This document shows, piece by piece, positions 1-47,810 of a stretch of 47,810 nucleotides of DNA. Every line of letters starts with the position of its first letter. The stretch's first letter is position 1. Source of the stretch: an uncultured Spirochaetales bacterium (GTDB lineage: Bacteria; Spirochaetota; Spirochaetia; DTKZ01); assembly GCA_937991975.1 (NCBI GenBank), contig CALKLC010000080.1, positions 1-47,810 on the forward strand, in the 5' to 3' direction. Under the pieces are notes generated by a model. The model searched no databases. It had not been told where the DNA came from and worked only from the letters and a program-made list of their open reading frames with translations. Position numbers and translations under genes: made by a program.

Positions 1-2
1 CT

Positions 3-260
3 GCGGATCGGGTACGGGAAGTACAGAAGCAGATCCTTCTGGATGAACGGGAGCGAGTCGAGGTGGAGGGAGGATTGGGCGAACTGAAGCGTCGGTACAG
101 CTGGGATGAGATTCGGGCTTGCCTGGTATCCACCGCGATTACCTGGATATGCATGGCGGCTATTGCCCATAACCGGGGAAAAGCCTACCGGGCTTTTTTG
201 TCTTTTGTTTTCTCTATCACTAAACGCTTATTTTTTACCTCCCAAATCGTTTTTCAGTAG
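3..260 (+). pseudogene. IS5-like transposase, C-terminal end (partial at window edge)
   Basis: The reading frame is open from the window edge and ends at a stop at 258-260. The translated part carries a pattern typical of the C-terminus of IS5-family DDE transposases: an acidic residue in VEGGLGELKRRY (residues about 22-33 of the visible part), then a helix with TAITWICMAAIAHN. In the family this segment holds the last catalytic Glu and the terminal helices. The frame runs through a terminator-like hairpin at 180-200, so the last 20 or so residues may be a read-through tail created by a truncation. Only the 3' end is visible, so whether the whole element is intact cannot be judged. The family call is by eye. 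Confidence 0.5.
180..200. terminator. Intrinsic terminator between transposase end and thyX
   Basis: AAAGCC (180-185) pairs with GGCTTT (191-196) around the loop TACCG and is followed by more Ts on the plus strand. A run of As precedes it, so it could also work on the minus strand for thyX, which ends at 285. Confidence 0.5.
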
Positions 261-284
261 GCCTTAATTAACGTTATCATCATA

Positions 285-1178
285 CTATCCCAGCTCCAGC
301 TTGTCTTTAAACCGTTCCAGTTCTTTCCCTTCCAGGCCGGCAGCTTCCCCGCAGGCATCGCAGAGGGCTTCCCACTCGTTCTCATTGAGGGCTCCTTTAG
401 TCCTGAGGCGCTTAAGAAGAGTTCGTAACGCCTCCTTCTCCTTTCCCGAAAAGGGTACTTCCTTCAGCACATACTCCTCAAAGGCTTCCATGGCGAGGGG
501 ACAGACCCGTTTGGTAATCTCGAAGATCACCTGCGCGTAGAGACGGATCTCCTTCTGCGCATGGGGATCCATCCGAAGCTTCAGGAAGTGCATCAGGTTG
601 TGAAGATCCATCTGCCAGTACCATTCGGTGTAAGCGCTCAAGGGCAGGACGATGCGGGCCAATTCCCGTGCCAGGCCCGTACCCAGGAGCTCTTCATACT
701 CCTGGTAGGAGCGCTTCTCTGCATTCCTGATCTTTCCCTGGATGGAAGCACCGATCTCGGTCGGAAAGGGCTCGGGAGCACGGCCCTGCTTGTTGTCCTT
801 GCTCTGAGCTGCCAAATCTTCCAGGGCAGGGAGATAGAACTCGTCCTTCAACACGCTGTAACGGCCAGAGATCTCATTGACCCGTGCTGTCCTGTGGCGG
901 ATCCACTGCCGGGCCACAAAAATGGGAAGCTTCACATGGAAGGTAAGAACCACCTGTTCAAAAGGGGAAGTATGTTCATTCCGTAACAGATAGAAGATAA
1001 GAGCCCGATCCTCCCGGAAAGTCTTTGTCCCCTTTCCATAGGAAACCCGCGCTGCCTGCACGATCCGTTCGTCACTACCCAGGTAATCCACCAGGCGAAC
1101 GAAACCTTTATCCAGCACGGGGAACTCTTTATCCAGGATTTCCTCTGCCGAAGGAACGATACAATGTGCCATACTCAT
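285..1178 (-). CDS. thyX: Flavin-dependent thymidylate synthase ThyX
   Basis: It methylates dUMP to dTMP using methylene-tetrahydrofolate, FAD and NADPH, in the cytoplasm. The ThyX signature is clear at residues 94-107: RHR, then NE, then S and RY, reading RHRTARVNEISGRY. The protein has 297 residues, longer than the usual 220-250; the extra is a C-terminal charged helical tail of about 60 residues. Translation could start at either of two in-frame ATGs (1178 or 1172). The gene is divergent from the M23 peptidase, with only about 45 bases between the starts. No thyA was seen in the window, which fits ThyX being the dTMP source, but one window cannot exclude it. Confidence 0.93.
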   Translation of the reverse strand: MSMAHCIVPSAEEILDKEFPVLDKGFVRLVDYLGSDERIVQAARVSYGKGTKTFREDRALIFYLLRNEHTSPFEQVVLTFHVKLPIFVARQWIRHRTARVNEISGRYSVLKDEFYLPALEDLAAQSKDNKQGRAPEPFPTEIGASIQGKIRNAEKRSYQEYEELLGTGLARELARIVLPLSAYTEWYWQMDLHNLMHFLKLRMDPHAQKEIRLYAQVIFEITKRVCPLAMEAFEEYVLKEVPFSGKEKEALRTLLKRLRTKGALNENEWEALCDACGEAAGLEGKELERFKDKLELG

Positions 1179-1222
1179 ATCCTACCCGAAATCGTGAAAA
1201 GTTTGTATCCTTATACCGTGAG

Positions 1223-2482
1223 GTGAACGTGCTGTTTAGAAACCAGTTAGTTACCCGGTCAACAGGGGGCAGGAACAGGTTACGCTCATATCTCCTGGCC
1301 CCGGTCCTTCTCGTATTGCTCCTGGCAGCAATGCCGCATGTCGCGCAGGCACAACCTAAGGGGGCTTCCCCAAAGAAAGACCCCGTCCGGGTGTACCAGG
1401 CCCAGGAACAGGGAGGGGCTTACCAGTTTTACGGCGACAACGATTACCCTATCCCTGTTTGGGTCAGTATCGATTTCCCCACTCTCTACAATCTGAAAAC
1501 CTCTGTACCCCTTCCCTTCCGCACTCTCCTTCCACCCCGCGCAGAAAAAGCCCCCCTGTTCCAGCTGGAACCTATTCCTGATTCCGGTCGAAAGAGCTTT
1601 CGGATGACCGTCTCCTATGCCAAAGGGGATCCCACAACTGTCCGCCCCGATTCCACATTCCTCTACCTCTTTCCCTTCCCCCACGGGAAGAAGTACCGTC
1701 TAAGTCAGGGGCCAAACGGGGCCTTTACCCACTACGGAGAAAACCAGTACGCCTATGACTTCGATCTGGACATGGGAAGTCTGGTTACCGCTGCCCGGGA
1801 TGGTACCGTAGTGGAAGTGAAGGTAGATTCCAACCGGGGTGGTCCTTCAACCGCCTATGCCCAGGATGCTAACTACATTTTGATCTATCATGAAGATGGA
1901 ACCTTTGGAAACTATGTCCACCTGAAACAGAACGGCTCCCTGGTAAAGGCGGGAGATCGGGTGAAAGCGGGAGATCCCATCGGGTACAGCGGAAACACGG
2001 GGGTAAGTTCAGGCCCCCATCTCCATTTCGATGTACGGATCCCTACGGTCGAAGGGAAGATGGTTTCCATCCCCATTCGATTCCTGCACTATGATGGAGA
2101 ACCTGTTTCCCCTGTTGAGGGAGAGTACTACTACGCTTTCCACCCGGGGAATCCACCTTTCCCCGCAGTGTTCGGCAGCGCATTGAAAGAGGAAGACTTT
2201 ACCGCACACCGAAAAAAGATTCCTGCCAGCGGGAAGATCGATCTTCGCTTCGAACAGGTAGATTCGACATATATTGTGTATGTGGTTAACGGCCTGCGAA
2301 ACCCGCAGGAAGTGACGGTGGAGTTCCGGTTGGTAAACCTGGTACCGGGGAAAAAAAGTCCCATTACCGTAACGGTTCCGGGTGAAACCGAAGTGTTCCT
2401 GACCCTACTGAAAGCGGTTCCCAGAGCAACGGTTCTGGAGTATGGGTATGCACTGCGGTACCGGCAAGCACCTGCTCCTTGA
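1223..2482 (+). CDS. Secreted M23-family (LytM-like) zinc metallopeptidase
   Basis: This is a predicted cell-wall hydrolase or LytM-like division factor, acting outside the inner membrane. An N-terminal hydrophobic stretch, LLAPVLLVLLLAAMPHVAQA, reads as a Sec signal peptide with an AQA cleavage site. The C-terminal half holds the lysostaphin/M23 motifs: YAYDFDLDMG with the Asp ligand, and GPHLHFD (codons from about 2013) with the HxH ligand. The open frame extends back to 1025, opposite thyX, but that part is unlikely to be used. GTG at 1223 or 1229 just before the signal peptide is preferred, with GAGGTGA at 1220-1226 as a nearby Shine-Dalgarno-like stretch. About 419 residues. The exact start is uncertain. 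Confidence 0.85.
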   Translation: MNVLFRNQLVTRSTGGRNRLRSYLLAPVLLVLLLAAMPHVAQAQPKGASPKKDPVRVYQAQEQGGAYQFYGDNDYPIPVWVSIDFPTLYNLKTSVPLPFRTLLPPRAEKAPLFQLEPIPDSGRKSFRMTVSYAKGDPTTVRPDSTFLYLFPFPHGKKYRLSQGPNGAFTHYGENQYAYDFDLDMGSLVTAARDGTVVEVKVDSNRGGPSTAYAQDANYILIYHEDGTFGNYVHLKQNGSLVKAGDRVKAGDPIGYSGNTGVSSGPHLHFDVRIPTVEGKMVSIPIRFLHYDGEPVSPVEGEYYYAFHPGNPPFPAVFGSALKEEDFTAHRKKIPASGKIDLRFEQVDSTYIVYVVNGLRNPQEVTVEFRLVNLVPGKKSPITVTVPGETEVFLTLLKAVPRATVLEYGYALRYRQAPAP

Positions 2483-2564
2483 AGAGCCCGGCTCCGAAAC
2501 TAATGACAATGGCTGTATATACATTATGTACCGGCAAGCATCTAACCCTTGAAGCGCTTAGCTC
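2450..2564 (+). repeat. Diverged direct repeat of the M23 gene 3' end
   Basis: The last codons and stop of the M23 gene (from about 2450, with GTACCGGCAAGCA at 2458) recur imperfectly 70 bases downstream (GTACCGGCAAGCA again at 2528, then CCTTGAAG and GCTC). The second copy carries substitutions and one indel, so it is out of frame. It is best read as an old duplication of the gene end. Confidence 0.7.
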
Positions 2565-2774
2565 TGATCAACGTAGCCTCTGTTCTTTATGCAGGGAGGA
2601 CTCACCAGCAATTTTTCCTGAAGAGGCAGGCCCTGCTCGGTGTCGCCGGGCGATGGGTGGGATCGCTTTTATTCTTCAGGCACTGTGTCCAGGCTATCGT
2701 AACGGGGCGGTGGGCACTGGGGGGTAGGGCTAACTCAGCAGCGGTTCGCTCAATGGGATCAGGAGGGTAAGCCC
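2565..2774. other. Intergenic stretch without a recognisable gene
   Basis: This lies between the convergent M23 and ppk genes. Two short open frames on the plus strand (ending 2727 and 2770) have no good ribosome site and no recognisable motif. Nothing else was identified. Confidence 0.4.
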
Positions 2775-2874
2775 AGGTTACCGGGGCAGATCTTCCGGGT
2801 TCTTATCCACGACCCAAACGGGAACCTTCTTGAGAATGTGCCAAAGGTTACCGGGATAGCTCTTCCGGGTATTT
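2775..2874 (-). repeat. Diverged direct repeat of the ppk 3' end
   Basis: The block AGGTTACCGGG, then AG, then TCTTCCGGGT occurs at 2845-2874, covering the ppk stop, and again at 2775-2804, exactly 70 bases further downstream of ppk. Read on the minus strand, the outer copy encodes a short frame ending in KKVPVWVVDKNPEDLPR and a stop. The real Ppk ends KKEFQVRRKYPEELSR and a stop. It is a decayed duplicate of the Ppk C-terminus. Confidence 0.75.
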
Positions 2875-5022
2875 GCGGCGCACCTGGAATTCTTTCTTCT
2901 CTACCTTTTCCGCGTTTTTCGTTAGAGCTACCATTTCCTGGTACAGTACGTGTTGAGCCCGAATAGAAGGCTCTCCCTTTTGCGGTTTTTTCCGCACGTA
3001 CTTCCCCGAGGGGAGAAGGATACTCGCTTTCTTGTTGTCCTTGAAGTATAGTTTCAACAGGTTGATCAACCGTTTCCGAAGTTCTTTCTGGTCGATAGGA
3101 AACATCAGCTCGATTCGCCGTTCCAGGTTTCGGTTCATCCAATCAGCAGAGGCACAGTATACTTCCTCGGATCCACCATTTTGAAAGTAATAGATCCGGC
3201 TGTGTTCCAGGAATCGATCCACGATACTGACCACTGTAATATTCTCACTCAACCCTTCCATCCCCGGTACTAACATGCAAATGCCCCGAACGTTCAAGAA
3301 GATCCGCACTCCTGCCTGGGAAGCCCGATAGAGGGCAGAGATGATATCCGTATCGGCAAGGGAGTTCATTTTGGCCATGATCAGTCCTGGAGATTCCTTT
3401 GTGGTGCGGGCAATTTCCCGTTCAATGAGGGTCAAAAGCCTCCCTTTCAGCCCTGCTGGGGCCATAGCCAGTCTCCGCAGGTTGGGAATGGCCGAATAGC
3501 CGGTCACTGAATTGAAGAATAGAGCGAGCTCAAAGGTTATATCTTCCCGGGAAGTAAGAAAGCCGATATCCGTGTACAGACGGGCTGTTTTTTCGTTGTA
3601 GTTCCCTGTGGACAGATGCGCGTACCTCCGCACGGAATTCCCTTCCCTGCGAGCGATCAGAAGGGCCTTGGCATGAACTTTCAGGTGAGCGATTCCGTAG
3701 ATCACGATCACTCCTGCTTTTTCCAGCCGGGTTGCCCATTCGATGTTCCGTTCCTCGTCGAACCGGGCCTTCAGCTCCACCAAGGCAGTTACCTGCTTCT
3801 TGTTACGAGCCGCCAGTTCGAGGGCCTGAATAATCGGAGAGTCAAAAGATGTGCGGTATAGGGTGATTTTAATCGAAAGAACATCCGGGTCTGTCGCGGC
3901 CTGGTTCAGGAAGCTTACTACGTGATGGAAAGATTCATAGGGATGATGGAGGAGGACATCCGTCCGGCTCAATACAGACCAGTAGGATTCATCCTCCGGT
4001 AAGGCTGGAGAAGGTAGTGGATTCCAGGGGACATCCCGGAGGGACTCGAACCCGGGAAGAGAGGTAAGGCTCATCAGACTCCCCAGGTCTAGAGGCCCCG
4101 GGATCTCGTACACATCCTGTAAGTCCAGATCGATTCTGGCTGATATTGCATCCCGGAGTCGCTCACACCCCCTTACACACGTGAGCCGCACCGCAGGGCT
4201 CTGCTCTCGCTGGGCCAAGACCTCTACCATGGCATCGATAAAATCATCGTCCCGTTCCTCGTCTACCCCCATATCGGCATCCCGGGCAACCCGGAACACG
4301 AGGGAATCCAGTACCTGATACCCGGGGAAAAGCCTGGCTCCATACTTCTGGATTACGTACTCCAGAACGGTAAAAGCTACCTTTCCCTCTTCTGTTGGCA
4401 GAAAAAGGATTCGAGGGATACTCTCCGGTACCTGGATCAGGGCAATCCGTTCTGTTCCTTCCTCCCCATCCTCCATATCCTCTTGTTTCTCCAGAAGGTA
4501 CGCTATGTACAGCCGAAGGTTTCGGATTGCCGGAAGGGAGGATCCAGAGGAAACCCGCACGGGAGTAAGAACCGGGAACACTTCCTTTTCGAAGAAGGTT
4601 TCGATGAACTCCAGGTGCTTGGGTCCCCAAGCAGAGGGCTTTAGGTAAAGGATACCGTGGCTGGCTAGCCCCGGTAGAATCTCTTCATGAAGGGTACGGT
4701 ACTGGGTGTCCACAATTTCCCGCACTTCCTGTCGGATTCGTTCCAGCTGCTCGGAAGGTCGTAAGCCGGAAGGACAGTTCACCTGGTTCCCTGAAAGAAT
4801 CTGCCTCTTTACATAAGCCACCCGTATCTGGAAGAACTCGTCGAAATTGGAACTGACGATACAGATGAACTTTAACCGTTCCAGCAGAGGAACGGTTGAA
4901 TCCATCGCTTCTTCCAGTACCCGCCGATTGAACTGAAGCCAGCTCAGTTCCCGGTTAAAGAATAGAGGTGCATTCGCTTTTGCTTCTTCCTGGGTATGGA
5001 CTATTTTCTTTTTCTTTCCCAT
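2848..5022 (-). CDS. ppk1: Polyphosphate kinase 1
   Basis: It polymerises the gamma phosphate of ATP into inorganic polyphosphate, reversibly. The 724-residue length is normal for PPK1. Family marks in order are the N-terminal FFNRELSWLQFN with SSNFDEFFQIR, the HKD-type block KVHAKALLIARREG near residue 449 whose His is the expected phospho-acceptor, HLSTGNYNEKTARLYTDIG just after it, and LEHSRIYYF near residue 605 with the second conserved His. A very basic GKKKK start follows a weak upstream site. It ends a long minus-strand run and lies nine bases after ppx, so the synthesising and degrading enzymes are co-transcribed. The 3' end is duplicated just downstream (see repeat). Confidence 0.95.
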   Translation of the reverse strand: MGKKKKIVHTQEEAKANAPLFFNRELSWLQFNRRVLEEAMDSTVPLLERLKFICIVSSNFDEFFQIRVAYVKRQILSGNQVNCPSGLRPSEQLERIRQEVREIVDTQYRTLHEEILPGLASHGILYLKPSAWGPKHLEFIETFFEKEVFPVLTPVRVSSGSSLPAIRNLRLYIAYLLEKQEDMEDGEEGTERIALIQVPESIPRILFLPTEEGKVAFTVLEYVIQKYGARLFPGYQVLDSLVFRVARDADMGVDEERDDDFIDAMVEVLAQREQSPAVRLTCVRGCERLRDAISARIDLDLQDVYEIPGPLDLGSLMSLTSLPGFESLRDVPWNPLPSPALPEDESYWSVLSRTDVLLHHPYESFHHVVSFLNQAATDPDVLSIKITLYRTSFDSPIIQALELAARNKKQVTALVELKARFDEERNIEWATRLEKAGVIVIYGIAHLKVHAKALLIARREGNSVRRYAHLSTGNYNEKTARLYTDIGFLTSREDITFELALFFNSVTGYSAIPNLRRLAMAPAGLKGRLLTLIEREIARTTKESPGLIMAKMNSLADTDIISALYRASQAGVRIFLNVRGICMLVPGMEGLSENITVVSIVDRFLEHSRIYYFQNGGSEEVYCASADWMNRNLERRIELMFPIDQKELRKRLINLLKLYFKDNKKASILLPSGKYVRKKPQKGEPSIRAQHVLYQEMVALTKNAEKVEKKEFQVRRKYPEELSR

Positions 5023-5031
5023 ACGTTTCCT

Positions 5032-6582
5032 TCACAGCATCCGGACTGTATACCCGAATACTTCCTCGAACATTTCGCTCTTCAACCGCAACCCCGCCCG
5101 CTCCACCTGAGGGTTCCCACTGTACTCAACCTGCAAGAGGATCTCATCATCCCTCTTCTCCAGGTACACGTTGCGGATTCGCTGGGAATGACCCCTATCC
5201 AATCCATCGGCTAATCGAAGGATAGAGGAGAGTTTCAGTACCAGCATCCGTTCCTCCTTCCCTAACATCATGAATCGCGGATGGGAAGGTACGGGAAGAG
5301 CCTTACGATGGTACCTCACGATATTTGAGATGATCCGTAAATCCCCCCTCGAATACCCAAACATTTCGGAGTTCGAAATGATGTACTGCCCGTGCTTATG
5401 GTGTCTGGCTGTATTGATGAAGTTACCGATGTCATGGAGGATCGCGGCCGACTCCAGGAGGAGCCGGGCATGGCTATCCAACCCATGTTCTTCCTGCAAC
5501 TGGTTGAAGATCTGCAATGCCAGACGAGCCACGTGAAGGCTATGGGCTTCATCGAAATGGTACTTTCGCCCCAGGCTGATGGCCGAAGCCACCACCTGCG
5601 AATAGAACTGTTCTCCCACCGCACGGGAAGTATCCAGGGCAAAGCTTAGCAAAACTCCTTCCCGGATGCTTACATCGGGAACAATGAGGAACTCCGCTGC
5701 CGTTGCGTTGAGGAAGTACTTCACCACCAGGAGGGCTGCAACCAACCCTTCTGCCTCGTTGTAGGTCACCTGGAGAAGCCTGACACATTCATCTACCGTA
5801 CAATGTTTCAACCGGTCCACAAACTCGACGAAAGCGCTCTTCTTGACGATGGAATAATGCTCGTGAACCTTTTTCCCTACCTTTTCCGCTGCCAACCGGA
5901 CATCCCCCCCGATGGTAACGAAATATTTGATCCGGGAGAGATCGAACTCCGCCTCTAAAAGTTCTTGCGTGTTCCGGATATGTTCACGGATGTACCCTTC
6001 CACATGGCTGTAGCTTTCCGATTGGGGGGAAATATGCTGCTGGATCCGTACTGTACCGATCCGTAGCGAATGGGCAGATACCATCTTTCCCCTCTGGAGG
6101 AGCATCAGTTCTGTAGTTCCGCCTCCTACCTCGATGATGAGGGTGTTGGTACGTGCTATATCCTTCTTTAGGTTCCGTATGGCATGCTGAACTGCCAGAT
6201 AGGTAAGGTGGTTTTCTTCGATCCCTTCGATTACATCCACCTTGAATCCTGTCCGCATCCGCACCCGATCGATGAACATGTCCCGGTTCTTCGCTTCACG
6301 GATCGCAGCCGTGGCAATGACCCGTACGTTTTCCTGAGAAATCTGCCAGCCCTGTAATAGTTCGAGAAATCCTGTAAGAACCCGAAGGCAAAGTTGCAGA
6401 GTTTCCCTGCTGATCGATCCATTGAGGAATACATCCTTTCCCAGAGGCACAGGCCGAATGGCTCGGTCCAGCCTTCTCCATTCCCCTGATGGATCGATTT
6501 CGGCAATCACCAGACGGATAGCGGTAGAACCGATATCGATTACTCCCACCAGTCGAGGGGCACCGGTCTTTGTACTACCCAT
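5032..6582 (-). CDS. ppx: Exopolyphosphatase / GppA-type phosphatase with C-terminal HD domain
   Basis: The Ppx/GppA family removes terminal phosphate from polyphosphate or pppGpp. The N-terminal actin-like fold shows the phosphate loop DIGSTAIRLVIAE (residues about 17-29) and IEVGGGTTEL. The C-terminal third is an HD-type helical domain with AILHDIGNFIN and HHKHGQYII. At 516 residues it is the long, HD-containing form. The gene overlaps the ROK kinase stop by eight bases upstream and is followed by ppk at nine bases, so translation is probably coupled. Substrate choice between polyphosphate and pppGpp cannot be read from sequence; the ppk neighbour favours polyphosphate. Confidence 0.9.
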   Translation of the reverse strand: MGSTKTGAPRLVGVIDIGSTAIRLVIAEIDPSGEWRRLDRAIRPVPLGKDVFLNGSISRETLQLCLRVLTGFLELLQGWQISQENVRVIATAAIREAKNRDMFIDRVRMRTGFKVDVIEGIEENHLTYLAVQHAIRNLKKDIARTNTLIIEVGGGTTELMLLQRGKMVSAHSLRIGTVRIQQHISPQSESYSHVEGYIREHIRNTQELLEAEFDLSRIKYFVTIGGDVRLAAEKVGKKVHEHYSIVKKSAFVEFVDRLKHCTVDECVRLLQVTYNEAEGLVAALLVVKYFLNATAAEFLIVPDVSIREGVLLSFALDTSRAVGEQFYSQVVASAISLGRKYHFDEAHSLHVARLALQIFNQLQEEHGLDSHARLLLESAAILHDIGNFINTARHHKHGQYIISNSEMFGYSRGDLRIISNIVRYHRKALPVPSHPRFMMLGKEERMLVLKLSSILRLADGLDRGHSQRIRNVYLEKRDDEILLQVEYSGNPQVERAGLRLKSEMFEEVFGYTVRML

Positions 6583-7573
6583 TTTCCTTACCTTTCAATG
6601 CTTCAGGCATTGCTGTCAATAGTTCTGCCAGAAGCAAGGCCGCCCCTACGGCAACCGCGTCTTCCAGGAACGTTGAGATCATAACTCGTACTGATTTAAC
6701 TAAAGATGGCAACGCATGTTTCCGCATGGAAGCTTCCGCAGCCTCCGCGTAGAAACTTCCGAACCGTTCCACGAGCCCTCCCCCCAGAACAAACCCTTCG
6801 GGATTCAGGACATGCACCAGGTTCGCCATCCCGATCCCCAAATACCAGGCAGATCGCAGAATGGCCTTTTCCACCTCCTTCTCTCCCGCATCTACCGCTT
6901 TTTTCAGTACGCTGCTCTTTATTTTCTTGTAGTCTGTTCCTGCTTTATCCAGTACGGTAGGCGCCTTCCCCGATACAGCAAGAGCCACCACATCCTTTGC
7001 GATGGCACTTCGGGACACGAGGGCCTCCAGGTGCCCATACCCCCCACACCCGCACAGGGGCCCATTCGGTTCTACGATGGTGTGCCCCACTTCTCCCGCT
7101 CCTCCAAAAGCTCCCCGGTATAGTTCCCCATCCAGGACGATCCCTCCACCCAGCCCTGTTCCAGGGAAAAGTCCGATCACGTGCTTCATCCCCTTTGCTA
7201 CCCCCTTACGAGCCTCGGCGTAGGTAGCAAGGTTTACATCGTTGTCTACCACCACAGGAAGGGAAAAGGTCTTTTCCAATTGTTTCCGTAAGGGAAAGTT
7301 CTCGAACCCCAGGTTCGGAGCTTCCAGCACGATCCCTTTTTGGAAGTTCACCACCCCGGGAGCTCCCATGCCAATCCCTTCAATCTCTGTCAAAGGGATA
7401 GAAGCTTCCTCAAGGCACTCTTCGATACACTGGACGATAGCCTTATAGCTTTCCTGTGCCTTTCTGGAAGCTACACTTTTCCGCTTCAATCGGTAAAGGA
7501 TGTTCCCCTTTTCATCCAAAATACAGCAAAGCATCTTGGTAGCCCCCAGATCGAATCCAATTCGCTTTCCCAT
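6575..7573 (-). CDS. ROK-family sugar kinase (glucokinase-like)
   Basis: ROK kinases phosphorylate glucose or amino sugars in the cytoplasm. The N-terminal ATP loop reads GFDLGATKMLCCILDEKG, a second phosphate motif is FPGTGLGGGIV, and the ROK zinc region reads CGCGGYGHLE, where the usual last Cys of CxCGxxGC is His. About 332 residues. ATG at 7573 is chosen because AAGGAAGGTG stands eight bases before it; an open extension upstream to 7645 has no such site. It lies between a NagZ-like glycosidase and ppx/ppk and overlaps ppx. This suggests recycling of cell-wall sugars, or less surely polyphosphate-driven phosphorylation. ATP versus polyphosphate as donor is undecided. Confidence 0.85.
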   Translation of the reverse strand: MGKRIGFDLGATKMLCCILDEKGNILYRLKRKSVASRKAQESYKAIVQCIEECLEEASIPLTEIEGIGMGAPGVVNFQKGIVLEAPNLGFENFPLRKQLEKTFSLPVVVDNDVNLATYAEARKGVAKGMKHVIGLFPGTGLGGGIVLDGELYRGAFGGAGEVGHTIVEPNGPLCGCGGYGHLEALVSRSAIAKDVVALAVSGKAPTVLDKAGTDYKKIKSSVLKKAVDAGEKEVEKAILRSAWYLGIGMANLVHVLNPEGFVLGGGLVERFGSFYAEAAEASMRKHALPSLVKSVRVMISTFLEDAVAVGAALLLAELLTAMPEALKGKENG

Positions 7574-7690
7574 GCGTGCACCTTCCTTCTTGTTTTCCCT
7601 TCGCCTTCTCCTTTGTATTTCGCATTCCCTCTTTGCCGCACACACAAAGCTGCGGGTACGAAAGCTTAGAGGTACTTCTCCTTCGGGGCG

Positions 7691-8845
7691 CTACTGGCTC
7701 AGAAGCCCGTACGCCTGCTTTAACGCCAATACCCGTTCTACCCCGAAATCTATATCTTCCAGACGGATTTTTCCTTCCTGCACCAGTTCCTCTACGACCG
7801 ACACTATATCCTCAATTCGATACCGGGTGTAGAGGAGGAGAATATCCACACCTGCCTGGAAAGAATACAGCACCGATTCCTTCAGGGAATACCTGCCGGA
7901 TAGAGCCCCCATCTCCAGGCCATCGCTCATCACCACCCCCCGAAACCCTAAACGCTCCCGGAGAATTCCGTTCAGGATCCGCCTGGAAAGGGTAACGGGG
8001 AACTCCGGATCGATCCGAGGATACAGGATGTGGGCGGTCATTACCACAGGAGCACCTGTTCGGATGGCGCCCCGGAAGGGAACCAGGTCCCGCTGCAATA
8101 AATCCTCCTCCGTGAGGGAAAGAATCGGTAGAAGGGAGTGACTGTCTGTCCGGGTACTCCCATGTCCCGGGAAGTGTTTGATGACCGGAATTACCCCTCC
8201 TGCCCGCATCCCTTCCAGGTACGCTTTCCCTGCCTCTTCTACCCATCCGGGATCACCCCCAAAGGAACGGTCCCCGATGATGGAAGAATCCCCTTCCTCT
8301 ACCAGATCCAGCACAGGCGCCAGGTTCATGTTGCATCCCGCTTCCCGCATCTGTACGGCTGTAAGGTAGGAAGCGGAACGGATCAGGTCCGGATCCCGAT
8401 ACATCCCCAGTTGAAAGGCGCTGGGCAACTGGGCAAACTCCTTGAACTGAAAGGCCCGTACCCTCCCCCCTTCCTGGTCGGCACAGATAAAAGGCTTTGG
8501 GTACCCTTTCGGATATCCCCGGCGGATCTCTCCTGTCAGCCGTACAAGGTCGGAGAGGGATTCATAGTTCCACCGGTAGAGGATTACCCCACCGGGTTTG
8601 GTAGCCCGGATATAAGGTTCCACTTCCTCGATCGGCATCCCTCTTGGGATGTATAGGATACAGCGCTGGGCAATTCGCTCTTGAAAGGAAAGCGCGGCCA
8701 GGGATGATCTAACGATCCGCTCCTGCTCTTCCGGATCCCCCCGGAGGGGGCTGTACGGTTCGTACCTGCCGATGGATAGGCTGGCACAGCTAGAAATAAG
8801 TACGACAAGGAGGAAAAGCCTGCTTATCGAGCTTTGGAATGGCAT
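7691..8845 (-). CDS. GH3 beta-N-acetylhexosaminidase (NagZ-like) lipoprotein
   Basis: GH3 NagZ-type enzymes release N-acetylglucosamine from muropeptides or chitooligosaccharides. The motif KHFPGHGSTRTDSH, with the general acid His/Asp pair, and SDGLEMGAL, carrying the catalytic Asp, are both present. Unlike cytoplasmic NagZ, this protein begins with a hydrophobic stretch and a lipobox-like SSCAS near residue 20, so it is likely anchored in the envelope. ATG at 8845 follows AAGGAG at five bases; an in-frame ATG at 8863 lacks this. About 384 residues. The adjacent ROK kinase fits uptake and phosphorylation of the released sugar. Confidence 0.88.
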   Translation of the reverse strand: MPFQSSISRLFLLVVLISSCASLSIGRYEPYSPLRGDPEEQERIVRSSLAALSFQERIAQRCILYIPRGMPIEEVEPYIRATKPGGVILYRWNYESLSDLVRLTGEIRRGYPKGYPKPFICADQEGGRVRAFQFKEFAQLPSAFQLGMYRDPDLIRSASYLTAVQMREAGCNMNLAPVLDLVEEGDSSIIGDRSFGGDPGWVEEAGKAYLEGMRAGGVIPVIKHFPGHGSTRTDSHSLLPILSLTEEDLLQRDLVPFRGAIRTGAPVVMTAHILYPRIDPEFPVTLSRRILNGILRERLGFRGVVMSDGLEMGALSGRYSLKESVLYSFQAGVDILLLYTRYRIEDIVSVVEELVQEGKIRLEDIDFGVERVLALKQAYGLLSQ

Positions 8846-8891
8846 GCAGGCTCCTTTTTCCATCTAATTCCCCGATAGGATACATACCCCG

Positions 8892-10163
8892 TTAGGGTGT
8901 GGTACGCTTCCTGTCCCTGGGAAAGAGGGAGGCTTCCTTCACGTTGGAAAGGCCGAGAATCTTCTGTGTAAGCCGCTCCAGGCCAATGGCAAACCCCCCG
9001 TGGGGCGGACAGCCGTACTTGAAGATATCCAGGTATGCACCTAATCCTTCCGGTGTTAAGCCGAATTTGGGCAGTGCGTCGAGGAGCATTTCGTACTGGT
9101 GGATCCGTCTTCCTCCTGTGGTAATTTCCAGGCCCCGAAATAGAAGGTCGAAACTACGGGTTTTCTGACCTTCCGGATACGCGTAGAAGGGGCGTTTCTT
9201 GCGGGGAAAGGCATACACGAACACTGCATCCACCCCATGCTCTTTCACCGCCCAGTCGCATAGGATCCGTTCCCCTTCAGGGTTGATATCGAAGACCTTC
9301 TTTCCCCCTTCCCTGGAGATGATCTCCTTTGCTTCATCGTAAGTCATCCGCGGGATCCGGTTCACCTCATCCTCTGTGGGAACCGTTGCCTTGTAGACCT
9401 CGAGATCCTCCCGGTTTTCTTCCTGCACCAGCCGGAAGATATGGTTCAGGATCCCCTGTTCCAGATCCATCAGTTCATGCTCCGATTCGATGAAAGCCAT
9501 TTCCACATCGAGGGACACGTACTCGTTCAGGTGCCGGGGGGTGTCGTGTTTCTCGGCCCTGTACGCATGGCCGATCTCGAACACCCGTTCCAGCCCGGAA
9601 GAGATCATCGCCTGTTTGTAGAACTGAGGGGACTGGGCCAGGTACACACGGGTGTCGAAGTACTCTACCGAGAACAACCCTGTTCCCCCTTCGGTACCCG
9701 ATCCGATCAGCTTGCTAGTTTTGATTTCAGTAAACCCGTTCTGCCGCAGGTACCTGGAAAAGCCCTTTAAAAGGGTAGCCTGGACTTTAAAGATACTTCG
9801 GATCTTCGGGATTCGGATCGAAAGCATACGGTTGTCCAGGAGGGCTTCCAATGAAAGCTTTTCCGGATCCTGGTTGATGGGAATCGGAAGGTCGGGATGA
9901 GCCTGCGCGAGGATTTCCGTGTTCGCCGCATGGATCTCGAGTCCTCCGGGTGCCTTTTCGTTCTTTCGTACTGTGCCCTGAACAGAGAGCACCGACTCCT
10001 GGGTGAATCCTACTTTCCCTTCATAGACCAATTGGACCATCCCTGTTCGATCCCGTAAGAGGACAAAAGAGATCCCTCCCAGTTCTCGAATCCGGTGGAC
10101 CCATCCCTTCACCTCTACTGCCTGATCCACATAGGTGCCGAGTTCTTTAACCAATATCCGCAC
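8892..10163 (-). CDS. aspS: Aspartyl-tRNA synthetase, archaeal-type, probably non-discriminating
   Basis: It charges tRNA-Asp, and probably tRNA-Asn, with aspartate. The short form (about 423 residues) lacks the bacterial GAD insert. It shows the class II motifs around [22 protein letters not shown] with RHLNEY, and ends [14 protein letters not shown] then [11 protein letters not shown]. In the anticodon-binding domain, [11 protein letters not shown] has His where discriminating archaeal enzymes carry Trp; that His is a reported hallmark of the non-discriminating kind. GTG at 10163 is chosen because GGAGG stands six bases upstream. It overlaps the gatB-fusion stop by 17 bases. The GatCAB genes directly upstream are the partner expected for turning Asp-tRNA-Asn into Asn-tRNA-Asn. 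Confidence 0.9.
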
Positions 10164-12555
10164 TGTTTGCCTCCATCCAGCGAAGGATCTCCTCATCCGA
10201 TTCCGCATAAAGCGAAGCAGCGATCAGCTTTGTGTACACGCTTTCTGTGGCAAGCCCTCCCATAGGAATCGCTCCTTCTTTCCAAAGTGCATGGGCTGTC
10301 ACATACCCGGAAAAATCCACAATCCCCTCCTGTTGAGAGGTGCAAAAAAAGTGGACCCCTTCCTGTTTCCCGATTTCAAAAGCCTTTTTCAGGGAAAAGG
10401 GACTTTGCCGCAGGTTGGCTGTTCCCGTATCGAAGAGTTCCAGAATAAAGAATCGTACACCCGCCTTGATGAGGGAAAGGAGCTGTTCACCCTGCATACA
10501 GGGGAATACTTTTACAATGAACACCCGCCGCACAATGCCTTCGATTCGCATCCGAAGGGATTCCTCTTCCAGCCCTCCTCCAAAGAGGGGGAAAGGCGAG
10601 GGGGCTTCTTTCCGTATCCGCTTCTGGTTCCATGTATAGAACCGCATGGGGTCCAGACTGGAGAACCTGAGGTTGACCGGCTCGAATCTCTCACCGCCGA
10701 ATACGACGGAAACCCCACCTCTGCCCTGAGCAGCCAGTTCTACGGCTTGCAGGATGTTCTGTGCTGCCTCCGTGCCTTCTTCCGGGGGCAGGGAGGCTGC
10801 GGTGAACACGAGGGGGATCTCTGCCTTGCCGAAGAGCCAGTGGAATAGGGAAGCGGTATAGGCAAGGGTATCGGTTCCATGGGTAATAACGATTCCTTTC
10901 GCGTTTCCTTCCTGAAGAAGGGAGGCTGTTCGAAGAATAAGGGTAGCCCAATCAGCCGGGGTGATCTCTTCGCTCAGAATTTCCTCTCCCGGCAATTCCT
11001 CCACCCGCACCCTATCTTTCCAGGCCGGATCCTGCTGGAGAATCTTCTGAATGGCTATACTTCCTCCAGGTACCACCATCCCGTCCCTGTCCCGCCTGCC
11101 GGAGATGGCTCCTCCAAAGGTCAGGAGGTAGAGGGAACTCGCCTGAAGCCGTTCCTTCAGGAGGGTCTGCACTACCCGCGGATCCGCTTTTCCTCCCGTT
11201 TCCTTCATAATTTGCCCCACGAGGAACCCCCACGGCTTCATGTCACCCTTGCGAATCGTTTCCACCACATGGGGATTCCGGGCCAAAATCTTTTCGACAA
11301 TACCGCCGATGGTTCCGAGATCCGTAATCTGTTCCCAGCCACGCTCCTTCAGAATCTGAGCGGGAGATTTGTCCTCCTGGAACAGGATTTCCAGCACCTG
11401 TTTGCCCAGCTTTCCGTGGATCTTTCCCTCCTGGAGCAGAACCAGAAGTTCGGCAAAACGCTCCGGGCTAAGGGGACTTGCAGGTAGAGTGATTCCCTGC
11501 CGGTTCAAAAGTTTCTGCACATCGGAAGAAAGCCAGGTAGCAGCCGCTGCAGGATCCGCTCCCTGTCCTACCGTTCGTTCGAAAAAATCGGCCGTGCTCT
11601 TTTCCGCTGTAAGAAACTCGGCCAGAGCCTCGGAAAGGTTGTACTGGGTAAGGAACCGGTTCTTTCTCTGGTCAGGGAGTTCCACCAGACTTTCTTCCAC
11701 TTCCTTCAGGAAGATTTCGTCCGCAGTGAACGGGGGAAGGTCCGGTTCGGGGAAATATCGGTAATCGTGGGCGCTTTCCTTCCTCCGCATCCCTTCGGTA
11801 ATGTCCCTATTCTCGTTCCACAGGCGGGTTTCCTGCAGGATCGTTCCCCCCCGGCTAAGGATTTCCTCCTGTCGGGCGATTTCGTAGTTCAAAGCCAGGC
11901 GAACGAATCGGGAAGAGTTGAGGTTCTTGATTTCCACCTTCTTCCCCAAACCCTGCCCGCGGAGGTTTACGGACACGTTTGCGTCGCAGCGGAGGGACCC
12001 TTCCTCCATGTTCCCGTCGCATACCCCCAGGTAGCGGACCATCCGTCGAAAGTTCTGCAGAAGAACCTCTGCCTCTTCCCCGATTTCCAGGTCCGGCTCC
12101 GTTACAATTTCCAGCAGGGGAGTGCCTGCCCGGTTATAATCGAGGAGGGACAGATCCCCCGCATGGATCGATTTCCCTGCATCCTCTTCCAGATGCACCT
12201 CATGAATCCGCACCCGTTTCTTCTTCTTGCGAAACTCGATATCCATGTACCCGTTCCGGCCAATGGGAAACGCATACTGGGAAATCTGATAGTTCTTGGG
12301 CATATCAGGGTAAAAATAGTTCTTTCGTTCGAATACAGTGACTGGACTCAACTGGCAGTTCAGCGCGCGTGCCACCACATACCCGTACTTTACCGCTTCC
12401 CTGTTCAGGGAAGGGAGGACCCCTGGGTACCCCATACAGACAGGACATACATTCGTGTTTGGTTCATCCCCGAACCGGACCGGGCAAGAACAGAACACCT
12501 TAGACTGGGTGAGCAGTTGGATATGGATCTCTAAACCGATGAAGGATTGATACAC
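10147..12555 (-). CDS. gatB: GatB fused to an L-asparaginase/GatD-like domain
   Basis: Residues 1 to about 470 are a full GatB, the tRNA-binding and kinase subunit of the Asp/Glu-tRNA amidotransferase: GLEIHIQL at the start, CPVCMGYPGVLP, KNYFYPDMPKNYQISQY, and the tail domain ending VQTLLKERLQ. With no linker or stop, residues about 471-802 form an asparaginase fold: LLTFGGAISG, LSEEIT, GIVITHGTDTLAYT, FTAASLPP. In E. coli AnsB numbering, Ser58 and the Thr89-Asp90 pair are kept. Thr12 (the nucleophile in GGT) is Ala, and the Lys162 position appears to be Asn. Archaeal GatD is a related amide-hydrolysing partner of GatE, but here GatA is also present. The domain may be an inactive Asn/Gln-binding module; this is inference. 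Confidence 0.93.
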   Translation of the reverse strand: MYQSFIGLEIHIQLLTQSKVFCSCPVRFGDEPNTNVCPVCMGYPGVLPSLNREAVKYGYVVARALNCQLSPVTVFERKNYFYPDMPKNYQISQYAFPIGRNGYMDIEFRKKKKRVRIHEVHLEEDAGKSIHAGDLSLLDYNRAGTPLLEIVTEPDLEIGEEAEVLLQNFRRMVRYLGVCDGNMEEGSLRCDANVSVNLRGQGLGKKVEIKNLNSSRFVRLALNYEIARQEEILSRGGTILQETRLWNENRDITEGMRRKESAHDYRYFPEPDLPPFTADEIFLKEVEESLVELPDQRKNRFLTQYNLSEALAEFLTAEKSTADFFERTVGQGADPAAAATWLSSDVQKLLNRQGITLPASPLSPERFAELLVLLQEGKIHGKLGKQVLEILFQEDKSPAQILKERGWEQITDLGTIGGIVEKILARNPHVVETIRKGDMKPWGFLVGQIMKETGGKADPRVVQTLLKERLQASSLYLLTFGGAISGRRDRDGMVVPGGSIAIQKILQQDPAWKDRVRVEELPGEEILSEEITPADWATLILRTASLLQEGNAKGIVITHGTDTLAYTASLFHWLFGKAEIPLVFTAASLPPEEGTEAAQNILQAVELAAQGRGGVSVVFGGERFEPVNLRFSSLDPMRFYTWNQKRIRKEAPSPFPLFGGGLEEESLRMRIEGIVRRVFIVKVFPCMQGEQLLSLIKAGVRFFILELFDTGTANLRQSPFSLKKAFEIGKQEGVHFFCTSQQEGIVDFSGYVTAHALWKEGAIPMGGLATESVYTKLIAASLYAESDEEILRWMEANSADIG

Positions 12556-12558
12556 AGC

Positions 12559-13962
12559 TTAACTCCAGGGTGAAGTATTGGTAGGCGCCTTGGGGGGCGG
12601 TACAACCCCGGCGAACCTCCGAGCCACCTGAAACAATAGATCCTCGGCGAAAACCGGTGCCATCAGCTGGAAACCCACCGGCAGACCCCCTTCCAGCCCC
12701 GCGGGAAAACTCAACGCAGGGATACCAGCAAGGTTTGCCGCTGTAGTAAACCGATCGGCCACCTTCTGCTGGAAAGGATCCAGACCCTCGGCTCCATGCC
12801 TGAAGGCCTGTGTAGGGAATACAGGGGAAAGGATCACATCAACCTCGTGAAACACCCGATCGAAATCCTTCCGGATGGCCGTTCGGATCCTCTGGGCCCG
12901 TTGATAGTACTGATCCTGAAATCCGGACCGAAGCACGTAGGTGCCTAACAGGATCCGCAGTTTCACCTCGTCTCCGAACCCTTCACTCCGGGCCTTCCGG
13001 ACCAGCTCTTCCGGGTTTTCCGCGTACTCCGGCCGGTAGCCATACCGGATCCCTGTGTAGCGGGCAAGGTTCGCGCTGGCCTCTGCCATGGCGATGGTAT
13101 AATAGACAGGCGCGTAATACTCGAGCATGGAGAGTTCCACCGGCTCTATTTCGTAGCCGAGAGATCGAAGCACCTCCTGGGTAGTTTTGTACGCCCTCTC
13201 TACCCCTGCCTCCAGCCCAAGATTTCCCGTAACCACACCGATCCGGCGGACCTGTCTCTCAGCACCCTCATTGCCCCATGCTTTAACAGGCGGTTCTACC
13301 GAAGTTTGGTCCCGATCGTCTTTTCCTCGAATATGGGTAAACATTTCGGCAGTGATCTCCACCGTAGAGGCACAGATTCCCACCACATCCAGTGAAGAGG
13401 CATACGCCACTAATCCGTACCGGGATACAACCCCGTAGGTAGGCTTTAACCCATAGATTCCACAGAACGCGGCAGGTTGCCGGACTGACCCTCCCGTATC
13501 CGAACCGAGGGCAAAGGGTACCAGGCCGCAGGCAACCGCAGCCGCACTCCCGCCGGAGGACCCTCCTGCCACCCGGTCCAGGTCCCAGGGATTGTTCGTC
13601 CGCTTGTAGAAGGAAGTGTCGCTGGAAGACCCCATACCGAACTCGTCCATATTGGTCTTCCCCACTACAACTGCCCCTGCCTGCTGTAATTTTTCCACTG
13701 CAGTAGCGGTATATGGGGAAACAAACCCTTCCAGGATCCGGGATCCGCAGGTAAGGCGAAACCCTTTGACAGCCAGAATATCCTTTACCGCGAAGGGGAC
13801 TCCCTTTAGAGGGCCTTCCGCTGAGCTTTCTGTTAGCCCACGACGGGGATCGAACTCAAGAAAGGCTCCGATTTTGGGTTCGATTGTTTCTACATACCGC
13901 TGGTACGTCTCTAAATTCTTAGGATCGGATAAAAGACCGATCCAGCGTGTCATGGAAGACAT
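12559..13962 (-). CDS. gatA: Asp/Glu-tRNA(Asn/Gln) amidotransferase subunit A
   Basis: GatA is the glutaminase subunit that releases ammonia for amidation by GatB. The amidase signature is intact: the catalytic Lys in [14 protein letters not shown] (near residue 60), the cis-Ser region [14 protein letters not shown], and the nucleophile Ser in [16 protein letters not shown]. 467 residues, a normal length. It starts at ATG 13962, a few bases after TGAGG, which overlaps the gatC stop region. It is four bases from gatB. Since GatA looks catalytically complete, the extra asparaginase-like domain on GatB is not needed to supply ammonia. Confidence 0.95.
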
Positions 13963-13968
13963 GGGGCC

Positions 13969-14247
13969 TCACAGTATATTGGGGATAACGATGAATCGAG
14001 CCTCTGTTTCGGGTGCATTCTCCAACAGAGAATCCGTATCCGTGAAAGGAAGGACATCATCAGGCCGTGTACGATTCTCCCGTACCAGCGCGTGTGTGGT
14101 AGGGGGAAGATCTGAAACATCAACCTCCATCATTTTGGAGAAGTATTGCAACATCTGATCTACCGCCCCCTCGAGCTTTTCGTATTCTTCCTCATCCAGC
14201 TCCAGATACGCCAGGGCAGCCGTAATACGAAGTTCCTGTAAATCCAT
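13969..14247 (-). CDS. gatC: Asp/Glu-tRNA amidotransferase subunit C
   Basis: GatC is the small chaperone-like strap of the GatCAB complex. The 92 residues show the family pattern: an N-terminal ITAALAYLELDEEEYEKLEGAVDQMLQ helix pair, VDVSDLPPT in the middle, and the closing region with FTDTDSLLENAPETEARFIVIPNIL. It heads the operon gatC-gatA-gatB-aspS, and the run continues without a large gap through nagZ, ROK, ppx and ppk. Its start codon has only a poor ribosome site very close by (AGG directly before ATG), and a promoter-like sequence lies just upstream (see site), so the mRNA leader may be only a few bases long. Confidence 0.93.
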   Translation of the reverse strand: MDLQELRITAALAYLELDEEEYEKLEGAVDQMLQYFSKMMEVDVSDLPPTTHALVRENRTRPDDVLPFTDTDSLLENAPETEARFIVIPNIL

Positions 14248-14258
14248 CCTGCTTCAAA

Positions 14259-14287
14259 CTTGTACTATCTCTTAGATTCTCTGTCAA
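14259..14287 (-). promoter_or_regulatory. Promoter of the gatCAB-aspS run
   Basis: TTGACA (14282-14287, read on the minus strand), a 17-base spacer and TACAAG (14259-14264). The -10 box ends 11 bases before the gatC start codon, so the leader would be about 4-5 bases. Confidence 0.5.
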
Positions 14288-14348
14288 GAAAGAAGCCACT
14301 AACACGCTTAACCTGCCTATCTATATATAATAAAAACAAATATTTTAT

Positions 14349-14377
14349 TTGACTTATAGCCCGATTCACGTTATTGT
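14349..14377 (+). promoter_or_regulatory. Promoter for the glycosidase gene
   Basis: TTGACT (14349-14354), a 17-base spacer and TATTGT (14372-14377), behind a very A/T-rich stretch at 14321-14348 that could act as an UP element. Transcription from here would give a leader of about 100 bases. Confidence 0.45.
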
Positions 14378-14392
14378 ATTAGGTATACTTGC

Positions 14393-14431
14393 ATTGAAAT
14401 GGGTATGCGGGTATAGTTCTCCCATTTCAAT
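14393..14431 (+). promoter_or_regulatory. Perfect 11-bp inverted repeat in the glycosidase leader
   Basis: ATTGAAATGGG (14393-14403) and its exact complement CCCATTTCAAT (14421-14431) with 17 bases between. No T run follows, so it is not a terminator. It may be a leader hairpin or an operator just downstream of the promoter. Confidence 0.6.
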
Positions 14432-14482
14432 CGGTTTAATCCTAACGATCCTTCTTTTTTGTATCAGCGTGAGGGGAAGTAC

Positions 14483-15904
14483 GTGACTAAGAAAGATTTT
14501 CCAACTATTCACTTCTACGACCAGGATTTTGTCGACCTTTACGACCAAACCTGGGCATGGATCCAGGATTTCATGCAGAAAGGAACTCCGGAAAACCAGC
14601 TTCAAAAACAGTACTTCAACTATCCCGAAAACAAGACCATCAACCAGTTCGAATCCATCATGTCTACCTTCTTTCTCGTGTACTCGAACCGCAACTTCCC
14701 GGCTACTCCCCAGCTGGACAATTTCTACGAGAAGCAGGAACCTTCGGGCGCGATTCGTTCCGATTATAGCATCGTCGATGGAAAACCAGTGTTCCATAAG
14801 GACAATCCCGAAGGGGTGAATCCTCCCCTTTTCTCCTGGGCAGAGTACAACCTCTACCACAAGGTAGGAAACAAGAAACGGATTCGGGATATCATGCCTA
14901 TACTGGAAAAGTACTTTGCCTGGCTCGAAACCACTTTCCGAAGAGAAAACGGGTTGTACGAAGTTCCCCAGGCAGCCACCAAAATGGATAACAGCCCCCG
15001 TAAGGGGCTCTGCTATCCAGTAGACTTCAATGCCCAGCAAGCCATCAACGCTCTGTACCTTTCCGAGTTGGGGGATCTCCTGAACGACAAGGAAATCAGT
15101 TTCAAGTACAAGCGGCTTTACTTCACTTTAAAGACCCGCATCAACAGCATGATGTGGAACGAAGAGGACGGGATCTACTACGACCTGGATAAGCACGGGC
15201 AGCAAATCAAGGTAAAAACCATTGCCTCCTTCTGGCCCCTCCTCGCAGAGATCCCCAACGAAGCGAAGTCAGAAAAGCTCATTGCCCACCTCAAGAATCC
15301 TGAAACCTTCGGTACCGAGCATCCCTTTCCTACCCTTGCGGCTAACGAGCCCCTCTTCGAAAAATCGGGAATGGGGTTCCGCGGGTCCGTATACCCACCT
15401 TTCACTTTTATGGTGATCAAGGGGCTGGAAAAGTACAACCATTACGAACTGGCCCGTTCCAGCGCCATTCGCCACCTGTACTACATGATCGACACCCTCC
15501 ATCCCATGGGCAAGGATAGGGGGAACGTATGGGAAGCGTATGCCCCTCGATCCGAAGGCCCCGCAAAGTGGCAGGGAAAGGAAGGGTTTCCCCGGCCACG
15601 ATTCCTTCCCTACACAGCTTTATCCACCATCACGCTGATGATCGAAAACGTAATCGGCCTTTCCATCAGTCTACCCCGAAAAACAGTGGATTGGATCATT
15701 CCCACCCTGGAGGTGATGGGAATCGAGAACCTTTCCCTCAAGCGGAACTTCATCACGATCCTCAGCAACAAAAGTAGCCGGGGGTGGGAAATCCGGCTGG
15801 AATCGGAGAAGCTCTACTACTTCACCATCGATATTATCGGGCAGAAGCGGAAAACCCTACCCATTCCATCAGGGAAGTGTTCGATGCTTATTGACAAACT
15901 CTAG
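14483..15904 (+). CDS. Clan GH-G glycosidase (GH37/GH63-like)
   Basis: This is an (alpha/alpha)6-barrel glycosidase of the trehalase / mannosylglycerate hydrolase / glucosidase I group. Marks in order are GVNPPLFSWAEYNLY, KMDNSPRKG, VDFNAQQAINALY, FRGSVYPPFTF and GNVWEAYAPRSEGP, the last likely holding the catalytic Glu. About 473 residues with no signal peptide, so cytoplasmic. GTG at 14483 is preferred because GAGGGGA lies about six bases upstream; the open frame extends eight codons further back to 14459. The substrate may be trehalose, mannosylglycerate or a related compatible solute; sequence alone does not decide. The last codons overlap the region of the next gene. Confidence 0.8.
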   Translation: MTKKDFPTIHFYDQDFVDLYDQTWAWIQDFMQKGTPENQLQKQYFNYPENKTINQFESIMSTFFLVYSNRNFPATPQLDNFYEKQEPSGAIRSDYSIVDGKPVFHKDNPEGVNPPLFSWAEYNLYHKVGNKKRIRDIMPILEKYFAWLETTFRRENGLYEVPQAATKMDNSPRKGLCYPVDFNAQQAINALYLSELGDLLNDKEISFKYKRLYFTLKTRINSMMWNEEDGIYYDLDKHGQQIKVKTIASFWPLLAEIPNEAKSEKLIAHLKNPETFGTEHPFPTLAANEPLFEKSGMGFRGSVYPPFTFMVIKGLEKYNHYELARSSAIRHLYYMIDTLHPMGKDRGNVWEAYAPRSEGPAKWQGKEGFPRPRFLPYTALSTITLMIENVIGLSISLPRKTVDWIIPTLEVMGIENLSLKRNFITILSNKSSRGWEIRLESEKLYYFTIDIIGQKRKTLPIPSGKCSMLIDKL

Positions 15905-15926
15905 CCTTTGGGGGAAAACCCTCCCT

Positions 15927-16739
15927 ATGGAACAATTCTTTCCTGGAGACGAGTACGTCACTCCTCCCGATGCGCCCCTCTTCCTGGGAACCCACCTGTT
16001 CGGCTGGACGCGGTGGAACCTCTATTTCCGCTTTTTTCGAATCGTACTTCGGTCCCGAGCCATGGCAATCCGTTCTGTGTATGACGATCAGGCCCTGGCT
16101 GAACAATCCTACCTTATCATTAAAGCCGTCGAAGGGTGCGGGGGAAAATTCCATATCAAGGGGTTCGATCATATCCGGAAAACCCAGGGCCCTGTGGTGT
16201 TCGTAGCCAATCACATGAGCACCCTGGAAACCACGATCTTCCCTGCCCTCATCACCCCCATCAAATCCACTTCCTTCGTTGTGAAAGATACTCTTGTACG
16301 GGGCCCTGTGTTCGGTCCTGTGATGCGATCTTTAGATCCCATTGCGGTCACCCGGAAGGACCCCCGGAAGGATCTGACAGCTGTCCTGGAACAGGGGGTA
16401 AGGATCCTGGAGAAAGGCCGGTCCCTCGTGATCTTCCCCCAGAGTACCCGTTCGTACGAGTTCGACCCCGCCCGCTTCAATACTCTGGGGGTAAAACTCG
16501 CTTCCCGGGCTAATGTGCCCATTATCCCCGTGGCATTGAAAACAGATTTCTGGAGCAACGGTTTGATCCTCAGGGGCTTCGGTAAAGTAAAGCGAAAGGA
16601 ACCGATCCATATCGAGTTCGGACCTGCAGTACATCTCACCGGCCGGGGCAAAGAAGAGCACAGGCAAATCATCGAGTTCATCACCAGCCGGCTGAAAACA
16701 TGGGAAGTCCCTGTACTAAAGCGGGAAGAGCCGACCTAG
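15927..16739 (+). CDS. PlsC-like 1-acyl-glycerol-3-phosphate acyltransferase
   Basis: It is predicted to transfer an acyl chain to lysophosphatidate at the inner membrane. The acyltransferase motif I reads NHMSTLE (H plus four, then Glu), motif III IFPQSTRS, and motif IV region VPIIPVALKTD. About 270 residues from ATG 15927; a TTG at 15891 that overlaps the glycosidase stop is an alternative. No clear leading membrane helix is seen apart from LYFRFFRIVLRS near residues 30-41. It follows the glycosidase by about 20 bases and is probably in the same transcript. Its closest pathway is phospholipid synthesis, but some relatives act on other acyl acceptors. Confidence 0.82.
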   Translation: MEQFFPGDEYVTPPDAPLFLGTHLFGWTRWNLYFRFFRIVLRSRAMAIRSVYDDQALAEQSYLIIKAVEGCGGKFHIKGFDHIRKTQGPVVFVANHMSTLETTIFPALITPIKSTSFVVKDTLVRGPVFGPVMRSLDPIAVTRKDPRKDLTAVLEQGVRILEKGRSLVIFPQSTRSYEFDPARFNTLGVKLASRANVPIIPVALKTDFWSNGLILRGFGKVKRKEPIHIEFGPAVHLTGRGKEEHRQIIEFITSRLKTWEVPVLKREEPT

Positions 16740-16827
16740 AAAATTTACTCGAAATAAAAACCCGGCCATCTCTCCTGGGGGGCCCTTTGAACCGTACAAA
16801 CCTTCAAGATTTACCCTATGGATCCCC

Positions 16828-17526
16828 CTATACCAGTTCGAGAGCTACCCGCACCATGGAGTCGAATGTCCGTTCCCGCTCCTCCGCACTTACCGCTGTT
16901 TGATGGGGGAGGCTATCGCTCACTGTGAGAATCGAGAGGGCTTTCACCCTGAACTTTGCCGCTATCGTATAGAGGGCCGCGGATTCCATCTCCACTGCCA
17001 GTACCCCATACTCGGCCCAGAGTTTCCACCCATTTGGATCATCGTCGTAGAAGGTGTCACTCGCCAGAACCGAACCGGCCCGCACAGGAATCTCCATCCG
17101 CTCTGCCGCCTGCCACGCCGATAGTAACAGGGAAAAATCGGCCGTAGGAGCATAATCCATCCCCTTGAACCGGAGCCGGTTCATGGCCGAGTTGGTGCAC
17201 GCGCTCACTGCGAGAATCACATCCCGGAGGGCGATATCCTCCTGAAGGGCGCCGCAGCTCCCGATTCGGATCAACCGGTTCGCTCCGTAGGAATCGATGA
17301 GTTCATGCACATAGATCCCGAGGGAAGGCATGCCCATCCCCGTACCCTGTACAGAAACCCGTTTCCCTTTGTAGGTTCCTGTAAACCCCAGCATGTTTCG
17401 CACCCGGTTGTAGCAACGGGGATTCTCCAGGAAAGTCTCTGCAACGTACTGCGCCCGGAGGGGATCCCCCGGAAGTAGAACCGTTTCTGCAATTTCACCT
17501 GGTTTCGCGCTGATATGTACACTCAT
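16828..17526 (-). CDS. deoD: Purine nucleoside phosphorylase DeoD-type
   Basis: It cleaves purine (deoxy)nucleosides with phosphate to the base and (deoxy)ribose-1-phosphate. The family marks are all present: [49 protein letters not shown], and [13 protein letters not shown] with the substrate-binding Met-Glu. About 232 residues, normal. ATG at 17526 is chosen; the frame is open 13 codons further up but those include the promoter. The promoter -10 box lies seven bases before this ATG. It is convergent with the acyltransferase and divergent from the SDR. Confidence 0.93.
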
Positions 17527-17533
17527 GGTGCCT

Positions 17534-17562
17534 ACTATACGGCAAGAGTCGAGCTTGCGCAA
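17534..17562 (-). promoter_or_regulatory. deoD promoter, probably leaderless
   Basis: TTGCGC (17557-17562), a 17-base spacer and TATAGT (17534-17539) on the minus strand. Only seven bases separate the -10 box from the deoD ATG, so transcription should begin at or next to the start codon. Confidence 0.6.
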
Positions 17563-17658
17563 CAAAGAGAGACAGCGCTCAGATTAAGAAAAGAACATAG
17601 CCACCCAGTTGAATAAAGAGCGCATCCGTCCAGCCATTCAGCAGCATGGATCATAGTT

Positions 17659-17667
17659 TGTCAGACA
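17659..17667 (+). promoter_or_regulatory. Possible FadR/FCD-type operator
   Basis: TGTCAGACA is a perfect dyad (TGTC, A, GACA) upstream of the SDR promoter. GntR/FCD regulators often bind dyads of this kind, and one such regulator is encoded in the same transcript. Its position upstream of -35 would suit an activator or a roadblock. Speculative. Confidence 0.3.
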
Positions 17668-17692
17668 TCTTGCCACTACATCCGATTTTCTC

Positions 17693-17721
17693 TTGTCAAA
17701 AAGCCTTCAACGCCGTAAGAT
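17693..17721 (+). promoter_or_regulatory. Promoter of the SDR-fadR operon
   Basis: TTGTCA (17693-17698), 17 bases, TAAGAT (17716-17721). The expected leader of about 27 bases includes the AAGGAG ribosome site of the SDR gene. Confidence 0.55.
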
Positions 17722-17754
17722 ACCCCAGATATAGATGGGAAAGGAGTGACAGCA

Positions 17755-18498
17755 ATGGAGTTGAAAGGTAAAGTTGCCCTTATTACAGGCGGAGGCACCG
17801 GGTTGGGACGTTCCATCGCGTTGCAACTGGCTCGCGAAGGGACTCACGTAATTATCAATTATTCTAGATCACAGGCCGAAGCAGAATCCACGGCGCAGGA
17901 AGTGCAGGCCCTCGGGGTAAAGGCGATTCCCCTGAAAGCGGATGTCTCCAACCCGACAGAGGGGGAAGGGATGATAAAAACGGTAGAGCGCGAGTTCGGC
18001 CGGTTGGACATTCTCATCAACAACGCGGGAACCACCAAGTATGTTTCCTTCTCCGATCTGGATGGGCTCCAGGAGGAAGATTTTATCCGATTGTTCAAAA
18101 CCAACTCCATGTCGAACTTTTTCCTTTCCCGGGCAGCGGCTCCCCTGATGAACCGGGGAGGCGGCGGGTGCATCATCAACACCGTGAGTATTGCAGGGAT
18201 TCGGCCAGCAGGGAGCAGTATCGCCTACTGCGTATCCAAGGCGGCCCAGATACACCTCACCAGGTGTTTGGCTGTTACCCTGGCCCCCACGATTCGGGTG
18301 AATGGAGTGGCCCCAGGTTTGCTTCTTACCCGCTGGGCATCAGGATTTTCCGAAGAACGAATCAAAGCCATGGAAAACAACGCTCTGTTAAAGAAAACTC
18401 CCAGTGTGGAAGAAACCGCTTCCACATACATCTACCTGGCTCGGAACGACAGTATCACCGGTCAGATCATCGTAGTGGACGCGGGGACAACCGTGTAG
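17755..18498 (+). CDS. Short-chain dehydrogenase/reductase (FabG-like)
   Basis: An NAD(P)-dependent oxidoreductase of the classical SDR family. The nucleotide loop is ITGGGTGLGRSIA near residue 12, followed by NNAG, the catalytic Ser in NTVSIAG, and the YxxxK pair in YCVSKAA. C-terminal VNGVAPG and QIIVVDAG also fit. About 247 residues. ATG at 17755 has AAGGAG eight bases ahead; a GTG three codons earlier overlaps that site. It is co-transcribed with the FadR-type regulator 15 bases downstream, which suggests a role in an inducible sugar-acid or organic-acid catabolic route rather than fatty-acid synthesis. Substrate unknown. Confidence 0.88.
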   Translation: MELKGKVALITGGGTGLGRSIALQLAREGTHVIINYSRSQAEAESTAQEVQALGVKAIPLKADVSNPTEGEGMIKTVEREFGRLDILINNAGTTKYVSFSDLDGLQEEDFIRLFKTNSMSNFFLSRAAAPLMNRGGGGCIINTVSIAGIRPAGSSIAYCVSKAAQIHLTRCLAVTLAPTIRVNGVAPGLLLTRWASGFSEERIKAMENNALLKKTPSVEETASTYIYLARNDSITGQIIVVDAGTTV

Positions 18499-18513
18499 TA
18501 CGGTGAGGGATCT

Positions 18514-19224
18514 ATGTATCAACGGATCGAAACGAAGGAACAACTATCAGCGGTAGTTGCGAAACAGATCAAAGATCTCATCCGGGAGCAACGGCTGAAA
18601 CCTGGGGACAAACTTCCCAATGAAATGGAGCTTTCCACGTTGTTCGGGGTGAGTCGGCCTACCATCCGGGAAGCGATGAAGAGCCTGATCTCCCAGAACG
18701 TCGTTTCGATCCGCCGGGGCCGAGGCACCTACATCGCCGAAACCCCCGGGATTGTGTCCGATCCCCTTGGATTCGATTTTATCCATACGGCAGACCTTCA
18801 GATCGCCCTCATCGAAGCGCGGCTCATCATCGAACCGGGCGCTGCCCGCCTCGCCGCCCGTAACGCCGAGCCGAAGGACATCGAGACAATGAGTAACCTC
18901 CTGTGCGAGATGGAAGAATCGATCCAGATGCACCAGGTCCGCATCACCAAAGAACTCGAGTTTCACCGCAGCATAGCCCGCGCAACCAAGAATCCCGTTA
19001 TCATCCGTATCGTACCGTTGATTGTGGAAGCGATCCAGAAAACCTACCGGGAAGCTCCTCGTACTACGGAAGATCACAGGCAAGCACTGGAAGAACACAG
19101 ACGGGTCCTCGAGGCAATTCAGTCCCACAACCTCGAGGCAGCCTACCAGGCTATGAAACAGCACCTGGAGAACAGCCTCCAGCGCACCCTATCGAAGAAG
19201 CAGGTTCGGGCTCCTTCAACATGA
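18514..19224 (+). CDS. FadR-subfamily GntR transcriptional regulator (FCD domain)
   Basis: A ligand-controlled DNA-binding regulator. The N-terminal winged helix-turn-helix reads LKPGDKLPNEMELSTLFGVSRPTIREAMKSL with RRGRGTYI as the wing (residues about 27-72). The C-terminal FCD domain follows with helices RLIIEPGAARLAARNA, ELEFHRSIARATKN and EEHRRVLEAI, which carry the Asp/His metal-site residues typical of the family. 236 residues. It follows the SDR gene by 15 bases with GAGG before its ATG. The likely targets are its own operon and the convergent tct operon. Its last codons and stop are part of a perfect 18-bp tandem duplication. Confidence 0.9.
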   Translation: MYQRIETKEQLSAVVAKQIKDLIREQRLKPGDKLPNEMELSTLFGVSRPTIREAMKSLISQNVVSIRRGRGTYIAETPGIVSDPLGFDFIHTADLQIALIEARLIIEPGAARLAARNAEPKDIETMSNLLCEMEESIQMHQVRITKELEFHRSIARATKNPVIIRIVPLIVEAIQKTYREAPRTTEDHRQALEEHRRVLEAIQSHNLEAAYQAMKQHLENSLQRTLSKKQVRAPST

Positions 19225-19251
19225 TCTGTAGGATCAACATGATCTGTAGGA
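19216..19251 (+). repeat. Perfect 18-bp tandem duplication across the fadR stop
   Basis: TCAACATGATCTGTAGGA occurs twice in direct succession (19216-19233 and 19234-19251). The first copy contains the TGA stop of the upstream regulator gene. Confidence 0.9.
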
Positions 19252-19302
19252 ACTGACATTGCCAGGTGGACATCGCCACCCATATACGCCACGAAACGAC
19301 AA

Positions 19303-19322
19303 ATAACAATTTTGGCACCACT
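19303..19322 (+). repeat. Dispersed 22-bp repeat, copy 1 (right-end orientation)
   Basis: Contains ACAATTTTGGCACCACT (19306-19322), the right part of the dispersed repeat. It sits a few bases past the tctA stop codon; no partner in the opposite orientation is near. Confidence 0.75.
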
Positions 19323-19324
19323 CA

Positions 19325-20800
19325 TTAACCCTTTGATCGGGCCCTGTGGATCCCCCTGAAGGAATACCACACGGAAAAAATCGCTAACCCGTAGAACAAA
19401 AGAGCGATGGGTGATTTAAAAAGCACTGTCCAATCCCCGTGGGAAATGATCAACGCCCTTCCCAGTTCTCGTTCAGCCATGGGCCCGAGAATCAACCCCA
19501 GAATCGTGGGAGCGGCAGCGAATCCATGCTTTTTCATGAAGTAGCCCAGGAGGCCGAACACAATCGCCAGACCCATATCGTACACACTGTTCCCGTACGA
19601 ATACGCTCCCAGAAAACAGAGGGCCAGTACGATGGGATACAGGATCCCCACCGGCACTTTCAGCACCCTGGGGAAGAGAGGAATGGTAATGAGCCCGAGA
19701 GCGAGGATAAGGAACTGGGCGATCATGAACCCGGCGAACAGAGCATGGATAATATGGGGGGTCTGGCTAAAGAGGAGAGGTCCCGGACGTACACCGATCA
19801 ACAGGAGCGCTCCCAGCATCACGGCCGTTACCACATCCCCCGGAATCCCCAGGGTGAGCATCGGGATCATAGCCCCTCCCGTGGTTCCGTTATTGGCTGA
19901 TTCAGGTGCGGCAATACCCGCCAACTCTCCGGTGCCGAAGGTTTCTGGATGTTTGGAAAACCGCCTTGCTTCGTTATATGCCATGAAGGAGGCGATGGCC
20001 CCGCCTGTTCCGGGAATGATGCCAATGATTGTCCCCAGGAGGGAAGAACCAAGGATGACGGGGATCAAATCCTTTAATTCTGTCCAGGAAGGCAAACTAC
20101 TGCGCACCTTCTCCACGTGGGGAATCGCTTTTTTCCCCAACTCTGCCAGCTGGGCAAACACTTCGGAGAATGCAAACAACCCGATCAATACGGGTACCAT
20201 GGAAAATCCTGTGAGTAGGCGGGTAATTCCGAATGTGAATCTGGGTGTCCCGAGAGTCGGATCCAGGCCCACCATGGCAAGTAGCAGACCGAAGAACCCC
20301 GACAAAAGCCCTTTCAGGAGGGACGATGCAGAAACACTCGCCATGATGGTCAGGCCGAAGATCATCAAGGCAAAGTATTCGGCGGGGCCGAACTTTAAGG
20401 CGAGTCTGGCCAGTTGGGGGGCCAGCAGGATCAAGCAGAGAGTGGAGATGACTCCCCCTGCCGTAGAAGCGATTGTAGAAACCGCCAATGCCTTCCCCGC
20501 TTTCCCCTGCTTTGCCAGCGGATACCCATCGAGAACTGTAGCGGCCGCCGAGGGAGTCCCGGGTGTAGAAATGAGGATCGCCGATATGGATCCCCCGTAC
20601 ATGGATCCGCAGAACATTCCGCTCATCATGATCAACGCTTCCGCCGGCTCTACGTAAAGCAGGAAGGGCAACAGGAGAATGATCCCTGTCGAACCCGAAA
20701 GTCCCGGCAAGGCTCCCACCAGGATTCCTCCCGCGACTCCGATAAAGAGGAATGGGAAATGAGTTACCACATATAGGATTCCTTCGATTGCTGCCTGCAT
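19325..20800 (-). CDS. tctA: Tripartite tricarboxylate transporter, large membrane subunit TctA
   Basis: The 12-TM channel subunit of a tripartite tricarboxylate transporter, in the inner membrane. 491 residues, normal. Conserved glycine/proline-rich loops are visible: PGLSGSTGIILLLPF near the N-terminus, GGSISAILISTPGTPSAAATVLDGYPLAKQGKAGKAL split across the first re-entrant region, IGIIPGTGGAIASFMAYNEARR and AAPESANNGTTGGAMIPMLTLGIPG in the second half. It follows tctB by 18 bases; tctC is upstream in the same direction. Likely substrates are citrate or other di- and tricarboxylates. The dispersed repeat copy 1 lies immediately past its stop. Confidence 0.93.
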   Translation of the reverse strand: MQAAIEGILYVVTHFPFLFIGVAGGILVGALPGLSGSTGIILLLPFLLYVEPAEALIMMSGMFCGSMYGGSISAILISTPGTPSAAATVLDGYPLAKQGKAGKALAVSTIASTAGGVISTLCLILLAPQLARLALKFGPAEYFALMIFGLTIMASVSASSLLKGLLSGFFGLLLAMVGLDPTLGTPRFTFGITRLLTGFSMVPVLIGLFAFSEVFAQLAELGKKAIPHVEKVRSSLPSWTELKDLIPVILGSSLLGTIIGIIPGTGGAIASFMAYNEARRFSKHPETFGTGELAGIAAPESANNGTTGGAMIPMLTLGIPGDVVTAVMLGALLLIGVRPGPLLFSQTPHIIHALFAGFMIAQFLILALGLITIPLFPRVLKVPVGILYPIVLALCFLGAYSYGNSVYDMGLAIVFGLLGYFMKKHGFAAAPTILGLILGPMAERELGRALIISHGDWTVLFKSPIALLFYGLAIFSVWYSFRGIHRARSKG

Positions 20801-20818
20801 ATAGATGCTTCCTTTCTT

Positions 20819-21292
20819 CTACCAGAGAGATGAAACAGGGAGAGGAACTCGAAAGATGATCCGGAACAACCAGAACAGAATTGCGGTACTGAGGAGAGAA
20901 ACCAGCAGGATCCTCCAAACTCTCCGCTCCCCGAATAGAACCATCGAACCCGCAAGAAACGGCGGTGTGGCTACCAGATACCCAACGGTATCGATGATGG
21001 CAACATAACCCAGGGCAACTAAAAACATCCCCCCAACCCTCTGTAATGCAGCGGAACGGAAAGCCTCCTTAAACCCTTTCCCTTTCTCTTTCTCTTTCTC
21101 TTTCTCTTTCCGCGATCGTACGCTGGAGGTTACTAGCCCAACTGACAGAGCAAAGAAACATAAGCTGACGAAACGAGGGTACACCCTGGGATCGAGTCCG
21201 CGCTGTTCCGAGGGGAGAGAAAAGGTCGATAAGAAAAAAACCACTGCCAGAATGGCAGTACTGGTACCGTAGAGAATGTTCAATTTGGACAT
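20819..21292 (-). CDS. tctB: Tripartite tricarboxylate transporter, small membrane subunit TctB
   Basis: The 4-TM small subunit that pairs with TctA. Hydrophobic segments are visible near residues 5-22, 40-58, 85-103 and 120-150. ATG at 21292 (MSKLNILYG) is preferred, with AGGA about nine bases upstream; an open extension to 21340 has no ribosome site. About 157 residues. The loop between helices 2 and 3 contains an in-frame hexanucleotide repeat that encodes alternating Lys-Glu (KEKEKEKEKGKG), so copy-number slippage would change loop length without breaking the frame. Confidence 0.85.
   Translation of the reverse strand: MSKLNILYGTSTAILAVVFFLSTFSLPSEQRGLDPRVYPRFVSLCFFALSVGLVTSSVRSRKEKEKEKEKGKGFKEAFRSAALQRVGGMFLVALGYVAIIDTVGYLVATPPFLAGSMVLFGERRVWRILLVSLLSTAILFWLFRIIFRVPLPVSSLW
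21082..21110. repeat. Hexanucleotide tandem repeat inside tctB
   Basis: CTTTCT is repeated almost five times in a row. Because the unit is six bases, gain or loss of units keeps the tctB frame and only adds or removes Lys-Glu pairs in a cytoplasmic-type charged loop. Confidence 0.9.
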
Positions 21293-21393
21293 GGTTTGAA
21301 TCCTGATCGAAGCTTTGAAGTACCCTGCCCCTCGACTCATGGGACGGGAGGCAGGGTCTTACTGTTGAGATTGCCTGGTATCCCAAGGGTAGC

Positions 21394-22380
21394 TTATTTA
21401 TACTTACTACCCAGCTTTGCAGACTTCACGATCGTTTCGTAGAACTGGTTTTCCTGTTCCACGAGTTTCTTGAAATCCTCCGTACTTCGGTAGTCCAGGA
21501 TGATTCCTGCCTTATCCGCCAGTGCTTTGAACTCCGGATCGTCCATCGCAGCCTTGAACGCATCGTGGATCTTCTTGATCCGTTCCGGGGGAGTTCCCTT
21601 CAGAGCGGCCAGCCCTCTCCACTGTCCCATGACGAAATCGATCCCCTGTTCCTTCGCAGTCGGATAATCAGGGAACTGGGCCAGTCTCTTTTCGGTGAAC
21701 ACTCCGAGACACTTCAGCTGGCCCGCTGCAAGCTGTGCAACCCCTTCCGGAGGTCCAACCGTAATAGCGTCTACCTGGCCGGCTACCGCCGCTGTAACGG
21801 TGGGCCCGCCCCCTGCATGGGGCACATGGTTGAACTTGCACCCCGCCACTGATTCGAATGCAAGGGCGATCATGTGGGTTCCCCCTCCGGAACCGGCATT
21901 CCCCAGGTTCACCTGGCCCGGCCGTTTTTTGGCATCTGCCACCAGATCCCGCAGGTCTTTATAGGGCGATTTTGCCGGTGCCAGGAACCATACAGGGGCG
22001 GTGGAAATATTGATGATGGGCTCAAAGGAAGATGCATCATAGGGTGTTTGCTGCATGTGGGTAACCGTGATCGACGGAGTAGCCCAGGCCACGATATAGT
22101 GCCCATCCGGTTTCTTCGTCAGCGCTTCCACGTATCCAGGTACTGCCGCCCCACCTGGTTTATTGGTGATAATAATTGGTACTCCCAGATACTTGGGGAT
22201 CACCGTAGAAAAGGTACGGAACACGATATCCGTCGCTCCTCCCGCAGCCCAAGCAATCATGATCTCCACTTCCCTCGTGGGGAATTTTTCTTCCTGTTTC
22301 CCTTCTGCTGCCACAGAGAACACAAGAGATAGAAAGATCATGCCCATAATCCCAATCTGAACGAGCCTTTTTAATCTCAT
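21394..22380 (-). CDS. tctC: Tripartite tricarboxylate transporter substrate-binding protein TctC (Bug family)
   Basis: The periplasmic solute-binding protein of the TctABC transporter. The N-terminus has a short basic start and hydrophobic run ending FSVAAEG, a Sec signal peptide. The Bug-family pattern is present: [47 protein letters not shown] and [22 protein letters not shown]. 328 residues. GGAGGGAG stands directly ahead of ATG 22380. Order of transcription is tctC, tctB, tctA. The M24-fold gene lies 87 bases upstream in the same direction, but a separate -10 box and dyad lie in that gap. Confidence 0.93.
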
Positions 22381-22409
22381 AACTCCCTCCTCTTCTTAGA
22401 AATGCTTTT

Positions 22410-22439
22410 ATTATACCACCTTTCTACCAGGGGGTGGTA
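22410..22439 (-). promoter_or_regulatory. tctC promoter region with overlapping dyad
   Basis: On the minus strand TATAAT (22410-22415) is overlapped by one arm of an inverted repeat: GGTGGTA (22433-22439 on the plus strand) and TACCACC (22414-22420). No good -35 box is seen at 17 bases, which suits a controlled promoter. A regulator bound to the dyad would cover the -10 box. Confidence 0.4.
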
Positions 22440-22467
22440 CTGCTCAACATTTTCCTGATGCACCCCT

Positions 22468-23568
22468 CTACACCTCCAGAATATCCGGCCGTCGGAAGGT
22501 GTATCCCCCCACCTCCATCTGTAGTACAGGGTAGACGACGGGTTCGGAGAGTACAATGGGCCCCTTCGAGGTGGCGAGTATGGTATCCTCGCTCTTCGTG
22601 CCGCTGATGGAGGGGTTCCAGGTGAAGGCTTGATTCTCCTGAACAATTTCAGTGGTTTGCCACGTGACCCGGTAGTCCCGAGGCATGTATCCGATGGATC
22701 CACCCTGATGGTGCAGTTCCCATTCGTTGGGATACCCCAGTTGTTTGTACGCTTCGATCCCTGCCTTGAAAGCCTCCACCACAGGTCGACCCGGTAGCGT
22801 TGCAGCCATGATCACCGAATCGATGTATACGTTATCCTTGTACTGCTTGCGCAAGGCTGGGGGTACTTTCCCCAACTGGGCAAAGCGGGTAAGGGAAACA
22901 ATCAACCCTCCCTTGCGTGTGTTGACACTCAGCATGGCCCGGTTTTCGATACGCCGTTCGGTGGTGATGGGATGACGGAACGAAGCGATCCGATCATCCG
23001 CCGCACAAAAGGCGATGACGAAATCGATCCGATGCTCCCACAGCTTCTGGGAAAGCCTGCCGATTACCTGGCATTCCTTTTCCCCCCGTTTCAGTTGCTG
23101 GAGGGTTTCTTCCGCCGCCCGGGAAGAGAGACGAGCCAGCTCCCGTATCCGTTCTACCTCCCAGGGAGTCAGCGAATACCGCAGCCGGGCAATTTCCCCC
23201 GACACATCCATCGCTCCAGGGAACCCATAATCGGCTGCAATGTTTGATCCGCCCAGTTCCTTTACAATGGCTGTCTCCCGCTCATCATGCCAGGGGAAGG
23301 AACGGATTTCGTACCCCTGGGCAGGAAGCTCTGCTTCCTTTTCCATCCGTACCGCTTCGATATTGTTACTGACCGCATAGGCCTTTTCCGGGGTAAGCAG
23401 CAACCCCACACCCCCCAACTCAGTCGCAATGTTTACGTAACTGATCTCGCCGCCTGTCAACCAGCTGAAGTTTGCCTGCCGTTTCAAATACACAGCACTG
23501 AACTTCCGTTCTTCCATGAACCGCCGAATCCGGTTCTGTTTTTCTTGAATCTCTTCTTTAATGAACAT
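22468..23568 (-). CDS. M24 (pita-bread fold) hydrolase-like protein without metal ligands
   Basis: 366 residues with the creatinase/aminopeptidase P two-domain layout: a creatinase-N-like domain (residues 1-130) with YLKRQANFSWLTGG, and a pita-bread C-terminal domain. The five metal ligands of M24 peptidases are mostly missing: the usual DxG / D pair reads SVNTRKGGLIVSLTRF, the IEPG glutamate reads TWNPSI, while the HHQGG His and the last SEDTI acidic residues remain. Creatinase itself is a metal-free member of the fold, so a non-peptidase hydrolase acting on a guanidino or amide compound is possible. The neighbouring TctABC, SDR and FadR genes suggest that it processes the imported carboxylate. 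Its promoter appears leaderless. Confidence 0.75.
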   Translation of the reverse strand: MFIKEEIQEKQNRIRRFMEERKFSAVYLKRQANFSWLTGGEISYVNIATELGGVGLLLTPEKAYAVSNNIEAVRMEKEAELPAQGYEIRSFPWHDERETAIVKELGGSNIAADYGFPGAMDVSGEIARLRYSLTPWEVERIRELARLSSRAAEETLQQLKRGEKECQVIGRLSQKLWEHRIDFVIAFCAADDRIASFRHPITTERRIENRAMLSVNTRKGGLIVSLTRFAQLGKVPPALRKQYKDNVYIDSVIMAATLPGRPVVEAFKAGIEAYKQLGYPNEWELHHQGGSIGYMPRDYRVTWQTTEIVQENQAFTWNPSISGTKSEDTILATSKGPIVLSEPVVYPVLQMEVGGYTFRRPDILEV

Positions 23569-23574
23569 GGTTCC

Positions 23575-23603
23575 ATCTTATGGTGTAAGACGTCTGCTGT
23601 CAA
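23575..23603 (-). promoter_or_regulatory. Promoter of the M24-like gene, probably leaderless
   Basis: TTGACA (23598-23603), 17 bases, TAAGAT (23575-23580), then six bases to the ATG at 23568. An AGACGTCT palindrome lies inside the spacer and could be an operator. Confidence 0.6.
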
Positions 23604-23719
23604 TAGAAAAGGAATGCTAAAATTTACGGGGACTCCAAAACGAAATCCCGGTGCTGCCCCCGCCGATGGAATTCTTTACGGTTAGCTCAGTTTGGATGAA
23701 TCGACACCCTCCCCTATGC

Positions 23720-23748
23720 TTGACAAACCCCGCCCCCGCTCTTAGAGT
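23720..23748 (+). promoter_or_regulatory. Promoter of the Uma2 gene
   Basis: TTGACA (23720-23725), 17 bases, TAGAGT (23743-23748). The predicted leader of about 30 bases includes the GGAGGT site of the gene. Confidence 0.55.
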
Positions 23749-23786
23749 TGAAAACAAAGAACCCGCAAGGACCTATCGGAGGTCAC

Positions 23787-24383
23787 ATGGCCGAAAATCG
23801 TCCAATCGAAGGCACAAATCCATTGAAGCCCCCCATCAGATACACCTACAAAGACTACCTCCAGTGGCCGGAGGATGAACGGTGGGAATTGATCGAGGGA
23901 ATTGCATATTCTATGAGCCCTGCTCCTAACCGCCGGCACCAGGGAATCCATCGAGAAATAATGGGGCAACTCATTTCTTATTTCAAAGGGAAACCTTGTA
24001 AGCTTTACCCTGCGCCCATCGATGTTTTCCTGCCTGAAACGGATGATTCTCCCGACGACATTTCTACCATTGTACAGCCCGATATCCTTGTGGTGTGCGA
24101 CCCTGCAAAGCTAAAAGAGGTGGGCATCCTGGGAGCGCCCGACTTCATCATCGAAATTCTATCCCCCGCCACAGCCTTTCGGGATCAATCAAAGAAGAAA
24201 CTCCTGTACGAAAAACATGGAGTAAAGGAATACTGGATTGTGAACCCGGAAACTCTCGAGGCCCTTATCTATCGGCTGAAAGGAGATCGATACGAGCTCC
24301 CGGTGGCAGCCGATCTCAGGCACCCTACGCCGGTCTCCCTGTTCCCCGGACTGGAACTGTCTGTACAGGAAGAGGAGATATAA
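23787..24383 (+). CDS. Uma2-family PD-(D/E)XK endonuclease-like protein
   Basis: The Uma2 (DUF820) family has the restriction-endonuclease fold; its biological role is not settled. Visible family marks are WELIEGIAYSMSPAP, HREIMGQL, then the nuclease core VQPDILVVCD, GAPDFIIEILSP and DQSKKKLLYEKHGVKEYWIVNP, giving the D, ExL and K positions. About 198 residues. ATG at 23787 follows CGGAGGTCAC; upstream in-frame codons overlap the promoter. The gene stands alone. Immediately after its stop lies an 11-bp tandem duplication. Uma2 genes are often multicopy and mobile. Confidence 0.85.
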   Translation: MAENRPIEGTNPLKPPIRYTYKDYLQWPEDERWELIEGIAYSMSPAPNRRHQGIHREIMGQLISYFKGKPCKLYPAPIDVFLPETDDSPDDISTIVQPDILVVCDPAKLKEVGILGAPDFIIEILSPATAFRDQSKKKLLYEKHGVKEYWIVNPETLEALIYRLKGDRYELPVAADLRHPTPVSLFPGLELSVQEEEI

Positions 24384-24392
24384 CCTATCTAT

Positions 24393-24414
24393 ATAAGCGC
24401 GAAATAAGCGCGAA
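24393..24414 (+). repeat. 11-bp tandem duplication after the Uma2 gene
   Basis: ATAAGCGCGAA occurs twice in direct succession (24393-24403 and 24404-24414), ten bases past the Uma2 stop. Confidence 0.85.
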
Positions 24415-24498
24415 ACTTCGAAAAGGAGAAATCCTTAGCGAAGCATCTTGATTAGGGGCTCGAAGAAATCTTTTCCTGGGGAATATGGGGGGAACGGT

Positions 24499-25233
24499 AT
24501 GGCAGTAAGAAAGACTTGTAACATTTCATGGTTTCTATGGGCTGTGCTCATTTGGGTAGTTTTATCTCTCACAGGTTGCGAAACCCTCTTGAAAGAGACC
24601 CCAGCGGAATCAACGGAAGAATCAACCGAAAGCACGAATACTCTTTTTTATCGCAGGTACACGGAAACACGGTTCTCAATGGACAATACTCTGCAAAGCT
24701 ATTTCCTGTACAACTACGACAACAAAGGCCTGCTTTTATCTACTCAGAATTATTCTCCCACTTCAACCAACTTAAATCTAATCGAGTACGATGCACAAAA
24801 TAGAAGGATCCGAGAAAGAAGTGTTTCTTCATTGGGGAACTCCTCGACCCGCACGTACACGTACCTGACGATCGGTCAAAACGCAGGCAAACGCGAAAAA
24901 CGGCAAGACTTTGACAAGGACGGGAACTTGTTCCAGTATCAGATCTACCTATACGATTCCTCCGGTCGATTCTCCGGAGTTCAAATCTACGATTCATCAG
25001 ATACTCTTCAGTACCAGGCAACCGTTGAGTACGGAACAAATGGGAAGCAGATTTCCGGCTATCGATCAGATGCCTCCAACACAACAGTGGAACTTTATAC
25101 ATACGACTACAACGAACGGGGACTTTTAAGCAGAAAAAACACAAAGGATCCCGATGGCGTCCTAATGTCCTACATCATCTATTCCTATGAACAAGGCTCG
25201 CTGATAGGCGATCAGATGGCATACTTCTACTAA
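24499..25233 (+). CDS. Lipoprotein with YD/RHS-like beta repeats
   Basis: An exported lipoprotein of unknown role. ATG at 24499 is preferred (GGGGGGAAC upstream). The N-terminus has a hydrophobic run and the lipobox LTGC near residues 24-27 from this start, followed by a Ser/Thr/Glu linker. The rest is built from repeated segments of about 20 residues with a Y-D core: LYNYDNKGLL, IEYDAQNRRI, YLYDSSGRF, VEYGTNGKQI, YTYDYNERGLL, YSYEQGSL. These resemble YD or MORN-like repeats of surface proteins, which bind carbohydrate or form shells. About 244 residues, short for an RHS protein, so probably a stand-alone surface lipoprotein. Its stop lies in a 10-bp tandem repeat. Confidence 0.75.
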   Translation: MAVRKTCNISWFLWAVLIWVVLSLTGCETLLKETPAESTEESTESTNTLFYRRYTETRFSMDNTLQSYFLYNYDNKGLLLSTQNYSPTSTNLNLIEYDAQNRRIRERSVSSLGNSSTRTYTYLTIGQNAGKREKRQDFDKDGNLFQYQIYLYDSSGRFSGVQIYDSSDTLQYQATVEYGTNGKQISGYRSDASNTTVELYTYDYNERGLLSRKNTKDPDGVLMSYIIYSYEQGSLIGDQMAYFY

Positions 25234-25250
25234 CTTCGTTTAACTTCGTT
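25231..25250. repeat. 10-bp tandem duplication that supplies stop codons on both strands
   Basis: TAACTTCGTT occurs twice (25231-25240, 25241-25250). The first TAA is the stop of the lipoprotein gene; on the other strand the TTA at 25240-25242 across the junction is the stop of the CPBP gene. Confidence 0.9.
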
Positions 25251-26022
25251 GTAAACGGCCTGCGATGTGGAGAGCGCACACTGTTTTTAGAAGCAGGGCG
25301 ATCCCCTCCGCTAAAGTTCCTGTCTCGAATGCCATACCCCAGAAGTTGCCGCTCCAATGGAACAGGATTGCTGCTGCAACGCTTCCCTTCGTAGAGAAGA
25401 ACAGCCAGGTGTACAGAAGGGTATTGGGGAAAAAATCCAGTAAATAGAACAGGAGCCGCAACGGCTCCTTCAACAGATCACCGAGTGGGTATCCTGGAAT
25501 GAAAAATAGGGGGATGTGCCAGAGACACCAGAAACACGATATCAGCCCGGAAGCGTAGATGGATGAAACACTTCTAAGGAGAGCAGGAAGCCCGTACCCC
25601 CGCCAACCGATTTCTTCCGGCACCGGGCCGAATAAGAACACCAGTGCAGCGAAGGGTATGAGTTTCAGGGGGGAATGGAACTCCTCTCTCGGGATCAACT
25701 GTTTTTCCGGTGCTCCTAGCAGGATAGAGCCGCAAATCGAAAGGACCTGGAGGATCAAGGGAAAGGCGAATAAAAAGATCCAGGGTTTCCAGGATCCTGA
25801 CCCAAACAGGAAAAGTCTGCTTTTGAAATCTTTCCATACAGATCTGGATTCTCCCCACGTAAGGAATCCCATAGCAGATACAGAAGGCCCGAGGCCTCCT
25901 GCCGCTAGGAGAATGATCCCTAAAAGGCTACCTGCTTTTATATTAGCTGTCACAGAAAGGCTCCAGAAAAACCATGAGAACCCGATGGCAACCAGAAAGA
26001 ATCCCAGGGGATACCTATACAT
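25240..26022 (-). CDS. CPBP-family intramembrane metalloprotease (CAAX-like)
   Basis: A polytopic inner-membrane protein of the CPBP (Abi/Rce1) family. The catalytic motif EEIGWRGYGLPALL (EExxxR) and the second-site FWCLWHIPLFF His are both present, with further hydrophobic helices on either side; about seven TM segments in 260 residues. It starts within the stop of the upstream barrel gene (TGATG overlap), so the two are translationally coupled. The partner suggests it may process or protect an envelope protein. In other bacteria CPBP enzymes mature bacteriocins or cleave prenylated-like substrates; the substrate here is unknown. Confidence 0.88.
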   Translation of the reverse strand: MYRYPLGFFLVAIGFSWFFWSLSVTANIKAGSLLGIILLAAGGLGPSVSAMGFLTWGESRSVWKDFKSRLFLFGSGSWKPWIFLFAFPLILQVLSICGSILLGAPEKQLIPREEFHSPLKLIPFAALVFLFGPVPEEIGWRGYGLPALLRSVSSIYASGLISCFWCLWHIPLFFIPGYPLGDLLKEPLRLLFYLLDFFPNTLLYTWLFFSTKGSVAAAILFHWSGNFWGMAFETGTLAEGIALLLKTVCALHIAGRLQRS

Positions 26023-27260
26023 CAGAAAGCCTCCTTCACCAGGAGGTACACTCCCATTCCTTCAGCAGTGAATCCCACGTCCAGCCGGGCGTTGATCCGC
26101 CGTTGAGGATCTAACAAAAACCGAAGCCCTCCCCCCCCGACAATCCTGGAGTTAATCCTCGCAAAATGCTCTACCAGAGAGGGCGCCACGTCCCCTGCCC
26201 CCAGAAACAGAACCCCGCCGAATCTACCTGAAAAGGGGAACCTGTACTCCCCCTGTAGGGCCAGGCTGCTCATGTCTTGGAAACGTCCCATGGGATACCC
26301 CCTCATGAGGGTCGACCCGCCCAGCGCTGGATAGGATTGAAAAGGAACTTCCCCATACGCGGTCTGCACCTTTCCCTGGAGGGCAAAGACTCCTTTTTTA
26401 CCTATAGGAATGTATCCCCGGATGTCCAGCTGGAACACACTGTAATCCCAATCTGATCCCCAGGCCCGCCGGTACAGTTCAAATGACCCCTCTGCCAGGA
26501 TACCCCCAGTGGGGTAAAAAGAGCTATTCCGGCTGTCCCATACACCCCCCAGACCGATCCCGAGTGCCGATCCTCCTTCCCCTCCCCGGATCGAAGAAAG
26601 CAAGGGCCCCGGTTCGATCTCGCTGTACCGGTAAGAGAGTCGGGGCCCTGCATAGAGGTGCGGGCTGAACCTCCGGTACACAGAACCTTTCCCTAATAAC
26701 GTGGAAGGCTTATAGGTTTCCTCCTGCTCCATCCCGGTATTAGAGCCCAGTCCCCAAAAAGAGGCGGGGTAGTGGCTCAGTTCCATATACCCGGCAATTC
26801 TGTATTGGTCATTCAACACATACCACTCTGGCTGGACTCCCAGGGATGCCTGCAGGTTCTGCGTACCGGAGAAGAAGAAAACCACCTCGGCAGGTTTCCC
26901 CTGCCCCTGATTCCCTTTAAGTTGTGCTGGTTTGCCTGGCTGTACTGGATTGTTTGGGTCTGCCTCTTCCCCATCTTCCTTTCCGCTTTGGGGGATAGCA
27001 GAACACAGGATTGCGTATACACCCACCCCTATCCCTGTATCCGGCGTGTAAAAAGGGGCTCCCGCGGGAATCAAGGACCATCCATCAGCGGAAAGCATCC
27101 CTGTCGCGAAAAAGCCTACCCATACCAGACAGGATAGAAAGCGGTACCGGGAGCAGTTCCCTGATTTTAACAAGCGGCACCCCACAGGTAATGTCGCACT
27201 GTCCGTTTTAGATTCCATCCTACAGGTTTTCACCTTGCCCTTTTCCCTTCGAATCTCCAT
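26022..27260 (-). CDS. Outer-membrane beta-barrel of the Omp85/surface-antigen type, without POTRA domains
   Basis: A predicted outer-membrane barrel. Alternating hydrophobic strands fill residues 150-412, the GGSTLMRGYPMGRF segment matches the conserved RGF/RGY loop of the Omp85 family, and the chain ends LVKEAF with the terminal aromatic used for barrel insertion. An N-terminal signal (FLSCLVWVGFFATGMLSADGW) is followed by no POTRA repeats, unlike BamA or TamA; a Gly/Pro/Gln/Glu-rich insert lies near residues 90-125. ATG at 27260 is favoured with GGAGG six bases ahead. It is translationally coupled to the CPBP gene. It may be a patatin-like-phospholipase type or simple secretion barrel; function unknown. 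Confidence 0.78.
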   Translation of the reverse strand: MEIRREKGKVKTCRMESKTDSATLPVGCRLLKSGNCSRYRFLSCLVWVGFFATGMLSADGWSLIPAGAPFYTPDTGIGVGVYAILCSAIPQSGKEDGEEADPNNPVQPGKPAQLKGNQGQGKPAEVVFFFSGTQNLQASLGVQPEWYVLNDQYRIAGYMELSHYPASFWGLGSNTGMEQEETYKPSTLLGKGSVYRRFSPHLYAGPRLSYRYSEIEPGPLLSSIRGGEGGSALGIGLGGVWDSRNSSFYPTGGILAEGSFELYRRAWGSDWDYSVFQLDIRGYIPIGKKGVFALQGKVQTAYGEVPFQSYPALGGSTLMRGYPMGRFQDMSSLALQGEYRFPFSGRFGGVLFLGAGDVAPSLVEHFARINSRIVGGGGLRFLLDPQRRINARLDVGFTAEGMGVYLLVKEAF

Positions 27261-27356
27261 CTTCATCCTCCTCCGTGATGTGACTGCCTGTATAGATACC
27301 GGGTTTATCCAGACTATTCGTCCGCTCCGATCGGTTTGGACGCAGATTGTTTTCTA

Positions 27357-27520
27357 AATGGTGCCAAAATTGTGGCGGGAGTTGAAAGGGTACCTCTATA
27401 CTCATGTTGCATCCCCGGCCAAAGTCAGCCTGAACCATGTCCTGTAAAAAGCAGGGCCCTGTAAGGACAGCAAGCTCATTTCAATAGTGCATGTGAGGCC
27501 GCCACAATTTTGGCACCACT
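27357..27520. mobile_element. Short element A bounded by inverted 22-bp repeats
   Basis: Copy 2 of the dispersed repeat (27357-27378, minus orientation) and copy 3 (27499-27520, plus) form 22-bp terminal inverted repeats of a 164-bp element. GATTGTTTT occurs as a direct repeat at 27345-27353 and 27524-27532, three bases outside each end, as expected of a target-site duplication. The core has no open frame and is unlike the cores of elements B and C. The right end overlaps the stop codon of the AraC gene. Confidence 0.6.
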
Positions 27521-28886
27521 AACGATTGTTTTTTCCGGTTTGCGGCAGAGTCTTGCGGTACTGGGAAGGGGTGATGCCGGTATACTGTTTGAAAAGGGAG
27601 TTAAAGGTGGATTTGGAACGAAAACCCGATTCATACGCGATATCGAGAAGAGGAGCGGTTGAGGATTCCATTAACCGCTGGGAATGCTGCACACGTTCCC
27701 GGTTTACCAGCTCGAAAAAGTTCATCCCCAGTACCTGATTGATGGCCTGAGAAAGGTGGTGGGGGGAAAGGGATAATTCCATTGCCAGGTCCCGGAGTGA
27801 GAGGGTTTCGTCCAGGTATGCCTGCGTGTCTCTAAGGTGCTCCTGCACCTGATGTGCGATGTCCCGCACCTCTGCCTGGGTAAGGGGGGATCGGGCGTAG
27901 GAGGAATCCGTTTTAGGGACAGGCGGTTTGCTTACGGTGACAGGATGCCCAGAATAGAAAAATTCTTCGTCCGCAGCCTCCCCAGGGTTGCTGTTCTGGG
28001 AAAGGGGACGCTTTTGGGGGGAAAACCTCCCGGCAGAAATCTCAGGCTGGTTAAAGGCAACAGGGTACCGCAAGGAGGAAGATCCGCCCTCCGCAACCTC
28101 GACCGCCGGCTCATCTGGGGGAAGTTTTCCCACCTGCAGGATAGTTTCTTCCTTGAGGATCGCTGGCTGACTCAAGGCTTCATACCCGAGGATGTGGAGA
28201 ATGCCGAGAACTACCAGGTCGGTGAATCGATTGATGTATTCAGTGAATCCTGTCCAATAGCGAAAAAACACAAGCACAATTACGTAAGCTAAGAGGCCAA
28301 TCCACCCGAATAAAATCAGGTTCCGCAGCCAGTCCAGGGCAAGCCCTTCAAAGGAAGAGTAGTTCTCCCCAAGGCCCGCGCGGTGTCTTCGAATCCGAAG
28401 AAGCAGAATAGCCAGGTACGTGCCTAAGTGCAGGAGCTGGAGACACTGCATGAGGAGAAACCAGGGATCCCCGGGCCTGCGAGTCTCCCAATAGTGGATC
28501 TTACCCGCGCCTGATTGAACATAAAAAGGAACGAGTGCCAATGTGTTCAGTATAAAAGGGAGGAAATGGAGAACAGGCCGATTCCATCTTTTCCCTATTA
28601 TAGAGTTTTCCAGCCCGCCCAGGATTGTTTCCGTATAAAGGTACAAACAGGGGCCCGTAAGAAACGTGAAAGGAGCGCCTATTAAAAGAAGGTGAGGATA
28701 TCTCCTGTACATTCCGGTTTCGATGATCCAGGTATAGAAAAATCCGTAAGACCAGCTGAAGAGGATAAGGGAGAGGAAACGGTTGGCCTTCCGTTCAACA
28801 GGCCTCTTTCTTCTGCCCCACAGGAGGAGGCCGAGAAAGAAGCTGTTTACAGCCCCTACCAGGAACAGGGCATTCCAGGATTCCAT
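27519..28886 (-). CDS. AraC-family regulator with N-terminal multi-TM sensor domain
   Basis: A membrane-bound transcription regulator. Residues 1 to about 230 contain seven or eight hydrophobic helices; a Pro/Ser-rich linker follows; the C-terminal 100 residues hold two helix-turn-helix motifs, LSLRDLAMELSLSPHHLSQAINQ and LLDIAYESGFRSKSTFNSLFKQYTGITPSQYRK, the classic AraC signature. About 455 residues. ATG at 28886 overlaps the stop of the serine hydrolase gene upstream (TGATG), so both are made together. The pairing suggests it senses an envelope signal related to that hydrolase. The stop codon coincides with the end of repeat element A. Confidence 0.88.
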   Translation of the reverse strand: MESWNALFLVGAVNSFFLGLLLWGRRKRPVERKANRFLSLILFSWSYGFFYTWIIETGMYRRYPHLLLIGAPFTFLTGPCLYLYTETILGGLENSIIGKRWNRPVLHFLPFILNTLALVPFYVQSGAGKIHYWETRRPGDPWFLLMQCLQLLHLGTYLAILLLRIRRHRAGLGENYSSFEGLALDWLRNLILFGWIGLLAYVIVLVFFRYWTGFTEYINRFTDLVVLGILHILGYEALSQPAILKEETILQVGKLPPDEPAVEVAEGGSSSLRYPVAFNQPEISAGRFSPQKRPLSQNSNPGEAADEEFFYSGHPVTVSKPPVPKTDSSYARSPLTQAEVRDIAHQVQEHLRDTQAYLDETLSLRDLAMELSLSPHHLSQAINQVLGMNFFELVNRERVQHSQRLMESSTAPLLDIAYESGFRSKSTFNSLFKQYTGITPSQYRKTLPQTGKNNR

Positions 28887-30406
28887 CATACCTTTACTAC
28901 CCGGGGAACGGCCACGTCCCACAGAAGTACCAGGGATACAAACAATAGGGAAATTCCCAGTGCGGGCGCGGTTACTGGAAAGACGGCAGTGAGGAAGAGA
29001 TACTTCTGCGCGCTAGCCCAAATCAGTCCTGATAGGAGAAAGAGAGCGAGGGTGGTTTTCAATACTCGAGCCATGTAAAAGCCTCGAGGGGGCTTGCGGG
29101 CTCCTGGAGTCTTTGGGAGATATAGGCAGAATCGCCGTTCCTTTCTCAGGACTCCCTTTAGCAGAATGAACCCTCTGCCAAGGGCAAGGAGGAAAATCCC
29201 AACTGTCAGACCCCACAGGACCCATTCACCCCAGATGATCCGGCTCATTCCTGGGGCAGAGTACCCCTTCCATCGGGTCCATTCACGGAGGACTCGTGCA
29301 AAGAGGGGCCAGCTCCGCTGGCTGTTGGTAAGGATCACGATCCCATCCCCTGCAGACGGAATGAGGTGGAAGTGGCTCATCCAGCCCGATCCCTGTCCCC
29401 CATGGGACACGGCGAGTGTCCCATCGCTGAAGCGCTCGATGAAGTGGCCAAACCCGTAAAAAGGGAAGGCAAGCCCGTAAAAGCCGGGGATGGATGTTTG
29501 GGGCGTGAAGAGGAGTGCTTTGGTGCGGGGAGAGAGAATCTTTTGGGATAAGGAATCACCCGTCCCCTTCTGACCCTCTGCGGCGACAAATCGAGCGATA
29601 TCCTCCACCGTCGCGAAGAGTCCTCCCGCACCTTTTTCTGGATACACGTAGGGTGGGATGGGTTTCCCCGATACCGAGTACCCCTTCGGCAGGGGTGGGT
29701 TCCATCCGGCGTCCCATATATAGCTGGAACGCTCCATCCCCAGGGGAGTCAGTACTTCTTCCTGCATGTAATCGCTAAAAGGCGTTCCCGTCACCTCTTC
29801 GATCAGCAATTCCAGCAGGTTGAATCCCGCGTTGGAATAGGAGAAGGCTGATCCTGGCACCCGTTCCAGGATGGCATCCTTCGATAGAGCTTCCTGCAGG
29901 GAGGGAACAGGCCCTTCCGGCGGATAGAGGACTCCAATCGTCCCTAATCCGAGCCCTGCTGTATGACTTAATAGACGCCTTACTGTAACCTCCTTCACCG
30001 GGTAGGCCGGGGGGGGAAAGCTCCAGTTCTTCAAGTAACTTGTAACAGGAGCGTTAAGGTCTATGCGACCCTCTTCCACCAGCTTCAGCACTCCCCACGC
30101 GGTAACGGACTTGGAAATCGATTCCACTCTGCATCGAGTATCGAGAGTGAGAAGTCGACCAGCCTCCTGGTCAGCGTATCCCCATGTTTTTGCCCATACC
30201 GGTTCACCTTCCTCTACGAGGGCGATAGCTGCTCCAGGCACCTGGTACTCTTTCATCCATCGAGGGATATCTCGTTCCAGGCTCTGGGTGAAGGCCTGTC
30301 TGGGCGCTTCTTCCTTTGAGGCTTCTGGGTGACAACCGATGAATACTGTGATTTCAAATAGGGCCGCTGCCAACAAACAAAGTGTGGTATACCAACTCTT
30401 CCGCAT
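28886..30406 (-). CDS. Class C beta-lactamase-like serine hydrolase, lipoprotein with C-terminal TM helices
   Basis: A penicillin-binding-protein/esterase-type serine hydrolase. The N-terminus has a signal with lipobox VFIGC near residue 24. The catalytic motifs are SISK (SxxK, near residue 96), YSN (in SYSNAGFNLLELL) and HGG (SHGGQGSGW). After residue 380 three or four hydrophobic helices follow, so the enzyme is tied to the membrane at both ends. 506 residues. Such proteins can be D-aminopeptidases, esterases or cell-wall amidases rather than resistance factors. It has no ribosome site and a promoter only six bases upstream. It is coupled to the AraC regulator. Confidence 0.87.
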   Translation of the reverse strand: MRKSWYTTLCLLAAALFEITVFIGCHPEASKEEAPRQAFTQSLERDIPRWMKEYQVPGAAIALVEEGEPVWAKTWGYADQEAGRLLTLDTRCRVESISKSVTAWGVLKLVEEGRIDLNAPVTSYLKNWSFPPPAYPVKEVTVRRLLSHTAGLGLGTIGVLYPPEGPVPSLQEALSKDAILERVPGSAFSYSNAGFNLLELLIEEVTGTPFSDYMQEEVLTPLGMERSSYIWDAGWNPPLPKGYSVSGKPIPPYVYPEKGAGGLFATVEDIARFVAAEGQKGTGDSLSQKILSPRTKALLFTPQTSIPGFYGLAFPFYGFGHFIERFSDGTLAVSHGGQGSGWMSHFHLIPSAGDGIVILTNSQRSWPLFARVLREWTRWKGYSAPGMSRIIWGEWVLWGLTVGIFLLALGRGFILLKGVLRKERRFCLYLPKTPGARKPPRGFYMARVLKTTLALFLLSGLIWASAQKYLFLTAVFPVTAPALGISLLFVSLVLLWDVAVPRVVKV

Positions 30407-30412
30407 TCAAAG

Positions 30413-30441
30413 ATATTACAATCTCGGTAGACCCTGATCAA
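30413..30441 (-). promoter_or_regulatory. Promoter of the serine hydrolase-AraC operon, probably leaderless
   Basis: TTGATC (30436-30441), 17 bases, TAATAT (30413-30418), then six bases to the ATG at 30406. No Shine-Dalgarno sequence exists before this ATG, which fits a leaderless message. Confidence 0.6.
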
Positions 30442-30770
30442 GGAGCAGAGCACCTTACCTTGAACAGTCCTGGCCGTAATCGAAAGGTTTTTCATTCGTG
30501 GCAGGCCGGCCGGGTCCGTCCGCCTGCGGCAGGGCCCTTTCGACTATGCAAACTTCGCAGCATCTATTGTGAAAAAAGTGCGGCGCACACACAAGCTGCA
30601 TGGGCGGTGCAATCTAGCGTATCTCAGCACCACTTATCCAGCAATCTGTACAAGAACTCCTACTTTTGCTATATTCCTTCCCCTGGGGATGGAGTTCCCC
30701 CTGAACCGCCTTCCGGCTGATGACTCCTGTTACATCTTAATCATCACTTGCTCTTGTGGAGGTTGACTGC
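30442..30770. other. Intergenic stretch without a recognisable gene
   Basis: About 330 bases between divergent transcripts. A G/C-rich imperfect inverted block near 30503-30530 (GGCAGGCCGGCC with GCCTGC) and an AGCACCACTTAT stretch near 30626, slightly like one end of the dispersed repeat, were seen. No gene was identified. Confidence 0.4.
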
Positions 30771-32060
30771 ATGGAACCCCTGTTCTTTCTTACATCCCTC
30801 TGGCTAGCCCTTGCTCTTGGGGCGGCGGTTCTGGCCTACTATCTTAAAGTATCTATCGCTCTGGTAGAGATTTGCGTGGGAATGATCGCGGGCTCGGTTG
30901 CGACAGCCGGAGGCTGGTTCGAGTCTCTCGGTACGGGCAATGAAACCCTCCGGTTCCTCGCCTCTTCCGGTGCCGTGCTCCTCACCTTCCTGGCCGGAGC
31001 AGAACTGGAGCACGAAACCCTCAAGAAGAAACTCACCGAGGTGTCGGTAGTAGGAATCATCGGATTCTTTGCTCCCTTCATCGGATGTTCGCTGGTGGCC
31101 CGTTTTATCCTCGGCTGGGATGTACCGGCCAGTCTCTTAGCGGGAATCGCTCTTTCCACCACCTCGATGGCAGTGGTGTATGCCGTGATGCTGGAGACCG
31201 GTTTTAATCAAACTGAGTTCGGAAAAGGGATCCTGGGAGCCTGCTTTATCAACGATATCGGTACCGTTCTGGGATTGAGTCTTATCTTTTCTCCCTTCAC
31301 CTATAAAACTTTTGTGTTCCTGGGGATAACCCTTGCGGTGCTTGCCCTTCTCCCCGCTTCGAGTCGCTTTATCACCCGCCACTACGCGCATAAAACAGCC
31401 GCCATCCGCACAAAGTGGATGCTCTTTATCCTCTTTGCCCTGTCCGCCCTTGCCCTCTGGTCGGGAAGCGAAGCTGTACTGCCCGCGTATCTGGCAGGGA
31501 TTGTCCTGGCAGAGTTTGCCCGAGTGAACCATACCTGGCTGCGGCGCCTGCGGACCCTCACTGTCGGCTTCCTGACGCCGATTTACTTCCTCCGGGCAGG
31601 GACTCTTGTGTCTCTTCCTGCCCTCGTAGGAGGGTTCCTGCTGTTCGTTCTTCTTTTCTTAGGGAAAGTGGCTTCCAAGATCTTCGGCCTGTACCCCGTG
31701 ATCGCTCGGTTTCGAACGGATCGAAAGGAACGATGGTACTATTCCCTCATGATGTCCACAGGGCTCACCTTCGGAACCATCTCCGCCCTCTACGGACTTA
31801 CCCATAACATCGTTACCCAGGAACAGTACTCTCTCCTCGTGGCCGCGGTCATTGCCAGTGCGGTTATCCCTACCCTCATTGCCAATGCGGCCTTCCTTCC
31901 GGCCCACCTCCTGCCTGCCGCTGTCCCACCCGGTGGCAGCCCGCCCACATTTGGGGACCAAAGTGCCGCTCAACAGGGATCAACACTCCAGGGAGCAGGC
32001 TCCAGCCGTGCACAGGCCAAAACGAAGGGGGATGGTAAGGAACTGGATGAGGAAGGGTAG
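30771..32060 (+). CDS. CPA2-type cation/proton antiporter (Kef/NapA-like)
   Basis: A sodium or potassium ion/proton antiporter of the CPA2 family in the inner membrane. About 12 hydrophobic helices are visible; the core shows GMIAGSVA, a re-entrant LASSGAVLLTFLAGAELE, ALSTTSMAVVYAVM and FINDIGTVLGLSLIF, where the ND pair is the ion-binding site of electrogenic antiporters. About 429 residues with no C-terminal TrkA-N domain. ATG at 30771 has GGAGG eight bases before it. The last 40 residues are Pro/Gly/Ser-rich and charged. It is monocistronic; a decayed vapC end lies just beyond its stop. Confidence 0.85.
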   Translation: MEPLFFLTSLWLALALGAAVLAYYLKVSIALVEICVGMIAGSVATAGGWFESLGTGNETLRFLASSGAVLLTFLAGAELEHETLKKKLTEVSVVGIIGFFAPFIGCSLVARFILGWDVPASLLAGIALSTTSMAVVYAVMLETGFNQTEFGKGILGACFINDIGTVLGLSLIFSPFTYKTFVFLGITLAVLALLPASSRFITRHYAHKTAAIRTKWMLFILFALSALALWSGSEAVLPAYLAGIVLAEFARVNHTWLRRLRTLTVGFLTPIYFLRAGTLVSLPALVGGFLLFVLLFLGKVASKIFGLYPVIARFRTDRKERWYYSLMMSTGLTFGTISALYGLTHNIVTQEQYSLLVAAVIASAVIPTLIANAAFLPAHLLPAAVPPGGSPPTFGDQSAAQQGSTLQGAGSSRAQAKTKGDGKELDEEG

Positions 32061-32125
32061 GGAGCCCCGCTATCCTTGCAGCTACGTAGATCAGACAATC
32101 CTCAAAGTTGAGGGGTTAGCCGCCG
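32061..32125 (-). pseudogene. Decayed vapC 3' fragment
   Basis: Read on the minus strand, this segment encodes LNFEDCLIYVAARIAGLPTL, matching the last PIN motif of the intact VapC nearby (LNFGDCLTYAVARVSGLPLL). DNA identity to the intact gene at 32279-32340 is high, at an offset of about 218 bases. Only this fragment remains, so it is the relic of a second vapC-like gene or of a partial duplication. Confidence 0.7.
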
Positions 32126-32207
32126 AGACCCGCGTAGGAGACACTCCATTGCTCATAACTCTATCACCTTATTAATTATTAGAGACTCAGACCTTCTGAA
32201 CGCCCCG

Positions 32208-32609
32208 TTAAACTCCAAACACCACAGGTACTACCGGAAGATCCGTTTTCGCGAAATCGTTACCCACACACAGGAGAGGAAGCCCCGATACCCTTGCAAC
32301 TGCGTATGTCAGACAATCTCCAAAGTTTAGGGAAGCTGGATGCCGTCCCTTGCCGAAAAGACGAAACGCGCGGATCGCCTCCCGATAATGATCAGCGGTA
32401 AAAGGAATCAACTTGATTCCCATTTTTTGTATGAATTCGTATAGTACAAACTCTTCAACCCTCGTTCGGGAGAGTAATACGATATTAGTTTCCACAAGAG
32501 TCGGCGTGCCGATTCCCATGAAATCGGCTCTTTCCATTCTATCCAACAAAAGTTCTTTGACAGGTTCGCCAAAAAATATTGATAGAACCGCAGAGGAATC
32601 GAGGATCAT
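32208..32609 (-). CDS. vapC: VapC-type PIN-domain ribonuclease toxin
   Basis: VapC toxins are PIN-fold ribonucleases that cut tRNA or rRNA. The four acidic residues are present: Asp4 in MILDSSAVL, Glu in TLVETNIVL near residue 40, Asp in LNFGDCLTYA near residue 97, and Asp in GNDFAKTDL near residue 116. 133 residues, normal. Its start overlaps the antitoxin stop by four bases. Both genes share the upstream operator. The partner fragment 80 bases further on shows that a relative was once present. Likely active; nothing in the sequence suggests loss of function. Confidence 0.9.
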   Translation of the reverse strand: MILDSSAVLSIFFGEPVKELLLDRMERADFMGIGTPTLVETNIVLLSRTRVEEFVLYEFIQKMGIKLIPFTADHYREAIRAFRLFGKGRHPASLNFGDCLTYAVARVSGLPLLCVGNDFAKTDLPVVPVVFGV

Positions 32610-32875
32610 ACCCCGTTATCTCCGTACCCCAGAATTGCTTCCCGTTCCTCCCGGGAGGGCATTTTCCCCCAGTGTTCTTGAGGGATGGCAGGCCATACAT
32701 ACTCTTCCAGAAATGATCGGACCTGTTCTTTCTTTGGACGCTGAGGTAATCGCTCCAGCTTGTTCTTTCGTAAGAGTAAACTCTGTTTGATCACCTCTGT
32801 TTTGCTTTCCCCAGTTATTCTGGCAATTTCTTCAACTAACTGTTCTACCTCGGGATTTTTGATACTCATTGACAT
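32606..32875 (-). CDS. vapB: VapB-type antitoxin
   Basis: A PSK/Rv0623-like antitoxin. The N-terminal ribbon-helix-helix reads SIKNPEVEQLVEEIARITGESKTEVIKQSL (residues 4-33 in pieces), matching the known DNA-binding start of this family; the C-terminal half with RSFLEEYVWPAIP should wrap the toxin. 89 residues. GAGGAGGAG stands seven bases ahead of ATG 32875. It is followed by vapC with a four-base overlap, giving the usual antitoxin-first order and coupled translation. The A/T-rich palindrome just upstream is the expected autoregulatory operator. Confidence 0.88.
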   Translation of the reverse strand: MSMSIKNPEVEQLVEEIARITGESKTEVIKQSLLLRKNKLERLPQRPKKEQVRSFLEEYVWPAIPQEHWGKMPSREEREAILGYGDNGV

Positions 32876-32900
32876 ACGAATCTCCTCCTCTATAATTAAG

Positions 32901-32914
32901 TATATAATTATATA
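32901..32914. promoter_or_regulatory. vapBC operator palindrome
   Basis: TATATAATTATATA, a perfect 14-bp palindrome in an A/T-rich stretch (32891-32930) directly upstream of vapB. It contains TATAAT-like -10 sequence, so VapBC bound here would block transcription. Confidence 0.6.
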
Positions 32915-32944
32915 ATTGATATGTAAAGGATGATTGTTATCTTT

Positions 32945-34222
32945 TCACCGATTCACAATTTCCTTCTTCACCTTCCCGATGTATAGAAACAGCGGAATCG
33001 CCGCAGCCTGAAGAAGGATGGAAAACAGGACACCCGCAGGCAGGAACCGATCGTAGAGAAGACCGAATACGGCGCTGCCGGCAAACCAGGATATCCCATA
33101 GACGGTATTGAATACCCCATACGCAGTAGCCCGCTTGTCCGAGGGGATAAGGTCGGCCACCGCGGCACGCATGATCGATTCTTGAGCCCCCATCCCGATT
33201 CCCCATAGAACCACTCCGATCACGGCACCTGCCTTTCCCGGTTCTCCAGCGCCTAATCCGCCCCATCCTGTGGTTCCCAACAGAAACGCGGGTATGGCGA
33301 ACAGGAAGGAAACCCCAGTGGAAACCGCCAGAACAGGCAAACCCTTTCTGTCGTACCATTTCCCAAACCAGAGGGCGGCTACCGCATCTACCCCCATAGC
33401 GAGGGCATAGAGGAGAGCCACATGGGAAGGATCTATATTACCCATTTTTGTAAAATGGAAGGCCAGAAGGGGGAAATCTACGAACCCTGCGGCCAGAAGG
33501 GACGCGGCCAGCAGGTAGATCCAGTACAATCGGGGGAATCCCAGCGTCTTCAATCCTCTTTCAGGAAAGGACTCCTTGGGTGCTTCAAAAGTGTGGGGAC
33601 GGGGGTACCGCATGCGGGTATACCCCACAATGGAAAGGGCAACCAGCGCGGGAATTGCAAGAGAAGCAAAAGCCGCCCGGTACGAGTAACCGAGATAAAA
33701 CACGAGGGCTACCACCAGGGGTCCGGATACCGCACCAATCTGGTCCAGCGCTTCGTGGATCCCGAATCCCAACCCCCTGCCCATCTGGTGGGTTGCATGG
33801 GAAAGCATCGCATCCCGTGCAGGATTCCGGATCGCCTTTCCTACCCGTTCCAGAATCATCAGACAGGCAGCGATTTCCCAGGCTCCGGCCAGTGCAAGGA
33901 GGGGAACTGCCAGGAGGTTCAGCGTGTATCCCATACCGGTAAAGAGCCAGTACCGTTTCGTCCGATCGCTCAAGGCTCCCGATACAAGCCGCAGAGCGTA
34001 TCCGAGGAACTCCCCCAGCCCTGCCACAAACCCGACAGTTTTCGCATTCACCCCGAGACTGCCCAGAAACGGCCCCGTGATGCTTCGCGCCCCCTCGTAG
34101 GTCATGTCCGCAAAGAGGCTCACCACGCCGAAAAGGATCACAAAGAGGAACGCATCTTTCCGATCGTCCAGACTCCTGTCCGGGCCTTTCTCTCTCTGGT
34201 TTTTTATCTGTTTGCTATTCAT
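32945..34222 (-). CDS. Major facilitator superfamily transporter
   Basis: A 12-helix MFS permease in the inner membrane. The loop 2-3 motif reads GALSDRTKRYWLF and the N-half ends GFGIHEALDQIGAVSGPL, which suits multidrug or metabolite efflux carriers of the MFS_1 type. A weaker repeat in the C-half is GKWYDRKGLPVL. 425 residues, typical. GGGGGTGG stands before ATG 34222. It stands alone between vapB and the SfsA-fusion gene. The substrate cannot be told. Confidence 0.85.
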   Translation of the reverse strand: MNSKQIKNQREKGPDRSLDDRKDAFLFVILFGVVSLFADMTYEGARSITGPFLGSLGVNAKTVGFVAGLGEFLGYALRLVSGALSDRTKRYWLFTGMGYTLNLLAVPLLALAGAWEIAACLMILERVGKAIRNPARDAMLSHATHQMGRGLGFGIHEALDQIGAVSGPLVVALVFYLGYSYRAAFASLAIPALVALSIVGYTRMRYPRPHTFEAPKESFPERGLKTLGFPRLYWIYLLAASLLAAGFVDFPLLAFHFTKMGNIDPSHVALLYALAMGVDAVAALWFGKWYDRKGLPVLAVSTGVSFLFAIPAFLLGTTGWGGLGAGEPGKAGAVIGVVLWGIGMGAQESIMRAAVADLIPSDKRATAYGVFNTVYGISWFAGSAVFGLLYDRFLPAGVLFSILLQAAAIPLFLYIGKVKKEIVNR

Positions 34223-34281
34223 TATTCCACCCCCCTTCCTCCAAAAAGATACCTCACATCAAGGGCGGGATTTTGTCTTTT

Positions 34282-36213
34282 CTACCCCGCCACAATTTTG
34301 GCACCACTTTTGAACGCCTCCACGTGGCGGAAACGAAGCAGAAGATCCACAAACCGGGGGTCTGTTTCAAGCGGCACAGGATTAGACTTATACAGAGGTA
34401 CACCACCCCCTGATCCCTCGAGCAATCTGGCATTTGCCTTTGCTGTACCAGGCAGGAATATGTCCGACCGGTCTACTTCCAGTGGTATACCGTCGATCCG
34501 GTCTTTCTTTGATCCCGCTAAACCCATCGGCCTATCCTTGATGAGATCTGGCGTTAGGATAAAGGGAGCCGGGCCTGGGTTCCCCATCCTCTCATTTTCA
34601 GAGACACCCACCATGGGAAACCAGTACAGGTGGCTTCGGCATCTGCAATCGGTAGAGCCGAACCCTTCCACCGGCACCCCTCCGATCTCCGCTAATTCCC
34701 GAGCCAGCTCGCACTCCAGGTTCTGGTAGGAAGCGATGGGATACCCTTTTGCGTACGTGGCGGCCTCCGCCAAATAATCGATATGCCAGTGCAGCTTCTT
34801 TCGTTGCACCCTGCTGGAGAGATTCCCCTTTGAGAGATTCCCCTTCAAGAGATTCCCCCCGATACGCAGATGGCGGGCGATTCTCGCTTTGAGCCCTCTC
34901 CGGGCAGAACCCGCGTACACGTACCATCCCGGTGGAAAGTCTATCCATCCCAGTGCGCCCACCTCAAGGGCAGCACCAGCTGGAAGAAAGAGGGACACAA
35001 GGTAACTCCCCCTGTCCTGCTCTGCCAGCCCCCCATGTGACAGTTCTACGGGAAAGTCCGTGCCGGCCACCCAGGCCTGCCCTTCCGAATCGGCCGCAAT
35101 CTCGGCCGTATGGATCTGTATCCAGGGTGCTACCGTCGACAGAGTTACTGCAAACTCCGGATCGGTATGCAGGTTGGGGATGAACCTCTTTACTGGACCA
35201 TGGGTCAGGACAAATACCACATGAGCCCCATACCCTGCTTTAGCAACTTCAGCCAGTTCCCGAAGGTGCCGTACTGCCCGACTACTGGGCGCGTCAGGGA
35301 ACATAGCCACTCCATGCGCAACAAGAGTACATCCCTTTACTTCAAGAAAATGACCCTTTCCTCCAGCATCTTCAATAAAAAAATCGAACTGGGAATTCCC
35401 CCACCGGACTTCCCGCTGGATTTTGCGGGCGCCTGGGAACAAACGGGGAAGGATCAGGGCTTCCGTAAGGCGGTTCAACCGGGAGGAGTATAGGGGCACC
35501 ACCCTGGTATTCGCATACTTTTTTTCCGGCGGATTCTTGAACGACGGATCCTTTAAATCAACCCCTGCTGAAGAGTAAACTGCTACGAGAGTCCACTCTG
35601 TTTTGCGGGAGGTACGGGAATGGAGCGCGTAACCTTCCCTGAATGGAACAACGAATCTTTCATTCTCGGGTTTTTGCGGTTCTTCCTGCACCTTCTCCGC
35701 TTCAAGAACGGCATCAGAATCTGCCCTCTTTCTGCGTTCGAGGATCACACGGGTTCCGGGGAATAGAAGTTCCATCAACCTTCCAGGATTAGGGCAATGG
35801 GCGGAATACGGATTTTCTATTTGCATTCTGTCGGTACTGGTATTCCCCGACGCATCCCCAGCTTGCCCAATGGGGGCAGACGCAGCAGGTTTGATATTCC
35901 TTTTCACCCCCATCACCTCGCCTGCCGGGCTGGTAAAGGCCGCCCCTTCATCTTTCGAAGGCGGAATTCTATTTCCAGACAAGCCAGATTCGGTGCATCC
36001 GAACCCGCTATCGCTCGAATGCGGTGCTCCTACCCCTGCTATCTTGGAGACCGCACTTACCCTAGACATGGATCCTGGGGGACAGTCTGTCACCTCCACT
36101 CGAAAGCGGTTCGGTCTACGGAAGAAAAAAGCTTCCCGATCATTTTTGAACAGGGGGAACCCCGGAACAGTCACTCTGGTGGGACCAGTCCCATCTGTTT
36201 GTGGATCTGGCAT
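34282..36213 (-). CDS. sfsA: SfsA DNA-binding/nuclease domain fused to a DUF123 (GIY-YIG-like) domain
   Basis: Residues 14 to about 375 are SfsA: PLFKNDREAFFFRRPNRFRVEV, AHCPNPGRL (138-146), NRLTEAL, then the PD-(D/E)XK-like core with Asp near 277 and LEVKGCTLV (290-298). SfsA binds DNA. Two inserts interrupt it: about 44-135, Ser/Gly/Ala-rich, and about 165-200. Residues 400-533 are a DUF123 domain: GWYVYAGSARRGLKARIARHLR, HWHIDYL and GFGSTDCRCRSHL, of the GIY-YIG nuclease superfamily. A 15-bp triple repeat adds GNLLKGNLSKGNL inside it. The last 110 residues are unassigned and the final AFKSGAKIVAG is encoded by the dispersed 22-bp repeat. Confidence 0.85.
   Translation of the reverse strand: MPDPQTDGTGPTRVTVPGFPLFKNDREAFFFRRPNRFRVEVTDCPPGSMSRVSAVSKIAGVGAPHSSDSGFGCTESGLSGNRIPPSKDEGAAFTSPAGEVMGVKRNIKPAASAPIGQAGDASGNTSTDRMQIENPYSAHCPNPGRLMELLFPGTRVILERRKRADSDAVLEAEKVQEEPQKPENERFVVPFREGYALHSRTSRKTEWTLVAVYSSAGVDLKDPSFKNPPEKKYANTRVVPLYSSRLNRLTEALILPRLFPGARKIQREVRWGNSQFDFFIEDAGGKGHFLEVKGCTLVAHGVAMFPDAPSSRAVRHLRELAEVAKAGYGAHVVFVLTHGPVKRFIPNLHTDPEFAVTLSTVAPWIQIHTAEIAADSEGQAWVAGTDFPVELSHGGLAEQDRGSYLVSLFLPAGAALEVGALGWIDFPPGWYVYAGSARRGLKARIARHLRIGGNLLKGNLSKGNLSSRVQRKKLHWHIDYLAEAATYAKGYPIASYQNLECELARELAEIGGVPVEGFGSTDCRCRSHLYWFPMVGVSENERMGNPGPAPFILTPDLIKDRPMGLAGSKKDRIDGIPLEVDRSDIFLPGTAKANARLLEGSGGGVPLYKSNPVPLETDPRFVDLLLRFRHVEAFKSGAKIVAG
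34287..34308 (+). repeat. Dispersed 22-bp repeat, copy 4 (right-end orientation)
   Basis: A perfect match to the consensus GCCACAATTTTGGCACCACT preceded by CC. It lies inside the 3' end of the SfsA-fusion gene and supplies its last codons. Confidence 0.9.
34817..34861. repeat. 15-bp tandem repeat, three units, inside the SfsA-DUF123 gene
   Basis: GAGAGATTCCCCTTT, GAGAGATTCCCCTTC and AAGAGATTCCCCCCG in direct succession. In frame, the units encode repeated (K/R)GNL(L/S) in a loop of the DUF123 domain. Confidence 0.9.
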
Positions 36214-36331
36214 GGGAGAAAAGTACTGGAAACAAGCGGAAAAATAAAGGGTATCCTCCTATATCTAGCCCCAGATAGGGGGAGCCTATTCAAGTTCCTG
36301 AGCCCTCTCAGTTCAATCAAACAGCATCATA

Positions 36332-36475
36332 AGTGGTGCTAAAATTGTGGCAGTCACAGGCGCAGTTTCGAGATGCGCTTTATATTTGGAATTCCTTTTT
36401 GTATCGGGCCTTTCCGGGATGTACAACGTGGTAGGATCGTAAACTTTCAATCCCACCAACAGTTTTGGCACCACT
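36332..36475. mobile_element. Short element B bounded by inverted 22-bp repeats
   Basis: Copy 5 (36332-36353, minus orientation, one change) and copy 6 (36454-36475, plus, a few changes) bound 144 bp with no open frame. The core is unrelated to elements A and C. No flanking direct repeat was found. Confidence 0.55.
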
Positions 36476-36856
36476 TCCTACGTTAGTATTACGCTCATAG
36501 CGCGTGCACCTCCATATTCCCCTTTGAAGACTGGCACTCAACCACTTGCGATTGCTTAAAGAGTGAATGAAGATGTAGAGAAGGGTGGGAAAAAACGCGA
36601 AAAAAGTATATAAAGGACTACAGGAGCGGTCTTAGTCCGCGGACCAATGAGCATGGAAAGTTGTAGGTGCACTGGCCTGCTTACAATTGATATTTGTCTA
36701 TACACCCTTTATGCACCTATGGTTCGGTTCAGCCCCTCTGGAAATTCGCCACTGGCTGATGCCTATAAGTATAGGGGTAATAGTATTCTTTCTTGTTGAA
36801 GCCGAAAAAGTTGTTACCCAGAGAATGTTCCATTCATGAATACCTGAGGGTCCCTT
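36476..36856. other. Long intergenic stretch downstream of the ugp operon
   Basis: About 380 bases without a gene. Contains a perfect palindrome CCTATAAGTATAGG near 36762-36775, an inverted pair TAGGTGCA / TGCACCTA near 36664 and 36712, and an imperfect dyad with GGTC and GGACC near 36627-36645. No ncRNA family was recognised. Confidence 0.4.
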
Positions 36857-37702
36857 CTATTTCTCTGTTTCGGTCATTCCTTTTACAAACTGTTTTTGCA
36901 TGGAGATTACTACCAGTACGGGGGGTAACATGGCTAAGATGGTAGTTGCCATAATGATGTGCCATTCGGCCTGCTGATCTCCAACGGCAAGCATGCGGCT
37001 TATTCCTATAAGGAGAGTATAGTACTTTTCTTCTGTGGTAATCAGTAAGGGCCAGAGGTACTGATTCCATCCGTAAAGGAATTGAATTACGAACATGGCC
37101 GCAATAAAAGTTCTTGTCATAGGCACAAGAATCTGTATTAAAAATCGCATTGGGCTTGAACCATCCATTTGAGCGGCTTCCACAATTTCTCTCGGGATAC
37201 TTTTGAAGAACTGACGAAACAAAAACACACCTGTTGCGGATACCATCATGGGAAGGATCAACCCTGCATAAGAGTTTAACATCCCTAAATCGGAAATAAC
37301 CTTATAGGAAGGCATAATCCGTACTTCGATAGGAAGCATGATCGTTATGAATACGGACCAGAAAAAGAAGTTTTGACCGGGAAACCGGAAAAATACTATG
37401 GCAAAGGCGGCGATTAAAGAGATAACAATTTTCCCCATACTAATTCCCATGGCCATGATAAAACTATTTTTTAACATGACTCCTGCTACACTACCCAGGT
37501 TTTTAGAACCTTCATACATTGCCTGCAGATAGTTGGATAAAAAAAACGATCCGGGTCGAACAGGCATAGGTGCCTGGGTAATGGAGGGAAGATCGAGGGT
37601 GGAGGCTACAAAAGCCACATAGACGGGAAACATTACAAGAACTACGCCCAGTATCAGTACCAAATGCCTGATAAAGGTCCTTGCAGGATTGTGCTCAATC
37701 AT
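36857..37702 (-). CDS. ugpE: sn-Glycerol-3-phosphate-type ABC permease UgpE
   Basis: The second inner-membrane permease of a UgpBAE transporter. 281 residues with six hydrophobic helices. It aligns by eye along its length with E. coli UgpE: MIEHNPARTFIRHLVLILG, SAFAIVFFRFPGQNFFFW, TIMLPIEVRIMPSYKVI and the EAA loop EIVEAAQMDGSSPMRFL with the conserved Gly region. It starts 12 bases after ugpA with GGGGGAGG in front. No ATPase gene (ugpC) or phosphodiesterase (ugpQ) follows; the transcript ends in non-coding DNA. Confidence 0.9.
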   Translation of the reverse strand: MIEHNPARTFIRHLVLILGVVLVMFPVYVAFVASTLDLPSITQAPMPVRPGSFFLSNYLQAMYEGSKNLGSVAGVMLKNSFIMAMGISMGKIVISLIAAFAIVFFRFPGQNFFFWSVFITIMLPIEVRIMPSYKVISDLGMLNSYAGLILPMMVSATGVFLFRQFFKSIPREIVEAAQMDGSSPMRFLIQILVPMTRTFIAAMFVIQFLYGWNQYLWPLLITTEEKYYTLLIGISRMLAVGDQQAEWHIIMATTILAMLPPVLVVISMQKQFVKGMTETEK

Positions 37703-37714
37703 TCAGTCCTCCCC

Positions 37715-38599
37715 CTAGTACTCCACCCGGCGTTCCACAAAACGAAACTGTAGCATGGTAAGAACAATCACGATACACATAAGTATCACTGATTGGGCTG
37801 CAGATGAGCCTAAATTTAAGCCTAAATATCCATCTTTATACACTTTGTACACCAGAATATTCGTAGCCTGGCCAGGCCCTCCTTGAGTAATTTGATGGAT
37901 GATTCCAAAAGTCTCAAAAAAAGAATAGATACTATTCATCACAATAAGATAAAAGGTTGTTGGAGAGAGGAGGGGGAAAATCACCTGCCAGAACCTTCGG
38001 GTCGGACCTGCTCCATCAATAGCAGCAGCCTCTACCAGCGTCATGGGAATATTTTGCAGTCCCGCAATAAAAAAAAGAAAATTGTAGGAAATTTGTTTCC
38101 AGGAAGCGGAAATTACCACCAAGATAAAGGCTTGCGTGGGGTTAAGAAGATAGTTCCAGTTAATCCCCATTTGTCGTAACAACCAGGAAATGATCCCCAC
38201 AGTAGGATTAAATAGGAACATCCAGAGTACACCTGCTACGACGGGGGCTACGGCATAAGGCCAGATTATCATTGTTTTGTAGAACAGCTCTCCGCGTTTC
38301 ACATGAGAAGCGCTCATGGCGAAGAAGAGGGAAAGGATTAAGGCAGTACCAGCTACAAAAAAACTAAATTGAAAACTTACCAAAATAGAATTCAGGTATT
38401 CAGGGTTCTTAAACAGATTGGTAAAATTTTCAAACCACACAAACTCCTGGGACAGTCCAAAAGGATCTTGCATGAACAACGACTGTACCAGAGCCTGCCC
38501 TGCAGGCCAAAAGAAAAATACCACTATAATAATCATCTGTGGTAAAAGGAGAATATATGGAAGAACAATCCCAGGGAAAACAGCCTTCTGTGTTTGCAT
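37715..38599 (-). CDS. ugpA: sn-Glycerol-3-phosphate-type ABC permease UgpA
   Basis: The first inner-membrane permease of the same transporter. 294 residues; the start, MQTQKAVFPGIVLPYILLLPQ, and QSLFMQDPFGLSQEFVWFENF match the UgpA N-terminus; the EAA loop is ALVEAAAIDGAGPTRRFWQV in pieces. Six helices are visible. ATG 38599 follows GGGGGTG. A strong hairpin separates it from ugpB upstream, so the permeases are likely made at a lower level than the binding protein. Confidence 0.9.
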   Translation of the reverse strand: MQTQKAVFPGIVLPYILLLPQMIIIVVFFFWPAGQALVQSLFMQDPFGLSQEFVWFENFTNLFKNPEYLNSILVSFQFSFFVAGTALILSLFFAMSASHVKRGELFYKTMIIWPYAVAPVVAGVLWMFLFNPTVGIISWLLRQMGINWNYLLNPTQAFILVVISASWKQISYNFLFFIAGLQNIPMTLVEAAAIDGAGPTRRFWQVIFPLLSPTTFYLIVMNSIYSFFETFGIIHQITQGGPGQATNILVYKVYKDGYLGLNLGSSAAQSVILMCIVIVLTMLQFRFVERRVEY

Positions 38600-38622
38600 A
38601 CTTACACCCCCAAGGGAAAAAA

Positions 38623-38652
38623 GAAGCGCACGCTTCTACCCGCGTGCGCTTC
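38623..38652 (-). terminator. Intercistronic terminator/attenuator between ugpB and ugpA
   Basis: A perfect 11-bp stem, GAAGCGCACGC (38623-38633) and GCGTGCGCTTC (38642-38652), with an eight-base loop. Read on the minus strand it is followed by six Ts, so it is a full intrinsic terminator just after ugpB. Partial read-through would set the binding-protein to permease ratio. Confidence 0.85.
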
Positions 38653-38676
38653 CTTGTAAGTTTCGTGAAGCATAGG

Positions 38677-39981
38677 TTAACGGTTCACTCGTTCGAACTG
38701 GCGAAGAAGTTCGTTTCCTTTTCGCACCGCCGCATCAAGACCTTGTTTCGCTGTTACTTTGCCGGCAAGTATGTCCTCGAACGTTTCGTCTAAAAGTTCC
38801 CTTACCTGAGGCATGTACCCAAATCGTATCCCTTTCGAGTTAGATGTGGGAGTCTTAAGGTTGATTTGTAGAACGGAAATGTCTGTACCTGGATTCTTTT
38901 CATAGAACCCCTGTCTTTTGGTCACATCATACGCGGCTTTCGTAATGGGTAAATAACCGGTTAACTGGTGCCAGTTAGCCTGTACGTCGGGTTTGGAAAG
39001 ATAACTAAAAAATCGGGCGACTCCTCGATACTCTTCTGATTTGCGACCCTCCATCACCCAAAGACTCGCTCCTCCAATAATTGTGTTTTGAGGGGCTCCC
39101 GGTACATCAGGCCAATAAGGAAGCATGGATACACCAAACTCGAACTTGCATGTACTTTTGAACCCCGCGTACCCCGCAGAGGATTCGGTGTACATGGCTA
39201 CTTCTTCGCTGGAGAACAGTACGTTTCCTTTGTTGGTTCTTCCTCCATATCGGAAAATATTTTCTTTCTGCCAATCAGATAGTTGCTGAATGTGCCGTAC
39301 CTGCAGGGGACCATTGAAAGTGAACTCGGTTCCTAACCCTCCAAACCCGTTTTCTAAGGTCCCAAAAGGAACATTATGCCAGGCGCTAAAGTTTTCCAGA
39401 TGAATCCAGCTCATCCAGGCAGTGGAAAATCCCGCTTTGTATCCCGCTTGAACCAACTTGCGAGCATACTCCGCTACTTCTGGCCAGGTCTTGGGTGGTT
39501 TGTTGGGATCTAAACCCGCTTTTTTAAATGCTTCTTTATTGAAGTATAGAACAGGCGTGGAGCTATTGAAGGGCAGAGAAAGCATCCGGCCGTCTGGCGT
39601 AGTGTAATATCCTGTTACAGCGGGCAGGTACACGGATGGGTCAAAGGGTTCTCGTGTCTCTGTCATCAACTGGTATACAGGTTTTATAGCCCCCCTGGCG
39701 GCCATCATAGTAGCTGTTCCGACTTCGTATACTTGCAGTATGTGGGGAGCCTTCCCAGCCCTGAAAGCCGCAATGCCGGCCGTCATAGTATCGTAATAAC
39801 TTCCTTTATAGATAGCATTCACTTTATACTCTGACTGGCTTTTATTAAAATTCTCACAGATGGATGCAACGATCTCTCCCAGTCTTCCTCCATGGGCATG
39901 CCAGAACTCAATTTCTATGGGTGCTGAGAATACGATCATTGTGACGAAAAAAAAGACAAGACATACAAGATTTCGTTTCAT
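38677..39981 (-). CDS. ugpB: sn-Glycerol-3-phosphate-type ABC substrate-binding protein UgpB
   Basis: The periplasmic binding protein for sn-glycerol-3-phosphate or glycerophosphodiesters. 434 residues with a signal peptide (LVCLVFFFVTMIVFSAPIEIEF). It is strikingly like E. coli UgpB: FWHAHGGRLGEIV, AGIAAFRAGKAPHILQVYEVGTATMMAA in overlapping pieces, LSLPFNSSTPVLYFNKEAFKKAGLDP, PQNTIIGGASLWVM, HQLTGYLPITKAAYD and GNELLRQFE. GGAGG stands before ATG 39981. The gene is preceded by its own promoter and followed by a strong hairpin. Phosphate or carbon-source scavenging is the likely role. Confidence 0.93.
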   Translation of the reverse strand: MKRNLVCLVFFFVTMIVFSAPIEIEFWHAHGGRLGEIVASICENFNKSQSEYKVNAIYKGSYYDTMTAGIAAFRAGKAPHILQVYEVGTATMMAARGAIKPVYQLMTETREPFDPSVYLPAVTGYYTTPDGRMLSLPFNSSTPVLYFNKEAFKKAGLDPNKPPKTWPEVAEYARKLVQAGYKAGFSTAWMSWIHLENFSAWHNVPFGTLENGFGGLGTEFTFNGPLQVRHIQQLSDWQKENIFRYGGRTNKGNVLFSSEEVAMYTESSAGYAGFKSTCKFEFGVSMLPYWPDVPGAPQNTIIGGASLWVMEGRKSEEYRGVARFFSYLSKPDVQANWHQLTGYLPITKAAYDVTKRQGFYEKNPGTDISVLQINLKTPTSNSKGIRFGYMPQVRELLDETFEDILAGKVTAKQGLDAAVRKGNELLRQFERVNR

Positions 39982-40013
39982 ATAGACCTCCTAAATAGTA
40001 CTGTATACACAAA

Positions 40014-40042
40014 ATATTAAAATATTATAAAGTTATTTTCAA
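40014..40042 (-). promoter_or_regulatory. ugpB promoter
   Basis: TTGAAA (40037-40042), 17 bases, TAATAT (40014-40019) on the minus strand. GTATAC with flanking dyad symmetry lies in the leader near 40003-40008. Confidence 0.5.
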
Positions 40043-40070
40043 CAATTATATATGATCCACAAAATTCCGG

Positions 40071-40108
40071 GTGCAGGTCCCTCGTAAGCACAGAGGGAAA
40101 ACCTGTGC
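40071..40108 (+). promoter_or_regulatory. Alternative RNA hairpins upstream of the PflX-like gene
   Basis: Two mutually exclusive folds are possible: CAGGT-CCCTC (40074-40083) with GAGGG (40093-40097) and ACCTG (40101-40105); or GCACAG (40088-40093) with CTGTGC (40103-40108). It lies 170 bases before the radical-SAM gene and upstream of the divergent ugpB promoter, so if transcribed it belongs to the plus-strand leader. No known riboswitch was recognised. Confidence 0.35.
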
Positions 40109-40280
40109 TATTTTAAAAAGGGCTTGAGTATAGGGTTTGCGCTGCTGTACATTACCACCATAGTTATTGAACACGGCTCATGCGTATACCAATCTTGAAA
40201 TTTCCAGGTATCATGGTAAACTATTATAGAACTTAGATCAGCACGCCTAACCAGAACCAGCAAGGAGGTGCACGGGCTTT

Positions 40281-41357
40281 ATGACCCGGCGAAAGTTTTT
40301 ACGACTCCTTCTGTATGGGGGCGGTTCTCTGGTACTGACTAGCTGTGCGAGGCGCCTAGAAAAAGCAGTTACCCAACCTATTTCCGCTCCTACTAAAAGG
40401 GTACGTAATTGGACCCCTGCCTACGCCATACTGGAGGAGCAAGGGAAATTAAAAGAGAAAGTAGAACAGGCTTACTCTATTCTTGAACAATGCCGTCTCT
40501 GCCCTAGAGCCTGTGGTGTAAATCGTTTAGCAGGAGGTAGAGGATACTGCAGAGCACCGGGAAAGACAGTAGCAGTGTACAGCGCACATCCACATTTTGG
40601 AGAAGAACTGCCATTGGTGGGAACGTTTGGTTCGGGAACCATCTTTTTTTCCCACTGCAACCTTCGGTGTGTGTTCTGCCAAAACTGGCCTATCGCACAT
40701 GAAGGATTAGGGAATGAAGTGGAAGATGAAGAACTAGCGGCTATGATGCTATACCTTCAACGGATCGGTTGCCATAACATTAACCTCGTTACCCCAACCC
40801 ACGTCATGCCACACATAGTCCAGGCCACCCGTTTAGCTTTGCACAAAGGCTTGAAAATCCCCCTGGTATACAACACCGGCGGTTATGACAGCCTCGAAGC
40901 GGTTACACTACTGGAAGGTATTGTAGATATCTATTTGCCTGATCTGAAGTTTATGGATGGAGCGCAATCCCGAATTTATACCGGTGGAGCTGCCGATTAT
41001 CCCGCTGTAGCAAAACAGGCTATTAAAGAGATGTACCGTCAGGTCGGAGATTTGGTAGTAAATGAAGAAGGGGTGGCCTTGCGAGGTTTAATGATCCGAC
41101 ACCTGGTTATGCCGAACCGGATAGCGGGAACACGCGAGTTCGTCCACTGGGTAGTAAAGGAGCTTTCCCCCACTGTATATGTGAATATCATGGCGCAATA
41201 CAGAGTAGAACATCGAGCGTTCGAATATCCTAAGATTGCCCGGGCTATTACGGTTGAAGAGTTTGTGGAGGCTATGGAATGGGCAAAGGATGCCGGGCTA
41301 ACAAACTTAGACGAACGTTCCCGAGCCCTGTACCAGATATATCGAGGACGGGGCTAA
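40281..41357 (+). CDS. PflX-like radical-SAM protein with twin-arginine lipoprotein signal
   Basis: A radical-SAM enzyme of the PflX / COG1313 group, function unknown. The N-terminus is a Tat signal (TRRKFLRLLLYGGG) with a lipobox-like TSC near residue 20. A Cys motif C..C...C (CRLCPRAC) with a fourth Cys (RGYCRA) precedes the SAM cluster motif HCNLRCVFCQN near residue 129-139, the CxxxCxxC that binds 4Fe-4S. 358 residues. GGAGGTG lies nine bases before ATG 40281. Its stop overlaps that of the convergent AmrS-like gene by four bases. Export of an enzyme that needs SAM and reductant is odd; it may stay anchored on the membrane or be exported folded. Confidence 0.85.
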   Translation: MTRRKFLRLLLYGGGSLVLTSCARRLEKAVTQPISAPTKRVRNWTPAYAILEEQGKLKEKVEQAYSILEQCRLCPRACGVNRLAGGRGYCRAPGKTVAVYSAHPHFGEELPLVGTFGSGTIFFSHCNLRCVFCQNWPIAHEGLGNEVEDEELAAMMLYLQRIGCHNINLVTPTHVMPHIVQATRLALHKGLKIPLVYNTGGYDSLEAVTLLEGIVDIYLPDLKFMDGAQSRIYTGGAADYPAVAKQAIKEMYRQVGDLVVNEEGVALRGLMIRHLVMPNRIAGTREFVHWVVKELSPTVYVNIMAQYRVEHRAFEYPKIARAITVEEFVEAMEWAKDAGLTNLDERSRALYQIYRGRG

Positions 41358-42481
41358 ATGTTCCATTTCCCCGGTAGGGGGTGATTGCAAAAGGTACAGC
41401 GCCCTTTGGTAAGGTTAACTTGATTGACGAAAAATCCTACCCTCCGAACCACGATATTTTTGCAGTTAGGGCAATAAGTACTCTCTGCCCTGTGTCCGGT
41501 TACCCTGGATAGATACACGTATTGTAGACCGACATTCTGAGCTAAAGAGTAAGCCCGTTCTAGGATGGCAACAGGGGTAGGGGGAAGATTGACTAGTTTA
41601 TACAAGGGGTAAAAACGGGCAAAGTGAATGGGGATGGTTGGGCCTATATGCTCTTTGATCCAGCTAACCAAACGCTGAAGAGAAGCTATGTCGTCATTCA
41701 GTGTAGGAATAACCAGGTGGGTAATCTCCACATGGATGCCCGCCTGTACTAACAGCTGGATGTTGTGTAATATCGGCTCCAGCTCCCCTTTGCAGTAAGT
41801 ACGGTAAAACTCGGGATTAATACTTTTTAAATCGATATTTGCTCCGTCCAGGTAGGGGAGGAATTCTCTTAGGGCAGCGGAAGAGATGTAGGCGCTGGTA
41901 TGGAGAAGGTTTAAAAGGTTTGCCTTCCGAGCCTGGATAGCCGTGTCCAGGGCGTATTCAAAAAAGGCCGTGGGTTCTCCAAAAGCATAGCTAATAGCCT
42001 GGGCTTTAGATGCCAGAGCAAATTGCACAACTTCCGCGGGAGGTAAGGAGTACGCATGAATTTCTTCTGGGCGAACTAACGCCATGTCCCACACCTCACA
42101 GAACATGCATTCCAGAGGACACCCCGCTGCAGCAATGGATACGGTTCTGCTTCCCGGCACTATATGGTAGAAGGGGACCCGTTCCACCGGATCGATTTGG
42201 ACAAGGCTGGGAGTCCCGTAAGTAAGGGTTACTCCCTTCCCCCTTCGGTTTTCCCGGACCCTGCAAATTCCCCGCTGTCCACTGGATAGAGTACAAGCTT
42301 TAGGGCACAGCGTACAGGTAAGAGTGTTTCTTGCAGAGGGCTGAAACCAGGGGGAAGGACGAATTCCAAGCAGCCCCTTTTGGGCTGTCTGTGCATGACT
42401 GACAGCGGGAGGCATCAGGGATAATAAACCTATCCCACACGTCAGGGTACCGCAGGTTTTAAGGAATTCCCGTCTATCCAT
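41354..42481 (-). CDS. amrS: AmmeMemoRadiSam-type radical-SAM protein with twin-arginine signal
   Basis: A radical-SAM enzyme of the AmmeMemoRadiSam (AmrS) group; its AMMECR1 and Memo partners are not in the window. It starts with a canonical Tat signal (DRREFLKT, a hydrophobic run, then AVSHAQ). Cys pairs CTLCPKACTL and RGICRV precede the radical-SAM motif GCPLECMFCEVW (CxxxCxxC). C-terminal Cys pairs YCPNC and CTFCNHP probably bind zinc or iron. 375 residues. It overlaps the stop of the upstream membrane spermidine-synthase-like gene by eight bases, so the two are co-translated. A second Tat-tagged radical-SAM gene is convergent to it. Confidence 0.87.
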   Translation of the reverse strand: MDRREFLKTCGTLTCGIGLLSLMPPAVSHAQTAQKGLLGIRPSPWFQPSARNTLTCTLCPKACTLSSGQRGICRVRENRRGKGVTLTYGTPSLVQIDPVERVPFYHIVPGSRTVSIAAAGCPLECMFCEVWDMALVRPEEIHAYSLPPAEVVQFALASKAQAISYAFGEPTAFFEYALDTAIQARKANLLNLLHTSAYISSAALREFLPYLDGANIDLKSINPEFYRTYCKGELEPILHNIQLLVQAGIHVEITHLVIPTLNDDIASLQRLVSWIKEHIGPTIPIHFARFYPLYKLVNLPPTPVAILERAYSLAQNVGLQYVYLSRVTGHRAESTYCPNCKNIVVRRVGFFVNQVNLTKGRCTFCNHPLPGKWNI

Positions 42482-44954
42482 GGGATATTCTTTCTGCTAT
42501 CCATAGTATTATAAAGGCAGTAATATTTGCAAGAGCTGCAAAGTAGAAACAGGCGGGAAGCCCCAGTATCGGGGCAAGGACAATCCCGGCCACCAGGCCC
42601 CCGAGGCAAGCCCCCCAAAGTTCTGCTCCATACACAAAGCCAGTTGCACGGTCTACTGTCTTTTGAATTTTAAATAGGCTGGCTGCTGCCAGAGGGAAAT
42701 CCGCTCCATTTAATCCCCCTGAAAAGAGGGTAAGAAGAGAAAATCCTACGAATACCCAGGCAGGACTGCCGGAGACATGGGGAAGAATGATCCCAATAAG
42801 AGTTGCAAAAATACCCAGACCAAATTGGATCCGGGCCAGGGCGGAAAGGCTTGTTAGCTCCTTCATATACTTTTGACTTAAAGAAGTTCCCAACGCAAGG
42901 CCGATCATAAAGAGGGCAGTGATAAAGCCGATCATTTCATACACGAATCCGTACTGAGTTTGAAAGGCAAAAAGAAGGGCTACTTGCATACTCATGGTAG
43001 AGATCCCGGTGGTAAAAACACAGAAAGTAATTGCATACCTTAAAGGAAGGTTCTGGAAGTTGATTTTTAGTAAAAACCCTCTGAGGTGCAGAAGAAAAAG
43101 GATGAGAAACGGAAGAAACAAAGCTGGGATCCCCCAGAAAGGTTTTATGGGGAGCAAGAAAGATAGAAACCGGGATTGATCCTGTCGGGTAAGGGAACTC
43201 CAGAAATGTAAACTATGAAAGTACCCTATGGGTCGAAAGTCAGAATTGATGAAGTACTGTTCCTGTACAGGGAGGAGGACTGTAGCCTTTTGTTCTTCCA
43301 GGGGCGGTAGGATTAAGGGGCCTCGCTGGGGTGGAAAGAATGCGGATCGAGCTTCCCTTCCATGGGAATGGAGAATCCAATTGGTCCGCAGTAGGGGCCC
43401 TTCCAGGTATAAATTTTCTAGAAAGAAGGGGGATATCCCCTCCGCATTGAGTATCCGATGTTGAAACCGTTCTATTAAAATATGGGGGCTTTGAGGGATG
43501 CCCTCCGCAGAAAGAGTAGCAAAAAAATAGAGGGTATGTTCCCCCACTGCAAGAACTCGAGGAAATACTGCTCGCAGGGTATGGTAAAGGGTAGCATTTC
43601 GGTTGGCTATGGCTGTGCCGCGCAGTTCGGGTGTAGAGGTGGAGTAAAAGCTAAGGACTCCGTCGCGGGAAAGCCTGGAGGCGGCTAGAGCAAAAAATTC
43701 CACCGTATAGAATCTATTCAAGGTAGCGGTCGTTGGATCGGGAAGATCCAGGACAATACAATCGTACTGCAGGGAAGAGCTGCGAAGGAACTGACGTCCA
43801 TCCCCTAAATAAAGATGAACTCGCGGGTCCTGTAGAGCTCGTTGAGTTTTCTCGGGAGCGTAAGGAACAACCAGATCCAGTAGAGCTGGGTCAAGTTCCA
43901 CATAATCTAAATACGAAATAGGGTGAGATAGGATCCCCCTTAAGGTGCCTCGAAGACCACCGCCGATAAGAAGGACTTTTTGGGGAGAAGGATGTTGCAA
44001 CAGTGATAGATGGGCAAATTGGAGAGCCGATTGTTCTTCAAAAGCCGTCTGTTCCTCTGCATGTATTCGTTTTCCTTGTTCCTCCAGGTCCGGCGCTGCC
44101 ATAGTAAATAAGATCTGCCCGCTCTGATATACACTAACCTGTTTTTCCCGTTTGGTTACGGTAAGGAGCCCGTATCGGGAAGATTTGTACCCCAGTACCT
44201 GCGCATCCGGGTTCCCCACAGTCCACTGCCATTTTAAAGATAGGTCGTCTGCCCGGTGAACCAACCACAAGCCCAGACCGGTGAGAGCTATACATGCGGT
44301 CCCCTGTAAGGCTGCCTGAAGGGGGCTCAGGGAAGGAAAAATCCGGATAGCGGAACCCTTGTACAGAAAAAGTAATGCGATGCCCAGTAAGAGGCTGGAT
44401 CCTAAGGCAATTTGAAAGGGGCTCCCCAGATGCACCAGGAAAAGGGAAAACCCCAGGCCTCCAATGGCAGTTCCCACTGACTCTGCAATATAGGTTTTTC
44501 CACCTATACGAGTATCGGTACCCTGTACGGCTTCCCTCCAGGAACGGGCTAAAAGAACAAACAAGCTCCCGATGAGAAAACAAACAGGGCTCATTACTAA
44601 AAGACTGATTGATAGAATATCGAATAGGGATAACATCCCTCCGAAAGGAACAGGCAATATCCCCCGTAAAAGACGAACAGCTCCTAAGGTTAAAGGCAGA
44701 AGAAGGGCAACCGCTATCCCCTGTCCTAAAAGAGCCTTCGAAGAATAGCCAGTCTCAATTCTTCGTGCCTGCCATCGGCTGCCCCACCCTGTCCACAGAA
44801 GCCAAACAGAAAAAATAATTCCAAAAGAAAGTTCGTTTCCTTGAAAAATAGTAAACAGTTCTCTAAAAAGAAGAGCTTGCCCTACCTGACAGAAAAGGCC
44901 GTAGGTTAGCACAGCCATACCGTACGAAACCTTCTGTGCTCCTTCTTTTACCAC
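42474..44954 (-). CDS. Polytopic membrane protein with a spermidine-synthase-like domain
   Basis: 826 residues in three parts. Residues 1 to about 250 hold about seven membrane helices (starting with GMAVLTYGLFCQVGQALLF). Residues about 250-550 hold an aminopropyltransferase-like Rossmann fold: KVLLIGGGLRGTLRGIL for the nucleotide loop, YVELDPALLDL, YLGDGRQFL, and DLPDPTTATLNRFYTVEFF for the usual catalytic Asp region (DSSDP in SpeE). The last 250 residues are again membrane helices, in MFS-like pairs. Fused transporter/spermidine synthases of this layout are known but mostly uncharacterised. Coupling to the radical-SAM gene downstream points to a joint membrane-linked modification. The GTG start at 44954 lies eight bases past a strong -10 box. 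Confidence 0.85.
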   Translation of the reverse strand: MVKEGAQKVSYGMAVLTYGLFCQVGQALLFRELFTIFQGNELSFGIIFSVWLLWTGWGSRWQARRIETGYSSKALLGQGIAVALLLPLTLGAVRLLRGILPVPFGGMLSLFDILSISLLVMSPVCFLIGSLFVLLARSWREAVQGTDTRIGGKTYIAESVGTAIGGLGFSLFLVHLGSPFQIALGSSLLLGIALLFLYKGSAIRIFPSLSPLQAALQGTACIALTGLGLWLVHRADDLSLKWQWTVGNPDAQVLGYKSSRYGLLTVTKREKQVSVYQSGQILFTMAAPDLEEQGKRIHAEEQTAFEEQSALQFAHLSLLQHPSPQKVLLIGGGLRGTLRGILSHPISYLDYVELDPALLDLVVPYAPEKTQRALQDPRVHLYLGDGRQFLRSSSLQYDCIVLDLPDPTTATLNRFYTVEFFALAASRLSRDGVLSFYSTSTPELRGTAIANRNATLYHTLRAVFPRVLAVGEHTLYFFATLSAEGIPQSPHILIERFQHRILNAEGISPFFLENLYLEGPLLRTNWILHSHGREARSAFFPPQRGPLILPPLEEQKATVLLPVQEQYFINSDFRPIGYFHSLHFWSSLTRQDQSRFLSFLLPIKPFWGIPALFLPFLILFLLHLRGFLLKINFQNLPLRYAITFCVFTTGISTMSMQVALLFAFQTQYGFVYEMIGFITALFMIGLALGTSLSQKYMKELTSLSALARIQFGLGIFATLIGIILPHVSGSPAWVFVGFSLLTLFSGGLNGADFPLAAASLFKIQKTVDRATGFVYGAELWGACLGGLVAGIVLAPILGLPACFYFAALANITAFIILWIAERISHG

Positions 44955-44962
44955 CGTACAGT

Positions 44963-44991
44963 AGTATACCTGGTGTGGAAGGAATCGTCAA
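44963..44991 (-). promoter_or_regulatory. Promoter of the membrane spermidine-synthase-like / amrS operon, probably leaderless
   Basis: TTGACG (44986-44991), 17 bases, TATACT (44963-44968), with eight bases to the GTG at 44954. An ATG 12 codons on with AAGGAG-like sequence further up is the alternative start. Confidence 0.6.
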
Positions 44992-45343
44992 AGGATGGGT
45001 AGAGGGGCAAAAAAGAGTTCATGGTTCTTCCCGTAATGGTTTACAGTCTGCCAGTGCAGTACAATACTAAATCAGCGCTGTTTTCTGGGTTGGTTTAGGG
45101 GGTCCTCTGTTCAGTATTGGCGGGTTCTTGAAGGGAGGACTTTTTGAGTTTTCGCTTAGCAGACCGGGTTTTATTGGCAGTATCTGCGGGTCTAAGCACC
45201 TTTCCATACAGGACGCATCCTTCTACTCCCGGACTGCAATTCAAGTCCCGCCTCGAACAGTGGTTCGCATCGATTAAATACCTGCAGGAAAAGCTCACTC
45301 TCTTTCTCCCACCTGGATACAGGCTCCCGGGTTCTGACTATTT
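44992..45343. other. Intergenic stretch without a recognisable gene
   Basis: Only two overlapping open frames of 67-72 codons are found (45095-45298 minus, 45144-45362 plus), both without motifs. One ends within the dispersed repeat. No ncRNA or mobile gene was recognised. Confidence 0.4.
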
Positions 45344-45447
45344 CGTGGTGCCAAAATTGTGATTGCCTCACCGGATGAGTTCCCTACCTGAGGTGTAACA
45401 CGGTATGAGGGTACCTTCTCCTCTAACGCCACAAAATTGGCACCACT
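45344..45447. mobile_element. Short element C bounded by inverted 22-bp repeats
   Basis: Copy 7 (45344-45365, minus orientation) and copy 8 (45426-45447, plus, with CAAAATTGG in place of CAATTTTGG) bound 104 bp with no open frame. It lies at the right edge of the A/T-rich block; element B lies at its left edge. Confidence 0.55.
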
Positions 45448-45534
45448 TCTTTTAGGATAAGGTACGCAATCCATATCAGAGTAGTCAAGTATCAGATCGG
45501 CCTTCGTGTTTGCGAGGAGAAAACGGGCATGACA

Positions 45535-45578
45535 TTGCCTCCCTTTAGTAGTATATTATACTCAACTTAATCGATTAA
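45535..45578 (+). promoter_or_regulatory. Promoter and operator of the acyl-CoA dehydrogenase gene
   Basis: TTGCCT (45535-45540), 16 bases, TATACT (45557-45562), followed at once by the perfect 12-bp palindrome TTAATCGATTAA (45567-45578), which overlaps the expected start of transcription. Confidence 0.5.
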
Positions 45579-45588
45579 GAGGTGCAAC

Positions 45589-46719
45589 ATGCCGGATTTA
45601 AAGGAAGCTCACAGAATGGCGCTCCAATCGGCCAGGAGTTTCAACGAAAAAGAGGCTTCCCGTTTTATCTATCCCATGGACAAAGAAAATATCTTTCCCC
45701 CCGATCTCCCCTTAACCTTAGCTCGATACGGGCTTCTCGGTCTGCGGAGTCCCAAGAAGTACGGGGGATGGAACCTCGATGCCACCGGAGTCGTTTTGGT
45801 TATTGAAGAACTGGCCCGGGTATCCCCCGCTATCGCGGACTTCCTCCTATCCATTAACGCGTCTACCGGTGTCCTTTCCCTCTTCGGTTCCGAGGACTTG
45901 CTATCCCGCTATCTCCCCTCCGTGATTCGGGGAGAAAAGATCCCGGCCTATGCACTTACGGAACCTCTGGCGGGGTCTGACCTTGCGAGCATACGGACCC
46001 GGGCAGAGAAAACGTCCGGGGGCTATCGCCTTACCGGTGCCAAAAGACTCATCACATTAGCCGGAGCCGCAGACTTCGTCATTACCCTGGTGGTAACCGA
46101 CCCAAACGCGGAAAAACCCAGCCGGGGGATGAGCCTTCTGGTTTGCGAAGAGTTCCACACAGGACGGCTGATAAAAACCCTGGGTCTGCGAGGTCTGGCC
46201 CTGGGCTGGATCACCTTTCAAAAGAGCCAGGTGCCCTCTAAAAATCTGCTGGGGAAAGAGAACGAAGGGTTCAAACACATCATGCAATCCCTTGATGGAG
46301 GTCGTATTGAGACAGCCGCTCTTTCCGTAGGTCTTGCGCAGGGGGCGTTAGAGATGGCGGTGGGCTACGCAAAGTCCCGTCGTCAATTCGGAAAACCCCT
46401 TGCAGAACACCAGGGTATTCGCTTTATGATCGCCGAAATGCAAACCAAGATTGATGCCGCCCGTGCCCTGGTTCTTGAGGCTGCCCGCCTGAAAGACCAG
46501 GGAGAACCGTATGCCCGGCTCGCTTCGGCCGCCAAGCTCTTTGCCTCGGAAGTAGGGTTAGAGTGTGCCTCGGCTGCTCTTCAGATCCACGGGGGTGTGG
46601 GATACACAGAAGATTTCCCCATTGAACGCTTTTTCCGGGATGCGAAGGCAATCCAGCTCTTTGAAGGGACCAGCGAGATACAGAAGATGGTCATCTCCAG
46701 GCATGTGCTGGGGGATTAG
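45589..46719 (+). CDS. Acyl-CoA dehydrogenase
   Basis: A FAD enzyme that introduces a 2,3 double bond into acyl-CoA and passes electrons to ETF. 376 residues. The family signatures are clear: AYALTEPLAGSDLAS (first ACAD signature, FAD/substrate contact), RRQFGKPLAEHQGIRFMIAEM, ALQIHGGVGYTEDFPIERFFRDAK and FEGTSEIQKMVISRHVL, where FEGTSE holds the usual catalytic Glu of short/medium-chain forms. AGAGGTG precedes ATG 45589. No partner thiolase or ETF gene lies in the window, so the substrate is open. The palindrome in its promoter suggests dedicated regulation. Confidence 0.92.
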   Translation: MPDLKEAHRMALQSARSFNEKEASRFIYPMDKENIFPPDLPLTLARYGLLGLRSPKKYGGWNLDATGVVLVIEELARVSPAIADFLLSINASTGVLSLFGSEDLLSRYLPSVIRGEKIPAYALTEPLAGSDLASIRTRAEKTSGGYRLTGAKRLITLAGAADFVITLVVTDPNAEKPSRGMSLLVCEEFHTGRLIKTLGLRGLALGWITFQKSQVPSKNLLGKENEGFKHIMQSLDGGRIETAALSVGLAQGALEMAVGYAKSRRQFGKPLAEHQGIRFMIAEMQTKIDAARALVLEAARLKDQGEPYARLASAAKLFASEVGLECASAALQIHGGVGYTEDFPIERFFRDAKAIQLFEGTSEIQKMVISRHVLGD

Positions 46720-46762
46720 GTCCGGATGCGGAACAGGATACGATTCCATAGGGCCGAAAATA

Positions 46763-46777
46763 CGGAAGGGCCTTCCG
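46763..46777. other. Perfect 15-bp dyad after the acyl-CoA dehydrogenase gene
   Basis: CGGAAGG, G, CCTTCCG. No T run follows, so termination is uncertain; it may stabilise the 3' end of the upstream mRNA. Confidence 0.4.
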
Positions 46778-46787
46778 CTTCGCATGA

Positions 46788-46837
46788 TTGCGTCATTTTC
46801 CAGCCTTATGCTACACTTACCTACCATACCGGTATGG
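46788..46837 (+). promoter_or_regulatory. Promoter and start-codon palindrome of the fRMsr gene
   Basis: TTGCGT (46788-46793), 18 bases, TACACT (46812-46817). The perfect 14-bp palindrome CCATACCGGTATGG (46824-46837) covers the ATG at 46834, so a repressor there would block both transcription and initiation. Confidence 0.4.
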
Positions 46838-47319
46838 CAGATTCGAACCGCATGGAACAGTACAAGCGGCTTCTAACTCAGCTGGAGCCGTTGATCCAGA
46901 AAAGCCCTAACCTCGTAGCTGGTATGGCTACACTCGTGGCGCTCCTCCACGGGAAGCTCCGGCATCACTCATGGACCGGGTTCTACTTTGTGGCGGGGGA
47001 GGATGAGCTCCACGTGGGGCCGTATCAGGGACCCGTTGCATGCCAGATTCTGAAAGGGCAGGGGGTCTGCCTCGCCTGTGCCTGGAGGGGAGCGCCCGTC
47101 GTAGTTCCCGATGTACATGCATTTGACGGACACATTGCCTGCGATCCCCGCTCCAGAAGCGAGATCGTCCTTCCCCTGAAAAAGGACGGTCGGGTTGTGG
47201 CAGTACTCGACATAGATTCCCACCAGCCTGCTGCCTTTGACGGGGAGGATGTGGAACCTTTACAGAGGATAGTAAATCTGCTATTGCCTCTTGTGGGTGA
47301 AAACTCGCGGATAGGGTAG
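46834..47319 (+). CDS. msrC: Free methionine-(R)-sulfoxide reductase (GAF domain)
   Basis: It reduces free L-methionine-R-sulfoxide with thioredoxin, repairing oxidative damage. The single GAF domain (about 161 residues) carries all three conserved cysteines of the family: GPVACQILKGQGVC supplies two, and FDGHIACD the resolving one; SEIVLPL and VLDIDS follow, and the substrate-binding acidic residues are present. ATG 46834 is chosen because it matches the family's usual N-terminus; the open frame extends 36 codons upstream across the promoter. It is a short single-gene unit after the acyl-CoA dehydrogenase. Confidence 0.9.
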   Translation: MADSNRMEQYKRLLTQLEPLIQKSPNLVAGMATLVALLHGKLRHHSWTGFYFVAGEDELHVGPYQGPVACQILKGQGVCLACAWRGAPVVVPDVHAFDGHIACDPRSRSEIVLPLKKDGRVVAVLDIDSHQPAAFDGEDVEPLQRIVNLLLPLVGENSRIG

Positions 47320-47484
47320 GATCCCTGCATGTGTATCACGCGGCTTGGATCAAAGGGGCGGCAGACTGCCGATCTTACGGACGTTTACAACCGATCCTCC
47401 GTACATTTCCCGCCCCTCTTCCATCCCATTGAATCGGAGTTTCATGCCAGTAATAGAAAGCTAAACATGAAACCACCTCTGAGA

Positions 47485-47506
47485 CCGCCACAAAATTCGC
47501 ACCACT
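47485..47506 (+). repeat. Dispersed 22-bp repeat, copy 9 (right-end orientation)
   Basis: CCGCCACAAAATTCGCACCACT has the inner changes of copy 8 plus one more (TCG for TGG). No inverted partner lies within 250 bases. It lies in the 270-base gap between the fRMsr gene and the next gene, where no other feature was seen. Confidence 0.7.
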
Positions 47507-47588
47507 TACTAGACAGCGCCCCTGGCTCAAGTGTAGGGGCTTAGCGAACCTTCGGAGGTGAAACTTCGTTGAAAGAGAGGTACACCCT

Positions 47589-47810
47589 ATGACTCGAGCA
47601 GAGAAAGCCGTTGCCGCGTTTCAGGAAGGGTATAATTGTGCCCAATCCACAGTACTTGCCTTCATGGATGATTTAGGGCTGGAAAAGGAGCTTGCGATGC
47701 GGCTTGCCTCCGGCTTCGGGGGCGGGATGGGCCGGATGCAGGAAGTGTGCGGTGCGGTGAGCGGGGCTGTCCTTGTGCTGGGCTCCAGGCACGGCGCTTC
47801 TACCCCGGAG
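47589..47810 (+). CDS. C_GCAxxG_C_C family protein, N-terminal part (cut by window end)
   Basis: The first 74 residues of a small redox/metal-binding protein family, often found beside oxidoreductases. The start MTRAEKAVAAFQEGYNCAQ and the pattern C, then GGGMGRMQEVCGAVSGA (the C...GCAxxG core), fit the family; the two last cysteines lie past the window edge. AGAGGT stands eight bases ahead of ATG 47589. The frame stays open to the last base. Function in the family is not settled; some members act as redox carriers or regulators. Confidence 0.85.
   Translation, partial: MTRAEKAVAAFQEGYNCAQSTVLAFMDDLGLEKELAMRLASGFGGGMGRMQEVCGAVSGAVLVLGSRHGASTPE

Follow-up and report, generated by a model that had tools for sequence, protein, structure and literature searches.

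Predicted export of two radical-SAM enzymes beside a spermidine-synthase-like membrane protein points to a candidate extracytosolic radical-SAM system

Radical-SAM enzymes are seen as cytosolic (or organellar) proteins that depend on SAM, on electrons of low potential and on an intact 4Fe-4S cluster; those known draw the SAM from the cytosol and the electrons from flavodoxin or ferredoxin. A 47,810-nucleotide contig of an uncultured Spirochaetales bacterium, analysed over its whole length (the window), raises the question of what two such enzymes with twin-arginine signals are doing next to the gene of a membrane protein with a spermidine-synthase-like domain. All three genes were confirmed at the coordinates given by an earlier, sequence-only reading of this DNA:

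40281..41357, plus strand: PflX-like radical-SAM protein, 358 aa, predicted Tat-exported lipoprotein (from motif and Pfam)
40281..40346, plus strand: its Tat signal, MTRRKFLRLLLYGGGSLVLTSC, with the lipobox LTSC at residues 19-22
40656..40679, plus strand: its radical-SAM motif, CNLRCVFC
41354..42481, minus strand: AmrS-like radical-SAM protein (TIGR04337), 375 aa, predicted Tat-exported
42392..42481, minus strand: its Tat signal peptide, residues 1-30, MDRREFLK...AVSHA
42098..42121, minus strand: its radical-SAM motif, CPLECMFC
42474..44954, minus strand: SpdSyn-MFS partner, 826 aa, seven transmembrane (TM) segments, a SpdSyn-like domain and seven further TM segments
44268..44921, minus strand: its N-terminal TM block, TM1-7, residues 12-229
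43146..44267, minus strand: its SpdSyn-like domain of adenosyl-binding type, within residues 230-603, predicted outside
42489..43145, minus strand: its C-terminal, MFS-like TM block, TM8-14

The partner gene and the AmrS-like gene overlap by 8 bp, which bears out the overlap described by the sequence-only reading. The PflX-like gene is preceded by a Shine-Dalgarno-like sequence (AAGGAGGT) and converges with the AmrS-like gene, the two sharing 4 bp at their stops, and so lies outside the AmrS transcription unit. The GC content of the locus (0.483) and of the window (0.521) gave no sign of a contaminant contig when set against the other contigs of the metagenome-assembled genome (MAG; 0.483-0.537), and Rfam and tRNA scans returned nothing relevant to the locus. 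Both enzymes matched the Pfam Radical_SAM profile (PF04055; 58.6 and 48 bits), with the motifs CPLECMFC and CNLRCVFC. The PflX-like protein resembles the PflX/COG1313 type in its Radical_SAM domain, its N-terminal cysteine set CxxCxxxC and its CxxxCxxC motif, but differs from it in the Tat signal with lipobox, in the link to SpdSyn-MFS and in exceeding no NCBIfam cut-off.

Export signals were called from sequence motifs and hydropathy by fixed rules. The claim that both radical-SAM proteins are Tat-tagged, one with a lipobox, was confirmed: each carries a twin arginine and a hydrophobic stretch, together with the lipobox LTSC in the PflX-like protein (MTRRKFLRLLLYGGGSLVLTSC, followed by A) and an AxA-type site in the AmrS-like protein (MDRREFLKTCGTLTCGIGLLSLMPPAVSHA, followed by Q). 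The lipobox recurs in the PflX orthologues of four other genomes (G018, L221, L222 and L224), and the protein is predicted to be a lipoprotein. Across genomes, 59 out of 62 AmrS and PflX proteins encoded beside the partner have an export signal, compared to 1 out of 55 encoded elsewhere (Fisher p 1.8e-28); the signal-less exceptions beside the partner include the G042 AmrS and one of two AmrS proteins in L209. With signals in 59 of the 62 adjacent proteins and none in 54 of the 55 others, a start-site artefact is ruled out. Homologues adjacent to the partner do not start downstream of the putative signals; they keep them, and the signals are of several unrelated kinds. The CxxxCxxC motif is retained in all exported AmrS (35/35) and PflX (26/26) proteins.

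The type of signal follows the available export route. Where the genome has TatC the tally was 30 Tat and 3 not, compared to 6 and 13, respectively, where it has none (p 1.5e-5); in the latter the signals are mostly of the Sec or membrane-anchor type. The independence of this association from phylogeny is weak, at about 3:0 supported pairs. TatC and TatA were not found in the window's own MAG, which is 79% complete; TatC is present in the near-complete congeners G001 and G002, and in G018. Taken together, conservation over phyla, the association of signals with the partner gene and the match between route and TatC strongly support exported or anchored enzymes, and we consider it very probable, from sequence, that AmrS and PflX cross the membrane.

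A single scan retrieved 194 relatives of the partner. For the best 80 of these, which span many phyla, a radical-SAM gene was found within 3 kb in 57 cases, and in 37 of the 46 partner loci with at least 1.5 kb on both flanks. The survey of conserved neighbourhoods that had been proposed shows that the arrangement extends beyond this genome: the three-gene cassette, in the same orientation and with both enzymes Tat-tagged, is present in the window and in five other genomes (G018 and L221-L224), the six belonging to Spirochaetia, Bacillota, Omnitrophota and Gammaproteobacteria. On the partner tree, AmrS and PflX were swapped only about twice, as would be expected from a shared supply role. Clustering of the neighbours recovered only AmrS/PflX, Memo-AMMECR1, a nitroreductase, a DsbD_2-like protein and general genes as recurrent; no shared substrate gene emerged.

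The AmrS-like protein (305.6 bits with TIGR04337, cut-off 220) invites comparison with the cytosolic AmmeMemoRadiSam set of AmrS, Memo and AMMECR1. It exceeds the model's cut-off and keeps the cysteine motifs, and related loci encode Memo and AMMECR1 as a single fusion. Unlike in that set, the parts bear export signals, the SpdSyn-MFS membrane protein is added, and the exported AmrS proteins form a separate clade, split off from the others by a branch with SH-aLRT 85. The absence of AMMECR1 and Memo noted by the sequence-only reading holds for the window and not for the genome, which encodes a cytosolic Memo-AMMECR1 pair on another contig and also a second AmrS, which is split. Nor are these two proteins foreign to the system, since Memo-AMMECR1 fusions with an export signal, of the lipoprotein or Sec type, are encoded beside the partner in five related loci (L194, L196, L197, L202 and L210) and in G042.

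The partner has been described as carrying helices on both sides of an aminopropyltransferase-like domain. The helices stand, seven on each side, and the enzymatic identity probably does not. A Pfam Spermine_synth match (residues 313-460, 80 bits) with hydrophobic segments on both sides could suggest that SpdSyn-MFS makes or exports polyamines, the radical-SAM neighbours being incidental or polyamine-modifying. This is very improbable. The protein falls far below the SpeE cut-offs and scores only 24 bits with the fused MFS/spermidine synthase model NF037959 (cut-off 40). The acidic residue of the GxG[D/E]G motif, associated with decarboxylated SAM, is lost in 74 out of 74 family members (L334 in the window), and the D-x-x-D-P aspartate pair, kept in the window as D403 and D406, is retained as D in only 4/74 and 15/74. 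The adenosyl-binding residues are kept (E353 in 74/74, D355 in 72/74 and D385 in 74/74), a combination that makes the polyamine reading unlikely. A canonical SpeE is encoded elsewhere in the same genome, and the link to radical-SAM neighbours is too common for chance. Polyamine synthesis by the partner was rejected on the grounds of residue loss and cut-offs, and the protein is probably not an aminopropyltransferase. It shares with SpeE and NF037959 the SpdSyn fold, a sequence match and TM segments, and differs from them in its sub-threshold scores, in the lost acidic residue and in its 7+7 TM layout, where the domain lies between the two blocks and is predicted to face outward.

TM1-6 are homologous to TM9-14 (hhalign probability 98.8), and Foldseek aligned the C-terminal half with MFS folds (probability 1.00, TM about 0.55-0.6, E-values above 0.01). 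The Pfam MFS_1 match was below cut-off, and a sequence search against solved structures found nothing beyond the SpdSyn domain. The positive-inside charge bias places the SpdSyn-like domain outside the membrane, where it probably resides. This topology bears on whether the signals might tether the enzymes from the cytosolic side, the chemistry being cytosolic and the MFS-like partner exporting the product. Such an arrangement would suit enzymes that use cytosolic SAM and electrons, and some Tat-like sequences need not give export. It is nevertheless improbable, given the predicted outward position of the domain, the positively charged N-termini of the signals (N-in, C-out), several of them with cleavage sites or lipoboxes, the lipoprotein or Sec signals on the Memo-AMMECR1 fusions, and the switch of most genomes without TatC to Sec or anchor signals.

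We rather favour the reading that the locus is an extracytosolic radical-SAM system in which the SpdSyn-MFS carrier supplies SAM and an envelope component is modified. The AmrS-like and PflX-like enzymes would fold and take up their iron-sulfur clusters in the cytosol, be exported by Tat and stay attached to the outer side of the inner membrane, in the case of PflX as a lipoprotein. SpdSyn-MFS would be an MFS-like carrier of 14 helices, with a SAM-binding domain in the outward loop between its halves; it would most likely carry SAM over the membrane and present it to the tethered enzymes. These would modify a lipid, the cell wall or an exported protein; that the substrate belongs to the envelope is our inference. 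The delivery of SAM by the partner is the more tentative element, and we found no SAM transport by any relative in the literature searched. The membrane-linked modification system first proposed for this locus keeps its membrane link and its export or anchoring, and probably loses its aminopropyltransferase part.

Alternatively, the enzymes are exported and SpdSyn-MFS itself transfers a group from SAM (methyl or 3-amino-3-carboxypropyl) outside the cytosol, acting on the substrate of the radical-SAM enzymes either ahead of the radical step or following it; its helices would then merely anchor it or move the substrate. The kept adenosyl-binding residues would fit, and there is a fungal precedent: NHMT, an N-terminal histidine methyltransferase that modifies secreted proteins in the ER, combines 7 TM with a SpdSyn-like domain, requires its TM part and likewise no longer has the acidic position of GxG(D/E)G (PMC10349129). 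The likeness extends to the order of the 7 TM and the SAM domain, but a second 7-TM block and radical-SAM neighbours set the bacterial partner apart, and the fungal 7TM sequence has been called unique to filamentous fungi (PMC10349129). We regard a transferase as unlikely, though a real contender: SAM would still have to get outside, the repeat and the MFS-like fold suggest a carrier, one partner family serves two different radical-SAM families, and, with N413/R414 (nearly) invariant, no residue is known to be catalytic.

A SAM carrier would leave the electron supply of exported enzymes to be explained, a problem already raised for this locus. Electrons would come from the membrane. The window contains no electron-transfer module, and candidate answers are visible in some relatives as FMN-binding/NapH-type or DsbD-type modules. 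The G042 partner forms one protein with FMN_bind and two stretches of Fer4_5; at L184 the additions are an exported nitroreductase, the FMN_bind/Fer4_5 pair, DsbD_2 and a FeS-assembly protein with a TM anchor. FMN_bind with Fer4_5 in these two relatives resembles flavinylated NapH-like extracytosolic electron transfer (PMC8238504), a likeness that the window, with no such module, does not share. Two papers on flavinylation say nothing about radical SAM, AMMECR1 or Memo.

These loci could represent a widespread new class, in which an MFS-like SAM transporter and tethered, Tat- or Sec-exported AmrS/PflX perform radical chemistry on the cell envelope, sometimes together with an exported Memo-AMMECR1, with electron modules of the membrane and with FeS-assembly proteins. 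Our search of the literature on exported radical SAM, AmmeMemoRadiSam, SAM export and SpdSyn-MFS, which covered subscription journals and preprints thinly, found no description of it. To our knowledge, no radical-SAM system has previously been known to act outside the cytosol. If correct, this reading would extend radical chemistry beyond the cytosol in many bacterial phyla, imply a bacterial SAM exporter and provide a compartment in which to test the role of the unsolved AmmeMemoRadiSam trio. Tests are made possible by cultured carriers of the system: Desulfobulbus alkaliphilus DSM 24258, Thermodesulfovibrio sp. N1 and Balneolaceae bacterium ANBcel3.

The three genes described by the sequence-only reading at window positions 40281-44954 were confirmed:

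40281-41357 (+), PflX-like radical-SAM protein
41354-42481 (-), AmrS-like radical-SAM protein
42474-44954 (-), membrane protein of 826 aa, hereafter the partner

The Tat signals proposed for both radical-SAM proteins were borne out by their N-terminal sequences, namely MTRRKFLRLLLYGGGSLVLTSC (Tat with a lipobox) in the PflX-like protein and MDRREFLKTCGTLTCGIGLLSLMPPAVSHA (Tat, cleavable type) in the AmrS-like protein. In the partner, a Spermine_synth domain is indeed flanked on either side by a membrane block, and the partner gene overlaps that of the AmrS-like protein by 8 bp, while the PflX gene is convergent to the AmrS gene, with 4 bp common to both. Both enzymes retain the radical-SAM Cys motif; the AmrS-like protein matched TIGR04337 with 305.6 bits (cut-off 220) and the PflX-like protein matched Radical_SAM only. 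Among those other genes of the window that were scanned, none was recognisable as encoding an electron-transfer protein.

The same MAG (79% complete, 222 contigs) is placed in the class Spirochaetia, as G025, a genome of its class, contains the sequence of L145, a Spirochaetia MAG. It encodes an ordinary cytosolic set, comprising an AmrS divided between two contigs, adjoining Memo and AMMECR1 genes on another contig (C177), a further PflX and a canonical SpeE. Therefore, the window locus is a second set, predicted to be exported, beside the cytosolic one. Neither TatC nor TatA was found in this incomplete assembly.

We searched genome contigs for partner relatives with a motif-seeded membrane-protein alignment. 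This retrieved 194 relatives, of which the best 80 loci were analysed. Phyla represented are Spirochaetota, Chloroflexota, Nitrospirota, Thermodesulfobacteriota, Myxococcota, Cloacimonadota, Omnitrophota, Bacillota, Balneolota, Pseudomonadota and others. This survey of conserved neighbourhoods, proposed in the sequence-only reading, located an AmrS/PflX-type gene ≤3 kb from the partner in 57 of the 80 best loci, and in 37 of the 46 with both flanks ≥1.5 kb (tblastn). Overlapping neighbours were frequent (17 same-strand overlaps). The window-type cassette (partner, AmrS and convergent PflX), with both enzymes Tat-tagged, occurred in six genomes (the window, G018 and L221 to L224), the G018 partner gene being divided between two contigs. 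The C-terminal membrane block was matched in 54 out of 395 Spirochaetia genomes.

Starts and signals were assigned by rules, with one fixed rule for signal counts. Export signals were detected in 59 out of 62 AmrS/PflX proteins encoded ≤3 kb from a partner; the exceptions were a G018 protein (Tat with lipobox when judged by eye), the AmrS of genome G042 and a second AmrS copy in locus L209. Among AmrS/PflX proteins not so placed, mostly Spirochaetia controls, 54 out of 55 had no signal, and the sole signal-bearing control sits ~5 kb from a partner gene (signal versus partner proximity, Fisher p=1.8e-28). Several unrelated signal types occur among the adjacent proteins: Tat, with or without a lipobox, Sec and membrane anchor. 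TatC is uncommon in Spirochaetia (16 out of 60); G018 combines Tat signals with TatC, and four genomes with Sec or anchor signals (G025, G048, G035 and G012) yielded no TatC. Across all genomes tested, signals were Tat in 30 cases and not in 3 where TatC was present, versus 6 and 13 where it was absent (p=1.5e-5), with MAG gaps affecting TatC calls and independent pairs too few for a phylogenetic test. In quick trees, exported AmrS formed one side of one branch (35 rows, SH-aLRT 85) and exported PflX required two changes. CxxxCxxC is retained in every exported copy. We read these signal, route, clade and motif data as selection for an extracytosolic location, by whichever export route the genome offers.

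Compared with solved structures, the partner profile matched spermidine synthases and one METTL13 chain. In spermidine synthases, an acidic residue holds decarboxylated SAM (PMC10349129). This residue is replaced in 74 out of 74 partner sequences, and the two polyamine-site Asp positions carry D in only 4 and 15 of them. The family retains E353, D355 and D385, which we take to be the positions binding the adenosyl part in SpeE. The AlphaFold model was confident (pLDDT 89, pTM 0.90). Lys/Arg counts predict that the short charged loops are all inside and the spermidine-synthase-like domain outside. TM1-6 are homologous to TM9-14 (hhalign probability 98.8), and the C-terminal half resembled MFS carriers in Foldseek (probability 1.00, TM-score ~0.55-0.6, E >0.01). 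Charge pattern, repeat and matches together indicate a predicted MFS-like carrier that has two additional helices at its centre and carries the SAM-type domain in its outward loop.

The conserved gene set, its signals, the retained motifs and the lost residues are evident from sequence comparison. It is strongly suggested that the AmrS/PflX-type enzymes work on the outer side in membrane-tethered form, and that the SAM-type domain of the adjacent partner faces that side too. Because SAM must get outside, the partner is carrier-like and two radical-SAM families are served, we infer that the partner would supply SAM to the exported enzymes. AmrS and PflX replace each other ~2 times on the partner tree (quick tree). 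Alternatively, by analogy with fungal NHMT, the partner may itself be a transferase. No substrate gene recurring beside the set was found among neighbours of the fetched loci.

Extracytosolic electron transfer is a known role of NapH-like proteins that carry FMN-binding domains (PMC8238504); neither that paper nor a later flavinylation paper mentions radical SAM. The G042 partner is extended by an FMN-binding domain and two Fer4_5 stretches; the gene next to it encodes a lipoprotein that combines Memo and AMMECR1 domains, a fusion found with a signal in five further loci. Two AmrS are present in L184 (both anchored) and in L185, where Fer4_5, DsbD_2 and a protein with a weak match to the DnaJ-type zinc finger are also encoded.

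Further observations concern individual loci. Next to the anchored AmrS, L184 10343-14293 encodes FMN_bind/Fer4_5 and DsbD_2, along with an exported nitroreductase and a MIP18-type FeS-assembly protein anchored in the membrane. In L186 and L190, exported nitroreductase-like proteins adjoin the partner, with no radical-SAM neighbour in either. The 1329-aa protein encoded at L044 5860-9849 (-) joins a partner to FMN_bind and a pair of Fer4_5 stretches; it also has DATTGATMTG, a motif of flavinylation-like type. A 962-aa lipoprotein-like protein with BNR/YCF48-type repeats lies between partner and AmrS at L188 10346-13234 (-).

Elsewhere in the window, the following features were identified:

8892-10208, class II tRNA synthetase, adjoining the next ORF
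10147-12555 (-), 802-aa GatB-asparaginase fusion (GatB catalytic, GatB/YqeY, asparaginase N- and C-domains)
12559-13962, GatA-type amidase, adjoining the fusion
30676-30736 (+), fluoride riboswitch
30756-32060 (+), Na_H_Exchanger-family antiporter
34282-36213 (-), 643-aa ORF fusing SfsA with DUF123

The riboswitch lies immediately 5' of the antiporter, an ordinary fluoride-resistance arrangement.
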